From: Microthyrium microscopicum
Lineage: Eukaryota; Ascomycota; Dothideomycetes; Microthyriales; Microthyriaceae
Assembly: GCA_010405405.1 (NCBI GenBank)
Contig: MU004241.1
Location: forward strand, 620,001-684,000
Length of the DNA stretch: 64,000 nt
Direction: 5' to 3'
Shown here: positions 1-64,000 of the stretch, in pieces
How positions within the stretch are numbered: the first letter of the stretch is position 1
How the letters are laid out: each line of letters opens with the position of its first letter
Translations under genes and position numbers: made by a program
The notes under the pieces: generated by a model
Seen by the model: only the letters and a program-made list of their open reading frames with translations
What the model was told of the DNA's origin: nothing
Database searches by the model: none

Positions 1-859
1 ACTACTAAAAAATACCCTTAATTAAAGTAATTATACGCTTACTCTATTTATTTAGCTTATATTATCTTATAATAGACCTATACTACTAAAATATAAAGTT
101 AGAGTTTATAAAGTTAATAGTAATATTATTACTTCTTAAGATACTTAAGTAAGGCTTTATAACTAACTTTAACTAGCTTTGCTACCTATATTCTAATTAA
201 CCTATCTAGGATAGTAATTATAGTAATATTAAACTACTAAACTTCTTTATTAGTATAGGAGCTATATTTAGTATAAAAGTAATACTTTTAACTTAATATA
301 TATTATTATAAAGGAAAGCTACTACTACCTAGCTTCTCTAAAGAATACTATATTTAGAGGCTATTATTACTATATATAGCTACGTTACCTTTTTTTACTT
401 ATACTTCTAAAATACCCTAGAAGTCTAGGAACGTTTAAAAAAGTACTTTAAGTATTTACTACTTAGTATCCTTTATTCTTTATAAGGTCTACTTTATATA
501 AGAAAAGGTTAGAAATATTATAGTAATACTTAGTATATTACTCTACCTCTATTACTATAAAAGTTATCTCTATAGCTACTATCTTAACCCTTCTATATCT
601 TTACCTTAACTACTATAAAACTTATCTTTATTGCTATTACCTTCTTCTTTATTATTATCTTAACTACTATAGAATTTACCTCTACTATATATTTTATATA
701 TTTTAAAGCCTTTAATATTTTAGTTAGCTTTATAAATAAAGTAGTAAGATTATATTAAAGTTTAGAAGTAATAAAAAAAAAAGAGATAGAAATAAAAAAT
801 ATAGTTAGGCTATTATTAAAGCTACTAAGTAAATACTAAAGGAAGCATAATTAATAATA

Positions 860-1130
860 ATAATAATTACTATCTCCTTCTTTATTAAACTTACTTCTAT
901 ATTAATTACTATAGAATTTACCTCTATAGTTGCTACCTTCTTTTCTATTAAACCTACTTCTACCTTAACTATTATAGAATTTACCTCTATAGCTATTATC
1001 TCTTTCTCTATTAAATCTACCTCTATCTTAACTACTATAGAATTTACCTCTATAGTTACTACCTTCTTCTCTATTAAATCTACCTTTACCTTAACTACTA
1101 TAAAATTTACCTTTATAGCTATTATAATTA
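860..1130. repeat. 63-bp tandem repeat, about four copies
   Basis: A unit containing GAATTTACCTCTATAG recurs at about 914, 977, 1040 and 1103, a strict 63-bp period. More degenerate copies lie upstream from about 580. Sixty-three bases equal 21 codons, so the array may once have been a repeated protein segment; that is inference, because RIP has destroyed any frame. Confidence 0.75.
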
Positions 1131-2590
1131 CTATAGTAAGACATAAAGAGCTTATTAAGTTAAAGAATATAAAAATTAAAGTAATAAGAAAATAAACCCT
1201 AAGTAAAGATTATTCTTAACTATATTAAAATAGTAAGTATCTAAAGATTTAATAGTTACTAAAGTAGTTACTAAGATATAATAATCTTTCCTTCTTAGTT
1301 AAGATAGTACTCTTTCTAAATTTTTCTTTTAGCTTTAACTTAATTTAATTTCTTCTCTCTTTCTTTACTTTACTTTCTACTTAGCCTAAGTATAAGGAAA
1401 ACGCCTATTAAAGTTATTTTAATAGCTTTTATATAGCATAATACTAAAGTACTACTATACCTAAAAAAGTACGTTTCTTTATAACTACCTAAGACTTTAA
1501 ATCTTACGTATAAAGTAAAAAAAACTCTATTTTTTTATATTATAGATACTTTTTATATAAGAAATAAAAAAGATTAATAGCTAAGCATAAATAGCTTATT
1601 TTCCTTCTTTACTTTACTTTCTATACTTATTTAGTTCCTTTAAATTAATTATATAAGACGTATATCTACTTTATAGTCTTTTTCTTTATAATAAATATAA
1701 TAGATAGAGTTCTAAGTAACTCTTACCTTCTTAAATTAGTAATAGACTATATATATTTATATACTTATTTACTATAAGAATATAAAGAAGTTATAAAGCT
1801 CTATCCTATTTACTATTTAGTTAATATTATACTATTATATATAGTAAAACTACTTTCTATAGACTTATATTTATTAAGATATAGAAGTAGCTATATAGTT
1901 TTATATAAGTAGATACTATTTCTTACCTATATATACTTAATAAATAGTTTTAGTTATATATAGTATATAAATAATATATATATAAATATTTAGTATAGCT
2001 ATATAACTTTTATACTATTAGAGTTATAAATATTAAGTAGTTTAGTAATATATTTACTACTAGTAAATAGAAAGAAGCGTTTTAAGTATATCTTCCTAGA
2101 TTAAAAGTTAACTAAGTAAGTTTACTATTTTTAGACTATAGTTAACTTAATAAAGTAGTTAAGAATATAGATTCCTAATACTAGGAAGTACTTACTAATA
2201 AGATAGTCTCTTCTAGGCAAACTAAGCAAAATATTTAACTAACTCTATATTATATTATAAAAGAAAAGTAAATAGCTTATCTTAAAAGAATTCTTTATTA
2301 GGCTAGTAAATTATAATAAAATTATAAAGAGCTAAGAGATTACCTTTAGCTACTACTCTTTATAATAAATATCTTAATAGCTATTTAGTTTATATTAATT
2401 AAAATAGTATCTAACGCTAGCTATAATAATTAGCTAATCTTTCTTTAACCTCTTAATATATTCTTTAATTACTTTTACTAATCTAACGTAAACATAGCTA
2501 TAATTAAACTATAAAAAGTTTTTCTATTTATTAGAGCTAATTTATAATAGCTTTATCTTAATAGTAGCTTATTAGTTCTCTAAAGATACT

Positions 2591-3310
2591 ATACTAGTAC
2601 TTAACTTATAACTTCTTATATATTAGTTAATATTAATATTAGTAAGGTAGCTTTTTATCTTAGTAGGTTACTATTTAAGCTTATAATATCTTATTAGGGT
2701 AATTATAGTACTACTAATATATATAGATTAGCTTAGTTCTTATTTTGTATTTATATAAAACTAACCTATCTAAAAGAGTAAAAGAATAAAGCTAGCTAAA
2801 TAGTTATGTAAGTAAAGAATATATATAGCTTAATTAATATTAATAATAGCTGCTCCTTTAATAAGAAGTTACTACCTAACCCTAATCTTATACTTAAAGA
2901 ACTAATATAAAGTTTCTATATTTAGTATAAGCTATAATTACCTACTATCTATACTAGTACTTAACTTATAACTTCTTATATATTAATTAATATTAATATT
3001 AGTAAAGTAGCTTTCTACCTTAGTAAGCTACTACCTAAGCTTATAATATCCTATTAGGGTAATTATAGTACTATTAATATATATAGATTAACTTAATTCT
3101 TATTTTATATTTATATAAAACTAACCTATCTAAAAAAGTAAAAGAATAAAGCTAGCTAAGTAGTTATATAAGTAAAAGGTATATATAGCTTAGCTAACGT
3201 TAATAATAGTTACTTCTTTAATAAGAAGTTACTACCTAACCCTAATCTTATACTTAAGAAACTAACGTAAAGTTTCTATATTTAGTATAAGTTATAATTA
3301 TCTACTATCT
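2591..3310. repeat. 360-bp tandem duplication
   Basis: 2591-2950 and 2951-3310 are two adjacent copies of the same 360-bp unit, both opening with ATACTAGTACTTAACTTATA. They differ mostly by C/T and G/A changes, as expected if RIP acted on them after duplication. No function is visible. Confidence 0.85.
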
Positions 3311-3669
3311 ATAAATTATTATTCTTATCTAGTAATCTATTAATAACTAGCTATCCTAGCTTTATTATATTTATAATAAGAGCCTAAATGTTTTAGTAGA
3401 AGCCTATCTTCTTATTTTTAAGAGTATACTTAATAGCTATAATTTCTTTATATACTTATAAAAGCTAGCTAGGTTAAGGATATTAGGAAGCTATCTAATT
3501 ACTAAGTTGTCTTTTGTTATTACTTACCTAAGCTTCTAAAGTACTAACTACTATATTTACTATAAGAATATTTAAAGGCTATAATCTTACTACTAAAACT
3601 TTAGGTAATAATACTAAAAATAAGTCTAGTACCTAAATAATTTTAATTATATTAAAGTTAAGGTAAATA

Positions 3670-6600
3670 TAATTATTATTACTATAAATAACTACTCTAA
3701 GCATTTAATCTATTTACTTATAAATAAAGTTAAAGTAGTCCTTAATTACTTCTTTAATAAGTTAGGAGTATAAACGTATTTATTAACGTAATTACTTAAT
3801 TTTATATTTTAACTTTATAGGAGCGTACGCTAAATACTTAAAAAGAAAGTAAAGTTAATAAGAGATAGACTTAATAGTAAAGAATATAGAATATATAAAC
3901 TCTTTAACTACTCTAGTTAATAAACTAACCTTTATAGTTCTTAACTTAAAAGGTATAACCTATAGGTATATAAGATTTATTAGTAATTAGCTAATATATA
4001 TTCTAGAAGTATTACTTACTAATAAATACTTTAGAATCTTAAAATTCTTTAATTACTTTATTACTAAAACTAGTACCTAGCTTATAAGAATCCCTTATAA
4101 TACTATAATTAAACTACTTTTAATACGTTAGTAGGTTAATAACTCTAATATTATTAAATATTCTACTCTTCTTTATAAAAGCTTCTCTATTACCTAATTT
4201 ATTTATTAGCTTTAGACTAGGAAAATACTTACTACTATAATATAAGCTTTTCTACCTTAATAATTAGTATACTTTTATTAACTTAAGGATAGCTACTTTT
4301 CTTAATAATGTTTATTAGATTACTAAATCCTTACTAATATAAGAATTATAAAGATACTAAACTTTTAATCTTAACTTCGTATAGCGTTCTTTAACTATAT
4401 TTATTATAAAAGAACCCCTTTCTTTATCCTAAAAGAAGAGCCTATATAGGACGCTATTAAAATATCTAAGGAAATATTTAAAAAAATCTAGTCTATTTAC
4501 TATTACTCTTATTATTATAATTAACTAATATACTACTAAAGGTACTATTATCTTACCTACTCTTAATATCGTTACTACTTTATTTAGGTACTAGATATAT
4601 CTAGATATAATAAAGGTTACTAGTAAGCAACATTTCTATACGTAGTAATAACCCCTAAATAACTATTATTACTCTAAGTATCTAATCTACCTACTTATAA
4701 ACAAAGCTTAAGGTAGTCCTTAGCTACTTCTTTAACTAGTTAGGAGTATAAATATATTTATTAACGTAATTACTTAATTTAACTATAAAAGTAATATACT
4801 ACTTACTTAGTAAGGTATAAGATATAGAAATAGCGCTATTTTAACTAGGAAGGAAAGGTTATTACTTCTTAGTAACTACTTTAGTAATTACTAAGTCCTT
4901 AAATATAACCCTAGCTTTGTATAGTATTCTTTAACTATATCTATTATAAGGAAACCCCTTTTATTATCTTAGAAGAAGAGCTTATATAGGACGCTACTAA
5001 AACGACTAAGGAAATATTTACTTACTTAATACCTTTACTATATTACTTAAGTATTCTTACCTAGTTTAATAGCTATGTAATAGTACCTTTATTAGACTAA
5101 AAATAGTAGATAAATTTTTAACTTTACTAGTTATATAAAGGAGCAAGTAGCACTATATAATTAAAATAATAACTAAGCTGCTTTTAGCTTAATTTATATA
5201 CTATTTACTATTACTTTTATTATTATAATTAACTAATATACTACTAAAGGTACTATTACCTTACTTACTCTTAATATTATTACTACTTTATCTAAGTACT
5301 AAATATATCTAGACATAATAGAAGTTACTAATAAGTAACGTTTCTATACGTAGTAATAATCCTTAAATAATTATTATTACTCTAAGTATTTAATCTACCT
5401 ACTTATAGATAAAGCTTAAGGTAGTCTTTCCTTTACTATATTACTTAAATATCCTTACCTAGTTTAATAGCTTATTAAAAGTATTTATAAAGGCTTATAG
5501 TATATTAAATATTTCTTCTTATTATTAAGTAAAATTATACTAGAAATATATTCTATCTAGTAAATTCTTTAGACTTTAAATCTAATACGTATATAAACTA
5601 CTAAAGTTAAAAACGCTACTAGAAGCTTCTTAAGTCTAGCTTAATAAACTATATAATAGTACTAAATATAGAAATTTTTAAAGGAAACTTTCTTATTCTT
5701 ATAAGAAAGATAATTTAAGAAAAAAAGAAGTTAATAGCGTTCTTTAAGTAGTATAGGGTAGAAAAAACTTCTTTAGTATATTATAATTAATTTTTAATAT
5801 TAATCTCTATTAGATTAGGAATAGTAAATAAATCTCTAACTTTGCTAGTTATATAAAGAAATAAGTAGTACTATATAATTAAAATAATAACTAGGCTACT
5901 TCTAGCTTAATTTATATACTACTTACTATTACTCTTATTATTATAATTAACTAATATACTACTAAAGGTGCTATTACCTTATCTACTCTTAATATTATTA
6001 TTACTTTATCTAGGTACTAAATATATCTAAATATAATAGAGATTACTAGTAAGTAATATTTCTATATATAGTAATAACCCCTAGATAATATATAGTATTA
6101 AGGATTATAAAGCTTTATATAGAATTTTTAGAGTATACTATAGGCGTAATTAGATATACTAAATAGATTTACTACTATAGGTATTAATTATTACTCTAAG
6201 TATCTAATCTACTTATTTATAGATAAAGCTTAAAGTAGTCTTTCCTCTACTATATTACTTAAGTATCCTTATCTAGTTTAATAGCTATATAATAATACTA
6301 GATATAGAAATTTTTAAAGAAAACTCTCTTATTTTTATAAGAAAAATAATTTAAGAAAGAAAAAAGTTAATAGTATCCTTTAAGTAGCATAAAGTAAGAA
6401 AGACTTTTTTAGTATATTATAACTAGTCTTTAATATTAATCTTTATTAGATTAAAAATAGTAGATAAATCTTTAACTCTACTAATTACGTAAAGGAGTAA
6501 GTAGTACTATATAATTAAAATAATAACTAGGCTACTTATAGTTTAGTAAGAGTAATATCTTATCTTTAGTATAGTAAGCACGTAAGACTTTATTATAAAG

Positions 6601-7130
6601 GATTATGTAGTATATAGAATAAGTAGTGCCTTAAAGTATAGAGTAGAGTTAAAGATAAAAGTCCTAAGTATAGATATTAGTAATACTATAATTAATAATA
6701 GTACTAAGGTAATAGTTACTATTATAGTCTATATCTTAAAGACTAGTAGAATAAAAGTAAATATAATAGCGCTTTATAATAATAAGGAGCGTTATATATA
6801 AACTTAGCTTAATTTATATACTACTTACTATTACTCTTATTATTATAGTTAACTAATATACTATTAAAGGTGTTATTACTTTACTTTACTTTGCTTACTC
6901 TTAATATTATTACTACTTTATCTAGGTACTAGATATATCTAGATATAATAAAAGTTATTAGTAAGCAACGTTCCTATACGTAGTAATAACCTCTAGATAA
7001 CTATTATTACTCTAAGTATCTAATCTACCTACCTATAGATAAAGCTTAAGGTAGTCCTTAGCTACTTTTTTAACTAGTTAGGAGTATAGATATATTTATT
7101 AACGTAATTACTTAATTTAATTATAAAAGT
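3670..7130. repeat. Dispersed direct repeats in RIP block
   Basis: A block of roughly 190 bp beginning near TTACTATTACTCTTATTATT recurs at about 4495, 5205, 5910 and 6817. A second block containing AAGTATCTAATCTACC follows the copies and also occurs alone near 3695. Spacing is about 700-900 bp, so this looks like an expanded array of one RIP-mutated element interrupted by unequal indels. Family not recognised. Confidence 0.7.
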
Positions 7131-7720
7131 AATATATAGCTTACTTAGTAGGGCGTAAAATATAAGAATAGTACTATCTTAACTAAAAAAAAAAGGTTAT
7201 TACTCCTTAGTAACTACTTATAGTAGTAATTACTAAGTTCTTAAATACCTTCTTAGTTAGCTATAATAAATATAAGAAATATATCTTTCTATTAGGTCTA
7301 GAAGATAAAAGCTTAGTTATATATCCTACTTATAACCTACTAGAATTAGAATAATAATATTAAAGGCTAATTAAAACGTTTAGAAAGGATAGACTATAAA
7401 GGTAATATATAGCTTACTTAGGACGTAAGATATAGAAATAATAATATCTTAACTAGTTAGAAAAGGCTATTATGCCTTAATAGCTAGTTATATAGTAATC
7501 TTTAATCTCTTTTCCTAAAAATTATATCTTCTACCTAAAGATTATAACTATTTTATCTAGGTACTAGATATATTTAGATACTAATATCTAGATATATCTA
7601 GATATATTTAGATATATCTAGATATATAAAAAATTACTAGTAAGCGTTATTTATATTCTATTATACGTAGCTCTAGCTATAATAAATTTACTTAAGTATA
7701 GTATAAGCTATACTTAAATA

Positions 7721-8270
7721 ACTATAATATATTTAATAAGTTTAAAATATTTTAAATAGTTTTATAATATTTCTAATAAAGTATATAATATTTTATACGT
7801 ATTTAATATCTTTATAATAAGTTTAAAATAACTATAATATACCTAATAAGTTTAAAATATTTTAAATAGTTTTATAATATTTCTAATAAAGTATATATTA
7901 TCTTATATATATCTAATATTTTTATAACAAGTTTTAAATAACTATAATATACCTAATAAGTTTAAAATATTTTAAATAGTTTTATAATATTTCTAATAAA
8001 GTATATATTATCTTATATATATCTAATATTCTTATAATAAGTTTTAAATAACTATAATGTACCTAATAAGTTTAAAATATTTTAAATAGTTTTATAATAT
8101 TTTTAATAAAGTATATATTATCTTATATATATCTAATGTTTTTATAATAAGTTTAAAATAACTACAATATACCTAATAAGTTTAAAATATTTTAAATACT
8201 TTTAAAATATTTTTAATAAAGTATATAGTTATCTTATACGTATCTAATATCTTTATAATAAGTTAAATAT
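7721..8270. repeat. 110-bp tandem repeat, five copies
   Basis: The motif ACTATAATATACCTAATAAG begins units at 7721, 7831, 7941, 8051 and 8161, exactly 110 bp apart. The copies are nearly identical, which is unusual for RIP targets this dense, and they end at about 8270 where base composition changes. This is a minisatellite-like array; no promoter or origin role can be read from it. Confidence 0.85.
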
Positions 8271-8289
8271 AACTTTTCTAGTATAATAC

Positions 8290-8753
8290 GTAGTCCAATT
8301 TACAATGTATAATAATTTTTTCATAATATAGGAGATGTTATAGCCTTAAGTAATTAAGTAATAAATAAGTCCTAAAAAGGAAACTAGTAATAAGGATAGT
8401 ATTAAGGATTAAGATCTTAGTACGTAGCGTAAAATCTATATAATATATAGTATACTTAAGCTACATAGAGCTCCTAGTAGTTAGTAACTATTAATTACTT
8501 ACTATATTAACCTACTAACTAGAATTCCTTTAGTAAGCTTTATAGTTTATAAAGAGATAATGTAAGTCCTTTCATTTAGAAGCAATAGACTAAGAGGGTG
8601 TTACAATAATACTAGAATAAGGCTACTAGAAGGCGACTAAAGGAACACTATAGGTTTCCCTATAAGGGTTTTTCTAAAAGTAAGAGTAGTGTCTATATAG
8701 CCCATTAGCGTAGCTAAAAGATAATAAACAAGATTTAAAAAAAAAAAAAAAAA
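8290..8753 (+). mobile_element. Less-RIPped insertion ending in a 17-A tract
   Basis: This stretch contains CA and TG steps and G-rich patches that its neighbours lack, and it ends in an uninterrupted run of 17 A at 8737-8753. Immediately after the A-run the sequence resumes as a Gypsy polymerase fossil. A poly(A)-ended insertion of this kind fits the 3' end of a LINE or SINE. No reverse transcriptase is visible in it, the left edge is uncertain and no target duplication was found. Confidence 0.4.
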
Positions 8754-8980
8754 TAAAGCTTATATTTATAAAGTCTTTAAATAGCTATAAAAAGTAAGAC
8801 TCTACTTTAATATTTAGAAGTATAAATTTATAACTACTTAGATAATATACTTAGGTTATATTATTAAGGCTAGATAAGGAATCTTAATAGACCTAGCTAA
8901 AGTTAAAGTAATTTAAGAATAAGAAGCTTCTAAGAATATTTATAGAATTTAAGCTTTCCTTAGCTTTACTAATTTCTATT
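8754..8980 (+). mobile_element. Fossil chromovirus (outer Gypsy element), left segment
   Basis: Short stretches resemble the part of Gypsy reverse transcriptase that ends in the FANFYRRFI-type box. The element is interrupted at 8980 by the inner LTR element and resumes after 16645. It is a thoroughly RIP-eroded fossil with many breaks. Its left half and 5' LTR were not found in the window. Confidence 0.7.
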
Positions 8981-9202
8981 TATAAGGAATCCTTATAGGT
9001 TTAGTGTTTTAGTGTTAGATCTAGAGATCTAATTCTATAAATAAGATCTCTTTATCCCGTTTAGGGTTAGTGTATCTAAGGATCCCTTAGGCCCTATATC
9101 TTTATATTTATAGCTCTATCTCTAGATCTCTTCTCTTTATATATAGATCCTATAATACTAGCTATATTCTGCTTACTTAATTACGTTTAATAGCTTTTTA
9201 TA
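8981..9202 (+). repeat. 5' LTR of inner Gypsy element
   Basis: 222 bp, matching 16419-16640 along its whole length. The outer ends read TATAAGG and TTATA, as expected for TG...CA ends converted by RIP. Differences between the two LTRs are mainly transitions. Confidence 0.9.
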
Positions 9203-12200
9203 TAATCTACGTACCTTTATATTAAAAAATAATTCTACGTATTTATTACGTATTACTAAATTATTGTTAGCTAAAGTTATATTTAAATCCACTAAACGAT
9301 AATAATAAATTAGTAGTACTATCCTTAGTTAGGATTAGCGCTATTTAGACCCTTATAGAAAGTACTAGTAAAGTTATAAATATTTAATTAAATAAGTGCC
9401 TTTTTAGCATCGTTTACTAAAATAAAGAGTATAAAGTAGTTAAAGCGTTTACCCTACTATGTTTTTTTATTAACGATTTATAGAGGCGTTTTTATATTTT
9501 CTCTACTTACTATCTACTTATATATACTTTATTTCTTATCTAAAAATATTTATTATTTTATTAGATTAATTCTAATAATAATAGAAATAATATTATTATA
9601 GATTATTAGAACGACTAGCGTGTTAATTATAGTACACTACCTTATTCTCTTTACTTTAAACATAAGCGTTTATAATCTTATTTATTAGAGCGTTTCTTAT
9701 TTCTCTATAACTTATATAGACGTTTCTTAAAGGCTACATTAGTCGTATTAGATATAAAAGTTAATTAGATATTAACCTTATAGTTAACTCTTTAATATAA
9801 ACTACTTAGGGTTTAAGATACTATTAAACTTTTTCTAATACTTAAAAAAGATAAAAGACTTTTTAATAATAAAGATACTAAATTCTTACGTTAGAATACT
9901 ATAAATATTTAGGAAGTAGAGAAAGCTTTTAAAGTAATACTTATCATAGCGTTAATAAAAGAGCTAAAATTAAAGAAAAAGATATTAACCTTTAGTACTA
10001 CTTAGATTATTAGCCTTTTCGTAGTAAAAGTAATTAAAAGGAAAGAACGTATAGTAAAAGTATTAAATAATAGTAAAGTATATCTTTTAAAAGATATATA
10101 ACTTTAGTTAAATTTACTACTTAGTTAACTTAACTCTCTAAATATCTTTTTAGGATTCCTTTCCTATTTACTTATTATACTTATAGATTTAAACTATAAT
10201 ATTGCTTTATTAGTAGTAAATAAGTCTTTATTTATATAGGCTTTATATAGTATTAGACTAAAATAGAGAAAATAAGTATTAGTAATTTATTAAGATAAAG
10301 TAGACTTATTAAACCTAGTATAGAATTAATACCTTATTATTAAAAGAGGTAATTTCTTATACTATTATATTAAATTTAGCTACCTTAAAGATTTCTTTAA
10401 ATAACTTTATACTATACTAGTAATATTATAAACTATAGCTCTTTATTATTAGTCTTTAAGATTAGTATAGAATACTATTATAAAGAATCTCTTAGAATTA
10501 AACTTTAATATAACTTATTTTAAGAAGTTATTTAAAACCTTATAAAATAAAGCTATAGATTAGTAACATTTAATAAAGGATATTTAAGTCTATATTAACT
10601 AGTTATAATATAATTATGCTATTAAATTAAATATAATATATTAGTCTAAATAATAGGCTATTATAAAGCTAGAGACTAAATAAGCTACTAACCTTTAATA
10701 TTAAGAGTTAGTTAACTTACTATGTACTAAAATTACTAAACTAGAAGGATAGCTATAAATAGTATTAATTATAGTACTATTTCTCTATATTAATTATAAA
10801 GATTTAGAAGATAATATTATTTTAAATTATTATATATTAAATTTTATATATTTAGTAGTATTAAGTAATATTTAACTTATAGGTATATAATATCTAACTT
10901 TATTATTAACTATTATAAGCGTAGTAGGTAATCATCTTTATTTTAAGGAACTTAGTAACTTTATTAGAATTAATATAATTAAGTATAAGATATAGAAGAA
11001 GAAGATACTTAATATTTTGCTTAATAATAAAATATATTTATATATCTTAATAAAAAAGAAAAAAATTAAGTTTATTTACTAATGCTTTATTAGTACTACT
11101 TATAACCTTATTATTATTTAAAGAGGTAAAGAATTAAAGAATCTATATAAGTATATAAATAAGATATAGACTAATCTAGATAGCTACTTCTATTCTAAAA
11201 ACGATTTTAAGAATACTAAAGCTTAGTTAAAGTTACTTAAAGTTAAGATAAAAGATTCTAAGACTTTTTAAGAGTTTCTAAGATAATTTAAAGCTAACTC
11301 TATAGATATAGAATTTAATAAATATAAGAAAATTTTTAAACTTAAAGATCTAATCTTAAAAAAGTTTATAAATCTTTTAGTAGCTTATAATATTAAAGAC
11401 TTTGCTACCTTTTATATTTAATTTTATAACGTTAGTTATTATATTAACTATAAACTAAATACTAATATAAATCTAAATAATAGTAACCCGCGTTAGAATA
11501 ACTTATATTAGGAAAATAATTAATCTTCTAATTAAGAAAATAATACTAACGCTAAAAATAATAATATTTCTTAATCCTTAGATATATTCTAAGTATTAAA
11601 GGCTAAGAAACGTTGTATTTATTATAATAAAAAAGGATATTATACTAATATTAAGAACTTACCTTATAAGGGTTAAGAGCTATTATCTAATTAGAAGATT
11701 AAAGCTAAGGTTGTTTAACTAGTTATAGTATTTATATATATATATTAAGATTAATAGCTCTTCGTTAAGAAAGCTTAAGATAAAGATAATTACTATTTAT
11801 TAAACTAGATGCTTCTTTACTAAGCTATAAGGAAAAGTTAAATAAGAATAAAGTGTAAAATAAATAAAAGAAACGTTAAGATAACTAACTTAATGCCTAA
11901 TTGCCTAATATTAAAATTAATAAGTAAAAAGCTAAGAAGATCTTTCGTAAGAATAAAGAGGTTATTATTAAATATTTATATTATTATATTAAGTACCTTA
12001 AATACAAAGAAGTAGTCTATAAGGGCTATATTATACTAGTATACTTTTAAGCTATTTATATATTACTAGCTTCTATTATATTTATAATATAGCTAAAGGA
12101 TATTAAAAAGAAAGACCCTATCGTTAGATTTTAGTAAACTATAGTAGAGTAAGTTTACGTCTTATATAGTAAAGCGTATTTTAATATAGGTATTCTAATT

Positions 12201-15200
12201 AATATAAGTAGTAGTACTATAGGTATTATTAATCCTTACTATTTAAGATAATATAATATACTAATATTTAACCTTACTTAACCTTAAATTATTAAGCTTA
12301 CTAATAGTAAGTCTATTTCTATAGTTAATAAGGCTACTCTTATTAATATTTATATTAGCTACTACGTTAAATAGCTTAGTTATTTTATTATAGAAGTTAC
12401 CTTACATAACTTAATATTAGGAGTGCTTTAGATAGACTAATATAAAGTTAATCTCTATAGGAGATTAAGAACTTTAACCTTTAGTAGTATACAATATATT
12501 ACTAATTATATTATATTACGTTACTTAATATCTATAGATCTAAAAGGACATATAATTAACCTTTCTTTTTTTAACGATATAAATATTACGTTTATATTTA
12601 TTATAATATTTAAGAAGCTTTTAAAACGTAAAGATGCTATTATTAACGCTTTTTAGTTAGAAGATTTTAAAAAGATGAAAAACGATAGAATAATAGATAA
12701 GGATAATAATAACGAAGAAGTAATAAATCTTTCTACTTATATTATCTCTAAAGAGGATTATATTAAATAGTAGAATAAGTAGGATAGCCTATATATATTA
12801 TAAGAGGAAATATTAAAGCTTATTTTAGAGGAGTTTTAATAATACTTTAAGGTTTTTAACCTAAAACGAGCTAATACTCTTATATTATATTAAGGTAAAT
12901 TTAATTATATTATTAATCTTATCTTAGATATAAAAATACTAAAACGTTATTCTATCTTAATATCTTTAAAGTAAGTATTAATAGTAAAGTAGTATATAAA
13001 ATAATTATTAGTATATAGGTTTATAGGGCCTTTTAAGTCTTAATATACTATACTAATACTTTATATTAGTAAGCTAGATAGAGGTATTAGAATTTATATT
13101 AATTATTATAAACTTAATAAAATTACTATTAAGAATAGTAATATTTCTCCTTTTATTAATAAAATACTTACGTATTTAATATATATAAAGTTTTACTTAA
13201 AATTTAACGTTATTATAGCATTTAAATAAATTTAGATTAAACTTAGAGATAAGTATAAAATAGCCTTTCTTACTTAATATAGCCTCTTTAAATTTAACGT
13301 CCTTTCTTTTAGTCTTATAGAGAGGCTAGAAACATTTTAATCTTATATTAATTATGTATTAATGTAATTTCTTAATAATTTTATTATTATTTACCTTAAT
13401 AATATTTTAGTCTTTAGTAAGATATTAGAGGAATATAATATATATATTTATCTTATTTTAGATATATTAGAACGTATAGGTTTATTCTTAGATATTAAGA
13501 AGTCTAAATTTTGCGTTTAGGAAGTTAAATACCTTAGTCTAATTATTATTATTAAGGGTATTAAAATGGATTCTACTAAGGTTTAGGTAATACTAGAATA
13601 GGAATAACTAGCGTACTTAAAAGACGTTTAGGCATTCTTTAGATTTACTAATTTCTATTATTGCTTTATATTTAGCTACTTAGCTATAGTGGCGCTATTA
13701 ACTAATCTTATAAGAAAAGACGCTATTATAGTCTTTTTATAAAATCTAGAGAAGCTAGAGGAAAGAGTATTTAAAGCTCTTAAAGAAGCTTTTACTTTTA
13801 TTCCTATCTTTATTTACTTTAACTATAATAAGGAAACTTAAGTAGAAATAGATACTTTAGATTAAGCATATATAGTAGTACTATTATAAAAAGACGTTAA
13901 TAGAGATCTTAAACTTATTACGTTTCTATTTAAGAAGATAATACTTATAGAATATAATTATAATATCTATAATAAGAAGCTATTAGCTATTATCTAAGCT
14001 TTTAAAGAATAGGAACTTAAGCTCTTTAGTACGGAAGATATTATTAAGGTCTTTTTAGATTATTAAAATCTTTAGATATTTATAAAAATAAAGAAGCTTA
14101 CTTACTATTAAATATAATAGGCTAAATTCTTATTATAATTCTACTTCTTTATTAAATATTACTTAGGAATAGCTAATAATAAAGCTAACGCTCTTATAAG
14201 ACGTTTTTAAGATCTTCTCTAAAGTAATAATAATTTATAGATTACTTAGTAATATTAACTACTTTTATTTCTCTACTAATTTAGTATAAAAAAAGTAATT
14301 AAACTTGCTATAATTCTTATTAACCTTATTACCTTATTTCTTTTATAAGTAGCTATAATTATAATAGATAAGTTAGATATTACTATAATAGAGAAATTAT
14401 ATTTAGAACCTATTATAGAAAGCCTTTAAAATAAGGCTTTAGCTAGTTTAGATAATTTTCTACTAGTTAATAAGGAATCCTTAAACTTTACTCTAAAATA
14501 GTTCTTAAAAGAGGTAATAAAAGTAAGTAAGGTTAATAAGCTATTAATTATAATTTAACTAGCTAAAGTATAAAAAGACTACTTTCTACCTTTTAATATC
14601 CTTAACTAAAAGTATATTAAGTTAATAAACTATAAAGCTATACTAGATAGCATAGTATTTTATTAATAAAAGCTCTTTATTTTTATTGCCTATTTATATT
14701 ATAAAGCTATAAAGTAGGCTTATTAATATAAGATAATAGAGTATAGAAAAGTTATAATAATATATTATTATTTATAATAAAACTACTAGTAGCTATATAT
14801 ATTAAAGTTAGTAAAGACTTTTATTAAGAGCTATTACTATATCTTTACTAAACCTATACGTTAAAAGAAATAAAGTTTATTAAGATTCTTTCTACTACTA
14901 GATTATGCTTAGTTAAATATTTCTATTAACTTTATTATCTTCTTACTAAAATATATATATTAAGGAATTATCTATTATTATATTATAGTTATAGTTAATT
15001 ACCTTATATAATCTTAGAGATTTATTACTTTTCTTAATCTATTAGTTAAAATAATAGTTATTATATTTATTAACTATATTTAGAAGCTTTATAGTTAGCT
15101 AGATTTTATTCTATTAGATAAAGGAATCTAGTTTATATTAGTATTTTGGAGCTACCTTTATAAGCGTATTAGCGTTACTTTAAGACTAAGTATAGCTTAG

Positions 15201-16418
15201 TATTTTAAGATAAATAGAATTATAGAAATTTTAATTACTATACTTAAATAGTACTTACGCTTATTTATTAACTAGAATTAAGATAATTAGGCCTTATTAT
15301 TACTCTTTACTAAGTTCGTAGTTAATTTTGTAGTAAGTACTACTACTAGGTTTATATTATTTAAGGCCTAGAACAGCTTTCTATTAAAATTAGAATTAGA
15401 ATTAGCTTATTATCTATTATTTAAGGCTTTATATAAATCTATAGTAGCTTATAAGGAAGTTGCCTTAGTAGACTATATTTAGGATAGTAGAGAGAAGTTA
15501 TACTAATTTTTAAAGAAATAATTAGTATAGGCGTAATTATAGTAAAAGCTCTATGCTAATAAGTATTAGCGTTTAGTACCTAATTTATATTTAGGAGATT
15601 AAGTTCGTCTTAACGTTTATAATTATAATATAATATATCCTTTAAAAACGCTTAATAATAAGAGCGTAGGACTATTTAAAGTTCTTTATAAAATTAATAA
15701 TATTACTTATAAATTAGATCTATTTAAGTTAATAAAAATATATTTAGTATTTTACGCTTAATTATTATATCTTATTAATAATGAGGCTAAGCTTTTTAAG
15801 GAAGTTAACCCTTTATTAGTTATTATTAGCAAAATTAAAGGTAAAGAAGAAGAATGGCTTGTAGACGCTATTATTAATAGTAAATAGAAAGGCCATAGTA
15901 AAGGTAAAGTCTTTAAATATAGAATTAAGTAGAATAGTTATTATAATAAGAGTTAGTAATTATAGTAGAACGTGCTTAATATACTTAATACTATTTTAGA
16001 GTTTTATTATTTATATCTTAATAAATTAGGTTTATATTTCTCATAGAAGCTACTAAAGCTTAACTAGGAAGAAGATTATAATATTAATAATTTACTTATA
16101 GATTAAGATTACGTAGTATAAAAGTACTTTATTTTTATAGTTTTATACTCCTTGTTTTTAGTTTGTTTTTAATAACGCTATTATTAAGATTATTAGATAC
16201 TATAAACTATCTTAAATAGATATTCTTATCTTTATTAATAGATTTTAATAGTTATTAGGGTTAGTAGATAACGTATTATATGTCTCTTAGTAGTAATATA
16301 TATAAAGGAGTTTAGTATTTATATAGATTAAACTAGATTAGACTAGACTAGCCTAGCTTAGTTTAGAATAAAATAGATTAAAATAGTTTAAAAGATTTAT
16401 TTTAGAAGAGAGGAGTTA

Positions 16419-16640
16419 TATAAGGAATCTTTATAGGTTTAGTATTTTAGTATTAGATTTAGAGATCTAATTCTATAGATAAGATTTCTTTATCTTATTT
16501 AGAGTTAGTATATTTAAGGATCTTTTAGGCCTTATATCTTCGTATCTATAGCTTTATCTCTAGATTTTCTCTCTCTGTACGTAGATTCTATAATACTAGC
16601 TATATTCTGCTCGCCTAATCGCGCCTAATAGCTCCTTATA
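16419..16640 (+). repeat. 3' LTR of inner Gypsy element
   Basis: 222 bp, same length as the 5' copy, preceded by a purine-rich stretch and followed directly by the CTATT target duplicate. It keeps a little more GC than the 5' copy. Confidence 0.9.
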
Positions 16641-16645
16641 CTATT

Positions 16646-18910
16646 ATAGGTTTATACTAAACTTTTAAATAATTATAAAACCTTTTATTTAACTTACTTA
16701 AAAGGACGTTCTCTTCTTATTTAAAGACTTAGAAAGAGCTATATTTAAGAAACTAAAATAGCTCTTTACTATTAACTAAATACTAGCCTTATTTAACTAT
16801 AATAAAGAAACTCTTATCTATACTAATTTCTTTAGTTACTCTTTAGGAGCTATATTAGTATAAAAGGATAAGATAAGTAAGTTTTAACTAGTAGCTTATT
16901 TCTCTAAAAAGTATAACTCTACTTAAAGTAATTACTTAATCTATAATAAAGAGATACTTATAATTATACTTACTTTAGAAGAATAAGACTTAGAGCTATA
17001 AGTAGTAAAAAAGTTTAAAGTAATATTTAATTATAAAAACCTAAAGTATTTTATAAAACTATAGAAGTTTATAGAAAGGTACGTCTAATAATCTATTAAA
17101 CTTATAAAGTATAATATAATAATTAAGTACTAACTAGGCTTATAAAATAGTATAGTAAATAGTCTTTCTTATTATAAATAAAATATACCTTAGAATATAG
17201 CTAATAAGAAGATTTAGGCTAGAACTTTTTAACTACTTTATATCTAAAGAGATTAATTACTTAAACTACTATAAGCCTTATCTATCTATATTATTACTCT
17301 TCTTATAGTAGTTAAAGATAAATTAGTAGAGACTTTACTAGCTAATAAAGCTTTAATCCCTAGCTTATTACTACTAATACTAAATATTTCTAAACTATTA
17401 GTAACTTAGTAGAATAAAGTAGTATAGGTTAATAATACTTATTAAGTAACTTATTAGATAATTAAAGCTAGTAGATAAAAGTTTTCCCTATTAATTATAG
17501 GTATTAAGATCTTTATTCCTAACTACTTAATTAATAGTAAGGATTATCTTTACTAGAAAAGATAACTATAGATTTTAAATCTAAAACCTTTATAAATAGT
17601 AATACTATAAATAGCTTATATATTCTTAACTTAAGGCTATTTTAGCTATAAAGATACTTACTAAGCTTTATAGCTATACTTCTTCTAGCTTAGAATTATA
17701 GCTAATATAAGGCGTTTTATAAGAAATTATAGTATATATAGCTAATTAAAGGTTAGTTATAAATAGAAAAGAGGCTTCTTAAAGCCTTTACTTATCCTAA
17801 GCTAATAATAGTAAAAACTATTTATAGATTTTATAATAAACCTTTCTCTATTAAATAAATATATAATCTTAATAATTATTACTAATTAGCTAAGTAAAGA
17901 AGTAATCTTAATCTTCCTTACTTAAAGAGAAGTTAAAGACGTTATAACTATTTTCTTATAATATATCTATTTCTTTTATAATATTCTTAACGTAATTATT
18001 TATAATTATAACCTAGTATTTTTAAAAGACTTTTAGATAAAGTTTTATATACTACTATAAATAGAGCTATAATTATTAACTATATTTTACTCTTAGATAA
18101 ATAGCTTTATAGAATAATAAAACTTAGATATTAAAGCTAAAGTATAAATATATATAAATTATATATAATTAAACTAGTTTTTACTAATATTAATACTTTA
18201 ACTTATACTTAACTTATAACGTTTATTTATAATAAAACTCTTACCCTTTTTTCTATCCTATAGCTTTAAAAACTTTACTTTCTTAGACTTCTTTAAGTAA
18301 GCTTTCTTATCTAAATAAAAAGATACTTTAAAAGAAAGAAGAGAAGAAGCTACTTATATAATTTTAAAAGCTATAGAATAGGCTTAAGATACTATAATTT
18401 TTACTTAAGAAAAAATATAGAAATAAGCTAACTAAATAAGGATCTAAATACCTAAGTATAAAGTTAGTAATTAGGTTTAGCTAGACCTAAAGAATATTAA
18501 GACTAAATAAGTAAAGAAGAAATTTAATTATTATTACTCTAAGTTCTAAGTTATAAAGATAGTAAGCTTATATATAATTATACTAAATATACTATAAAGA
18601 ACTAAGAAATTCTATATTAATCTACTTAGACTAGTAATAAATAACCTATTCCTAAGTTAAGACGCTAATAATTTTTATCTACTACTAATCTTAGTTAAAG
18701 ACTTAGATAGAGAAGAATAAGAAGAGTAGCTAGTAGAAGAGATTATAGCTAAAAAATATAAGAAGATAATAAAGAGTAAACTCTATATAATCTATATTAT
18801 TAAATAGATAGATTATCTAAATATAATAGAAAAACTAATTAACTTTATTAAATAGTTAAAAGCTTATATAAAGTAAATAGAGAAGATAAAGTATATATAA
18901 GATAATTATA
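16646..18910 (+). mobile_element. Fossil chromovirus (outer Gypsy element), right segment
   Basis: Continues the element seen at 8754-8980: traces of the end of reverse transcriptase and RNase H (16,650-17,100), integrase (about 17,560-18,300) and a chromodomain-like segment (about 18,730-18,890). The order is that of a Gypsy chromovirus. It is RIP-dead with many breaks. The right limit is a guess based on the chromodomain. Confidence 0.7.
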
Positions 18911-21733
18911 GAAGATTAGTACTAAACTAGTCTATTCTTTAAGTATAACTAAGATTAAAAACTAGCTTTCTTATTATAGTAATTAACTTTATAGAGATAT
19001 AATTAGAAGTACTATTTATAACCTATATATAGAAATACTTTTCTTTTATTTATATTAAGACTCTCTTTCTTACTAAATAAAATTAGAAAATTATAAAAAT
19101 ATAAGAAAATTAAAGAAATAAGATACGCTTAATAAATTTCTACTACTAAGAAAGAAAAACCTAATTAGTACCTTAAGGTATAGAAAGACTAAAGTAGATA
19201 ATTAAAAATAGAAGATTCTTATCCTCTTTAGTAACTTCCTTCTTATTATTATAAGGATACTTCTTAGCTAAGCTAATATTATTATTATAAATATAGTTTA
19301 AATATATATTATTATAAAATCCTAGAAGCTAAATATAACCTATATATTATAGCTAATTCTTTAAATTAGAATAGCTAATATAATAAGTATAATACTACTT
19401 TTTATAAGTCTTATTTTACTTATTTTTAGTAGAGAATTATAGAATACTTATATAATAAATACCTAAGGCTTTAAGATAACTAGCCTAGCTACTAGTTAAT
19501 TAAATTATACTAAGAGAATTCTAATAAATTATAATACTATAAACGTTAGGTTATAAATTATTAATAAACCCTTTAAGAGAGGCATTTAATAAGTTAAGAT
19601 AATTATTAAAGAAGTTAAGAAAATAGTTAGCTATAATATAAAAGGCTTTACTCTATAAATATATTAGTATAAATTAAAAAAGGCTAAAGAAGTATATATA
19701 GTCTAGTTAATATAAAGTACCTTAAATAAAGTATAGTTTTATAGATTATAGTAGTTAATAACTATATATACCTTCTTATATTAAAAAGTAGTTAGTAGAT
19801 AAGAATAAGAATTATAAATAATATTATTCTAATAATAAAATAAAACTTAGTTAAAAAGGTAAAGGCTCTTATTTATATCATTCTAGTAGGCCTTATATAT
19901 AGTTACCTTATACGTAGTAAGTAGATAAAGTAAAGAAGTATTATAATTAATAATAAATATATAAGTAGAGGCAATAGTAATAAGGATATAATTATTAAAG
20001 CTAATAATATAGTTAAAAGTATTAATAATTAGGGTAGCTATCTCTATATAGTTAGTAAAGCTATAACTATTATAATAAATAACTTACTTAATTAATTAAT
20101 TAGTTAGGTAAAGAAGAAGAAACTTAATAAAGACTAATTAGAAGAAAAGAAGCTTATTTAAAGTATAATAAAAGAGGAATAGTTAACTCTATAGAATAAT
20201 ATTACTTTATATTCTCTAAATATATAAGTAGAAGTATAGTAACTTAACTATAGTTACGTTCTTTTAATCTTATTCCTTAATATTATAATAGAGCTTTAAC
20301 TAAGTATAAATAAGATAATTTGCTAATTAAGTAACCTTTATAGGATTATAACTAAAAAGAACTAATATTATATACTAAGAAAGAGGCCTTATACCTAGAA
20401 TTTAGTCTAAAATAAGTAAAATACTAGTATAAAACTAATAGTTAATAATCTAAGCTTTATATTTTATACCTAAAAGTAAATATATAGATCTATATGTTAT
20501 AAATAAAAGCTTTATTATAAATTATAAGAATAATAAGTATTAGATATAGCTAGATAAGATTAGAATCTTATAATTAACTTAGTATTTTAGCTAGAATTTT
20601 TTAAATAAAGGAGGTAATATTAAGGATTAAACTTCCTAAAGCTATACCTATTTAGGCTACCCTTATTATATATAAATACCTTAATTAAAGAGTCTCTTAA
20701 CTCTTCTTTCTCTCTAAGTTACTTTCCTATTTAGTAAGCTTACAATATAACTTATCTCTTTATTATCTAACCTATAATATATATACTAGATATAATAAAT
20801 TTAAAGTATATTATAAGTACCTTAGAGTCTATAGTTTATAATAATATAGAATTTATTTCTTATTTAGGCTTAGTACGTAAATAATTAAATAAAATAATAT
20901 ATATAGATATTTTTTATAACTTAAGTATTAAGCCTAAATAAGACTAGTAATTAGCTTTACTATATACTATATATTTACTATAATATATTAGTATAATAAT
21001 ATAATATAATATTCTACTATTATAGCTTTAATAGCTATATATTTATAAAATATAATAGTTTTAATATTTTATTAATCTAGAAACCTCTATAACTTTTTAT
21101 ATACTTAGTATTTTTAGCTAAAAATACTATAGTTAGACTCCTTATAAAATAACGAGTCTAAATATATATAGATTTATAGTAAAACTACTATATTTTATCT
21201 TTTTACCTTTATTATTCTTTCTTATCTTATTTAAATAATTTATCTCTATAACTTTATGTTCTTAATAACGTATTTTTAACGTTCTAATATATAATTACTA
21301 AATATAGCTCTAATTTATTTTTTTTCTTATTTCTTATAAATCTAATAGCCTAGTATCTAAATTTTAGCTTATTTTACTTAATACTAGACTATATAATTAA
21401 CTTTAATACTAAAATAATATTAAAAAAATACTAAATTTAAACTTTATCCTAGAACAGTTAGTCTAAAAAGAAAACTAAAACTAGTATTAAAATCTATATA
21501 ACTAGCTAGTTTAAATACTATAGTTTTTATTAGATTTAAAAAACTAGTATTAAATAATAGTAAATACTAGTTATTATAATAGTATTATTACTAGTTAGTA
21601 ACTAGTATTAGAAAATACTAGTCTATTTATTAACTATTCCTAGAGTATACTAATACTATTTAGTACTAGTATTGAAAATAAAAAACTAGTCTAGTACTAG
21701 TATTAGCTAATAATAGAGTAGACTAAGTAGTTT
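18911..21733. repeat. RIP-eroded AT-rich block, right part
   Basis: Same composition as the left part. A purine-rich stretch followed by TATTAAGGATTAAAC at about 20,615 and a TATA-like sequence at about 20,670 look like the start of an LTR, possibly of the outer element, but no partner LTR was found. From 21,470 the motif ACTAGTA recurs many times. The block ends abruptly at about 21,733, where normal coding composition starts. Confidence 0.65.
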
Positions 21734-23112
21734 ACCAACCCTGAAGCTGAGTTCTCAGGAACAGCAGTTATGTTGGGAGCAGCGGCCTGAACGCAAATGC
21801 ATCGTTGCGAGTAGCATTGCTCAAACAGGTTTGACGATCCCCGGCATAGTTCATGTCATAGACACTGGCTTTGAGAACATAGCATTTTACCGCCCTCGTC
21901 ATGGTCTGTACCTCACGCTGAGAGCCGTCATCTCTAATGCTACTGCTGAACAGAGAGCCAGTCGTGCGGCCCGTACTGGCACACAAGATGGGGTATGCTA
22001 TCGGTTTTACACCGAAAAGGCATTTGATCGTGTCGAGTCATTACCACTGCCTTGCATCATGTACCAGGATCTTAAGGCTCATATCCTATTGCTTCATTCG
22101 ATGGGATTCAGCACCTTCCTTTCTTTTGACTGGATCCTAAAACCAGAACCAGAACTGGTTTTGCGAAATTATAGGGACTTGCGAGATTTGTGAGCTAGGT
22201 ATATATCAGCATCATGACGGGCGCTGCTAATTGTTGACGTAGGAACTTCATCGACGACGATTATAAGTTGACTCAGACTGGCCATTTCGCCACAAATTTA
22301 CCTATACAGCCAATCTGGTCTGGAGCCATCTTTCTTGCAACCGAGCAGTTCAATTGCGGAGAAGATATGGCGGATCTCGCAGCCATCTTCAGTGTCCAGA
22401 AATCCATTTTCACGTCTCCTCAAGGCTTTCTTGCTGCTGCTTCAATGGCTGTACTCGAGCTGGGAACTCATAAGTCAGACCATCTCTTCTATCTCTGGGT
22501 ATTCCAGAAATATATCTCAATCACCATGGCCAGCAATGAAAACATGGACCAGGTAAGATCGCTAATTTCGAGGGTTATATCACTACTAACAATGTGGAAA
22601 GTGGTGCGCCTCGCGCCTTCTCTGCAAAGATACCTACCCTAGATGAAGTCGTGAGGCTTCGCTTACGGCTCGAAAGACGCTTGGCCGAGTTGCCTGGCTG
22701 GGAGTTCCACCCGCGCAACCCTTTTGGGAGTGAGGGAAGCCTAAACATCCGCAAAGCTTTGGCAAATGCATTTCACACGCAGTCGGCGATTCACGAGAGT
22801 CTGGATGTCTACAGAACTGTTCATGACAACTGTCCGGCTTTGCTTCACCCTATTTGTGCGCAGCTAAACGCCTGCCATGAATGGATTGTATTCGGCGAGT
22901 TTTCTCAAGGATGGCAGGAGAAGCAATACTTGGAGATTGTCACTGTCATCGAGCCGGAATGGATCATGCTTTTGCCGTATTTTCAGGATGATAGACTGCG
23001 TAAAAATGACGATGGCGAGTTTGAGATGGGCAAGGTGAAGGCTTCGCTTGATGCAGCGCGCGGTGCAACATCCCAGGAGCCCGCTTCAAAACGTCGCAGA
23101 CTTCTTTCTTAG
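21734..23112 (+). pseudogene. DEAH-box RNA helicase, 5'-truncated remnant
   Basis: From the first base after the AT-rich block an open frame reads like the second half of a Prp43/DHX-type helicase: a conserved block resembling RKCIVASSIAQTGLTIPGI (motif V region), then IVHVIDTGF, motif VI, a winged-helix part and the HA2 region. A 53-bp intron (22190-22242, GTGAGC donor, GCTAAT branch) is needed. A second intron (22553-22629) keeps the frame; a nearer acceptor restores a family-like WC but then runs out of frame. Motif VI reads QRASRAAR instead of the family QRxGRxGR, so both glycines are lost. The N-terminal RecA domain is missing. I read it as a truncated, probably non-functional paralogue ending at 23112. 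Confidence 0.75.
22190..22242 (+). other. Intron in helicase remnant
   Basis: GTGAGC donor, GCTAATTG branch region and GACGTAG acceptor. Removing it joins the two helicase-like frames without loss. Its survival suggests the remnant decayed recently or is still spliced. Confidence 0.75.
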
Positions 23113-23356
23113 TAGTCGTAGACAAAAATCCAGTGTCACGGATCAAGATTGCTTGTTTAGTAGTATTGTTAAAGTTGATGCTTCAGGGATCAACCACATT
23201 GGAGGACTAGCGGCAAATGTTATCCCCTTAGAGGATATTACATGTACCTTTTACCATCACTCCTCGAATTTCAAGTTATCATCATCAGTATAAAGCTTCG
23301 AAGTCATAGCACTTTCTTTTCCTCGACCTAAAAAAACTGACTTTCAAACAGTGACC

Positions 23357-24106
23357 ATGGCAGAACCGCTCTCAGGACCAGGCATTCTCATATCCGCATC
23401 TCATATCATCAAGCCTTCTGAACTTTCCGACGAGGCCTTTAATAAATGGTACAATGAAGTCCATATTCCGGATGTCCTGGCCACTGGCGGCGTAAGCCGA
23501 GCGACTCGATTCCGTAACGCCAGCTCCAAAGCCACTGAAAAATATCTTGTGATATACGAGGTCGATGATCTTTCAGTCATAGCGTCAGAAAGGTTCAAAA
23601 ACATTCCGTTCAAGCACAAGATGTTGCCAGGAGGAGGAGATATTCACGACTTTGTGAACATGGAGATACGGTTCTATAAGAAAATACAGACAGATCCAGA
23701 AGGCAGTGGACAAAAAGGTATGTTGTATTATATCACTATATATCAAATTTCAGGCACTAACTTATGAAAAGAGTTCTATCCGGCTTTGCTTTGGGCTGGT
23801 GTAGGACCAGGAGAGGGCAAGGAGGATGACTATGATGCTTATATGCGTCAAGAGCATCTGCCTCAATTCCGATCTGAGCCAGGCTGGCGACGCTCAACGA
23901 GATACAAGCTCGCCGTGCACGCGAAGAACCCCAGTAAGGAAGGTTGGGGTGAAGGAGAAGCGACTTCCTATATAGCACTGTATGAGTTTGACGAAGGGAA
24001 CAAACTGGGTTCTGAAGTCCAGCCATTGGATCCAATGACGGACTGGACTAAGAGGATCATGGCGCATGCTAAAAAGTTTGAGCTTGGTATATTCCATAAG
24101 ATATGA
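23357..24106 (+). CDS. EthD-like dimeric alpha/beta-barrel protein
   Basis: Exons 23357-23717 and 23772-24106 give 231 residues. The 54-bp intron has a GTATGT donor and a CACTAAC branch. The start is the ATG in ACCATGG, a good context. The protein has two similar halves: WYNEVHIPDVL near residue 32 and AYMRQEHLPQF in the second half, each followed by a SRATRF or RRSTRY-like strand. That is the internal duplication seen in fungal EthD/ABM-type ferredoxin-like barrels. Such proteins bind or degrade small aromatic or polyketide-like compounds, but no substrate can be inferred and no biosynthetic cluster surrounds it. It is probably cytosolic, as no signal peptide is seen. Confidence 0.75.
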
Positions 24107-24576
24107 GCAATGAACGAATCTGATATTGGCTGCCTATCTGAAATTCAAAAGAGTATAAGATCAATTGAAGCATTTCTATCCAACAGGTTGCGTTGCGGTA
24201 TGTCTCGTCTCTGGTTATTATGAAGGCTACCTGCTTCCGGATGAGAGTCATATATTGTTCACCTTTCTACATTTCCAGGTCAACTTGGTCATCTACATCC
24301 CCTTTCTGTCAACGCTTTTCAGGAAGAAAGTGTCTCACAAGCTAGGAGGTAACGATGGCCCAATACTCCAGGTTTTCAAGGTTAGGAAAGATTCAAGATG
24401 CTTGACTCGTCACTACTACCTGCCCATTCGGGCCCCTGACTAAGTGGCACAGTACGACAGGGTACCTGTTTGTCGCCATGAGATCGAGTATGTTATTGAA
24501 AGATGCTTTCAGTCCACGGGCTCCAAATAGTGTTGACCTTAACAAATCAGCAACGCATAGGTAATCAACATCGAGC
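24107..24576. other. Intergenic stretch
   Basis: Normal base composition with short spurious frames on both strands. No domain, RNA or repeat was recognised. It separates the EthD-like gene from the start proposed for the next gene. Confidence 0.5.
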
Positions 24577-25411
24577 ATGGCTGCCGCTGTACAGAGCCTA
24601 TCTATAGTTTCAGCCTGGTTTCCGATACTTGGGGACGCGGTATCATGGATCAACACTTACAAACCGATGACTGCTTCAATTGCCGGTATTGTAGGCATAA
24701 ACTAGCATTTAGAATTAGTAGCCTTTTGCTAATGATTGCAGTCTGGCACGACCACAACTTTCGTTTCGCAATGTGAGCCTTCAGCCACTGGTGAACCTGA
24801 CTGTGAGAACAGCGGAGGAAGCAGATACCAAAAGACGTATACCATCGACCCAGCGGGCTTTCGTTACGCTGAAGCTCTTCCGTTCGTAATGTCACCCAAC
24901 ATCTACAACTACACAGACAAGTAAGCAATCTCTCACCACGCAACTCTACTCTGACCATACACTTACGGCCAGTGTTCTGAAATATGTGGAATTGACAGCA
25001 ACTCCGTTCGCAAGCGGTGCTGCAGCGACCGGCTTAGCAGTGTTAGGCCCAGGCGGTGAGTGTTGGAATACAAACGGAGCCAGAACATATTCACTTTCGT
25101 TTTTAACAACGAACATTGACCTAACGTTGACGACCACTTTCAATCATCCGGAGCGAACAGTCGAGCCGGTGATCATCAATTATCTGCCTACCACCATTCC
25201 TGATCCCGCTGGTCCTGTGACACTTACTCGAGGCTGCCCAACATCTACTAACTTCACTATTACGAACTTCCCTCTTTCAACGGCTACAGCTTATATTAGC
25301 AGTAACAATACTGCTACATCGACCAGTTTCAGCAGCGCAAAACAAAGAGCACGGTGGATTTGGGCATCAACATTACTGAGCGTATGCGGCGGCCTCTTGA
25401 TACTCGTGTGA
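24577..25411 (+). CDS. Probable GPI-anchored or membrane cell-surface protein
   Basis: The best model is 24577-24639, 24742-24920 and 24973-25411 (226 residues). The last intron (52 bp, GTAAGC donor) is well supported; the first (102 bp, GTATCA donor, TGCAG acceptor) and hence the start are tentative. The product is rich in Ser, Thr and Asn with several N-glycosylation sequons (NFT, NNT) and ends in a serine-rich stretch followed by basic residues and a hydrophobic tail (ASTLLSVCGGLLILV). That tail fits a GPI-attachment signal or a C-terminal membrane anchor. The proposed N-terminus is mildly hydrophobic, as for a signal peptide. No known domain was recognised. Role unknown, probably cell wall or surface. 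Confidence 0.5.
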
Positions 25412-25526
25412 AGATGTACTGGGTTGTCGAAAACCATGAGGCAGCGACATAGGAGTTTTGCTAAGATATATCATCGGCCTACACCAGTTATTATGATCAT
25501 ATTTGGATTTCATTACGTACATAATG

Positions 25527-28500
25527 CTACAATCCCCTCATAAACTCCTCCACGGTAATAGGCCGTCGAACAGCATTCGAATAGCCTTCGTGAAAACTGA
25601 CCCACACGCGATTCACGTCCGACAACACCACAACCTTCGCTTGACGCTCCGCCTCCTCTCCCGTTGGCTCCTTGAACGCGCGTCCAAAGAAGTCTCTCTT
25701 CACCGCTTTTCTATCTCTAGCATCTTGCTCTGCCACCTCTTCGGCCTTGGTCTTCAAGACTTTGCCTTCTACTAAACCTGCACCGATCGTTGAGGAAGCT
25801 CGCTTGATTGCACGCCGACGCCACTCGCCTTCTAGCACTTGTCGTACTGCATAGCGTACTCCTTCGCCTTTGCTCTTCAGCGAGGCAAAGGTACCCAACG
25901 CATCGAGTCCGGGCTCCATACGGTATACCCAGCCGCCTTTGTTGCGTCCATCGTCTTCTACTTTGCTGCGCTCGAATCGTACGCCTGTGGCGGACATGCA
26001 TTCGACTGCGCGATTCACGCGCTCCTTCTCGTCGGCACGGCGGACACTGGCTGTTGGGGCGGAACGTGCACCTGCGCTAGTTGATGTGTGGATGACTACG
26101 GGCTTGACGTCAGGTGCTAGTAGACGTAGCGTATAAGGTAGGAGCTCTGAGGCGATGACATCGCGAGCGCGATAGAGCCGGGCAAGAGGAAGAGATAGGT
26201 TGGATTGTAGGGCGGTAATGGCAGCAGTGTTGGCTTTGAGGGATTCTGAGACGAGGTAGGGCGCTGCTGGGCCGGAGAATGGTGTGGATGGATCGGGCTC
26301 GTCTTTGGTGAATTTGTTGTCGTGAGCGTGGCGTGGCATGGAGCTGGCAAAGAGGTTGTGGAAGGCCAGTATGGAGGAGGAAAGGTAAGGGGCAAGTTCC
26401 CATTCTTGTGAGTGAAATAGTTGAGAGGAGAGGAAGTCGTGGAAGTACAACCATTCGTATGCGGCGTTTGGTTTGCTGAGGAAGTTGTCGTCTTGCATTG
26501 GCTTATCGGGGTAGATGGAGAAGCAATCTGTCTCGTATTAGTAGGGATAGGAAAAGATCTCAATTGACCTGCCTGTTATGATCTTCTCATGCTCTCCGCT
26601 GGCATCAATCATCTCTCTAAGACGACCCATAGCTCTTCGCTTCGCAGCTTCGGTGACTCCTATGACACCGTCCTTTTGAAAGTTATCGGATTTGGCTAAT
26701 GAGTTGTCTGCTGTCTTTGGAAATCCAGCGCCTTCCTGGAAGACACGATCTACTACTTCTTTGGACCCGCCTCGACCAAGACTGCGTGCTGCACCACCTC
26801 CATAGGAGACTTCAGAAAGGATGTTTTCTTCAATCCATTTTTTGGACACACGCGCTGTTGGGTCGACCAGACAAGAGCTACGCCATCGAGCGGCAACCCA
26901 TTCGCCAACAACAAGGACACTTCGGATATCTCCTTCGACAGTTCCACTACGAAACGATTCCTTTTTGCTGCCCACGCCCCATGTTGCCTCACAGAGTCGA
27001 CGAGTGCCATCCAGATCGCAAGCGATGCCTTCACGCTCGAAGATCGAATGAACTCTTGAGACAACCATTTGGAGTGGAGGCTTGCGAACGTGGATGATCT
27101 CGGCAAAAGAACTTTGGCGAAGAGGGCGTAAAGAAGGATGATAAACATCATTACAGATGAGAATCAGAGGTCTGAGTAGTCGGAAGCGATCACCTTTCTT
27201 CTTCTTTTTGGGAGCTCCGGATCCGTCTGACGATGATGTCGAGTTTGAGTTCTTCTGGTCCAAGTTAATGAGATCAATCAGTGCTTTGACGAAGCCACCG
27301 TCTCCTCCAGCGCCGCTTCCACCAACAACGCCGTCAACCTCATCCACAATTACGCAGACTGGTTTTCCAGCTTTGCGACTCTTTTCACCATTTGCAGCAG
27401 TCAGACTGACGCCACGAACATTTTCAGTCCCAACCATATCTCGGATACGACCTTTTACAACTTGACTGCTGCGTTCATCGCTTGCATTGATCTCTTGGAC
27501 TTCATATCCGGCTTGCTTAGCACACACATGGGCCAATGTTGTCTTTCCAAGCCCTGGTGGACCAGTAAGCATCAGTACTTTTCGGTGCTGTTTGGCATCC
27601 TCATCCCATTGGTTGTTACTGTGGTTATGCTTGGGTTTGGTAGACTTTTTCGCTGCTCCTGGAAAAACGATTGGATCCCAGCTCTTTAACCAATGTAAGA
27701 CGGACCGGTGGGTTCTTTCGTCGCCAACAAGATCTGTGAATTTTCGAGCGCGATACTTTTCAGTCCACAATCGAGGTGCCTTGCTGCTCTTTTTCACCGA
27801 GGAAGTTTCTACTGTTGGAACCACTGCCACTGCCTGTCGAATTTGCTCCAGGGCCTCGGCATCCTTCTTCTCTTTCTCAATCTCGTCCATAAGATCATGA
27901 ATCTCAATTCCATAGAAGGATCGAGTCGCTCGTCCAGCTGTTGTCGTCGATCTCGCAGCAATAATTCGTTCATAGGTTTCTGTGACACCCTTACGACGGA
28001 CTCCGATATAATGTTTGCGTCCTGAGAATAATTCCGCGGTCAAGAGTTCGTGGCGCCCTGAAGTCTTAGTTGGCTGGAGGATTGTCGCCTCCTGTTCAAG
28101 AGCATCGATGTCTTCGAAGTCTGTGCAGGTCTGGCCAGCGTTTTTCTCCTGTGTTTCTATATCCAAAGGCTCGCCAGGCTTCGGTGGCGACTTGTGCGTG
28201 TATTCAACCGGCTCTTCATCTTCGTCTTCCGAGTCCTCATCGAGCGCGAATCCTGCAATTGATCGCACATTGTTTGTGATGGGTCTCAAGGGCGAATAAT
28301 CTTGGTCAAGCTTTCTTCGTTTTCTTGACGCGTCTTGGTCCACTACTCCTTGTGTCTCTAAAACAGACATGATAATTCGACGAGTCGTTGGTGGGGATGA
28401 GGTGACTAGGGCAGTTCGTTCTGCTTTGGTAGGCGTCACTTGTATGGGATCAGAACGTGGACTGTGGAAAGATTGCCCAAAGAACTAACCAACAAGATGA

Positions 28501-28718
28501 TCGTCTTCGCTAAGAAACGCCTCAACTGAATGCCAGGCACGATGCTGAATAACTACTCCGTCTTTTGTCTTTTGCTCAAAATCTTCCGCGGTTTGTTGAT
28601 CAAGAGCTGCTATCTCTTCAGAAAAGGAGGTATTTGGTATGGGATCTGTGGATTCGGAGTGGAGGTGGATGGCAGGATCGAATGAGGATGAGAAATCAGA
28701 GGGAATTCCAAACGACAT
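25527..28718 (-). CDS. CTF18: Ctf18, alternative clamp-loader large subunit
   Basis: Three exons (28718-28490, 28438-26573, 26527-25527) give 1031 residues, the usual fungal size. The N-terminal exon has a conserved IQHRAW box. The AAA+ core carries Walker A GPPGLGKT at about residue 369, Walker B VIVDEVDG at about 439 and a sensor-1 like LILICND. The C-terminal region (SKPNAAYEWLYFHD) is typical of Ctf18. In the Ctf18-RFC complex it loads or unloads PCNA and supports sister-chromatid cohesion and the replication checkpoint in the nucleus. Intron 1 is 51 bp (GTTAGT donor). Intron 2 is 45 bp and is a GC-AG intron (CAG|GCAGGT). Two MCB boxes lie about 95-112 bp upstream. The gene looks intact. 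Confidence 0.95.
26528..26572 (-). other. GC-AG intron of Ctf18
   Basis: The donor on the minus strand reads CAG|GCAGGT and the acceptor GAGACAG. Only this choice keeps frame and produces the family-like IITDCFSIYP junction; the nearby GTCAATT would shift the frame. GC donors normally need a strong match to the rest of the consensus, as seen here. Length 45 bp. Confidence 0.8.
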
Positions 28719-29037
28719 CAGCCAGGCTCATTGACTGCTCTTGAGTGTGCCTATGGGGATTCGGTGCAAGGTGGGACCTGTTGAGTTGCTAGAATTGAGA
28801 AATCACTTGTCCGACGCGTCAAAAACGCGTTCCCAGGCTCCGCGACGCGCTGCACGTGGTCAAAGCGTACACGTGCTGCGGGTCAACCCGGCTAGCGCCA
28901 AAATGAAACTCGTTAGTCGTTGCGTTCGCGATGTCAGTGCGATCCATGAAGACCAATTCTTCCAAGCTTGAGTTCACAATGATCTCATCAAAGTTATTAG
29001 AGTAGTACCGGCATGATTATTGTCTCCTCCTGCCTGT
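28719..29037. promoter_or_regulatory. Divergent promoter region between Ctf18 and BTB gene
   Basis: 319 bp separate the two start codons, which face away from each other. The region is GC-rich around the MCB and CACGTG boxes and lacks a convincing gene of its own. Confidence 0.6.
28814..28830. promoter_or_regulatory. Paired MCB (ACGCGT) boxes upstream of Ctf18
   Basis: ACGCGT occurs at 28814-28819 and 28825-28830 and a GACGCG half-match at 28844-28849. In fungi MBF (Mbp1/Swi6, Res-type factors) binds this box to switch on replication genes at G1/S. The placement 96-112 bp before the Ctf18 start fits such control. Two CACGTG boxes follow at 28853 and 28870 and could serve either gene of this divergent promoter. 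Function is inferred from the motifs. Confidence 0.6.
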
Positions 29038-30254
29038 ATGGCTCAACAGCCTGTAACTCCCGTATATTATCGCGACTTTGGCTATCCCAACTCCAAACGT
29101 TGGCGGCTTGACATGGACGGCAAAAGCGTCCTCGACGTCACTGCAAAGCAATATGCTGAGTATGTACTCTTTTGAGCCCCTGGTGTCTTGCATATTTACC
29201 ACCGTACTTCTTCTTGTAGAATCAAAAACTAAGAAATGTTATGCAGGCTACTTTCAGGTCCTACAGTTGACGTATACGTTGGTCAAGAACAACGCCACTG
29301 GAAACTGCACCGCAATCTCTTAATATATCACTCGGAGTATTTTCAGCATGAGTTACAAGCTCAATCAACATCATCAACTTCCGCTCTTGTTTCAGCTCTA
29401 TCCATGGGAGATTCGGATGACAATGCGAAATTCAGGTTGAACTTACCCGACGAGGACCCTGCAGGGTTTGAATTGCTGGTCAGATGGTTCTATCAAGGCA
29501 AGCTGGATGATGTCTCCAACATCCCGGATTCTCAGGACAAGTACGCATACGTGGATGCGTGCCAAAGATTACATATATTGTGCCACAAGTTCCAAATGCC
29601 ACATCTCATGAATCAAGCTATCGACCAATATCGCAAAGGTTTAAACGAAGCAGGACTGGTGCCAGACAGTAGCGAATTGGCCGATATATACACACGCAGT
29701 CCAGTTGGCTCCCCATTCCGTACTCTCATGACCAGGATTGCGGCTCGTCAAATTTTACACCCTGAGAGCGACAAAAATGCTGAAAGCTATCGCAAATGCT
29801 TTGCTATTAGTCCTGATTTTGGAATTGAACTCGTAGATGCCATCAAGAGAGGCACTGGAGGCGTCACTATAGAGGATCCTACTGAAGGAGACGCTCACGA
29901 GTTTCATAGTCACGACACAGGACACCACCCACATATCAATGGTATGCTTTTCTTCACTTTTGAACTTCCTTCACAACTCCGTTTTGACTTTGTGTAGGAT
30001 CTGAACCTGAACAGAATAAACCAAACGGTGTAGAGACCAGCTCAAGACTGTCCTCTCCACCAAAAGAGCTCGAAGCCAACAGTCCTGTACAAATAACAAA
30101 ACTACAAAATAGGCCCAAAAAGAGGGCTCTATATGGTACTCACAAAGAAGACGCCGTCAAGGAACTTTCGTCAACAGACCCTTTTGTACTTCCCATGTCA
30201 AAGCAACGTTCCGCCAAAGCTCCCTCAGTAAATGGATCCGCTGTCAAAAAGTAA
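29038..30254 (+). CDS. BTB/POZ domain protein
   Basis: Exons 29038-29159, 29247-29941 and 29998-30254 encode 357 residues. Introns are 87 bp (GTATGT donor) and 56 bp (GTATGC donor, GTGTAG acceptor). After about 40 residues the segment GPTVDVYVG...HWKLHRNLLIYHSEYF is the opening of a fungal BTB domain, followed by PDEDPAGFELLVRWFYQGKL and the helical rest of the fold to about residue 140. The C-terminal half is polar and low-complexity with Lys/Arg-rich patches and no further domain. BTB proteins of this type act as dimerising adaptors, often for Cul3 ubiquitin ligases, or have unknown roles in fungi. Partner unknown. Confidence 0.85.
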
Positions 30255-30783
30255 GATACATCAATTCGAATTTGGAAGGCTGTGGCGTATGCAAATTTGG
30301 TCTTGTACGCAACAACAGAGTATCTTACTGATATTTCAAAAGGCTGCCACCGAAATTGGCTAAACGAAGTCGAAGCCACATGTCATAGACGCGCATTTGA
30401 ACTGTTCCAAGCATATACATATCTGGGCCTTCCCATTCTTCAACATATCTAGCATTGTATATGATTTACGATTCGATTTACAAATATACATGTAACACAA
30501 CTTCCGGAATAGTCTACGTCAATAGCCACATTCTGTGTTGGATCAACATATTCTTACACAGCCTTTCTGACGACTGCCGACGTCAACTCAGTTGGCCTGT
30601 TCATGCCTACAGACGCTACTTGTTTACAATATTCATGCATCAACGGCGCCCTGGAACTGCGCGTTCCAATGGCGTCTCGGAATGGTGCATTTGCCGCCAA
30701 GCCTGACGTGAGGGAGCGACTTTGTCTACCGGCGCAACCAAAGCGTCTTTTCATTCTTTTCGACTTTCATTGACAATCACACC
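30255..30783. other. Intergenic stretch
   Basis: No gene, RNA or repeat recognised between the BTB gene and the next small reading frame. Confidence 0.5.
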
Positions 30784-30887
30784 ATGAGCAAGCCAGACCT
30801 CAGCAGCAGCTGGCCACCAGGAGACAGTGAGGAATACATCAAAGCCCGCAATGGGCCCCTCAAGACGAACTCGAGTTGTGCAACCGC

Positions 30888-31391
30888 ATGGAAGCCATAG
30901 CCGCCAAGCGCCGCGCTCTCCCCACCGGCGCCATCATGCGCGACTACGAATTCTGCGTCGCCACCAACAGATACAGCACTGGGCAGCTCACTCAACTCGT
31001 TACTGCAGACCGCTCTCTTGTTGTTTACAACCTCAAGTTCGGCGTCGAAGTCGATGAGCCATGCAGCATGTGTGCCGCCATCGTCGATGCGCTCAATGCG
31101 TACGCCAAACACATCGAGCAGTACGTGAATCTTGTCGTTGTAGCCAAACGCCCAACTGCGAAGTTGAACAGGTATGCATGTAGACGTGGATGGAAAAACC
31201 TTTGCATGCTCTCCTCATTCATCAATGACTTTAAATGGATATGAACGTCGAGCCCAAGGCGGATGATGATATTGGTGATTAGCGAGCGGTGCATGGGCAG
31301 GAGCCTGCTTTCAGTGTCTTCAAAGGAGATGAAGAGGGCAATGTTAGGCATGTTTGGACTGGCAGACCTTGCGTCAACGAGTACGTTATGA
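30888..31391 (+). CDS. Small hypothetical protein, possibly decayed at 5' end
   Basis: From ATG 30888 a GC-rich frame reads MEAIAAKRRALPTG and continues, with one CxxC (EPCSMC), to a GTATGC donor at 31172. An 81-bp intron to 31252 would add 46 residues and a stop at 31391 (140 residues total). Upstream, a second ATG at 30784 starts a frame (MSKPDLSSSWPPGDSEEYI) that looks like the natural N-terminus but is out of phase with the rest around 30846-30850. Either the gene has a frameshift or the upstream frame is chance. Family not recognised. Confidence 0.35.
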
Positions 31392-32265
31392 GTATGCGAA
31401 GGCTATCAATTTGAGCTGACTGAGTATAAAGCATCGTTAGGGAACGCAGCTTGGATGCTATTTCGCCTATCTGGCTATCTTAGACCTAGTTCTAGAAGAT
31501 CGTGAAAATGTGTACACAGAAAATGATTACGTTCCACCGAGGGAGATTTGAGTGATCAAACGCTCACTTTTTTCTCAAATCGAAGTTATAGTGAGGACAT
31601 GCTGAGCAGGCTTTTAGTGTGCTATGGCGGTTGGTTGGAGGTTGTGTGTCTAGCAATGAAAGATAAAGTGCTTGCCTTGCCTAAGTGCTATTTAAAACTA
31701 CTAGAAAAAGAGCTTGATTGTGATTTTATCCTCAACGAACGTTTGGATTCGATTTTAAGATGATAAGTAGGAGGATTTGAATCCTGAGGGAAGTCAAGAC
31801 AGTCCTCCATATATACGCAAAGTAGGGAACATTTCCCAAGACACAAACAGGCGTGCGAGTGAGGCTCTCGTTTGGATCAAATTTGTGTGCATGTTGGAAT
31901 ACGGCGCTAGCCCTAATGGGCTCTGATACAATACACATTGATAATTCCAGCCTCTTACAAGGCGACGGTTCAATTCTGGGGGAGTCACTGGGGATTATAA
32001 TCCCCAGATCCCCCCCAATCCCCCGACCCCAGAATCGAGATAAAAGCCACCGGGCTTTTCCTCATGATACACCTCCTACCCACCGAGGGTAGGGGCTGTA
32101 TCATGAGTTTTTGCTTCATCGCATGATACAGTTGGCTATGTTTTTTTTGGCTCTGTGCTCAAAGCTCACTTGCAGTTTAGCAATAGGATTATAGAAATGT
32201 CATTTTTATTGTTATGTACTATATAGAGATTTTGCCACTGCCTCCTCCTATTGTTCTGCGGTGGG
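31392..32265. other. Intergenic stretch with a strong hairpin
   Basis: No gene was recognised. A C-rich patch (about 32,000-32,030) precedes a perfect-stem hairpin at 32061-32107, listed separately. Confidence 0.5.
32061..32107. repeat. Inverted repeat (hairpin)
   Basis: CTCATGATAC at 32061-32070 is the exact reverse complement of GTATCATGAG at 32098-32107. The inner part (CTCCTACCC against GGGTAGGGG) also pairs, leaving a loop of a few bases. GCATGATAC recurs at about 32,122. It could be the tip of a small foldback element or a structured RNA; neither can be decided. Confidence 0.6.
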
Positions 32266-32473
32266 AGAATGATAAAATAAATGGCATGCTCTCATCGAAT
32301 ATGACGTCCACCAACGCACCTTATAAGCAGCATACTCTCTAATTCCTGTCTGATAAAATAACTTTTTAGCATTTTCTATATAATCGATGGGATATGAAGG
32401 GTTCATCACTAGAATATAGCAGACGAGAGCCAAAGAAGCCAAAATGAGGGTACACCATTTATTTTGTCATTCG
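32266..32473. mobile_element. Foldback MITE, copy 1 (degenerate)
   Basis: The left end reads TGATAAAATAAATGGC and the right end CCATTTATTTTGTCA, inverted relative to each other and about 208 bp apart, with TCTCATCGAA-type core motifs inside. No target duplication could be seen. Lies upstream of the MFS gene. Confidence 0.75.
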
Positions 32474-32791
32474 ATTGAGATCTCAGCCTTATTGACGAGG
32501 CGAGGCTGTAGAGGGTGACTAAGCCATGTTGTAGCTCAAGTGCTTGGAAAATATCGGGACTGATCCGGTTCCGATCACGGCTATGCCCGTACCAGACATG
32601 GCGAACCGTGCGTATCTTCAAGCTCAACAACTCTCAAACAATCCAACTGTTGCTCCTCTGTAAACATTTGCCTATTCCTACTTGCTGACGCTCTCTTCAT
32701 CGAGCATATCTAGACGCCTTCCCGCGATGAACCCTTAAGCGCACCTCCTACAGCTGCGCGGTCAGCTTCTCTCCCTCTCACAACTCTCAGC

Positions 32792-34618
32792 ATGGACGAA
32801 TCCTCGCATCGGACGAAACGATTATTAGCGGTCGCTGCTGCCACAGTAGTCAGTTTGGCTTGCGGTACAAACTATGCATATTCCGCCTGGGCTCCTCAGT
32901 TTGCCCAGAAGCTGCAACTGACAGCCACGGAAAGCAATCTCATTGTATGGTGCAAGTTCAATGCGGTATGGGGTGGGCTGATCGTGTATAGGGAACCGCT
33001 GGCAATGTTGGCATGTACGCTTCTGGAATACCTTTCGGTTACATGGTCGATACAAGAGGGCCAAGATTGAATACAGTCATCGGATCAGTTCTACTTGGGG
33101 TCGGATACTACCCATTGTATTGGGGTAAGAGGATCAATACTTCATGTCGCAAGCAGAATACTAAACTGTTGCAGCTTATGAGAATGGAAAGGGATCTATG
33201 GGGGTCCCGATGCTGTTCTTTTTCTCATTCTTGACTGGCGCTGGAAGCTGCTCGGCGTTTTCAGCTTCTATAAAAACAGGTTGGTTATTTAGACGTGCTT
33301 TGGCTCGACTAACGTGTGCAGCTGCGCTCAATTGGCCTCACCATAGAGGAACGGCTACTTCATTTCCTCTGGCTGCATTCGGTCTCAGCGCCGTATTCTA
33401 TACTACTATCTCTGGAATACTGTTCCCTAGCAGTGTGCAGTCGTACCTCTTACTACTGACCTTTGGCACGTTTTGCATGTGCTTCTTCCCGGTTTTCTTC
33501 ATTTCCGTTCCAGCTGAGCAGAAGTACACAGCAGTCTCAGCAGACGAATATAATGAATCGGAGAATAGAAGAGACTCGAATGTACTACATCGACCAAAAT
33601 CATGGAAAAGCGTAGCAAGCACAACAAGCGATCCAAATAAGCCAGGTAAGCATTAGTTTCATTCTAGTATTATGCATTGCGCACATACTAAACCTCACCG
33701 CAGCTGCCCATTCTGGACAGACTGGTGTCACGGCAAATGGAGATGCAAGTGAAATATCGTCATTGCTTTCAAGCGAATCTATACCTGGCGACATTGATCC
33801 TGTGGAAAACAGCCTTAAGAACTCTGTACATAGTAACTCACATCATGGACCAGATATTACCGGACTCGCGCTTTTACCGACGGTAGAATTCTGGCTTCTT
33901 TGGTCGATGTTGGGAATACTAACTGGCATTGGCCTTATGACTATCAACAACATTGGAAACGACGTAAGCAACCAACTTCAAACTTGTCATTACACCCCAG
34001 CTAATATACACGCAGTCAAATGCGCTTTGGCGTTACTACGCTCCCGATACAGACCCCGATTATATCCTACAACGTCAACTTATGCACGTCTCCATTATTT
34101 CTATCATGTCTTTCTGTGGTCGTCTGCTTAGCGGCATTGGCTCCGACTTTTTGGTCAAGAAACATCACCTGTCCCGCTTTTGGTGCCTCGTCATCTCATC
34201 CTCGATTTTTGCCGTTGCTCAGGTACTCGCTCTCAGTATCGTCGATCCCAATTACCTCTGGCTTCTGTCGAGCATTAGTGGGCTGGGATATGGCTTTCTC
34301 TTTGGCGTGTACCCAGCACTCATCGCTGATGCTTTTGGCGTTAGCGGACTGAGCATGAATTGGGGCTACATGACGATTGCGCCAGTCATATTTGGCAATA
34401 TCTTCAATCTATTGTACGGTGGAGTATTTGATTCGCATTCAATCAAAGGCGAAGATGGGAACTTGGTTTGCGAAGTTGGTCTTGACTGCTACAGGAACGC
34501 GTACGTGGTTACAGCAATCGGCAGCGTTCTAGCCATCGGCTTAAGTGTACTCACAGCATGGCGCGACGGTCGCAAGCTTCGACGGCTTCGTGATTCTCTC
34601 AACGATCGACTTGATTAG
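32792..34618 (+). CDS. MFS transporter, nodulin-like/Mch1-type
   Basis: Six exons (32792-32944, 32992-33124, 33175-33279, 33322-33645, 33704-33963, 34016-34618) give 525 residues; the introns are 42-58 bp with GT-AG ends. The N-terminal half reads AGNVGMYASGIPFGYMVDTRGPR, the loop-2/3 signature of the family, followed by several hydrophobic helices. A polar loop of about 120 residues (around 215-320) separates the halves. The C-terminal half has SFCGRLLSGIGSDFLVK and a duplicated transport fold. Twelve membrane spans are expected. Fungal relatives are annotated as Mch1-like monocarboxylate-type carriers in vacuolar or plasma membrane, but the substrate here is unknown. The gene looks intact. 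Confidence 0.9.
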
Positions 34619-34736
34619 ACATTGCGTGGCGCTCCGGCGCACGCTCCTTAGATATCCTTTTTATCATGACACATAGCGTTAATCGTACAAGACATTATGA
34701 CCTCTTCCACGTCTTTCTGTAGCCCGGTGTTGTTCG

Positions 34737-35282
34737 TCATACTCGTCTCACACCTTCCAACAACCTCTCCAACCGGCCCACCAACTCATCCTTTTCCGCC
34801 TCCGTCTCCTTCGCCTCAACATCCAACTCCCCCAACTCCGCCGTCAGCTCCTTAATCCTCCTCTCCTGACTAGCCTCACTATCACCCAACCCCGGTAACG
34901 ATGCCACTAATGCCTCAAGCTGTTGTTCCTTCAGCACAAGATCTTGCGCCAACACTGTTAATCGCGCATGGATGTGTGGATCTGGCTGTATCTTGACACC
35001 ATCGTTTTCGGGTGCGCCATCTGTCGCCGTGCTTCCTTGCGTGTTGCCCCCTTGTGTGTTGTTTGTGGATGCAACGAGTGTAGTTTGTGTAGAGCCGCCT
35101 GGGACGACGAGGGTGACTTGCGAAGCGGGTGTGTTGTCTGTTGCGGGGACGGTGCCGAATTGGTCTGTTTGCCCGGGAATGTGGGCGTAATGGTGGCGAG
35201 TGTCGATGTAGTGGATTGTTGCGTACATTTGGGTCATTAGTTGGTCGAGACAGTCTTGGATTTGGGTCAGGCGGTCGGCCAT
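34737..35282 (-). CDS. MED21: Mediator subunit 21 (Srb7)
   Basis: A single exon of 181 residues. The start is ATG 35282, because MADRLTQIQDCLDQLMTQMYATIHYI is the conserved Med21 N-terminus; the frame upstream is unrelated. The middle is a Thr/Gly/Asn-rich linker and the C-terminal half is a heptad-rich coiled coil ending in LVGRLERLLEGVRRV. Med21 pairs with Med7 in the hinge of the Mediator middle module and is needed for Pol II activation in the nucleus. It converges on the MFS gene with 118 bp between stop codons. Confidence 0.93.
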   Translation of the reverse strand: MADRLTQIQDCLDQLMTQMYATIHYIDTRHHYAHIPGQTDQFGTVPATDNTPASQVTLVVPGGSTQTTLVASTNNTQGGNTQGSTATDGAPENDGVKIQPDPHIHARLTVLAQDLVLKEQQLEALVASLPGLGDSEASQERRIKELTAELGELDVEAKETEAEKDELVGRLERLLEGVRRV

Positions 35283-35536
35283 CTTGCGGTTGGTGTTTAA
35301 GTGGTGTAGGTGGGGAGAGATTTCGAATTGTTGAGGGATGGGGAGGTTGACGACGTTAGGCTTGACTGAAGGAGTGACTGGCGTTGGTAAAAATGAGAAG
35401 TGATGTTTGTTACAAAGAATTCTCAAATTATTGTTCATTGACAGACGTTCAAAAACATTTGAATGTTCAATGTCCAAAAGTTACTGCCCGAATCAACAAT
35501 GTGTTAGCCTCAGGCACGCCTTTTCTGTCCAACGCT

Positions 35537-35749
35537 GCATGTGGGCGACAAAATAAGTGACACGCTTCCATCAAGTTTGATGTCTGCCATCTGCTACGCT
35601 ATACATGTATGCTAGGGTCTATCATTTTCTTCTAATGTACTCAATCCCCCATCGAATGCGTTGGGATTTAAAGTAGCCTTTCTTGAAGAGGTGCGATGGG
35701 AGACATCATACTTGATGGGAGCGCGCCATTTATTTTGTCACCCGGTTGA
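35537..35749. mobile_element. Foldback MITE, copy 2
   Basis: The left end GCGACAAAATAAGTGACACGC and right end GCGCGCCATTTATTTTGTCACC are inverted repeats about 212 bp apart, with a TCCATCAAG/TTGATG core. The right end, CCCGGTTG, matches the CAACCGG-type tip of copy 4. Its right arm supplies the last codons and stop of the aldo/keto reductase remnant. Confidence 0.8.
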
Positions 35750-36629
35750 CGCGTTCAAATTCCAGATCAATCGAGACTTCATCCACATCTGTGAGCTCCT
35801 CGTTGTGTTCTTCTATTGTCATTGGTACTTTATCAATAATACAGTAACGTTTTTTATGGACTCCTCTCAAAGGTGGTGTATCCCCGAACGCATAACCTGT
35901 AGGATCTTGAACTCTTCCGCCGATAGTTGCTTCCGACAGCTTACGAACCGCCTGCTCCTCCTCTGCCGTCAAAGAAATAGACAAACCTCCCAGATTCTCT
36001 TGCAGCCGATGTAGTTTCGTTGTTCCAGGGATCGCAAAAACATCATCGCCTTGCGCCAACAACCACGCGAGACAACGGCATAGCAAAATAAATGGCGTAC
36101 CCTTATTAACTCTAATGGCTACTACCAGCGCTGCTACCTAAAAGATACTTTACTTCCTATCGTATCTAACACATACTCCTAATCCGAAAGCCTTTAAAAG
36201 TCAATAGAGTATATAGTAACAGAGCGTAGCGTCTAAGCGCTATTAGAGCTGATAGGAGTACGCCAATTATTCTGCCATGCCTTACCTAGGACCTTTCTGA
36301 TACCAAATTTGGTAGACAAGAAGATGTCTTCGCGCTTAGTTGGATTGGCCTTGAACCACTTGTTCAGGAGATCTCCCGAGTCGCCATGTTCGTCGGCTAA
36401 AGGTATTTGATTAGCAAGATGTGCAGCTAGAGAGGGCGAGGATCTTACCAGAGTCCCAGAATGTCTCGCCAGCCTTGTATACTTCGTCCAAATACGCAAG
36501 GCGTGTCTCATCTGAACCAGGTAGGCCGTAGTTGCCACTGAGGCTCATAAGTCCCAGGCCTAGACGTGGAACTTCTGGACCATTGCGGCCCAAAGGACGG
36601 GTTGGAAGAGGCTTGGTAACTTTTGACAT
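35730..36629 (-). pseudogene. Aldo/keto reductase broken by a MITE
   Basis: The N-terminal part (36629-36449 and 36396 to about 36284, 52-bp intron 36397-36448) carries RPLGRNGPEVPRLGLG, LDEVYKAGETFWDS and DIFLSTKFG, as in YakC-type NADPH-dependent reductases. It then runs straight into MITE copy 3. On the other side the C-terminal part resumes with LAWLLAQGDDVFAIPGTTK. About 145 residues, including the catalytic His region and the barrel middle, are missing. The DxYG catalytic Tyr position reads DEHG, so it was already abnormal. The last codons and the TAA lie in MITE copy 2. No full-length active enzyme can be made from this locus. Confidence 0.85.
36073..36283. mobile_element. Foldback MITE, copy 3 (inside AKR remnant)
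   Basis: Starts CAACGGCATAGCAAAATAAA and ends in the inverted ATTATTCTGCCATGCCTTA, 211 bp. The flanks do not match (CGAGA left, CCTAG right), so there is no target duplication. This agrees with loss of adjoining reductase sequence during or after insertion. Confidence 0.85.
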
Positions 36630-36848
36630 GATTCGATATCTGGACAAGTGATATGAATGGGGTATTTGATGTGTTCGCTAGTTTTGTAGACCGTGGAAAC
36701 TGACAGATTTCATTCTTTTACGAATAATTATATCCGACTCGTTTCAAAAGTCTCGGACTTCTCGGACTTTGCGGTGATCTCGTATCCTTATACGTCGTAT
36801 ATATTTTTTTAATTCGTCCTGATGTCAATCTTCGCCGCCGTAAACTGC

Positions 36849-37060
36849 CAACCGGTGGAAAAAATAACTGGCATGCTCCCATCGATTTCGATAGCTCCCA
36901 CCTGACACGCTTTACTATCGAGTGCTTCATTTCCCATAAGGCGCGTTCATACTGGCACAGTTTATTGAACGCAATGGAAAATATAGCATCTTTGTTTAGT
37001 AGCGTCCATGGGAGCCATTGAAGTGGATGGGGCCACGCCAGTTATTTTGTCGACCGGTTG
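36849..37060. mobile_element. Foldback MITE, copy 4, with target duplication
   Basis: 212 bp, starting CAACCGGTGG and ending GTCGACCGGTTG. The duplicated target ACTGC lies directly at 36844-36848 and 37061-37065. Each arm has an outer part (AAAATAACTGGC), then GCTCCCATCGA and CGATAGCTCCC. The inner sequence is also roughly palindromic, so the whole element folds back. No coding capacity. Confidence 0.92.
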
Positions 37061-37065
37061 ACTGC

Positions 37066-37652
37066 ATCATGTTCCCTAAGTACAAACAACTCCGCCGGAT
37101 CGCCGTTACTTCCACCGGTATTTCCACCAACCCAAGCAACCATTATGATGGGCAATCCTATTCTTCAAAATGGCCTATTTTGCTGAAAAGGCACTTCAGC
37201 CGTCCGATACGTCTGGATGGCTGAATGTGTGTGCCAGCGAAAGTCTGCCTGCACCCGAAGCGCCCGAACGATTGACAGGAAAAGAAGGTTTTCAGAAAGA
37301 TATGTATCGTGAATCCAGACCGTTCCAACAGATCCAATATATTGCCGAGTTTCGACAACATTTGAAGGCCATAAGTACCAGTAGGTATGTTTGATGCGAT
37401 AGCCATGTTGAGAGATCCTCCCAATTCGAATGGCGTATAATTTGAACCCCCCTTGTAACGTCGGCCAAATTGGCCGTGAGCCAGCTGCCAGACAGCTTCA
37501 AGTTCCAGGCTTCTTTATGTAGTTACAGCAACGTTTTGAGGCTTATATGTTACTCGGAGCTAAATACAGATAAGTTGATATTGAAGCTAGTATCCTTCTG
37601 TTAGATCACCCTACAATTGGTCATCGGACACGATTCCTAGCCGCCTGCCACA
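37066..37652. other. Intergenic stretch upstream of regulator
   Basis: No convincing gene; short frames on both strands overlap and lack domains. It includes the promoter of the following transcription factor. Confidence 0.5.
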
Positions 37653-39600
37653 ATGGATAATGACACGACTCCATCAACGTCGACATACAACCCCTCCGGC
37701 AGTTCTTCTCCCGCAGCCGCTATTCAGTTTTGTTCGCGGTGTGATAAACCTTTCACAAACGGTCAGAATTGCAAGAACATGTGCTTAGCATTTCGATGGC
37801 TGATACTAGATGTAGAAACCTCGCATCGTCGTCATGTTCGTTACTGTGGGAGTCGTACCCGGAACCGACCACGATCGTGCCGTGCCTGCAACGTTGCAAA
37901 GATCAAATGTAACTTTGAGGCACCTTGTATGAGATGCGCCAAGAAGAATATAGACTGCATCTATGATGGTCCGATGGCTGGAGCCAAACGACCATCGTCT
38001 AAATTGGCAAAAGAGGCTCCAGAAGCTCACGCAACGCCCTTGAATGTGGACGATTTTACCATGGCATACGATGATTCTGCCTATGATGGCAATCTTGAAT
38101 TGACCGACTCTTTTCGCGAATCCGCTATCAATAGCAACAACAATCTTTCCCTGATGGAGTTCAGCACATCAATGCTTGAAATTGACGAGTCCGTGATTCT
38201 GGACGATTACTTCCATCTTGAAGATCAGACCTCAGCTCAGCTTATGAGGTTACCAGAGGTTTCGTTGCTATCAAACGGAAAGAATGAGGAGCATGTTTAC
38301 CGACTGCCTTCTTGGTGTTCATGGACGCAGAGGGGTGCTACGCTTACGGCAATGACCGAGACTGCCATAGATCTGTAAGATTCCCCGTGACAAATCACAT
38401 TTCTTGACGACACTTGTTGGAACGACAACGATTATATCTCCCATCCTACTCGATGGCTACCATAGAATGCGTTCTTGACCGAGTGCTATGGAGCGCGTCG
38501 AATGCGGCAGGTCTTTTATGGTTTCACACCGACAAGACTATTTGGTCTTTTCGTTGTGTTAGCTCCAATCGTAATCTTATACTGACAGATTCCAGGGAAT
38601 CAAATCATCGGGCACTTATTGAGCCTCATCGAACATCCGCTCTGAGCTACGCTGATCTTGTGATACAAGCGCTGAGGTCCTTCCCCACGATGATGCTGAG
38701 AAAAGAGACATTTCCATGGTTTATCCATCGCCATGCCAACCTTCTAACAGACTCTGGTAGAGATCTACCCCAAGCACTTTCAATTTGCATGAGTATTTCA
38801 CAGATGTTTGTTCTACGTACTCCAGAAACAAGACACTATCTCTGGGAAACCATCAAAAGAGAAAACCAACGGTTGTTCAATCAGGTATGCTACCAGAGCT
38901 CATAATTTAGACCTCTAGCTAACAATGAACAGAAAGACCAGATGCATGCTTTTGAAATAAGCGCTTCTTTACAAGCTCAAGTAATTTATCTGGTTATGAG
39001 TCTCATCGATAGCTCCCCTGAGAGCGAAGAAGCGTGCTTGGAATTAATGGAAAGTTTGAACGTAAGTCTGCAAATATTCATTATCGTGATCTGCATGTTG
39101 ACATCTCAAGTCGCTTTATATATCAGCGAAGAAGATGCTTGCAGGACCCATGACTCCAAGTGAGCTCTCTAGCCGAAGCATGAGTTGGAAAGGTTGGATT
39201 CTCGCAGAGTCTCAGAGAAGGTAGGCTCTATACCAAAGGATTACACTGACAAGATTACTGACTGATAGCCATCCATAGAATGACTAACTTATGGTTTCTT
39301 ATTGGTACCGTCATCTGTATCAAGACAGGCATGATGTGCGATGATTCCCCCTCCTATAAGCCTATACCACTCCCTGCTCTCAAATCTCTATGGGAGGCCT
39401 CCTCGGAATCAGCCTGGGGATTTGAATATGAAGCGACTCGCAATATTCAAACAAGCGGTCTAGAGACCTTCGGTGATCTCATGGAAGCCCAAAAATATCG
39501 GTTTCTACCATCAAACGCTCAAAGACTGGACAAATGGAACGCAGGGGTCGATAATCTAGGAGTTTTATTGACTTTGGCCTCAACAATAATACGAAGCTAA
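37653..39600 (+). CDS. C2H2/Zn2Cys6 transcription factor
   Basis: Six exons (37653-37761, 37816-38374, 38596-38884, 38933-39061, 39132-39220, 39279-39600) give 498 residues. A C2H2-like finger (Cys27, Cys30, His43, Cys47) is followed by a fungal zinc cluster, CxxC-x6-C-x5-C-x2-C-x6-C at residues 58-84. The rest is the fungal regulator region with QALRSFPTMMLRKETFPWFI and ICMSISQMFVLRTPETRHYLW, conserved in this class. It is a nuclear DNA-binding regulator; targets are unknown. The second intron (38375-38595, 221 bp) is an introner-like element; the others are 48-70 bp. Without removing that intron the gene would look broken. No adjacent pathway genes point to a target. Confidence 0.85.
38375..38595 (+). 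mobile_element. Introner-like element forming an intron of the regulator gene
   Basis: The intron begins GTAAGATTCCCC and ends CTGACAGATTCCAG. Over its first ~105 and last ~75 bases it closely matches the intron at 53547-53761 in an unrelated gene. The shared pieces include CAAATCACATTTCTTGACGA, CGATGGCTACCATAGA and GTTGTGTTAGCT. Splice donor, CTGAC branch and acceptor are all inside the repeat, and removal restores the frame exactly (phase 2). A CCATC/GATGG hairpin lies near the middle of the left half. Confidence 0.85.
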
Positions 39601-39636
39601 TTAAACATCCGGACAATACCCAAGTGCTGAAGCCCG

Positions 39637-39849
39637 CAATTGCATAGCGAAATAAATGGCGTACTCCCATCAACTCTAATGGCACCTAGACGCGACGCTC
39701 TATTATTAAGTGCGTTCTTTGCTACAAAGGGCGTTCAGATTGGGAATATTCATTAGATTCGATGGGAATTAGAACATCTTCTGATTAGCAGCGCTGGTGG
39801 TAGCCATCAGAGTCCATGAGAGTACGCCATTTATTTTGCCATGCCGTTG
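39637..39849. mobile_element. Foldback MITE, copy 5, with target duplication
   Basis: 213 bp, starting CAATTGCATAGCGAAATAAA and ending ATTTTGCCATGCCGTTG. The duplicated target GCCCG is at 39632-39636 and 39850-39854. The arms carry GGCGTACTCCCATC. It lies between the convergent regulator and dehydrogenase genes, 30 bp from the latter's stop. Confidence 0.92.
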
Positions 39850-39879
39850 GCCCGCTACCTGTCTTTTACGGCGACTCAA

Positions 39880-40623
39880 CTACCAAGGAATGACTCCATC
39901 TCTGTCTGTAAAAGTTGCGGTAGCTGTACCTTTCCCAGCAGTTGCCAATTGGACAATCCGAATAGCCCCCACATCTGTCGTTGTACCATAAGGGTGATAG
40001 GCGGTTGCTTTTGTCTTCACCAAGCCAGGACAAGCGACATTCACCAAAACGCCAGTGTCGTTGAGGATTCTGGCATAGTTGAGAGCCAGCATGTTGAGAG
40101 CCGCTTTGCTACAGTCATATGCCTTGTAATCGGTGTTGTAATACAAGGTTTCCTTATTGAGCGTTTCCTGAATAGAGCCCATGCGCGAGGAGACAAAGAT
40201 CAAGCGTGCAAACTCGGATTTGCGTAGGAGAGGTAGGCATGCTTCAGTCAAGCATGCCGTGCCGGTTACATTGGTGTTCAAAGTCTGGCTGAAGAGCTCT
40301 CGTGGAGTCAGGTCTTTGTATTGCTCATGACTATCCAAAAGAATCGCGGCATTATTGATCAAGACGTCCAAAACGCCAAACTCTTTTTCGATCCAGCTTA
40401 CTGCTTTGGTGATGGAATCGTCTGATGTGATGTCGAGTTGAACTGAGGAGGCTGCAAATCCATCTGCGACTAGCTTGTCAGCTTCCCCTTTTCCGGAAGC
40501 TTCGTTGCGAGATGCAATGATGACATGGTAGCCATGGTCCTTGGCGAGCTGTTGGGCTACTGCGAGGCCGATGCCAGTGTTGGAGCCTGAGATGAGAGCG
40601 ACGGTTTTCTTGGAAGGTGACAT
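39880..40623 (-). CDS. Short-chain dehydrogenase/reductase
   Basis: Single exon, 247 residues, starting at the ATG of MSPSKKTVALISG, since the frame upstream has no SDR sequence. The nucleotide-binding motif is SGSNTGIG (residues 12-19), NNAA follows at 90-93, the catalytic Ser is in FVSSRMG (about 145) and the YxxxK pair is Tyr169/Lys173. The pattern and size fit classical carbonyl-reductase-like SDRs that use NADPH. Substrate unknown. A cytosolic enzyme is likely. It converges with the regulator across MITE copy 5. Confidence 0.88.
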   Translation of the reverse strand: MSPSKKTVALISGSNTGIGLAVAQQLAKDHGYHVIIASRNEASGKGEADKLVADGFAASSVQLDITSDDSITKAVSWIEKEFGVLDVLINNAAILLDSHEQYKDLTPRELFSQTLNTNVTGTACLTEACLPLLRKSEFARLIFVSSRMGSIQETLNKETLYYNTDYKAYDCSKAALNMLALNYARILNDTGVLVNVACPGLVKTKATAYHPYGTTTDVGAIRIVQLATAGKGTATATFTDRDGVIPW

Positions 40624-41261
40624 GTTTGGGATTGGAATTGATGGAGAGCGAAGATACTTTTTATGAGCGAGATGTAAGTCAGGTGCGAGTTGAGTTGAAC
40701 AATAGCAGAAAAGGAGAGAGATTCCCACATATAAATACAAGAACTACCACGGCCAATTTGGTCATCTTATGAATAATCGAAATAGGCCAAATTGGTCACA
40801 TCACAAAAGCGAAGCAGAAATCGGCGAATTTTGCCGAAATCCTCTAGGCCATCTTAATGTTGAAAATGATGACCGAAACCAATTGTGCTCTGAAAAGAGA
40901 GGCACCTAGGAGATCGATAATAAATATGATATGCAAATATATATTGACCTAGCATCAAAACATGGTCGAATAGTCGGCACTGTGAGATCTTGATGGACCA
41001 TGAACAAGTGCGAAACCCTCTAACCACGATAATCGCTCATTAACACATCTAACGACCACATACTATGTGTAATTTCTGTCAAGCATGTTCATATTGACTC
41101 ATTCCATCGAATTTGATGGGCAAGATGAAATGCTTTATTGTTCAAAGGTGATGGCAGCCATCGCTGTTCATGGGAATGCGCCGTAATTGGCCAATAGTTG
41201 TCAAAAGGCTTGCTTTAGTTCAGCCTTATCTCAGCCTTGCCCATTCACAACACCAGCTCAA
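40624..41261. other. Intergenic stretch with degenerate MITE pieces
   Basis: About 41,090-41,200 contains CCATCGAATTTGATGGG and GGCAGCCATCGC, motifs of the foldback family, but no intact ends. No gene recognised. Confidence 0.45.
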
Positions 41262-42970
41262 ATGGGGAGGGTTAGCAAACGAAATCGTGCTCAATTCGTT
41301 TACGTGTTTTCTAGCCAAATCTAGGTTAGGGGCTATTAGCGCTCAAATCTACGAGTATTAAGCAAAAATAATACGTTATATACAAATTTTTCCTATATAC
41401 GTTTTCCTACTATAACGTTGTTATATTTTAATTAGATCTTAACTAAAAAGAGCCCAAAATAGATACTACTAAAGCTAACAATATTAAGATAGCTATTATT
41501 AGTATTTTAGTAATACTAATATATAAGCTTCTTAATAATAAACGATAAGATAAAGAATATAGGCTACTAATTGAATATATATAGTTTAATTAGTATCTTA
41601 AAGATAAGTTAGATTAAATATATAAAGTCAAATATTAGTATATACTATAAGCTTAGATTAAAGTAATATCTATAGTACTAATTAGTATATAATAGATTTA
41701 AGAAGAATAAAATATAATAGCTAGTAGAGATATTTAATCTTAATAACGTCCCTCTTCTATATTAAATTATATTTCTAAATAAAGGCAATTTCCTATTATA
41801 TATAGTATACTATAGGCTTATTAGAATTTATACCTATATTAATATTTATTAATACTTTAGAAGAAGTATTAATTATATAAAGTTCTACTTTAACGCTATA
41901 TTATTATACTTATATAATAAATATATAGAGTTATTATTACGATTCTACTCTCTCCTTATATTATTAAGATATAAGTAATATGCTAAAGCTATTAATTGTA
42001 CTAGTAGTATATATAAATTTTAGAGCTAGATTAATAGAATATATATTAATATTAGTAGGCTAGAAAGCGTCTAAATCTAGTAAGAATTCTATAGTAGTTA
42101 TAAAGGAAACTACTATATAAAAACGCAAGCTATAGCTACGCCTAATAGGATATTACTAGTACTTAATTATAGCTACTTTAGATTCTTAAATAACCTTCTA
42201 ATATTAATTAATTCTAGTCTTAAAGATAGGATTTAATAGATATTTAGTAATAGTCTAAAGAAGCTATTATATAGCGACGTAGCTTATCCTACTAATAATA
42301 TAATTATATCTCTATACTAAGGCATAGAATTACTTCTTTAGTAGTAGAACTTTAATCTATAATAAGCTAATATTTATATTGCTATAGAGTAGATATTTAC
42401 TATTTTAAAGAACTTATAGTAGGGAGAGACGTCTAACTATAGGCGTAATATATAAATAGGATTAATACTTATAGTATATTATTAGACTATATTAGTATTA
42501 TTTTAAAACTATAGAATAGTGTTATAGGGATATAATCTTATTTAGAGTTATTTTAGGGTTTTGCTATTATTAATTAATAAATATTTAAATCTTATAAGTA
42601 TATTTAATATTCTAATGCTATTAAAAGGGAAAGAAGAAGATGATTTAAATAGTATAGAATAATTATAGTATTTATTAAAGATGTTAAAGTTATAGAGTAA
42701 AGTTAGATATTTTTATTAAAGGAAGAAAAGTTAATAAGGTAGGGTTAGCTAATTATTTAATCCTTCTATATACTTTTAAAGCTTTTAGTATCTATTATAA
42801 GATTTATATAAAAACTATATTCTAATACTACTACTAAATTACCTAGAGAATACTAGAATAATCTTACTAATGCCTATTATCTAAAAGACTCTTTAATAAC
42901 TTCTTTATCTTTATTATCTCTAAGTATAATCCTTTTACCTTTTCCTTTAAGCCTATAACTTTACCTCCTT

Positions 42971-42997
42971 TACTACTACTACTACTACTACTACTAC
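42971..42997 (+). repeat. ACT trinucleotide run
   Basis: About eight uninterrupted ACT units inside the transposon; a shorter run is at the matching place in the second copy (about 58,853-58,870). Confidence 0.8.
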
Positions 42998-44440
42998 CTA
43001 TAAAATTATTAGCATTACTACTACCCTAATTATTATAATCTCTAAGAGCCTAAATAATTAATTTAGACATCTTTATAATAGTATCTTTTAGTATATAAAT
43101 TTCCCTAGTTCTTTTATACTTTTTCTGCGCTCTTAGAGTTAAAGTAGAAGCCCTTAAAGAGTAAGGAATTACTAGAGGGGTAGGGATACCTATAAGATTT
43201 AGCTATAGGTTATTAGAACTAATATCTTAATGTATTATTACTAATATCTCTTTAGAATTATTAAATAATTCTACAATGTTGCTATTACTATCTAAAAGAA
43301 TATTAATTAATAGGGTACCTTTCTCTAAGAGTCGTTTAGTAAGATTATTATGAGTTATAAAGCTATTATTCTTCTATATCCTTTTAGTTTTAGTAGTAGC
43401 CTTTTTAGCTTTAATAAGGTTATCGTAATAGGTCTATATAGGTTTAAATTAATTAAGCGCCTATCTAAATTCATTATACAGAATATTGTAGCCTAAAGGA
43501 TTTAATCTCTCCTCTATTTACTATAAAATTACTCTCTCTACTACTACTATTATTACTACTTTAGTAGGTCCTTTATCTATTACTAGATTCTTCTTAGTTC
43601 TATATAGGATAGAAACTATATACTACTACTAGATCTTTTATCCTATAAGGGCGTTACTACTAATACTACTATAAGTATTAATCTTCTCTAAATAGTAATA
43701 AAGAGCTATAGTTAATACTAGTGAAGCTTAATCTAGGTGCTACTTCTTACCTCTATTTAAAGAGAGTACTAGCGTTAAAGATACTAGAGTCGTAGGAACT
43801 ATAGGTACTAGTGTAGTAGTAAATGCTTACTATGAAGAGGAGGGTAAATAAGGCTTTAGCTAGCTTTGTAATAGTAATATTAGCGTAAACTAATCTAAAG
43901 ATAGTAGTATAGTACTATTTTGGCGTATATTTCTATATTGTAGTTAGGGCTAGAGATCCTATAGTAGTAATAGTAGTATTTGCTAAGAATTAGCCTTCTA
44001 GCTAAATTCCTATATCTATAATCCTATAATAAAGTTAAAATTAGGATTTTAGCTAATATACGCCTTATTATAGGGTATTTACGTAAGAGCTATCTTATTA
44101 ATATTATAGGCTTTCTTAAATAACTCTAAATACTATAATTCTAGCTATTCTTATAATTCTTACTATTATAGAAGGTACTAAATTAACTCTTCTAGTAAGG
44201 AATTAGTATTGTTAAGTAAGTATTATAAATTTAAAGATATACTAATAATATAGATAAATTTATATAGTATTTTACTACCTATAGCTATATTAAAGATTTA
44301 TTTAACTTTATTAACTTTAATAGCTTTAGCGACTTTAGGATACGTCCCCTAATGACATTCTTAGACTTGTAAATTAACGGAATATCGTTTAAATAGATAC
44401 TAAGCTAATCCTATCTTAGTGCCACTAAACCCTTTTGATT

Positions 44441-44501
44441 AAACGAAATGGAAGTTAAGCTACTAGATCTTAGGTCTAGCGGCTTGACTTCCTTTTCGTT
44501 T
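44441..44501. repeat. Subterminal 61-bp palindrome of transposon copy 1
   Basis: A 30-bp arm starting AAACGAAATGGAAG is repeated inverted around a single central base at 44471. The mismatches between the arms are mostly C/T-type. It lies about 67 bp from the right end, as in copy 2. Confidence 0.85.
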
Positions 44502-44576
44502 ACTAGCTATTTTGGGTAAAGATCTGCAAACGAATTGGGCATGATTTCGTTTGCTAACCCTCCCCAATCAGCTCAA

Positions 44577-44974
44577 TTTTGGCAACATCTGCCCTTGTTC
44601 CTGCCTCATTTTGTTGGCGCTAACGCCGCATTTGATATTGCTCAGGATGGATGGTACTGATTGAGACACCGCTTCGAAGATCAAGATACCTATCAGTTGC
44701 TATCCCTAAATAATGCAAGCTAGGAAGGTGAGCATGTACTTATTGATCTTTCATTGGCTGAAAGAGAGCACAGACAGTGAAGAGTCTGCAAAACGCACGG
44801 AAAAAGGTTACTCCTATGTCGAAGCCTAGCATGTGCCTAGGAGAAAGGTTGTTCCTTAGTCCGGCTTGGCGAAAGTGAGAGACGTTTAAGCGCATCGCCC
44901 GAGCCCACCACTCCATCCCTCCTTAGCTCTCTTTGGTTTGTGTTCCCTCGCCTTCAAGTTTGGATGCAGTTTGC
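44577..44974. other. Intergenic stretch upstream of U2 snRNA
   Basis: Normal composition, no open frame of note. It should include the U2 promoter, but no snRNA-specific element is recognisable by eye. Confidence 0.45.
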
Positions 44975-44975
44975 T

Positions 44976-45168
44976 AACAGTGTGCAGCCTTTTGGCTTAG
45001 ATCAAGTGTAGTATCTGTTCTTACGACCTTAACAGGTCGTACACCTCTACGTGAGGAAGTACAACTGTTAAGCCACTTTTTGCAACCAGCTTGCGCACTC
45101 CCTGGGCTTGCCCATAGTCGCAGGCACTGTGTCCTCTGTATTGCACTGCCTCAGAGTGACGCGAAATC
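44976..45168 (+). ncRNA. U2 spliceosomal snRNA
   Basis: CAGCCTTTTGGCTTAGATCA followed by AGTGTAGTATCTGTTCTT is the near-invariant 5' part of U2, including stem-loop I and the GUAGUA branch-site recognition sequence. Then come stem IIa (ACGACCT paired with AGGTCGT), stem IIb (CCTC...GAGG), an Sm-like site ACTTTTTGC, and a 3' stem IV with TGTATTGCACTGCCTC, the loop bound by U2A'/U2B''. The size, about 190 nt, is normal. The 5' end is placed by comparison with known U2 and is good to about 5 nt; the 3' end lies just before a T-run at 45170. U2 pairs with the intron branch site in the spliceosome. Confidence 0.93.
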
Positions 45169-45175
45169 CTTTTTT

Positions 45176-46167
45176 TCATTGCAGTCTTTGCCTAGAGCAG
45201 AGATGTGAGGAAGAAATACTTCAACCTTTTATTGAATCGTGGAGGGCGATATTGCTTGATACTGAGTTTTGGTGGTGAATTAGGGACGATGAATTTTGGT
45301 GGTGAAAACTCAAAATCTGTGCGTTTAGCGGGCGCTGTAACAGCGGTCAGGTCTTTCGTTGAACATTCAAGCAGTATCTTGGTACTATCGAACAGTGGAT
45401 AGATGTCTAGTTGCTATATTCTACACTTTCATTGCCATATAGATTGCTCATGAGCGACATGCTGTTGGACAAAGTAAACATTGAATGACAGCAGCCTTTG
45501 GTGATGGGAGCAAAAGTCTTTCGTCAAAACTCTTCGATGGAACATTGAAGTGCCATAGTTCCCATCGCCTTATTCACACTAAATCAGCGTTTTAGATCAT
45601 AGACATCACAGGTGACGGAAAGCGATCAGCTTTTTTGTCCATTTTGGTCAGCAATCTTGAGTGCGAGGGTTGGCTGAAATTTTGGTCCAGCGGTGGTGGG
45701 TACAGCAAATCTACGACGGCATTGCCAGGCGGCATCTGGACTGGCTAGTAGAGCAGATACATCTCATAGCATGATACTTATAGTCTCATAGACTCAAGAT
45801 AGATACGCAGCAAAGCCATCATCCAGAGTCGAACGCAACGCACAGTGATCGCACTCATTAAGGCCCCTCCATCAATATTCAGCACCAGCGCGGAGTAACA
45901 AGCCAGATAGGTAAACATGCAAAATGGCTCTCAGCCACGACTGTAGCTTTATACATCTATAGATTGTGATTTCAAGTATCTATTTGCAATATAAAGTCGC
46001 TCTTCAACAAGCCCACAGCCCTTCGCTATTCGCCAGCTAGGCTCACCTCGGTACAGGCAAAAAATGGATTCATCAACACCAGCAATAGCTCACATGCCAA
46101 TCAGCCGCAGATATCTAGCATCTCCCATCTAACCAGTATCATATCATAATATTCTTATCACTACATA
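45176..46167. other. Intergenic stretch after U2
   Basis: About 1 kb with no convincing gene. A foldback-like remnant (GATGGGAGC ... GTTCCCATCG) lies at 45484-45561. The last part is the promoter of the dehydrogenase at 46168. Confidence 0.5.
45484..45561. repeat. Degenerate foldback-MITE fragment
   Basis: TGATGGGAGC and TCCCATCGCC face each other across about 60 bp, with TTCGATGGAA between. This resembles the inner core of the MITE family, without the AAAATAAATGG ends. Confidence 0.45.
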
Positions 46168-47014
46168 ATGAAGCCGGCAGACCGAACCTTTGTCATCTCA
46201 GGCGCCTGCTCTGGCCTCGGGCTTGCCACAGTTCGCGACCTTCATTCCGAAGGAGCCTACATCGCCTTACTCGACCTCAACGAAGATGCTGGCGCAGAAA
46301 TCGTCAAAGAGCTAGGCGACCGCGTCAAATTCTTCGAATGCGATGTTAGCGAGACCAGTAGCGTAACAAAGGCGGTACATGGTGCGGCAGAATGGATCAA
46401 GACTACAGGAAAACCAATGGGCGGAGTGGTAGCTGCCGCTGGTGTTGGGGGCGCACAAAAGGTGGGTTGGAAATGATCAAGCTTCACTTCTACACTGGTA
46501 GCTAATATACAATCAGATCGTCGACGGGCGAACAGGCGAACCAATTCCCATTGAAGCTATCGACTTCATCCTCAATATCAATATTCGTGGAACGCTCGAT
46601 CTTGTCCGACTCTGCATGGCCCATCTTGTCAAAGTTACTCCTACGAGCCCCGATGGCGAGCGTGGTGTTCTCATTCTCGTGGCTTCATCTGCTGCCTTCG
46701 ATGGTCAACCGGGCCAGGTCGCATATGCTGCCTCAAAAGGTGCCATCGCTTCCCTTACACTTCCGCTAGCTCGAGATGTTGCACGATATGGCGTACGAGT
46801 TGTTACAATCGCACCAAGTTTGTTCGAGAGTAGGATGACTGCGGTATTGCCTGAGAAGGCTCGAAAGAGTTTGGAGCGGGTTATGGAATTTCCAGTTCGT
46901 GCGGGAAAGCCGGAGGAGTTCGCGAGCTTGGTTCGACAAGGTGTTGAGAACTTGATGCTGAACGGAACGGTCTTGAGACTTGACGGGGCAATGAGAATGC
47001 CCAGTAAGATGTAA
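46168..47014 (+). CDS. HSD17B10-like 3-hydroxyacyl-CoA dehydrogenase
   Basis: Exons 46168-46461 and 46517-47014 (55-bp intron, GTGGGT donor) encode 263 residues. The motifs are SGACSGLG (11-18) for NAD binding, ASSAAFDGQPGQVAYAASKG with catalytic Ser and Tyr168/Lys172, and TIAPSLFESRM followed by NGTVLRLDGAMRM. The last two are typical of type-2 3-hydroxyacyl-CoA dehydrogenase (HSD17B10), an NAD-dependent enzyme of mitochondrial short-chain acyl and isoleucine breakdown in animals. No clear mitochondrial presequence is seen, so peroxisomal or cytosolic action is possible. It converges with Utp11, 83 bp between stops. Confidence 0.88.
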
Positions 47015-47097
47015 AAACTGTTAGAAATATTATGCCATAGAAGTGTTTCTGGAAACAATATTCAAACAGAGAATCAAATCCATACGGAATCGGATAT

Positions 47098-47814
47098 TCA
47101 TCGCTTTCTCTCTCTAACCTTGAATTTGACACCTTTTTTGTTGACACCTCCAATACTGTTGCTCATCTTCGCTCTTTGTAGTTCCAGTTCCCTCGAAGCA
47201 GTGATGAGCTCTTCTTCCCGTTTCTTCAGGGCCTCCAGTGTCCGTAACTCCTGTTTTCGTGCCTTTGACTCTGGTGTCTTGCTCGGCACATCGTCATCTT
47301 CTTCGCTTAACCATATATCCTCGCTTTCGTCATCCTCGCTCTCCTCTTCTTCCACTTTATATGCATCCCGATCCTCCACAGTTTCCACGAAGACGACCTT
47401 CTTCGCGTTGCCGTCAAAGCCTAGAGCCTCAACCCCATCATCACCAACTCTTAACGCACCCTCTATCCGTGCTCTCTCCAGCCGCGTACGCTGCAACACC
47501 GTCCGTAAATATCCAGCATCTTGTGTCTTGAGCAGTTGTACCACCTCATGGCTCAGAGCCTTATTGCCACGATCACCAATTTTGACGCCTGCCTTGGTGC
47601 GCGTGCTCATCATGCCGAAGGTAAACTCATCGGGGTTACGGTCGCGTGCTTTCTCACGCAGCACCTTTAGATGCTTGCGCTTCTTCTTGTGGTCTGCAGC
47701 ACGTAGCGAGTAGTCGCTGTGTTTTTCGAGGAGGCCCCATTTGGCGCGTGAGGCAGGTTGGGCGCGTTCGCGGTGGTTGCGCCGCTGAATAGCGTTGCGC
47801 ATTGTGGAGGACAT
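47098..47814 (-). CDS. UTP11: Utp11, U3 snoRNP/SSU processome protein
   Basis: Single exon, 238 residues. The N-terminus MRNAIQRRNHRERAQP, then LLEKHSDYSLRAADHKKK and ARDRNPDEFTFGMMS, is the diagnostic Utp11 signature. The C-terminal part is acidic (EEEESEDDESED) and ends in a basic KFKVRERKR tail after a coiled coil. It works in the nucleolus in 18S rRNA processing with U3 snoRNA. ATG 47814 or the second Met four codons later could start it. Confidence 0.93.
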   Translation of the reverse strand: MSSTMRNAIQRRNHRERAQPASRAKWGLLEKHSDYSLRAADHKKKRKHLKVLREKARDRNPDEFTFGMMSTRTKAGVKIGDRGNKALSHEVVQLLKTQDAGYLRTVLQRTRLERARIEGALRVGDDGVEALGFDGNAKKVVFVETVEDRDAYKVEEEESEDDESEDIWLSEEDDDVPSKTPESKARKQELRTLEALKKREEELITASRELELQRAKMSNSIGGVNKKGVKFKVRERKR

Positions 47815-48207
47815 GGCGGGCGGTGGGCTGCGGGAGAACGGTTTTCGACAGTGTATTTGTGTTCAGTAGAGCAGTTTGACGTAGTAAACGCGGATTTTGA
47901 AGTATGGGTTCGCGTGTGAGGTGTAAGAAAAGTTGGTTGGAGTAGAGTAGTTTCGATGGTTGGATGTACAAATTTCCCACTTTTTTTGGCGGGCAAAAAC
48001 GACCCAAATTTTGCACTTCCTCCACCACCAAATCACTTATTTTCATCGTCTGTTCTCACCATCGATAATACGTTGATTTGCGTTGATGATTAATCTCGAC
48101 TCTGAAACTAAGCATCCCTTAATTGCTAAAAAGATACTAGGAACTCCTTAGGATGTCTTGATCCACGCCCGTCACCCGAACATATTCCACATCCTTTCCG
48201 GCTTCGA

Positions 48208-48585
48208 CTATCGTGGAGCTGGCCCATCCTCCTGCTTGATCTCAAACTTCTCAAGGTCCGGTCTATCCAGCATTCGACAGTTAATTCCCATCTTCTTGAC
48301 TGATTTATCTGGGTGTGCCCAATGTGTCACGCAACCACAAATTTTACAACGGTGGAATTCCAAGTACTTTCCTTCGTTTGCTGGCTTGTTGCGCACGTAG
48401 ATGTCGGTTTCGCCTTCAATTTGGACTTGGCTTGGCTCGTAATAGGCCCACAAAGCAGCGTAGCGACCACAAATTGAGCACAAGCATTGGTTCAAGGGCC
48501 TGTCAGTCGTTGATCTGGTGAAGTGGATGCGAACGGCTTTGCATTGGCAGGTCGCGGTGAGTGAGAGCTTTTCGGATTCTGCCAT
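48208..48585 (-). CDS. CENP-V/GFA-domain zinc protein
   Basis: Single exon, 125 residues, the normal size of small GFA proteins. Metal-binding cysteines are Cys13/Cys15 (CQC), Cys34/Cys36/Cys39 (CLCSIC) and Cys80/Cys83/Cys85 (CKICGC). The fold is that of glutathione-dependent formaldehyde-activating enzyme and CENP-V. Fungal members are many and mostly of unknown substrate; formaldehyde chemistry should not be assumed. Probably cytosolic. Confidence 0.85.
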   Translation of the reverse strand: MAESEKLSLTATCQCKAVRIHFTRSTTDRPLNQCLCSICGRYAALWAYYEPSQVQIEGETDIYVRNKPANEGKYLEFHRCKICGCVTHWAHPDKSVKKMGINCRMLDRPDLEKFEIKQEDGPAPR

Positions 48586-49037
48586 TTGTGATTGAGATGG
48601 TGAGAAGAGCTGAGATCATATGGGATTGAATGAGTTTAGAATAGTTTTAGGCTCTCGTACACGCTCTATCTTGGTTTTTTCGTGTTAAGATAGCACGATG
48701 ACTCTGCTTCCCCTCATCGCAGCCTAGAAGCTTACCGTATTGTTGCATCTGTGTTGCTTGGGCCGCGCTGTGATTGGCGACATGGACAACGGCGTTTGAC
48801 AAGGCTTCTCTGCCTTTCTTTGTACTTGTACAGAAAAGATCCATACATGCATTATGACGAATCCTCGATAGACATCTTTCAGCTGTTGCGGCTTCGTGGT
48901 TGCATGGTCACGCCAAACGAGCTGCTGGATCACGGGCATCAATTGACCATCTGAATGTTAAGTACTCTATCTCTACAAGCAGACTGAAGTAAATCTCACT
49001 GCCAAATGTTCATGTATTCACACTCAATTATATTCAA
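48586..49037. other. Intergenic stretch
   Basis: No gene, RNA or repeat recognised; short frames only. Confidence 0.5.
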
Positions 49038-49786
49038 TTATGGAAGGCTATTCTCGACCATATCAATGCCATAAGTTGGCTTGTATCCTTTAATAAATCG
49101 TACACCATATTGCTCTGAAAAAGATTCTACCATCTTGTTAGCAAGACATCAAGTGGTTTCCTCCTTTCTCCAAACTTACCAATGGTGGCTTGAGGTTTAG
49201 TCTCTGCAAAACCACACAATATACGACGTATTCCTGCCGCCAAGTCCAATCGCGGAAATTCTGCAGTGACGGCATGGTACTCGTCCCAAGTCAACGTCTT
49301 CGTAGGATCAGTTGTCGGCCCTTGGAAGTCACTGGCAATGCCAGCACCAACAACCTGTACCAGTGGCTGTTTGAATGCTGCAATGCTGGGAGTGGTATGC
49401 AACGCAATTGCGTCCCAAATAAGATCTTTCTTGCTCTCGTCCAGGTTGCTCGCAAGACCATCCTTTTGCTGCTTGTCGATCCAGGCGCGGGCTGCAATGG
49501 CACCGTCAACTTCAAAGCGTTTGTCGCTGGATATCAGCTCGCCTGTATTGTCCCATCCGAGGTCGTGCATGATTGCTGCGATTGCTTGGGCTTCTGGGTC
49601 AACTGGGCCTAGGAAGGGCTCAAGTTTCTTGGATATAGTGACGCCGAAGAGCCAGCTGCGCATTACGTGGTTGTATGTCATGTCATCGCTGTGGGCACGG
49701 GCATATTGCTGAGCAGCTTTGACGAGATCGGTATCTACCACTGTTACTCCTGCGATTGTTCTTGTTGGTTGTTGTGAGGATGCCAT
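49038..49786 (-). CDS. HD-domain protein, cyanamide hydratase-like
   Basis: Exons 49786-49180 and 49126-49038 give 231 residues. The intron is 53 bp with GTAAGT donor, GCTAAC branch and GGTAG acceptor; reading through it instead would end the protein early with an unrelated tail. Metal ligands are His40 in YNHVMRSWLFG and the His74-Asp75 pair in AIMHDLGWD. These, plus a C-terminal KGYKPTYGIDMVENSLP, fit the fungal HD family of cyanamide hydratase-like proteins. Hydration of cyanamide to urea is known for some members only, so the substrate is unproved here. Confidence 0.87.
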
Positions 49787-50363
49787 TTGGACGAATGGAA
49801 CTTTGATTGCTATCACTATAGGCTGTATCAAAGCTGGGAAGTGTAATGAAAAACGGGTCATCAAGTTTTTATGGCCATGGGACAAACAGCCTTATATGTT
49901 TTTAAAAACATTCCAAATGTTTATACAACCAGATCTCCTCGGTTCTTCAAGCTCGCAGCTCCAACGCATTAGTGTGGATGACTAAACTATCATCAGCAAT
50001 TTCCGATTTTGGTTGATGAGAATAAACATAAACCGTTACAGCGCGGATCCGCAATAATGGTAGTGATTTGTTGTACATTTCCAGCAGCCAAGCGGATGGC
50101 AACTGGAAGCGATGCGACGGAGGGCTGTTGTAAGCGGGTTATGTAGCAAATAGCTGATTTCCATTGCGGCTATTTTCGTCTCCTGGCGTTAAGCAAGCTT
50201 GCAGTAACATTAATGCAAGCCCAGAACTTGTTATACAAAGCGTTTGAGGACATGAAATATGGTGACCATGTGCAATTATGTCTGACCAACATAAGGTACC
50301 ATGGATACAGGTATGGAGCAACATAATGTTAAGCAGACTCTCCTCTCCCAGATATAAGGTCCA
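49787..50363. other. Intergenic stretch
   Basis: No gene recognised between the HD-domain gene start and the ankyrin gene stop. Confidence 0.5.
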
Positions 50364-50861
50364 TCATGTATTCCCATTCACAGCCTGAGAACCCTCTAGT
50401 ATCGCCAGTAAATCGTTACGTTTGAACATCTTTGCGCAGTCGACAGCATTCGGGTGCCCAGCATTGACATCCGCATGTCCTTTCTCAACCAAAACTCTCA
50501 CCACATCCATGTATCCTTTGAATACTGAGCCAGCTAGAGGGCTCTGTCCGCGATCATTGAGGGCATTTGCATCAGCTCCAGCATCTAGAAGCATCGAAAC
50601 CGTTTCGGCATGGCCATGGTACGCGGCGAGCATCAATAACGTGTCTCCAGTGCCGTTTGTGAGGTTAGGAGGAATGCCGGCTTGGACGTAAGGTTGCAGA
50701 CTTGTGGTAGATCCGGCACGAGCATGATCAAAGAGTTTTGTGGCTAATTCGATCGCTTCTGGGGGCAGACTTGAGGCATCCCGTGTTGTGCTTGTGGCGG
50801 TTGCCTCATTTGATGATGAAGGTTGAGATGGAGCAGAAGAGGGATGTGTTTGGTCCGTCAT
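50364..50861 (-). CDS. Ankyrin-repeat protein
   Basis: Single exon, 165 residues. After a Ser/Thr-rich leader of about 35 residues come ankyrin repeats: GDTLLMLAAYHGHAETVSML, then DRGQSPLAGSVFKGYMDVVRVL, and a degenerate last one (NAVDCAKMFKRNDLLAIL). About three repeats are short but enough to fold. It is similar to small fungal ankyrin proteins of unknown role that bind other proteins in cytosol or nucleus. No catalytic domain. Confidence 0.85.
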   Translation of the reverse strand: MTDQTHPSSAPSQPSSSNEATATSTTRDASSLPPEAIELATKLFDHARAGSTTSLQPYVQAGIPPNLTNGTGDTLLMLAAYHGHAETVSMLLDAGADANALNDRGQSPLAGSVFKGYMDVVRVLVEKGHADVNAGHPNAVDCAKMFKRNDLLAILEGSQAVNGNT

Positions 50862-52651
50862 AATACTACATGGAAAGTTGGACTCCTCGAAATCTCCTGG
50901 CTGAATCTGACGGGTGAAAGCGGCAAAACTTTGGAAAATGTAAAAGCTTGGAGCTCAACAGGTTGAATCTGACTCAAGACCTCTACATTCAAAAAAGCTT
51001 TCAAGAGATCTGGGCATCGAGATATAAACAGTGTAGGCGACCAGTTTGCTCAATCATAGAATTTGAGCGCGAATAGTCAACTTGAAGTGGCGGCCGCACC
51101 GAACAGGAAGCTGAATCGCCCGAGAACAGTTGAAGGACGACTCGGAATTGATGATGTATGACGTCATCATTGACTGGAGAGTTTTTTGCTACATCATGTC
51201 TATCGGTCATGAACCCCAAATCAGATGGTTTCATGTGCTTTTATGTATTTTACTTTTCTTTGGATTGGAAGGGCTCTGCTTCTTTTCCAGAGTACGTGCT
51301 TACCATAGTGAAGTGCGGTGCTGAATGGAGAATTGTACGCAGATCCTTCAGCCTTGTTCTCAGCCTTATTGGGAAAAAGTACAGCTTTACTAGTATGGTC
51401 TTTGCTAGCAGGCTCATATCATGTTATAAGAAAAATTTCAAGACCAGTGCGCACAGGAATCATCAAGGCCATTTGTGAGGACGCTCCCATCGAGTACGAT
51501 GTCTGCCATAACACGTCTTATAAAGAGTGATCGTTTTGTTTCTCATCACTGTACTCGATGGCATCATTCCCTTAAAGGCTCTGCTGATTGTGACACAGAA
51601 AAGGAGAAATAGCAGCAAAACGCAGTAGTAACATTATTAATCACGTTTTGAATTGGCAAAGATTTGTTATTTGGACAGCCTAGCGCTGTTATTAAGATAA
51701 ACTACTAATTGGATCTAGTAGATCGCTGATATAGTGAGATCGAAGCATCACTTAGAGGCCTCGAACTTTCGTCCAGTGGTAACGCTGCTATTGAAGGTAT
51801 ATCTTGGTGATCTGGCACTTTACATAGCGTCAATTGGCTACGAATTGCCTCTACATCAGCAGCCTCTTTCAAAGCTTTACCTGATAAAAATTAGACATCA
51901 GTTCCAACACCATCCAGGCAATGGCACTTACTAGCCCGTACTTCCCTTTCGCGGCAGACTCGTCTTTGAAAGCCACTGTATGAATATTCCTCACCGCTTT
52001 CGAGCCGTAAGAAGCCATGAACTGTAGTCCCACAGAGTGGCTAGAAAGTGTTAGTTACAGACTACAGTAAACGCACGAAAATATCATGGTGAATGCTTCG
52101 ATGAAGAACCATCACACTTCATGGTTGCCACCAATTGCGATGGGCGCCACGATGTGTTTTTGGCTTTATCATATATCCTCAAAAAATGTAATTTGACGCG
52201 GGGGTTTCTTACATATCGAGCGTATAGTCTGGCAGGCCGCAGAGTGATTGCGCTGGTAAATATTAGCCATTGGCATACTGATACATTGAAAGATATCAAT
52301 TGCCATGGGAGCCATCGCCTGCTATGAAAGCCATCGATTAGGATAGGGACTTCTTGCCAGGTGGGAGCATACGAAACATCAAAGGATACGCGACTTACTG
52401 TACAAAGGCGATCGGTCGAGACAGATGCCTTCCAATGCGATGGGAGCCATCTAGTCAGTTGGCAATCACGAGTTCACAAAAGAAACAAGACTTGTTTGTA
52501 TGCAAGAAAGTCCATCGTATGGACGAAATTGACGTATCACATATAAAGTCTTCAACGCGCTCAATGCTCAATGCTGCAAAATCATACTCTATGAACTTTA
52601 AAATAACCGATACTAAAGGCAACCCGGAACATCGAACAGAACACGCCTTGA
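50862..52651. other. Long gene-poor stretch with MITE debris
   Basis: 1.8 kb with no convincing gene. Pieces of the foldback family occur at about 51,487-51,570 (CTCCCATCGAGTACGATG and ACTCGATGG), at 52,300-52,340 (GGGAGCCATCGCC) and near 52,440 (GCGATGGGAGCCATC). It looks like a graveyard of short elements rather than a lost gene. Confidence 0.5.
51480..51575. repeat. Degenerate foldback-MITE fragment
   Basis: CTCCCATCGAGTACGATG and, inverted, TACTCGATGGCATC lie about 45 bp apart. They match the hairpin core of the MITE and introner-like families. The outer arms are absent. Confidence 0.5.
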
Positions 52652-54114
52652 TTAGGTTTCCTTGGCCCATTGCTTCCCGCTCCAGAGATCGCCAGTAGTC
52701 CAAAGCCAGTAATCACGGCCTTTGATCATCCAGACCAACCAGCTGGGAATCTGCCATCCCATTGCCGCACCAACGCCTTTGTTTCTTCCAATTGGTACTA
52801 GCTGGGTCTCGCGAGTATCTGCCTTGAAAAGCTTCTCATCTCCAACTGCTTTCATTCCAGCGGCAAGAAGTAGATCACGCTTGATGTTCGAACCAAGAAT
52901 AGGAACTGCATTCAGAATTTGATGAATCGCTGGACGCGCGAATGACGATGCATCACCAATCGCGTAGACTCGCTCCCCAACCTTTTCAACTCTCAGAGCT
53001 GCATTGACTTTCACTCGACCATCCGCTTCAAGCAGCGATTTGTCCACAAAATTAGTATTTGGCGTTGTACCCGTCGCAGGAATGTACAGGTCTGCCTCCA
53101 GTGTCTTGCCATCCGCGAGTATCGCCTTGGCTCGAGTTGCAACATTCTCTTTGGTCCCGGCACCAGATGGCTCCACGGCATTGATTCGGGTGTTCTTGAT
53201 GACATTAACTCCAACACAGGCAAGAAACACCTCTGCTTTTCTTGCAATTGATGGTCGAAGGCCTGGTAAAATTTCAGAACCGGCAGTGACGAGTGTTATG
53301 GCAACCTTCGGGCTCTCAAGTGTAGAGTTGAACCAGCCAGCGCTACCATTGAGATACTCGCCTAATTCTCCCGCGGTTTCGACGCCACTTGCGCCACCTC
53401 CAGATATCACGATGCTCTTGGCTGATGAGAGTTCTGAGCGAAACGCGGCCCAGCTGCTTCGAAGGTATTGTTCGTCCTTATTCAAGCCAAGTAGTGGAGA
53501 TGGTGTTGAAGCGCCAGTGGCAATGACCAAGGCGTAGAAGCCAATCCTGGAATTTGTCAGTCTAAGATTATGATCGAAGCTAACACAACCAAAGAAAACA
53601 ATTAGTCTTTTCGTGGCAAAATCATGAATATCCTATTACATTCAGTTTGATCTATATTAAGAACGCACTCTATGGTAGCCATCGAGTACGATGGGAGATA
53701 TGATTGTTTTCGTTTCAACAGATGTCGTCAAGAAATGTGATTTGGCATGGGGAATTCCTACCTCTCGGTCTCAATCCCAACGCTCACAGAAACAGTCCGG
53801 TTGACATGATCGAGTTCTGTTGCAGTGCCTTGAACAAATCGAAAGTTTTGACTTGGATATTGCTCAAACTGTACAGGAATGTTGACGAAAAGTTTCTCTT
53901 GAGGAAGCAAGTCGTCCGAGATCAGCGCGCGAGGGCAGGCTGGTCGACACAGGGCTTGAGAAGCTGTACTGACGATTATGACTTGGTATGTCTCATTGTC
54001 TGTCAGAACTGGTATGGTGTGCTTGAGGGTATAGTGAGCGATGGATATTCCACAATAAGAACCACCAAGGATGACAATGTTCTTTTGGGGCGTCGAGGTC
54101 TTTGTTTGGTCCAT
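52652..54114 (-). CDS. AIF/FSP1-like NAD(P)H:quinone-type flavoprotein
   Basis: Exons 54114-53762 and 53546-52652 give 415 residues. The FAD-binding motif is ILGGSYCGI (15-23), the NAD(P)H-binding GGGASG is at about 167-172, and an FAD-closing VYAIGDASSF follows in the second half; together these define the pyridine-nucleotide-disulphide class, closest in layout to AMID/FSP1 and related fungal oxidoreductases. These oxidise NAD(P)H and pass electrons to quinones; the acceptor here is unknown. The single intron (53547-53761, 215 bp) is an introner-like element and joins exactly in phase (ETER|IGFYALVIATGAS). A hydrophobic C-terminal stretch could touch a membrane. Confidence 0.9.
53547..53761 (-). 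mobile_element. Introner-like element forming the intron of the flavoprotein gene
   Basis: Read on the minus strand it starts GTAGGAATTCCCC and ends CTGACAAATTCCAG, matching the regulator intron at 38375-38595 at both ends and differing mainly in about 45 central bases. Donor, CTGAC branch and acceptor are part of the repeated sequence. At 215 bp it is four times longer than typical introns in this window. Its TCCCATCG...CGATGG core resembles the MITEs. Confidence 0.85.
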
Positions 54115-54622
54115 TCTTGAACTGTTTGTGTACTGAGTGCGTTGTCAACGGCTCAGGCTGAGCAACAGGACATTCGAAGGCGACTTCGACGGTATGAAGA
54201 AGCTGAGCAGGACTGAGGCGGGTTGATGAATGTGATGAAGCTGATCAACCACAATTTATGACATGCAAAAATGGAGCAGGGTCAGGACTTTGTGGGATTC
54301 TCAATTGTCAAACGGATGATGTTTTCACGAGCTTCCAGAGCTCAGGTGGACTTAGTCTTAAATATATAGCCATGTCTCCAAAAGTTGTTTATGGTGAAAA
54401 GGGGGAGAATTTCGTAAGCCGGGGTAATTGAACCCCCGGTTGTGGCTGAAGGAAGCGTGCCACAGCTCAAGGTCTGTTTATTCATCGCTGCAGAGTATTA
54501 ATACAGACAAGTGTATTGGTACTATATATGTATCAAAGAATGAACTAAAACGCTTCAAAGTTGTGATGGATTCATGCTCGTCTATCCATGCACAAAGTAT
54601 CATACTTCATAAAATACCCTCC
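54115..54622. other. Intergenic stretch
   Basis: No gene or repeat recognised between the flavoprotein start and the stop of the next gene. Confidence 0.5.
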
Positions 54623-56709
54623 TCAACTGCCAACGCTTTTCGCTCCAGCACTCTTACCACTCTTCCCACTAGCTGGAGAGCTTGCCCTCAAGTTCCCACT
54701 CGTTGCTGTATCGGCATTGATCTCTTCCCTAATCTCCCGCAACAGTTCTCTACCACCCTGTAGCCTCACGACCCGGCTCACGAGCAACGTATTCTCCTTC
54801 TGCAACTCGCCGACCCGTTCGCGCCAAATATCATTTTCCTGTCTCAGCACCTCCGCCATCCTTCGATGCTGATCCCTCTCCCTCGTAAGTCGAGTCACCG
54901 CGTCGCCCTCAGCCGCTTTACGACTTCTCTCCTCCGCTTTCCGTTGCTCAGCAGCACGCTTGTCATCAAGTTTGCGCACTTCCTTAGCGTGCTTCCGCTC
55001 TTGCCGTTGACGATCTTTCTCCAGCCGTTGACGAATCTTATCAACGTCCTTTTGATCTTTGGAGAGCTGTTCATTGGCTTTTTCAGCTTGAGCTTGTTGA
55101 GATTTGTTGAACTTTTCGTCTAGTTCTCTGCGGCGGTTTTCAAGCTTAGTGAGTTCGCGTTCAAGTCTGGTGGTGGCTTCCTTCTTTTCGGTGCTCGCAA
55201 TGCTGGCCGTTGAAGGAGTAGAGAGATCGCGCGCATGACGAATATAGGTTGGAACGCCAGACGGTCCGGCTTCTTGGCCATCAGGAGCTGTCGTGAATTG
55301 CTCTGCTGAGGCAAATGACTCGACGCTTGATGTCTCCGTCGAATCATCATCATCGTCATCTTCCTCGTTTACGGGCAAGTTCGAGGCGCCAGGCAGCATA
55401 TTCTGTATACCTTCAGGTATGTAATCTTTTGCCACGTTCGTCAAAGATGCAATGATGCCAGTGTCGGTGACTCCAGAAGGCTCGAACGTCGACGAGTTAG
55501 ATATCCTCCTGCTGATTTTCGGTGCTTCCAGTGTATCTACCTTTTTCAATAATTCAGGCTCAGGCGCTTCGTCATCTTCCACTAGAAATTCTGTCTTGCT
55601 AGTGGCCCAGTCAAGAAATTTGACCGCATCACCAGCAATGCTGCCAGGAGTTCCTCTTTCAACCATGAATCTTGGTATACCGCCACCTGGATCACTTCGT
55701 GTAATCATAATCCATTCTACGGGATTTGACATCTCGTCATCTGAGTGTTTATCAATGCGTTCGCCTTTGGCGCTAACTCCTCGTGATTCGGCAAATCCTA
55801 TGGTGCTACCACGGGCTCGTCCTCTACTTGCGCCAGCATCTAATAGATCTGGGGTCGATTTGGATCTTGCATCAGAGCGAGGCACTTCTCGTATTATTTC
55901 GACCGATTCGTATGAGGCTCGGACTATGCCAGATTTGACCGGCGCATCCGGGTGCTCTACAGGAATTGATACGACCATATAATGCTTGGGCATAAAGTCA
56001 TCGATCTTCTCCCCTCCATCGTGCGGCGAGCTTTTGTCACTCAAGCCAGAGTCTGTAGTTAGAAGTAAGGTGACGAAATCTCTAGGAGCTGTAGGTCCAG
56101 GAAACTGGGCAGAAAAGTGATAGACTTGGAAGGTCAGAAGCCGATTAGTCATATGTAAATTGTGAGCATACCTTCCATCTTGCCCAAGCCTTTGATAAGC
56201 TTTTTCTCTAGAACCCTATCTGCGCCTATACCACGAATAGCTCCCGCACCAGGGCCACCAGAAACAGCGAGACTTTCAGCAAATTCGCCTTGCATTGCCA
56301 TTTTCCAACGGTCGAATGGTAAGCCTTCGTGTACGCTGCGTCGCGCAAACCATGCACCATGACGATCATGGGCGGCCATTTTGTATAAGGTTAGACCCAG
56401 AGGGTTATCTTTGGCGTTGAGCTTGAGAGGTTTGCCCCAACTGGATCGAAGGTCTTCATGTTCGGGATGAACCGGATGAGGTTGTATGGCGGAGGGTGTA
56501 ATCTCAGCAGCTTTCGTTGCTATGCTGGATCCGGAGGAGGACGAGCTCAGAGCTTCTGCTGTTGGGTTTGGTGGTGGCGGCGGAACGGAGTTGACGATGA
56601 GCTCTGCTTGAGCGAAGGTTTCTGAAATGAAGTTGGAGAGGTCGTCTAAGGGAACATCGCCAAATGGACGAGGGCCCAAAGACTCTAGGGCGGCGTGAAG
56701 ATTGGCCAT
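54623..56709 (-). CDS. DUF3074/START-like protein with long C-terminal coiled coil
   Basis: Exons 56709-56172 and 56124-54623 (47-bp intron) encode 679 residues. Residues 1 to about 370 match the fungal DUF3074 layout: LGPRPFGDVPLDDLSNF at the start, GAWFARRSVHEGLPFDRWK, SAQFPGPTAPRDFVTLLLTT, HYMVVSIPVEHPDAP and PVEWIMITRSDPGGGIPRFM. These resemble a START-type lipid-binding cavity. An acidic DDDDDDD stretch follows, then about 150 residues of Glu/Arg/Lys-rich heptads ending in an SGKSGKSAG tail. Lipid binding is a family inference; no partner is known. The gene looks intact. Confidence 0.85.
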
Positions 56710-57119
56710 GGTTATGTGAAGGAAGATGTAGAATTGAGTGGTTCAGCAGCGGGTTTGCTGCGCTATGATAGCCTGAGTAGTGACATTCACGAAGGTTGAC
56801 TTGGTCAGCAACAAGTAAGATGGCGGTGGACAGGTGCAAGCTATGCTCTAGTATGAACAAGATATAGAGAGTGCAGTGAGGAAGAAAAGGATGAAAGGTC
56901 AATTGTTCCGATATGAACAAACAGTGGAGTTGGATATGTTTGAGCAGGTGAAGGTGAAAGGATCCAGGCGATGTGGCTGAAATGTGGGGAATCTCAATGA
57001 CCAAGGTTCCAGGGAACCCGCGTCATCATTGGAGTCTGTGCCTTTCGTGCCCGTCAAACAAGGTTCAGTCATAAGGCTGAGCATAAAACTGGCAGCTGCA
57101 ACCTTTTAAACTTGACTAC
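56710..57119. other. Intergenic stretch
   Basis: Promoter side of the DUF3074-like gene up to the transposon edge; no gene recognised. Confidence 0.45.
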
Positions 57120-60100
57120 TGGGGAGGGTCAGCAAGGTCATATTCTGCAAATATTTTCTGCTCGTAGATTAGCCAAAAGTAGGTTAGGGGGCGTTAGCGC
57201 GTAGATTAGGGAATATTAAACTAAGAAAACGCGCCTTATACAAATTACCTTCGCAAGGCTTTTTTAACTATAACCCTATCGTATTTTAATTAGATCTTAG
57301 CTAAAAATAGCCTAAAATAGACGCTACTAAAGCTATAGATATTAAGATAGCTACTATTAGTATTTTAGCGTTATTATTAAACTAGCTTTAAGAAGAAGAG
57401 GAATAGGAATAGGATTAAGTAATACTAGCGCGTAATTACTAATTCCCTATAGAATATCCTTTCTATAATTAGAGTCTTAAAGATAAGTTAGATTAAATAT
57501 ATAAGATTAAATATTAGTATACGCTATAGGCTTAAGTTAAAGTAACATCTATAGTACTAATTAGTATATAATAGATTTAAGAAGCATAAAATATAATAGC
57601 TAGCAAAGATAATAGATCTTAAATCTATGCCTCTACCTAATTAAATAATACTACCTAAAAAACTACTATTCCTATTATATATTATATACTACAAATTAGC
57701 TAAAATCTATACCTATAATAATATCTATTAGCACTTTAGAAGAAGTAAAACTTATATAAAGTATTACTTTAATGCTATATTAATCTAGCTTTATAATAAG
57801 TATGCTAATACTTTATTATAATTCTATCCTATCCTTATACTATTAAAATATTTTTAATACTTATAAGCTATAAATTATACTAGTAGCATACTTAAGTTTT
57901 AGGGCTAGATTAATAGAACGTATATTAATATTTTAAGGCTAGAGGGTAACTAAATTTAGTAGTAGTTCTATAGTAGTTATTAAGGAAACTACTATATAAA
58001 AACATAATATATTGCTATACCTAATAGAATATTGCTAGCTATTAATTATAGCTACTTTAGATTCTTAAATAACTCCCTAATGTTAATTAATTCTACTCTT
58101 AAAGATAGAATTTAATAGATGTTTAGTAATAGTCTAAAACTACTCCTTTATAGCAACACTACTTATCTAACGAATAATATAATTATAGCGCTATACTAAG
58201 GCATTAAATTACTACTTTAGTAATATAATTTTAATCTTTAATAGGCGTTCCTTTAAATAAGTATTAAGTAGATATTTATTATTATAAAGAATACGTAGTA
58301 AGGAGGATTATTAGACTATAGGCGTACTATATAGATAAGTTTAATGCCTATAGTATATTATTAAATAGTAGCAATATTATTACAAAACTATAGAATAGCT
58401 TAATAGTAGAAGAATCTCGTAGAGAGCTAATATACTATTAAATTACTAATAATTAATTAATATTTAAATCTAGGTAGTATATTTAATAGTTAAATACTAC
58501 TAGAATTATAGGAATAGGATAATTTAAATAGTATAAGGTAGTTATAATATTAATTAAAGAAGTAGAAGTTATAGAGTAAAGTTAGATAATCTTACTAAAG
58601 GAGAAGAAGTTAATAAAGTAGGGTTAGCTAATTATTTAACCCTTTTATATACTTTTAAAGCTTTTAGTGTCTATTATAAGATTTATATAAAAACTATATT
58701 CTATTTTTACTACTAAATTATATAGAGAATACTAGAATAATCTTATTAACGCCTATTGTTTTAAAGACTTTTTTAATAATTCCTTTATCTCTATTATCTT
58801 TAAGCGTAATCTATTTATCTCTTTTCTTAAACTTATAACTTTATCTCCTTTATTACTACTACTACTACTATTTATATAATTATTAGCACTAGCACTACTT
58901 TGTTTATTTCTATCTCTAAAAGCTTTAATTATTACTTCTAATATCCTTATAATTATATTTAAAGTATTAGAAATCTTTTTACTCTTTTTATACTTTACGC
59001 GTAGACTTAAAGTAGGATTTCTTTACCTTAGAGTTAAAGTTAAAGAACTAACCTATAGAGGGGTAGGAATTTAAGTATTTAAGGTAGGAACTATAGAATT
59101 TAACTACTAGCTACCCTTTTTAAGATTAATTACTAATAGTTCTCTAATAGGAAGATTAAATAATATCTTAATATTGTTATTACTATCTAATATAATATTA
59201 ACTAATAGCGTGCCTTTCTCTAAATACTATTTAGCTATATTATTATATATTTTAAAGCTATCTTCTTTTCTTATCTTCTTAGTATCTATTATTAACTTTT
59301 TCTTACCTATAGCTTTCTTATAGGCTGTTTAAGTAACCTTAAATTAATTAAAAGCTTATTAAAATTTATTAATTAGTATATTATAGCCTAATTTAAGCTA
59401 TTTAACTTTACTAATTCTTTAATGGATTGCTTTCTCTACTATAATCTTATAGGCGTTATAGAAAGGGCTCTCTTTAGTCATAATATTCTTCTTCTTCTTA
59501 AAGAGGTTTAAAATACTCTACTACTAAGTATACTTCTATTTACTAAAGGCGTCTCTACTAATACTACTATAGGTATTAATCTTCTCTAAATAGCAGAATA
59601 CTAGTATTACTAATAGTAGTTATTCCTAGTTTAGGTTAAATTTCTTCTTTTTATTTAAGGGTACTACTACTAGAGCTATAGGGGTAGCTAGTAGTAAGAA
59701 TATAATATCTAGCGTAGTAGGAACTATATACTAGCTCTAGCTCTATAAGTAGGAATTTAGTAATAAATATAGCTCTTACTAGCTCTAGGTAAGTAATATT
59801 AGAGTAAACTAATCTTTATATTATAGTATAGTACTATTTTGGTGTATAGACGTATATTAATCCTAGTTCTAGGTATTTTATAAAGTATATTAAATAATAT
59901 TAGAACTAAGGTCGTAATCTTACGTCTATAATTTTTTAGTAAACTTACTATTATAGTTTTAGCTAACATAAGCTCTAAAGTAAAGAGTTTAGGTAAGAGC
60001 TATCTTATTAATATTATAGGGTACGAGATATAACTCTTTAAACTATAATTCTTACTTAGAATCTAGTAGAGGGTATAGGATTAAGTCCTATAGAGAGGGA

Positions 60101-60445
60101 TTAATATTACTATTATTAAAGTTAAGTATATAGCATATATTTAAATCTATACTAATATTATAAATAGATTTATGTAGTATTTTACTACCTATAGTAATAT
60201 AAGTAGTTTATATAAGTTTACTAAATTTAATAGCCTTATAGAGTAACTAAGTATTGTTAAGATTTATGCTAAACTAATCCTCTTTTAGTATTGCTAAACT
60301 ACTTTAGAGAGAAGATATTAAGGTTATAGCGCTAGACCTAAGGTCTAGCGCTATAATCTTAATATCTTCTTCTAGCTATTTTAGGTTAGTAAACGCTACT
60401 AAAAGGAGAAGATATTTGCAAGATCTCGTTTGCTAACCCTCCCTA
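57120..60445. mobile_element. RIP-eroded TIR DNA transposon, copy 2
   Basis: The left end TGGGGAGGGTCAGC and the inverted right end GCTAACCCTCCCTA match for about 40 bp, including TTCTGCAAATATTTTCT against its complement on the right. The interior is homologous to 41262-44568 in order and orientation (for example TTAATTAGATCTTA near the left in both) but diverged by RIP-type changes. No clear target duplication is seen. Same length class, 3.3 kb. Confidence 0.85.
60310..60370. repeat. Subterminal 61-bp palindrome of transposon copy 2
   Basis: The 30-bp arm AGAAGATATTAAGGTTATAG... is repeated inverted around one central base at 60340 with almost no mismatches. It sits 75 bp from the right end. 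The sequence differs from that of copy 1, but length, place and the central AGACCT/AGGTCT are alike. Confidence 0.88.
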
Positions 60446-60503
60446 CTCATAGTGGCAACTTACTAATATCCGGATGTAGTTGAACTCTCCACTGCAAGCA
60501 TCT

Positions 60504-60720
60504 TAACGGCATAGCAGAATCAATGGCTTACTCCCATCAACTCTAATAGCTACTCTACCACCGGCGCTACTAACTCAAAGTGCTTTAATTCCTATTGTAT
60601 CTAATTACTATTCTTAATTCGAACGCCCTTTATGGGAGATAAAGTACTTAATAATAGAGCGTAGTGTCTAGGTGCCATTAGAGTCGATGGGAGTACGCCA
60701 TTTATTTTGCTATGCCGTTA
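60504..60720. mobile_element. Foldback MITE, copy 6, with target duplication
   Basis: 217 bp, starting TAACGGCATAGCAGAATCAA and ending TTTTGCTATGCCGTTA. GCATCT is repeated at 60498-60503 and 60721-60726. The arms contain TACTCCCATC with CTCTAATGG or CGATGG. Confidence 0.88.
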
Positions 60721-61037
60721 GCATCTCAACTAGACTCACAACTACTAAATCAGATTCTTGCTTCTATTATTCAGACAAACAATGCTGCGGGCAAATGAGA
60801 CATTAGTAATATTTAACACGATAACTTTTAGAAAGACTATTAACTCTATAAGAGTAAAATTAAAGAATAACGACATGATATAACTCTTTATGCATATATC
60901 TATGGCCTTATCTTAAACCTATTTCCAACCTCAAAGAGAAACCTGTGAGGCTTTGACGCTTGTCTAAAATGAGTTAGCGACGGGAGGGACGGGACGGGAC
61001 GCTGGCGCTAGTAAAAAACGACAATATTTTGAGCAGA

Positions 61038-61252
61038 GCCCACAAAGCACAAAATAAATGGAATTCCCCCATCGACGGCGATGGCTCCCGCTCACTTCAT
61101 ACTCCGTAACGAGACTGTACTTACTTTTCCATCTTAATCGATTACCTGAGAGGAGATCCATCCACTCGATGTAAACAAAAGACGCGTAGAAAGCGTGTTA
61201 TATGGTAGCCATGGCACTCGATGGGGGCGTGCCATTTAATATTGATTTGTTA
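61038..61252. mobile_element. Foldback MITE, copy 7
   Basis: Left AGCACAAAATAAATGG with CCCCCATCGACGGCGATGGC, right GCACTCGATGGGGGCGTGCC and ATTTAATATTGATTTG, inverted and about 215 bp apart. The right tip is degenerate and no target duplication is seen. Confidence 0.75.
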
Positions 61253-61648
61253 AGGAGAAATCGTGAACCTTGCTGATCTCTCTGTCCCCTGAATTTCTGT
61301 GCTTTTTGACGACATAATCTGATGAAACACTACGGATACAAAGCAAGACCACCGCAGAAGCAAGTATAATCTGATATACCTCTTGGATAATCCTCTTGAG
61401 ATTATGAATCCTCTAAGGTCCTGTTTTCCGTCTATTTCAAGGCCGTATTTGGTTAATTCATATGTGCGCTACAGGAGTTTGGTTCTTTAGGTGTGGCTGT
61501 ACTGCGCCAATGGCTTTTAGTCCTTGTAAATGCCCATATTTGGGTGTGAAAATAATTTACATGAGCCAGGAATGTGACCCAAATGGATATCCAAGGGCCA
61601 GAACCTTTTAGGATGTGTCCTTGCTATCTATTTGCCAGAAGCTAGCTA

Positions 61649-61863
61649 CCAGTTGATAGAATGAATGGCCCGCTCTCATCAGCCGCCCTGGCTCCTGAAC
61701 GCTAGGCACATTCTATCATCATGTCTTCTATCTATTGAAACAACCTTTCATTTTCGAACAGCTTATCGAATGCGATGGGCAATACAGCATCTTTTCCTTT
61801 CGCACATTGGTGGGAGTTATCGCCGTCGATAGATATGTGCCATTTGTTTTGCCAGTCCGTTGG
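61649..61863. mobile_element. Foldback MITE, copy 8
   Basis: Left TTGATAGAATGAATGGCCCG with CTCTCATCAG, right ATGTGCCATTTGTTTTGCCA and CCGTTG, inverted at about 215 bp. A chance frame (61735-61980) starts inside it and is not a gene. Confidence 0.7.
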
Positions 61864-62200
61864 CCAGATTTGAGCGAAACTTCTGATCGTAGTTATTTCA
61901 CTTTGACTCTGGACTCAGAAAGTGAATTCATGATCAAAATTCAGTTCATGCAGAACAGTTCACTAGCTATGAAACCGTAGTCGTAGTCATCAGAGAGAAT
62001 TTCGTTATTGACATGCCACAGACTGACATCAAAGTCACCCTTTCCCTCAGAAGCTGAGAACAATGCATGTCTCTCAGCGCACGTTATAAAAGCACCGCAT
62101 GTGCCAGAATCATCTATGCTCCCCCAATTTCCTCAACCCCTACAAATCTGCGTCTTCATATACCATCAGGTTCCAAGAAGTATCCTCTTCTATATCCAAG

Positions 62201-62452
62201 ATGTGCAATTGGAAGAAGATCAATTATCAAATCTGTGGACATGAAGAGACTGCTCTTACCAGTATGTGTTCGGAGGAGGTGCGAATGGCTCGACACCAGC
62301 GCGGTGCATGTCCACCACCTATTATTATTTTCCCGGTGGAGCATTTGAATCGGCCTGCAGAAAATGATACTACAAGCATGTGTTCCCTCTGCGAGCATAG
62401 GGCCCAAGTGAACAAAGCACTTTACATAGCCAGGACTGGTATGTGGCAGTAG
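62201..62452 (+). CDS. Small Cys-rich protein, paralogue A
   Basis: 83 residues starting MCNWKKINYQICGHEE. Cysteines are at 2, 12, 23, 37, 61 and 64, with a CGH motif near the start and a CxxC (CSLC) near the C-terminus, then KALYIARTGMWQ. It aligns along its length with paralogue B at 62682. No signal peptide. The spacing of Cys and His suggests a small zinc-binding fold. Function unknown. The frame extends upstream without a stop, but similarity to B starts at this ATG. Confidence 0.7.
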   Translation: MCNWKKINYQICGHEETALTSMCSEEVRMARHQRGACPPPIIIFPVEHLNRPAENDTTSMCSLCEHRAQVNKALYIARTGMWQ

Positions 62453-62681
62453 TCTACCAGTATACTATTTGACTATTCTTGTAGAGGTAGCTAGGCAATG
62501 TCAAAAGCACTCAGTAACATGATAGTCAGCATTTCAATATAAATATCCTAAGCCTGGGCTGTATCCCTTCTTCCGTTCTTTCTTCCTTGCTTCCTTCTTC
62601 TCTGCCAAATACTTTCATATCAGAATCTTCCTCAGTACTAAAGACTGAAGCTCTTACTCTCCCAACAAAACAAGCTGCAAA

Positions 62682-62927
62682 ATGTGTGATTGGAAGAAGG
62701 TCAGCTACATTTGTCAACATGAAGAAATCGTCCTGGCAGAAACTTGTCCTTTGGATCTTCGATTAGCACGAAGTCAGCCAGCTAGTTGTCCACCACCAGT
62801 TATCAGCCCTTCTAGACGTCGCTCTCTACCTGTAGATTATGTCAGCGTCATAATGTGTCATAAATGCGAGAAATTCGCCAAATTACATAAAGCACTTTAT
62901 CTGGCTAGGACCGGTCTCTGGCAGTAA
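62682..62927 (+). CDS. Small Cys-rich protein, paralogue B
   Basis: 81 residues starting MCDWKKVSYICQHEE and ending KALYLARTGLWQ, nearly the same tail as paralogue A. Cysteines at the start, a PASCPPPVI box also present in A as GACPPPIII, and a CxxC (CHKC) before the tail. The pair arose by local duplication; the DNA after each gene also shares a GTCAAA...CTCAGTAA stretch. Function unknown. Confidence 0.7.
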   Translation: MCDWKKVSYICQHEEIVLAETCPLDLRLARSQPASCPPPVISPSRRRSLPVDYVSVIMCHKCEKFAKLHKALYLARTGLWQ

Positions 62928-63191
62928 GCAGTCAATTGTAGAAAGTAGCGGATGGGAGCCATATATGGTGATGAGGGTACGTCAAATATTGTGTCTAATA
63001 ACTTAGTTGATACTATAGATGATTTCCAATGTCATTGATGAGACTAAAATGTCAAAGTCCTCAGTAATGTCTGGATGGGACATCTAGTGTCAATAGCCGG
63101 GCTACAATTATTCCTCGTTTCGCTCATAATCCCTCTTTTGATTTCCTCCCTCACCATTAAGCTTACTCGGGCAAAACCACTTTACTTCAAA

Positions 63192-63218
63192 ATGTGTGAG
63201 GCTATGCTCTATTGCTAG
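63192..63218 (+). pseudogene. Remnant of the Cys-rich family
   Basis: ATGTGTGAGGCTATG begins as in paralogue B (with AAA before the ATG) but the frame stops after eight codons and no family sequence follows before MITE copy 9. It is either a decayed third copy or chance; the spacing supports the former. Confidence 0.35.
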
Positions 63219-63286
63219 GCTTGCGTTCACGGGAAACGAAGCAGAAATCGCATTTAATTGTCCGATCTAAAATTTCGGTGGACCTC

Positions 63287-63499
63287 CAACCGATGGACAA
63301 AATAACTGGCGTTCTCCCATCAGCGTCGATGGCTCCCACGAACGTTGTTAATTCAAACGTGCTATATTTCCCATCGCATTCGATGAATAATCGAAGTTTG
63401 AACGCGCTCTATGGCATATAAAGCACTCGATAGCAAATCGTCTTGTATGGGAGCCATCGCACTCGTTGGAAGCGCGCCATTTATTTTGTCGACCCCTTG
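63287..63499. mobile_element. Foldback MITE, copy 9, with target duplication
   Basis: 213 bp, starting CAACCGATGGACAAAATAAC and ending ATTTTGTCGACCCCTTG. ACCTC lies on both sides (63282-63286 and 63500-63504). It has an outer arm and a CCATCAGCGTCGATGG hairpin on the left, with GGGAGCCATCGCACTCG on the right. Confidence 0.92.
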
Positions 63500-63793
63500 A
63501 CCTCCCTGCAGCATGGGTCGGTTGACTTATACTGCACCTATTCGAATTGAAGAGGATTGCAGAACCTGTGTCTATAATACGATGAGTGCCAAAAAGGCTA
63601 AACCTAAAAGAGTGTAAGTAGCAGTGGCAGTGACTTACCTCATTGTCACTGATTGAACGCGATCACCTGGTTTCTCAAATTGTCTTAAATAGTTCTTATT
63701 AAATTTCCCAATAAAAGTATTTTCTTACTTGCTTCAATACCCACTACCACCTACCAACAATTTTCCACTATCCGCATAAAACTCCCATCCAAT

Positions 63794-64000
63794 ATGTGTG
63801 TGGTCGAATGCTTCAAGGGGACCTGCGGTCATGTACATCGACAAATCTACACTTACAAAAGCGGTACTAACTGCACAGTAGCATGTCCAGCCTATTCTAC
63901 AACTGGCAAAACATGCTGCCGTACTGAGTTGAAAGATCTAGGCATGAGAACCACGACATCCATCTGTCACGATTGTCAACTTGTGTCAACGCAGCCTGAG
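63794..64000 (+). CDS. Small Cys-rich protein, paralogue D (runs off the window)
   Basis: Starts MCVVECFKGTCGHVHRQIYT and is open for 69 codons to the end of the window. It shares the MC start, the CGH motif near residue 12 and a late CxxC (SICHDC) with paralogues A and B but is more diverged, with extra cysteines (KTCC). Fungal genomes contain many such small CGH-type proteins of unknown role. The C-terminus is outside the window. Confidence 0.6.
   Translation, partial: MCVVECFKGTCGHVHRQIYTYKSGTNCTVACPAYSTTGKTCCRTELKDLGMRTTTSICHDCQLVSTQPE

Follow-up and report, generated by a model that had tools for sequence, protein, structure and literature searches.

Two introns in the window (the whole stretch of 64,000 nucleotides of Microthyrium microscopicum DNA that was analysed) are copies of one element, and the elements almost certainly represent a family of introner-like elements (ILEs), a kind known in Dothideomycetes. 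Our reading as a whole, which we consider probable, is that this family was copied as complete GT-to-AG introns in the sense direction, via reverse splicing, and that it has by now decayed. The first copy is a complete 221-nt intron on the forward strand (38375-38595) in the gene of a Zn2Cys6 regulator, and the second is a complete 215-nt intron on the reverse strand (53547-53761) in a pyridine nucleotide-disulphide oxidoreductase-like (flavoprotein) gene. Both interrupt their genes in phase 2. Coordinates, lengths and phases are those given in an earlier note on this DNA, which had also described the two introns as copies of one sequence whose ends coincide with the intron ends, and our comparison bears this out. 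In a global alignment they have in common the donor, the 5' half, a CTGAC motif and a TTCCAG acceptor, the longest ungapped block between them (pair I3) is 97 nt at 90% identity, and likeness between copies stops at the splice sites. The CTGAC motif resembles a branch site and corresponds to a family consensus of CTRAC ahead of the acceptor; it lies at 38582-38586 (forward strand) in copy 1 and at 53556-53560 (reverse strand) in copy 2.

The spliced flavoprotein is identical to the public Microthyrium microscopicum protein P0001 in 415 of 415 residues, and the Pfam domain Pyr_redox_2 runs across the junction of copy 2. In the regulator gene the frame is open on both sides of copy 1. The public regulator model P0125 begins downstream of copy 1, so that copy 1 is absent from the model, and regulator homologues span both sides of it, with one to three residues gapped in the alignment close to the junction. 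Because of this start of P0125 and the loose homologue alignment, the exact splice at copy 1 rests on the frame and on the consensus ends. The earlier note had put other introns at 42-102 nt; we looked at this in the regulator gene only, where all other introns are indeed far shorter than 221 nt. P0125 implies lengths of 48, 49 and 58 nt for them (a script had called 48, 65 and 48 nt, with two acceptors wrong when compared to P0125).

When copy 1 was used as a BLAST query against its own 36.9-Mb genome, at least 47 match rows were obtained, which is a lower bound with 40 of 56 candidates scored and in which some copies are split over several rows. Copy 2 was retrieved at E=8.7e-41, plus at least 45 more rows elsewhere in the genome. 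A 28-nt core pattern was found at 67 places with up to 3 mismatches, and a 19-nt pattern of the 3' end at 50 places with up to 2 mismatches, while the reversed control gave 0 in both cases. The E value, the further rows and the zero controls together exclude chance as the source of the likeness. For further counts we used one fixed introner profile of 223 positions, built from 29 chosen copies (alignment A1), since nhmmer, when iterated, strayed into MITE and palindromic sequence and had reached 169 hits by round 3. Of the core sites, 53 of 67 score at least 50 bits with this profile; the other 14 score below 50 bits, some of them being simple palindromic repeats in which nothing points to an intron. 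The fixed-profile search (E below 1e-6) gave 108 hits in 77 of 84 loci, which had been picked by likeness to introners and hence are no random sample. Among the 69 near-complete hits, GT and AG ends are recognisable in 56 and not in 13. Merging of two exact tandems left 54 introns, 52 of which have enough flank for the counts of frames and sites below. Most copies are about 170-240 nt long. One locus (L039:501-3386) holds seven profile hits in about 3 kb, three of them with both ends recognised. The possibility of only two copies, which the earlier note had named as speaking against its introner-like reading, is thus contradicted by the BLAST rows and profile hits, and dozens of copies in unrelated genes, many with both splice ends, support that reading.

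The frames around the elements agree with their being introns. In 42 of 52 cases, removal of the element leaves a sense frame that exceeds the antisense one in length; in 8 it is shorter and in 2 equal. Of the same 52, 44 have a sense frame open over 240 nt or more out of 300, and 8 have an antisense frame open to that extent. An in-frame stop lies within the element in 46 of 52 introns, and the length is divisible by 3 in 14 of 52. Phases 0, 1 and 2 occur 19, 14 and 11 times among the 44 introns with an open sense frame. In an earlier set of 49 introns, the median frame was 444 nt in sense and 234 nt in antisense, compared to 300 nt at random positions, which were taken from the same loci and therefore are often coding. 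Complete single copies have one donor and one acceptor each. Ten spliced host fragments, hand-picked from 22, were searched with Pfam: in five a domain clearly runs across the junction, in one more a domain starts at the junction, and four have no domain. Public Microthyrium microscopicum proteins match the predicted splice in two of the three genes checked, the regulator being the exception. In the phosphate transporter of locus L045, 494 of 501 aligned residues are identical to the public Microthyrium microscopicum protein, with the 7 mismatches at the two ends of a partial model. The junction there falls within an Arg/Lys codon in a stretch that is near-invariant in six fungal proteins, and zero residues are gained or lost at it. 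Host genes encode a flavoprotein, a Zn2Cys6 regulator, an FHA protein, an amino-acid permease, a kinase, a UCH, a helicase and a phosphate transporter.

An imperfect inverted repeat fills the middle of the profile (positions about 63-138), and a short palindrome comes after it. In copy 1 the inverted repeat, placed by pairing counts, occupies 74 nt (38438-38511, forward strand), and the palindrome, read by eye, lies at 38534-38552 (forward strand), diverged from its family consensus GAAAAGACCATTTGGTCTTTTC. The inverted repeat of the core is real: in 47 copies, 84.1% of cells pair, compared to 29-49% with slid partners. Little points to selection for pairing in the copies that exist today. The shuffle mean of the same measure is 83.6%, and both-side changes, seen in 10 core pairs, are in no clear excess over shuffles (mean 6.4; 10 reached in 38 of 500). 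The two window copies fold slightly better than their shuffles (z of -1.31 and -1.63), RNAalifold gave no consensus structure for alignment A1, and Rfam gave no match in the window from 38000 to 39000.

A form lacking half of the hairpin makes up 13 of 57 nearly whole copies, and 2 more are intermediate. In a tree built without the hairpin region, in which 38 of 54 inner branches are open and which is therefore weak, six of the 13 deleted copies fall together (SH-aLRT 94). When both intermediate copies are taken as full, the label of the deleted form changes 8 times on this tree; the shuffle mean is 11.8, and 0 of 500 shuffles reach 8. From the grouping and the label test together, the form with the half-hairpin deletion probably went on spreading. 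Other deleted copies originated independently, perhaps through a deletion between two GAATGCG words. Pairwise identity among the 57 copies has a mean of 66% and a maximum of 85%, and the median identity of nearest neighbours is 76%. With no pair more than 85% identical the burst looks old, and the family now seems decayed and inactive. The earlier note had called the element mobile, a word that suits its past spread and not its present state.

The introns share a preference of insertion site, (A)G|GY. The base that precedes the donor is G in 46 of 52 introns, with A the commonest base before it (position -2; 21 of 52); the base that follows the acceptor is G in 40 of 52, and the next one is T or C in 40 of 52. 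We found no consistent flanking repeat or target-site duplication (TSD) at the junctions of 49 introns, which had been selected for having both splice sites. A scan over 2205 settings of word and shift, with 20 permutations each, had its best z of 5.9 at 34% identity for words away from the junction, and this was treated as noise. The element ends are not inverted, as read by eye from the family consensus, and joining the flanks revealed no recognisable empty-site paralogue among the fetched loci. Four pairs of copies (L022, L068, L077 and L079) adjoin exactly as AG|GT. Such pairs may be spliced stepwise or all at once; in a [D1,2] stwintron, for comparison, an internal intron divides the external donor between G1 and T2. 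In L022 the first copy is not recognised by the profile in its 5' part, nor is the second copy of L079 in its 3' part. In L068 and L077 the two copies of a pair are unequal in length and thus are not simple tandem duplicates; the later copy seems to have landed at the junction of the earlier one. Separately, three loci hold fused copies with an inner stretch repeated (L021:2088-2451, L085:387-685 and L073:307-790). The internal breakpoints of L021 and L085 are nearly identical (profile position 181, then 22), so that one dimer may have spread.

The mechanism that we propose would have copied an intron whole, from GT to AG and in the sense direction, into many unrelated Microthyrium microscopicum genes. 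Reverse splicing would have reinserted the excised intron RNA at an exonic G|G, either into DNA or into RNA that was then reverse transcribed. Reverse splicing suggests itself because the copied unit is the spliceosome's excised product, because no TSD was seen, and because some copies lie exactly at the splice junctions of others. Mostly sense copies at G|G sites without a visible TSD fit it better than cut-and-paste transposition. We put the chance that the copies were spread by reverse splicing of excised intron RNA at about even.

A different route from intron RNA to DNA has been proposed in the Hypoxylaceae, where symmetrical stwintrons and their cropped sister introns are described as inserted seamlessly, only in sense and without TSD, with inverted repeats and with shortened forms that still spread (PMC8469720, PMC12403724). 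The model given for the stwintrons of Hypoxylon is that intron RNA is inserted at DNA breaks during repair (PMC12403724). The Microthyrium introners are like them in being inserted seamlessly and in sense, without TSD, with an inverted repeat and with shortened forms, so that the seamless insertions, the inverted-repeat core and the spread of a shortened form would all be accounted for by insertion at breaks. The introners differ from these descriptions in being single introns, in having an inner and not a terminal inverted repeat, and in their clear site preference, whereas no clear preference is reported as found for Hypoxylon stwintrons (PMC8469720, PMC12403724). Since (A)G|GY is unexpected from random breaks, unless selection for splicing filtered the sites, we regard break-repair insertion as rather doubtful for the present family.

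Algal introners are ascribed to DNA transposons, and we compared our family to one of MITE-like elements, about 214 bp long, in the same genome. With 40 of 96 candidates scored, that family gave at least 73 matches, at least 40 of them near-full rows. Its members have terminal inverted repeats, and several of the copies viewed have border repeats of 5-6 nt by eye. Eight MITE-like copies lie in the window, with inverted ends resembling CAACCGGTGGACAAAATAA and some with border repeats of 5-6 nt by eye. One of 214 nt (36850-37063, forward strand) has an inner palindrome that resembles the introner core, and is a related repeat outside the introner. Another (63287-63494, reverse strand) scores higher with the introner profile than any other single match, with 28.9 bits on the opposite strand. 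The others are at 35544-35750, 36074-36274, 39650-39849, 60513-60708, 61049-61242 and 61648-61862. That the introners are themselves a non-autonomous cut-and-paste element, like the algal ones and kin of this family, would explain why palindromic core blocks are common to both, the profile reaching 28.9 bits on MITE copies compared to at most 5.5 bits on shuffles (n=3200). The likeness is confined to the core, however. In a set of 32 MITE rows (29 distinct; three are the same DNA twice, as L048 overlaps the window), the core is above the 1% shuffle level in 28 of 32. Its first arm, in copy 1 the module common to the MITE family, exceeds that level in 27 rows, the third block in 17 and the second arm in 9. 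Some of the signal of the second arm lies on the MITE first arm, the blocks being inverted copies of one another. None of the 32 rows exceeds the 1% shuffle level for the end of the MITE, and none does so for the first 36 nt or for the last 78 nt of the introner (0 of 32 each). With no match above shuffles for either kind of end, no TSD, and both splice sites carried by the element in 49 of 49 tabulated copies (which had been chosen for having them), we consider DNA transposition an unlikely origin of the copies. The introners resemble the DNA-transposon introners of PMC9860276 in being repeated introns in many genes, with a core here that is related to a TIR-bearing element, and differ from their description in having no TSD, no terminal inverted repeats and both splice sites element-borne.

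An origin of the full introner from the MITE, with the MITE end equivalent to introner positions 39-57, was also considered; this stretch alone is above the 1% shuffle level in 0 of 32 rows, and we therefore dropped the claim that homology starts at the MITE terminus. With at most 1 mismatch allowed, 118 places match the 17-nt heart of the module (control, 1), some of them clustered. The module is therefore a dispersed genomic repeat, which introners and MITEs carry and which also stands alone. Two palindromic-module clusters are regularly spaced, at about 118 nt in C1:1364146-1364895 and about 135 nt in C7:1012987-1013408. A tentative possibility is that an ordinary short intron took up a piece of a TIR transposon (MITE), kept its palindromic core and so became the introner. 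If so, the element would combine an interior of transposon origin with ends by which the spliceosome spread it, a chimera that would join two models of introner origin regarded as separate.

Inheritance of one intron by paralogous hosts is practically inconceivable, since the hosts are unrelated (flavoprotein, regulator, permease, kinase, helicase etc.) and matches between flanks of different loci, one stretch in L019 and L041 aside, were judged to be introner or MITE pieces or overlapping loci. That stretch, downstream of the introner in L019 and at 838-1058 in L041, is 220 nt long, 75% identical and matches both strands; it looks like another inverted-repeat element.

The origin of new spliceosomal introns is an open question, and dozens of comparable copies provide material for testing. 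With the site preference, the head-to-tail insertions, the deletion form and the transposon-shared core, RNA- and DNA-based models can be compared within one genome. Van der Burgt reportedly described ILEs of Dothideomycetes in 2012, and Huff is said to have reported DNA-transposon introners in 2016. ILEs are known from Dothideomycetes (Collemare 2015, PMC4457414), with copies up to 99% identical in Fulvia (PMC4457414), and a site preference of AG/GY is attributed to them (PMC8469720). Compared by description, the Microthyrium introners are alike in being repeated spliceosomal introns of unrelated genes, with ends at the splice sites and the AG/GY preference; they differ in belonging to the order Microthyriales and in identities of at most 85%, compared to up to 99% in Fulvia. 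Ascomycete introners have been called an outlier without TIRs or TSDs (Gozashti 2022, PMC9860276). No report of Microthyrium introners was found in the literature searched, and the string 'Microthyri' is absent from the main text of PMC9860276, whose supplement may list it. New here are the presence of the palindromic core in a 214-bp MITE family and in dispersed repeats as well, the probable spread of a deleted form and the four exact AG|GT pairs.

Other repeats were also seen in the window. The stretches 41402-44142 and 57260-60052 are a direct duplication with about 74-82% identity and a spacing of about 15.9 kb. There is no ORF of at least 120 aa in the first, and one overlaps the edge of the second; from this near-absence of ORFs the pair are probably decayed repeats. 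A tandem repeat with a spacing of 110 bp, for which five copies are listed, lies at 7604-8263.
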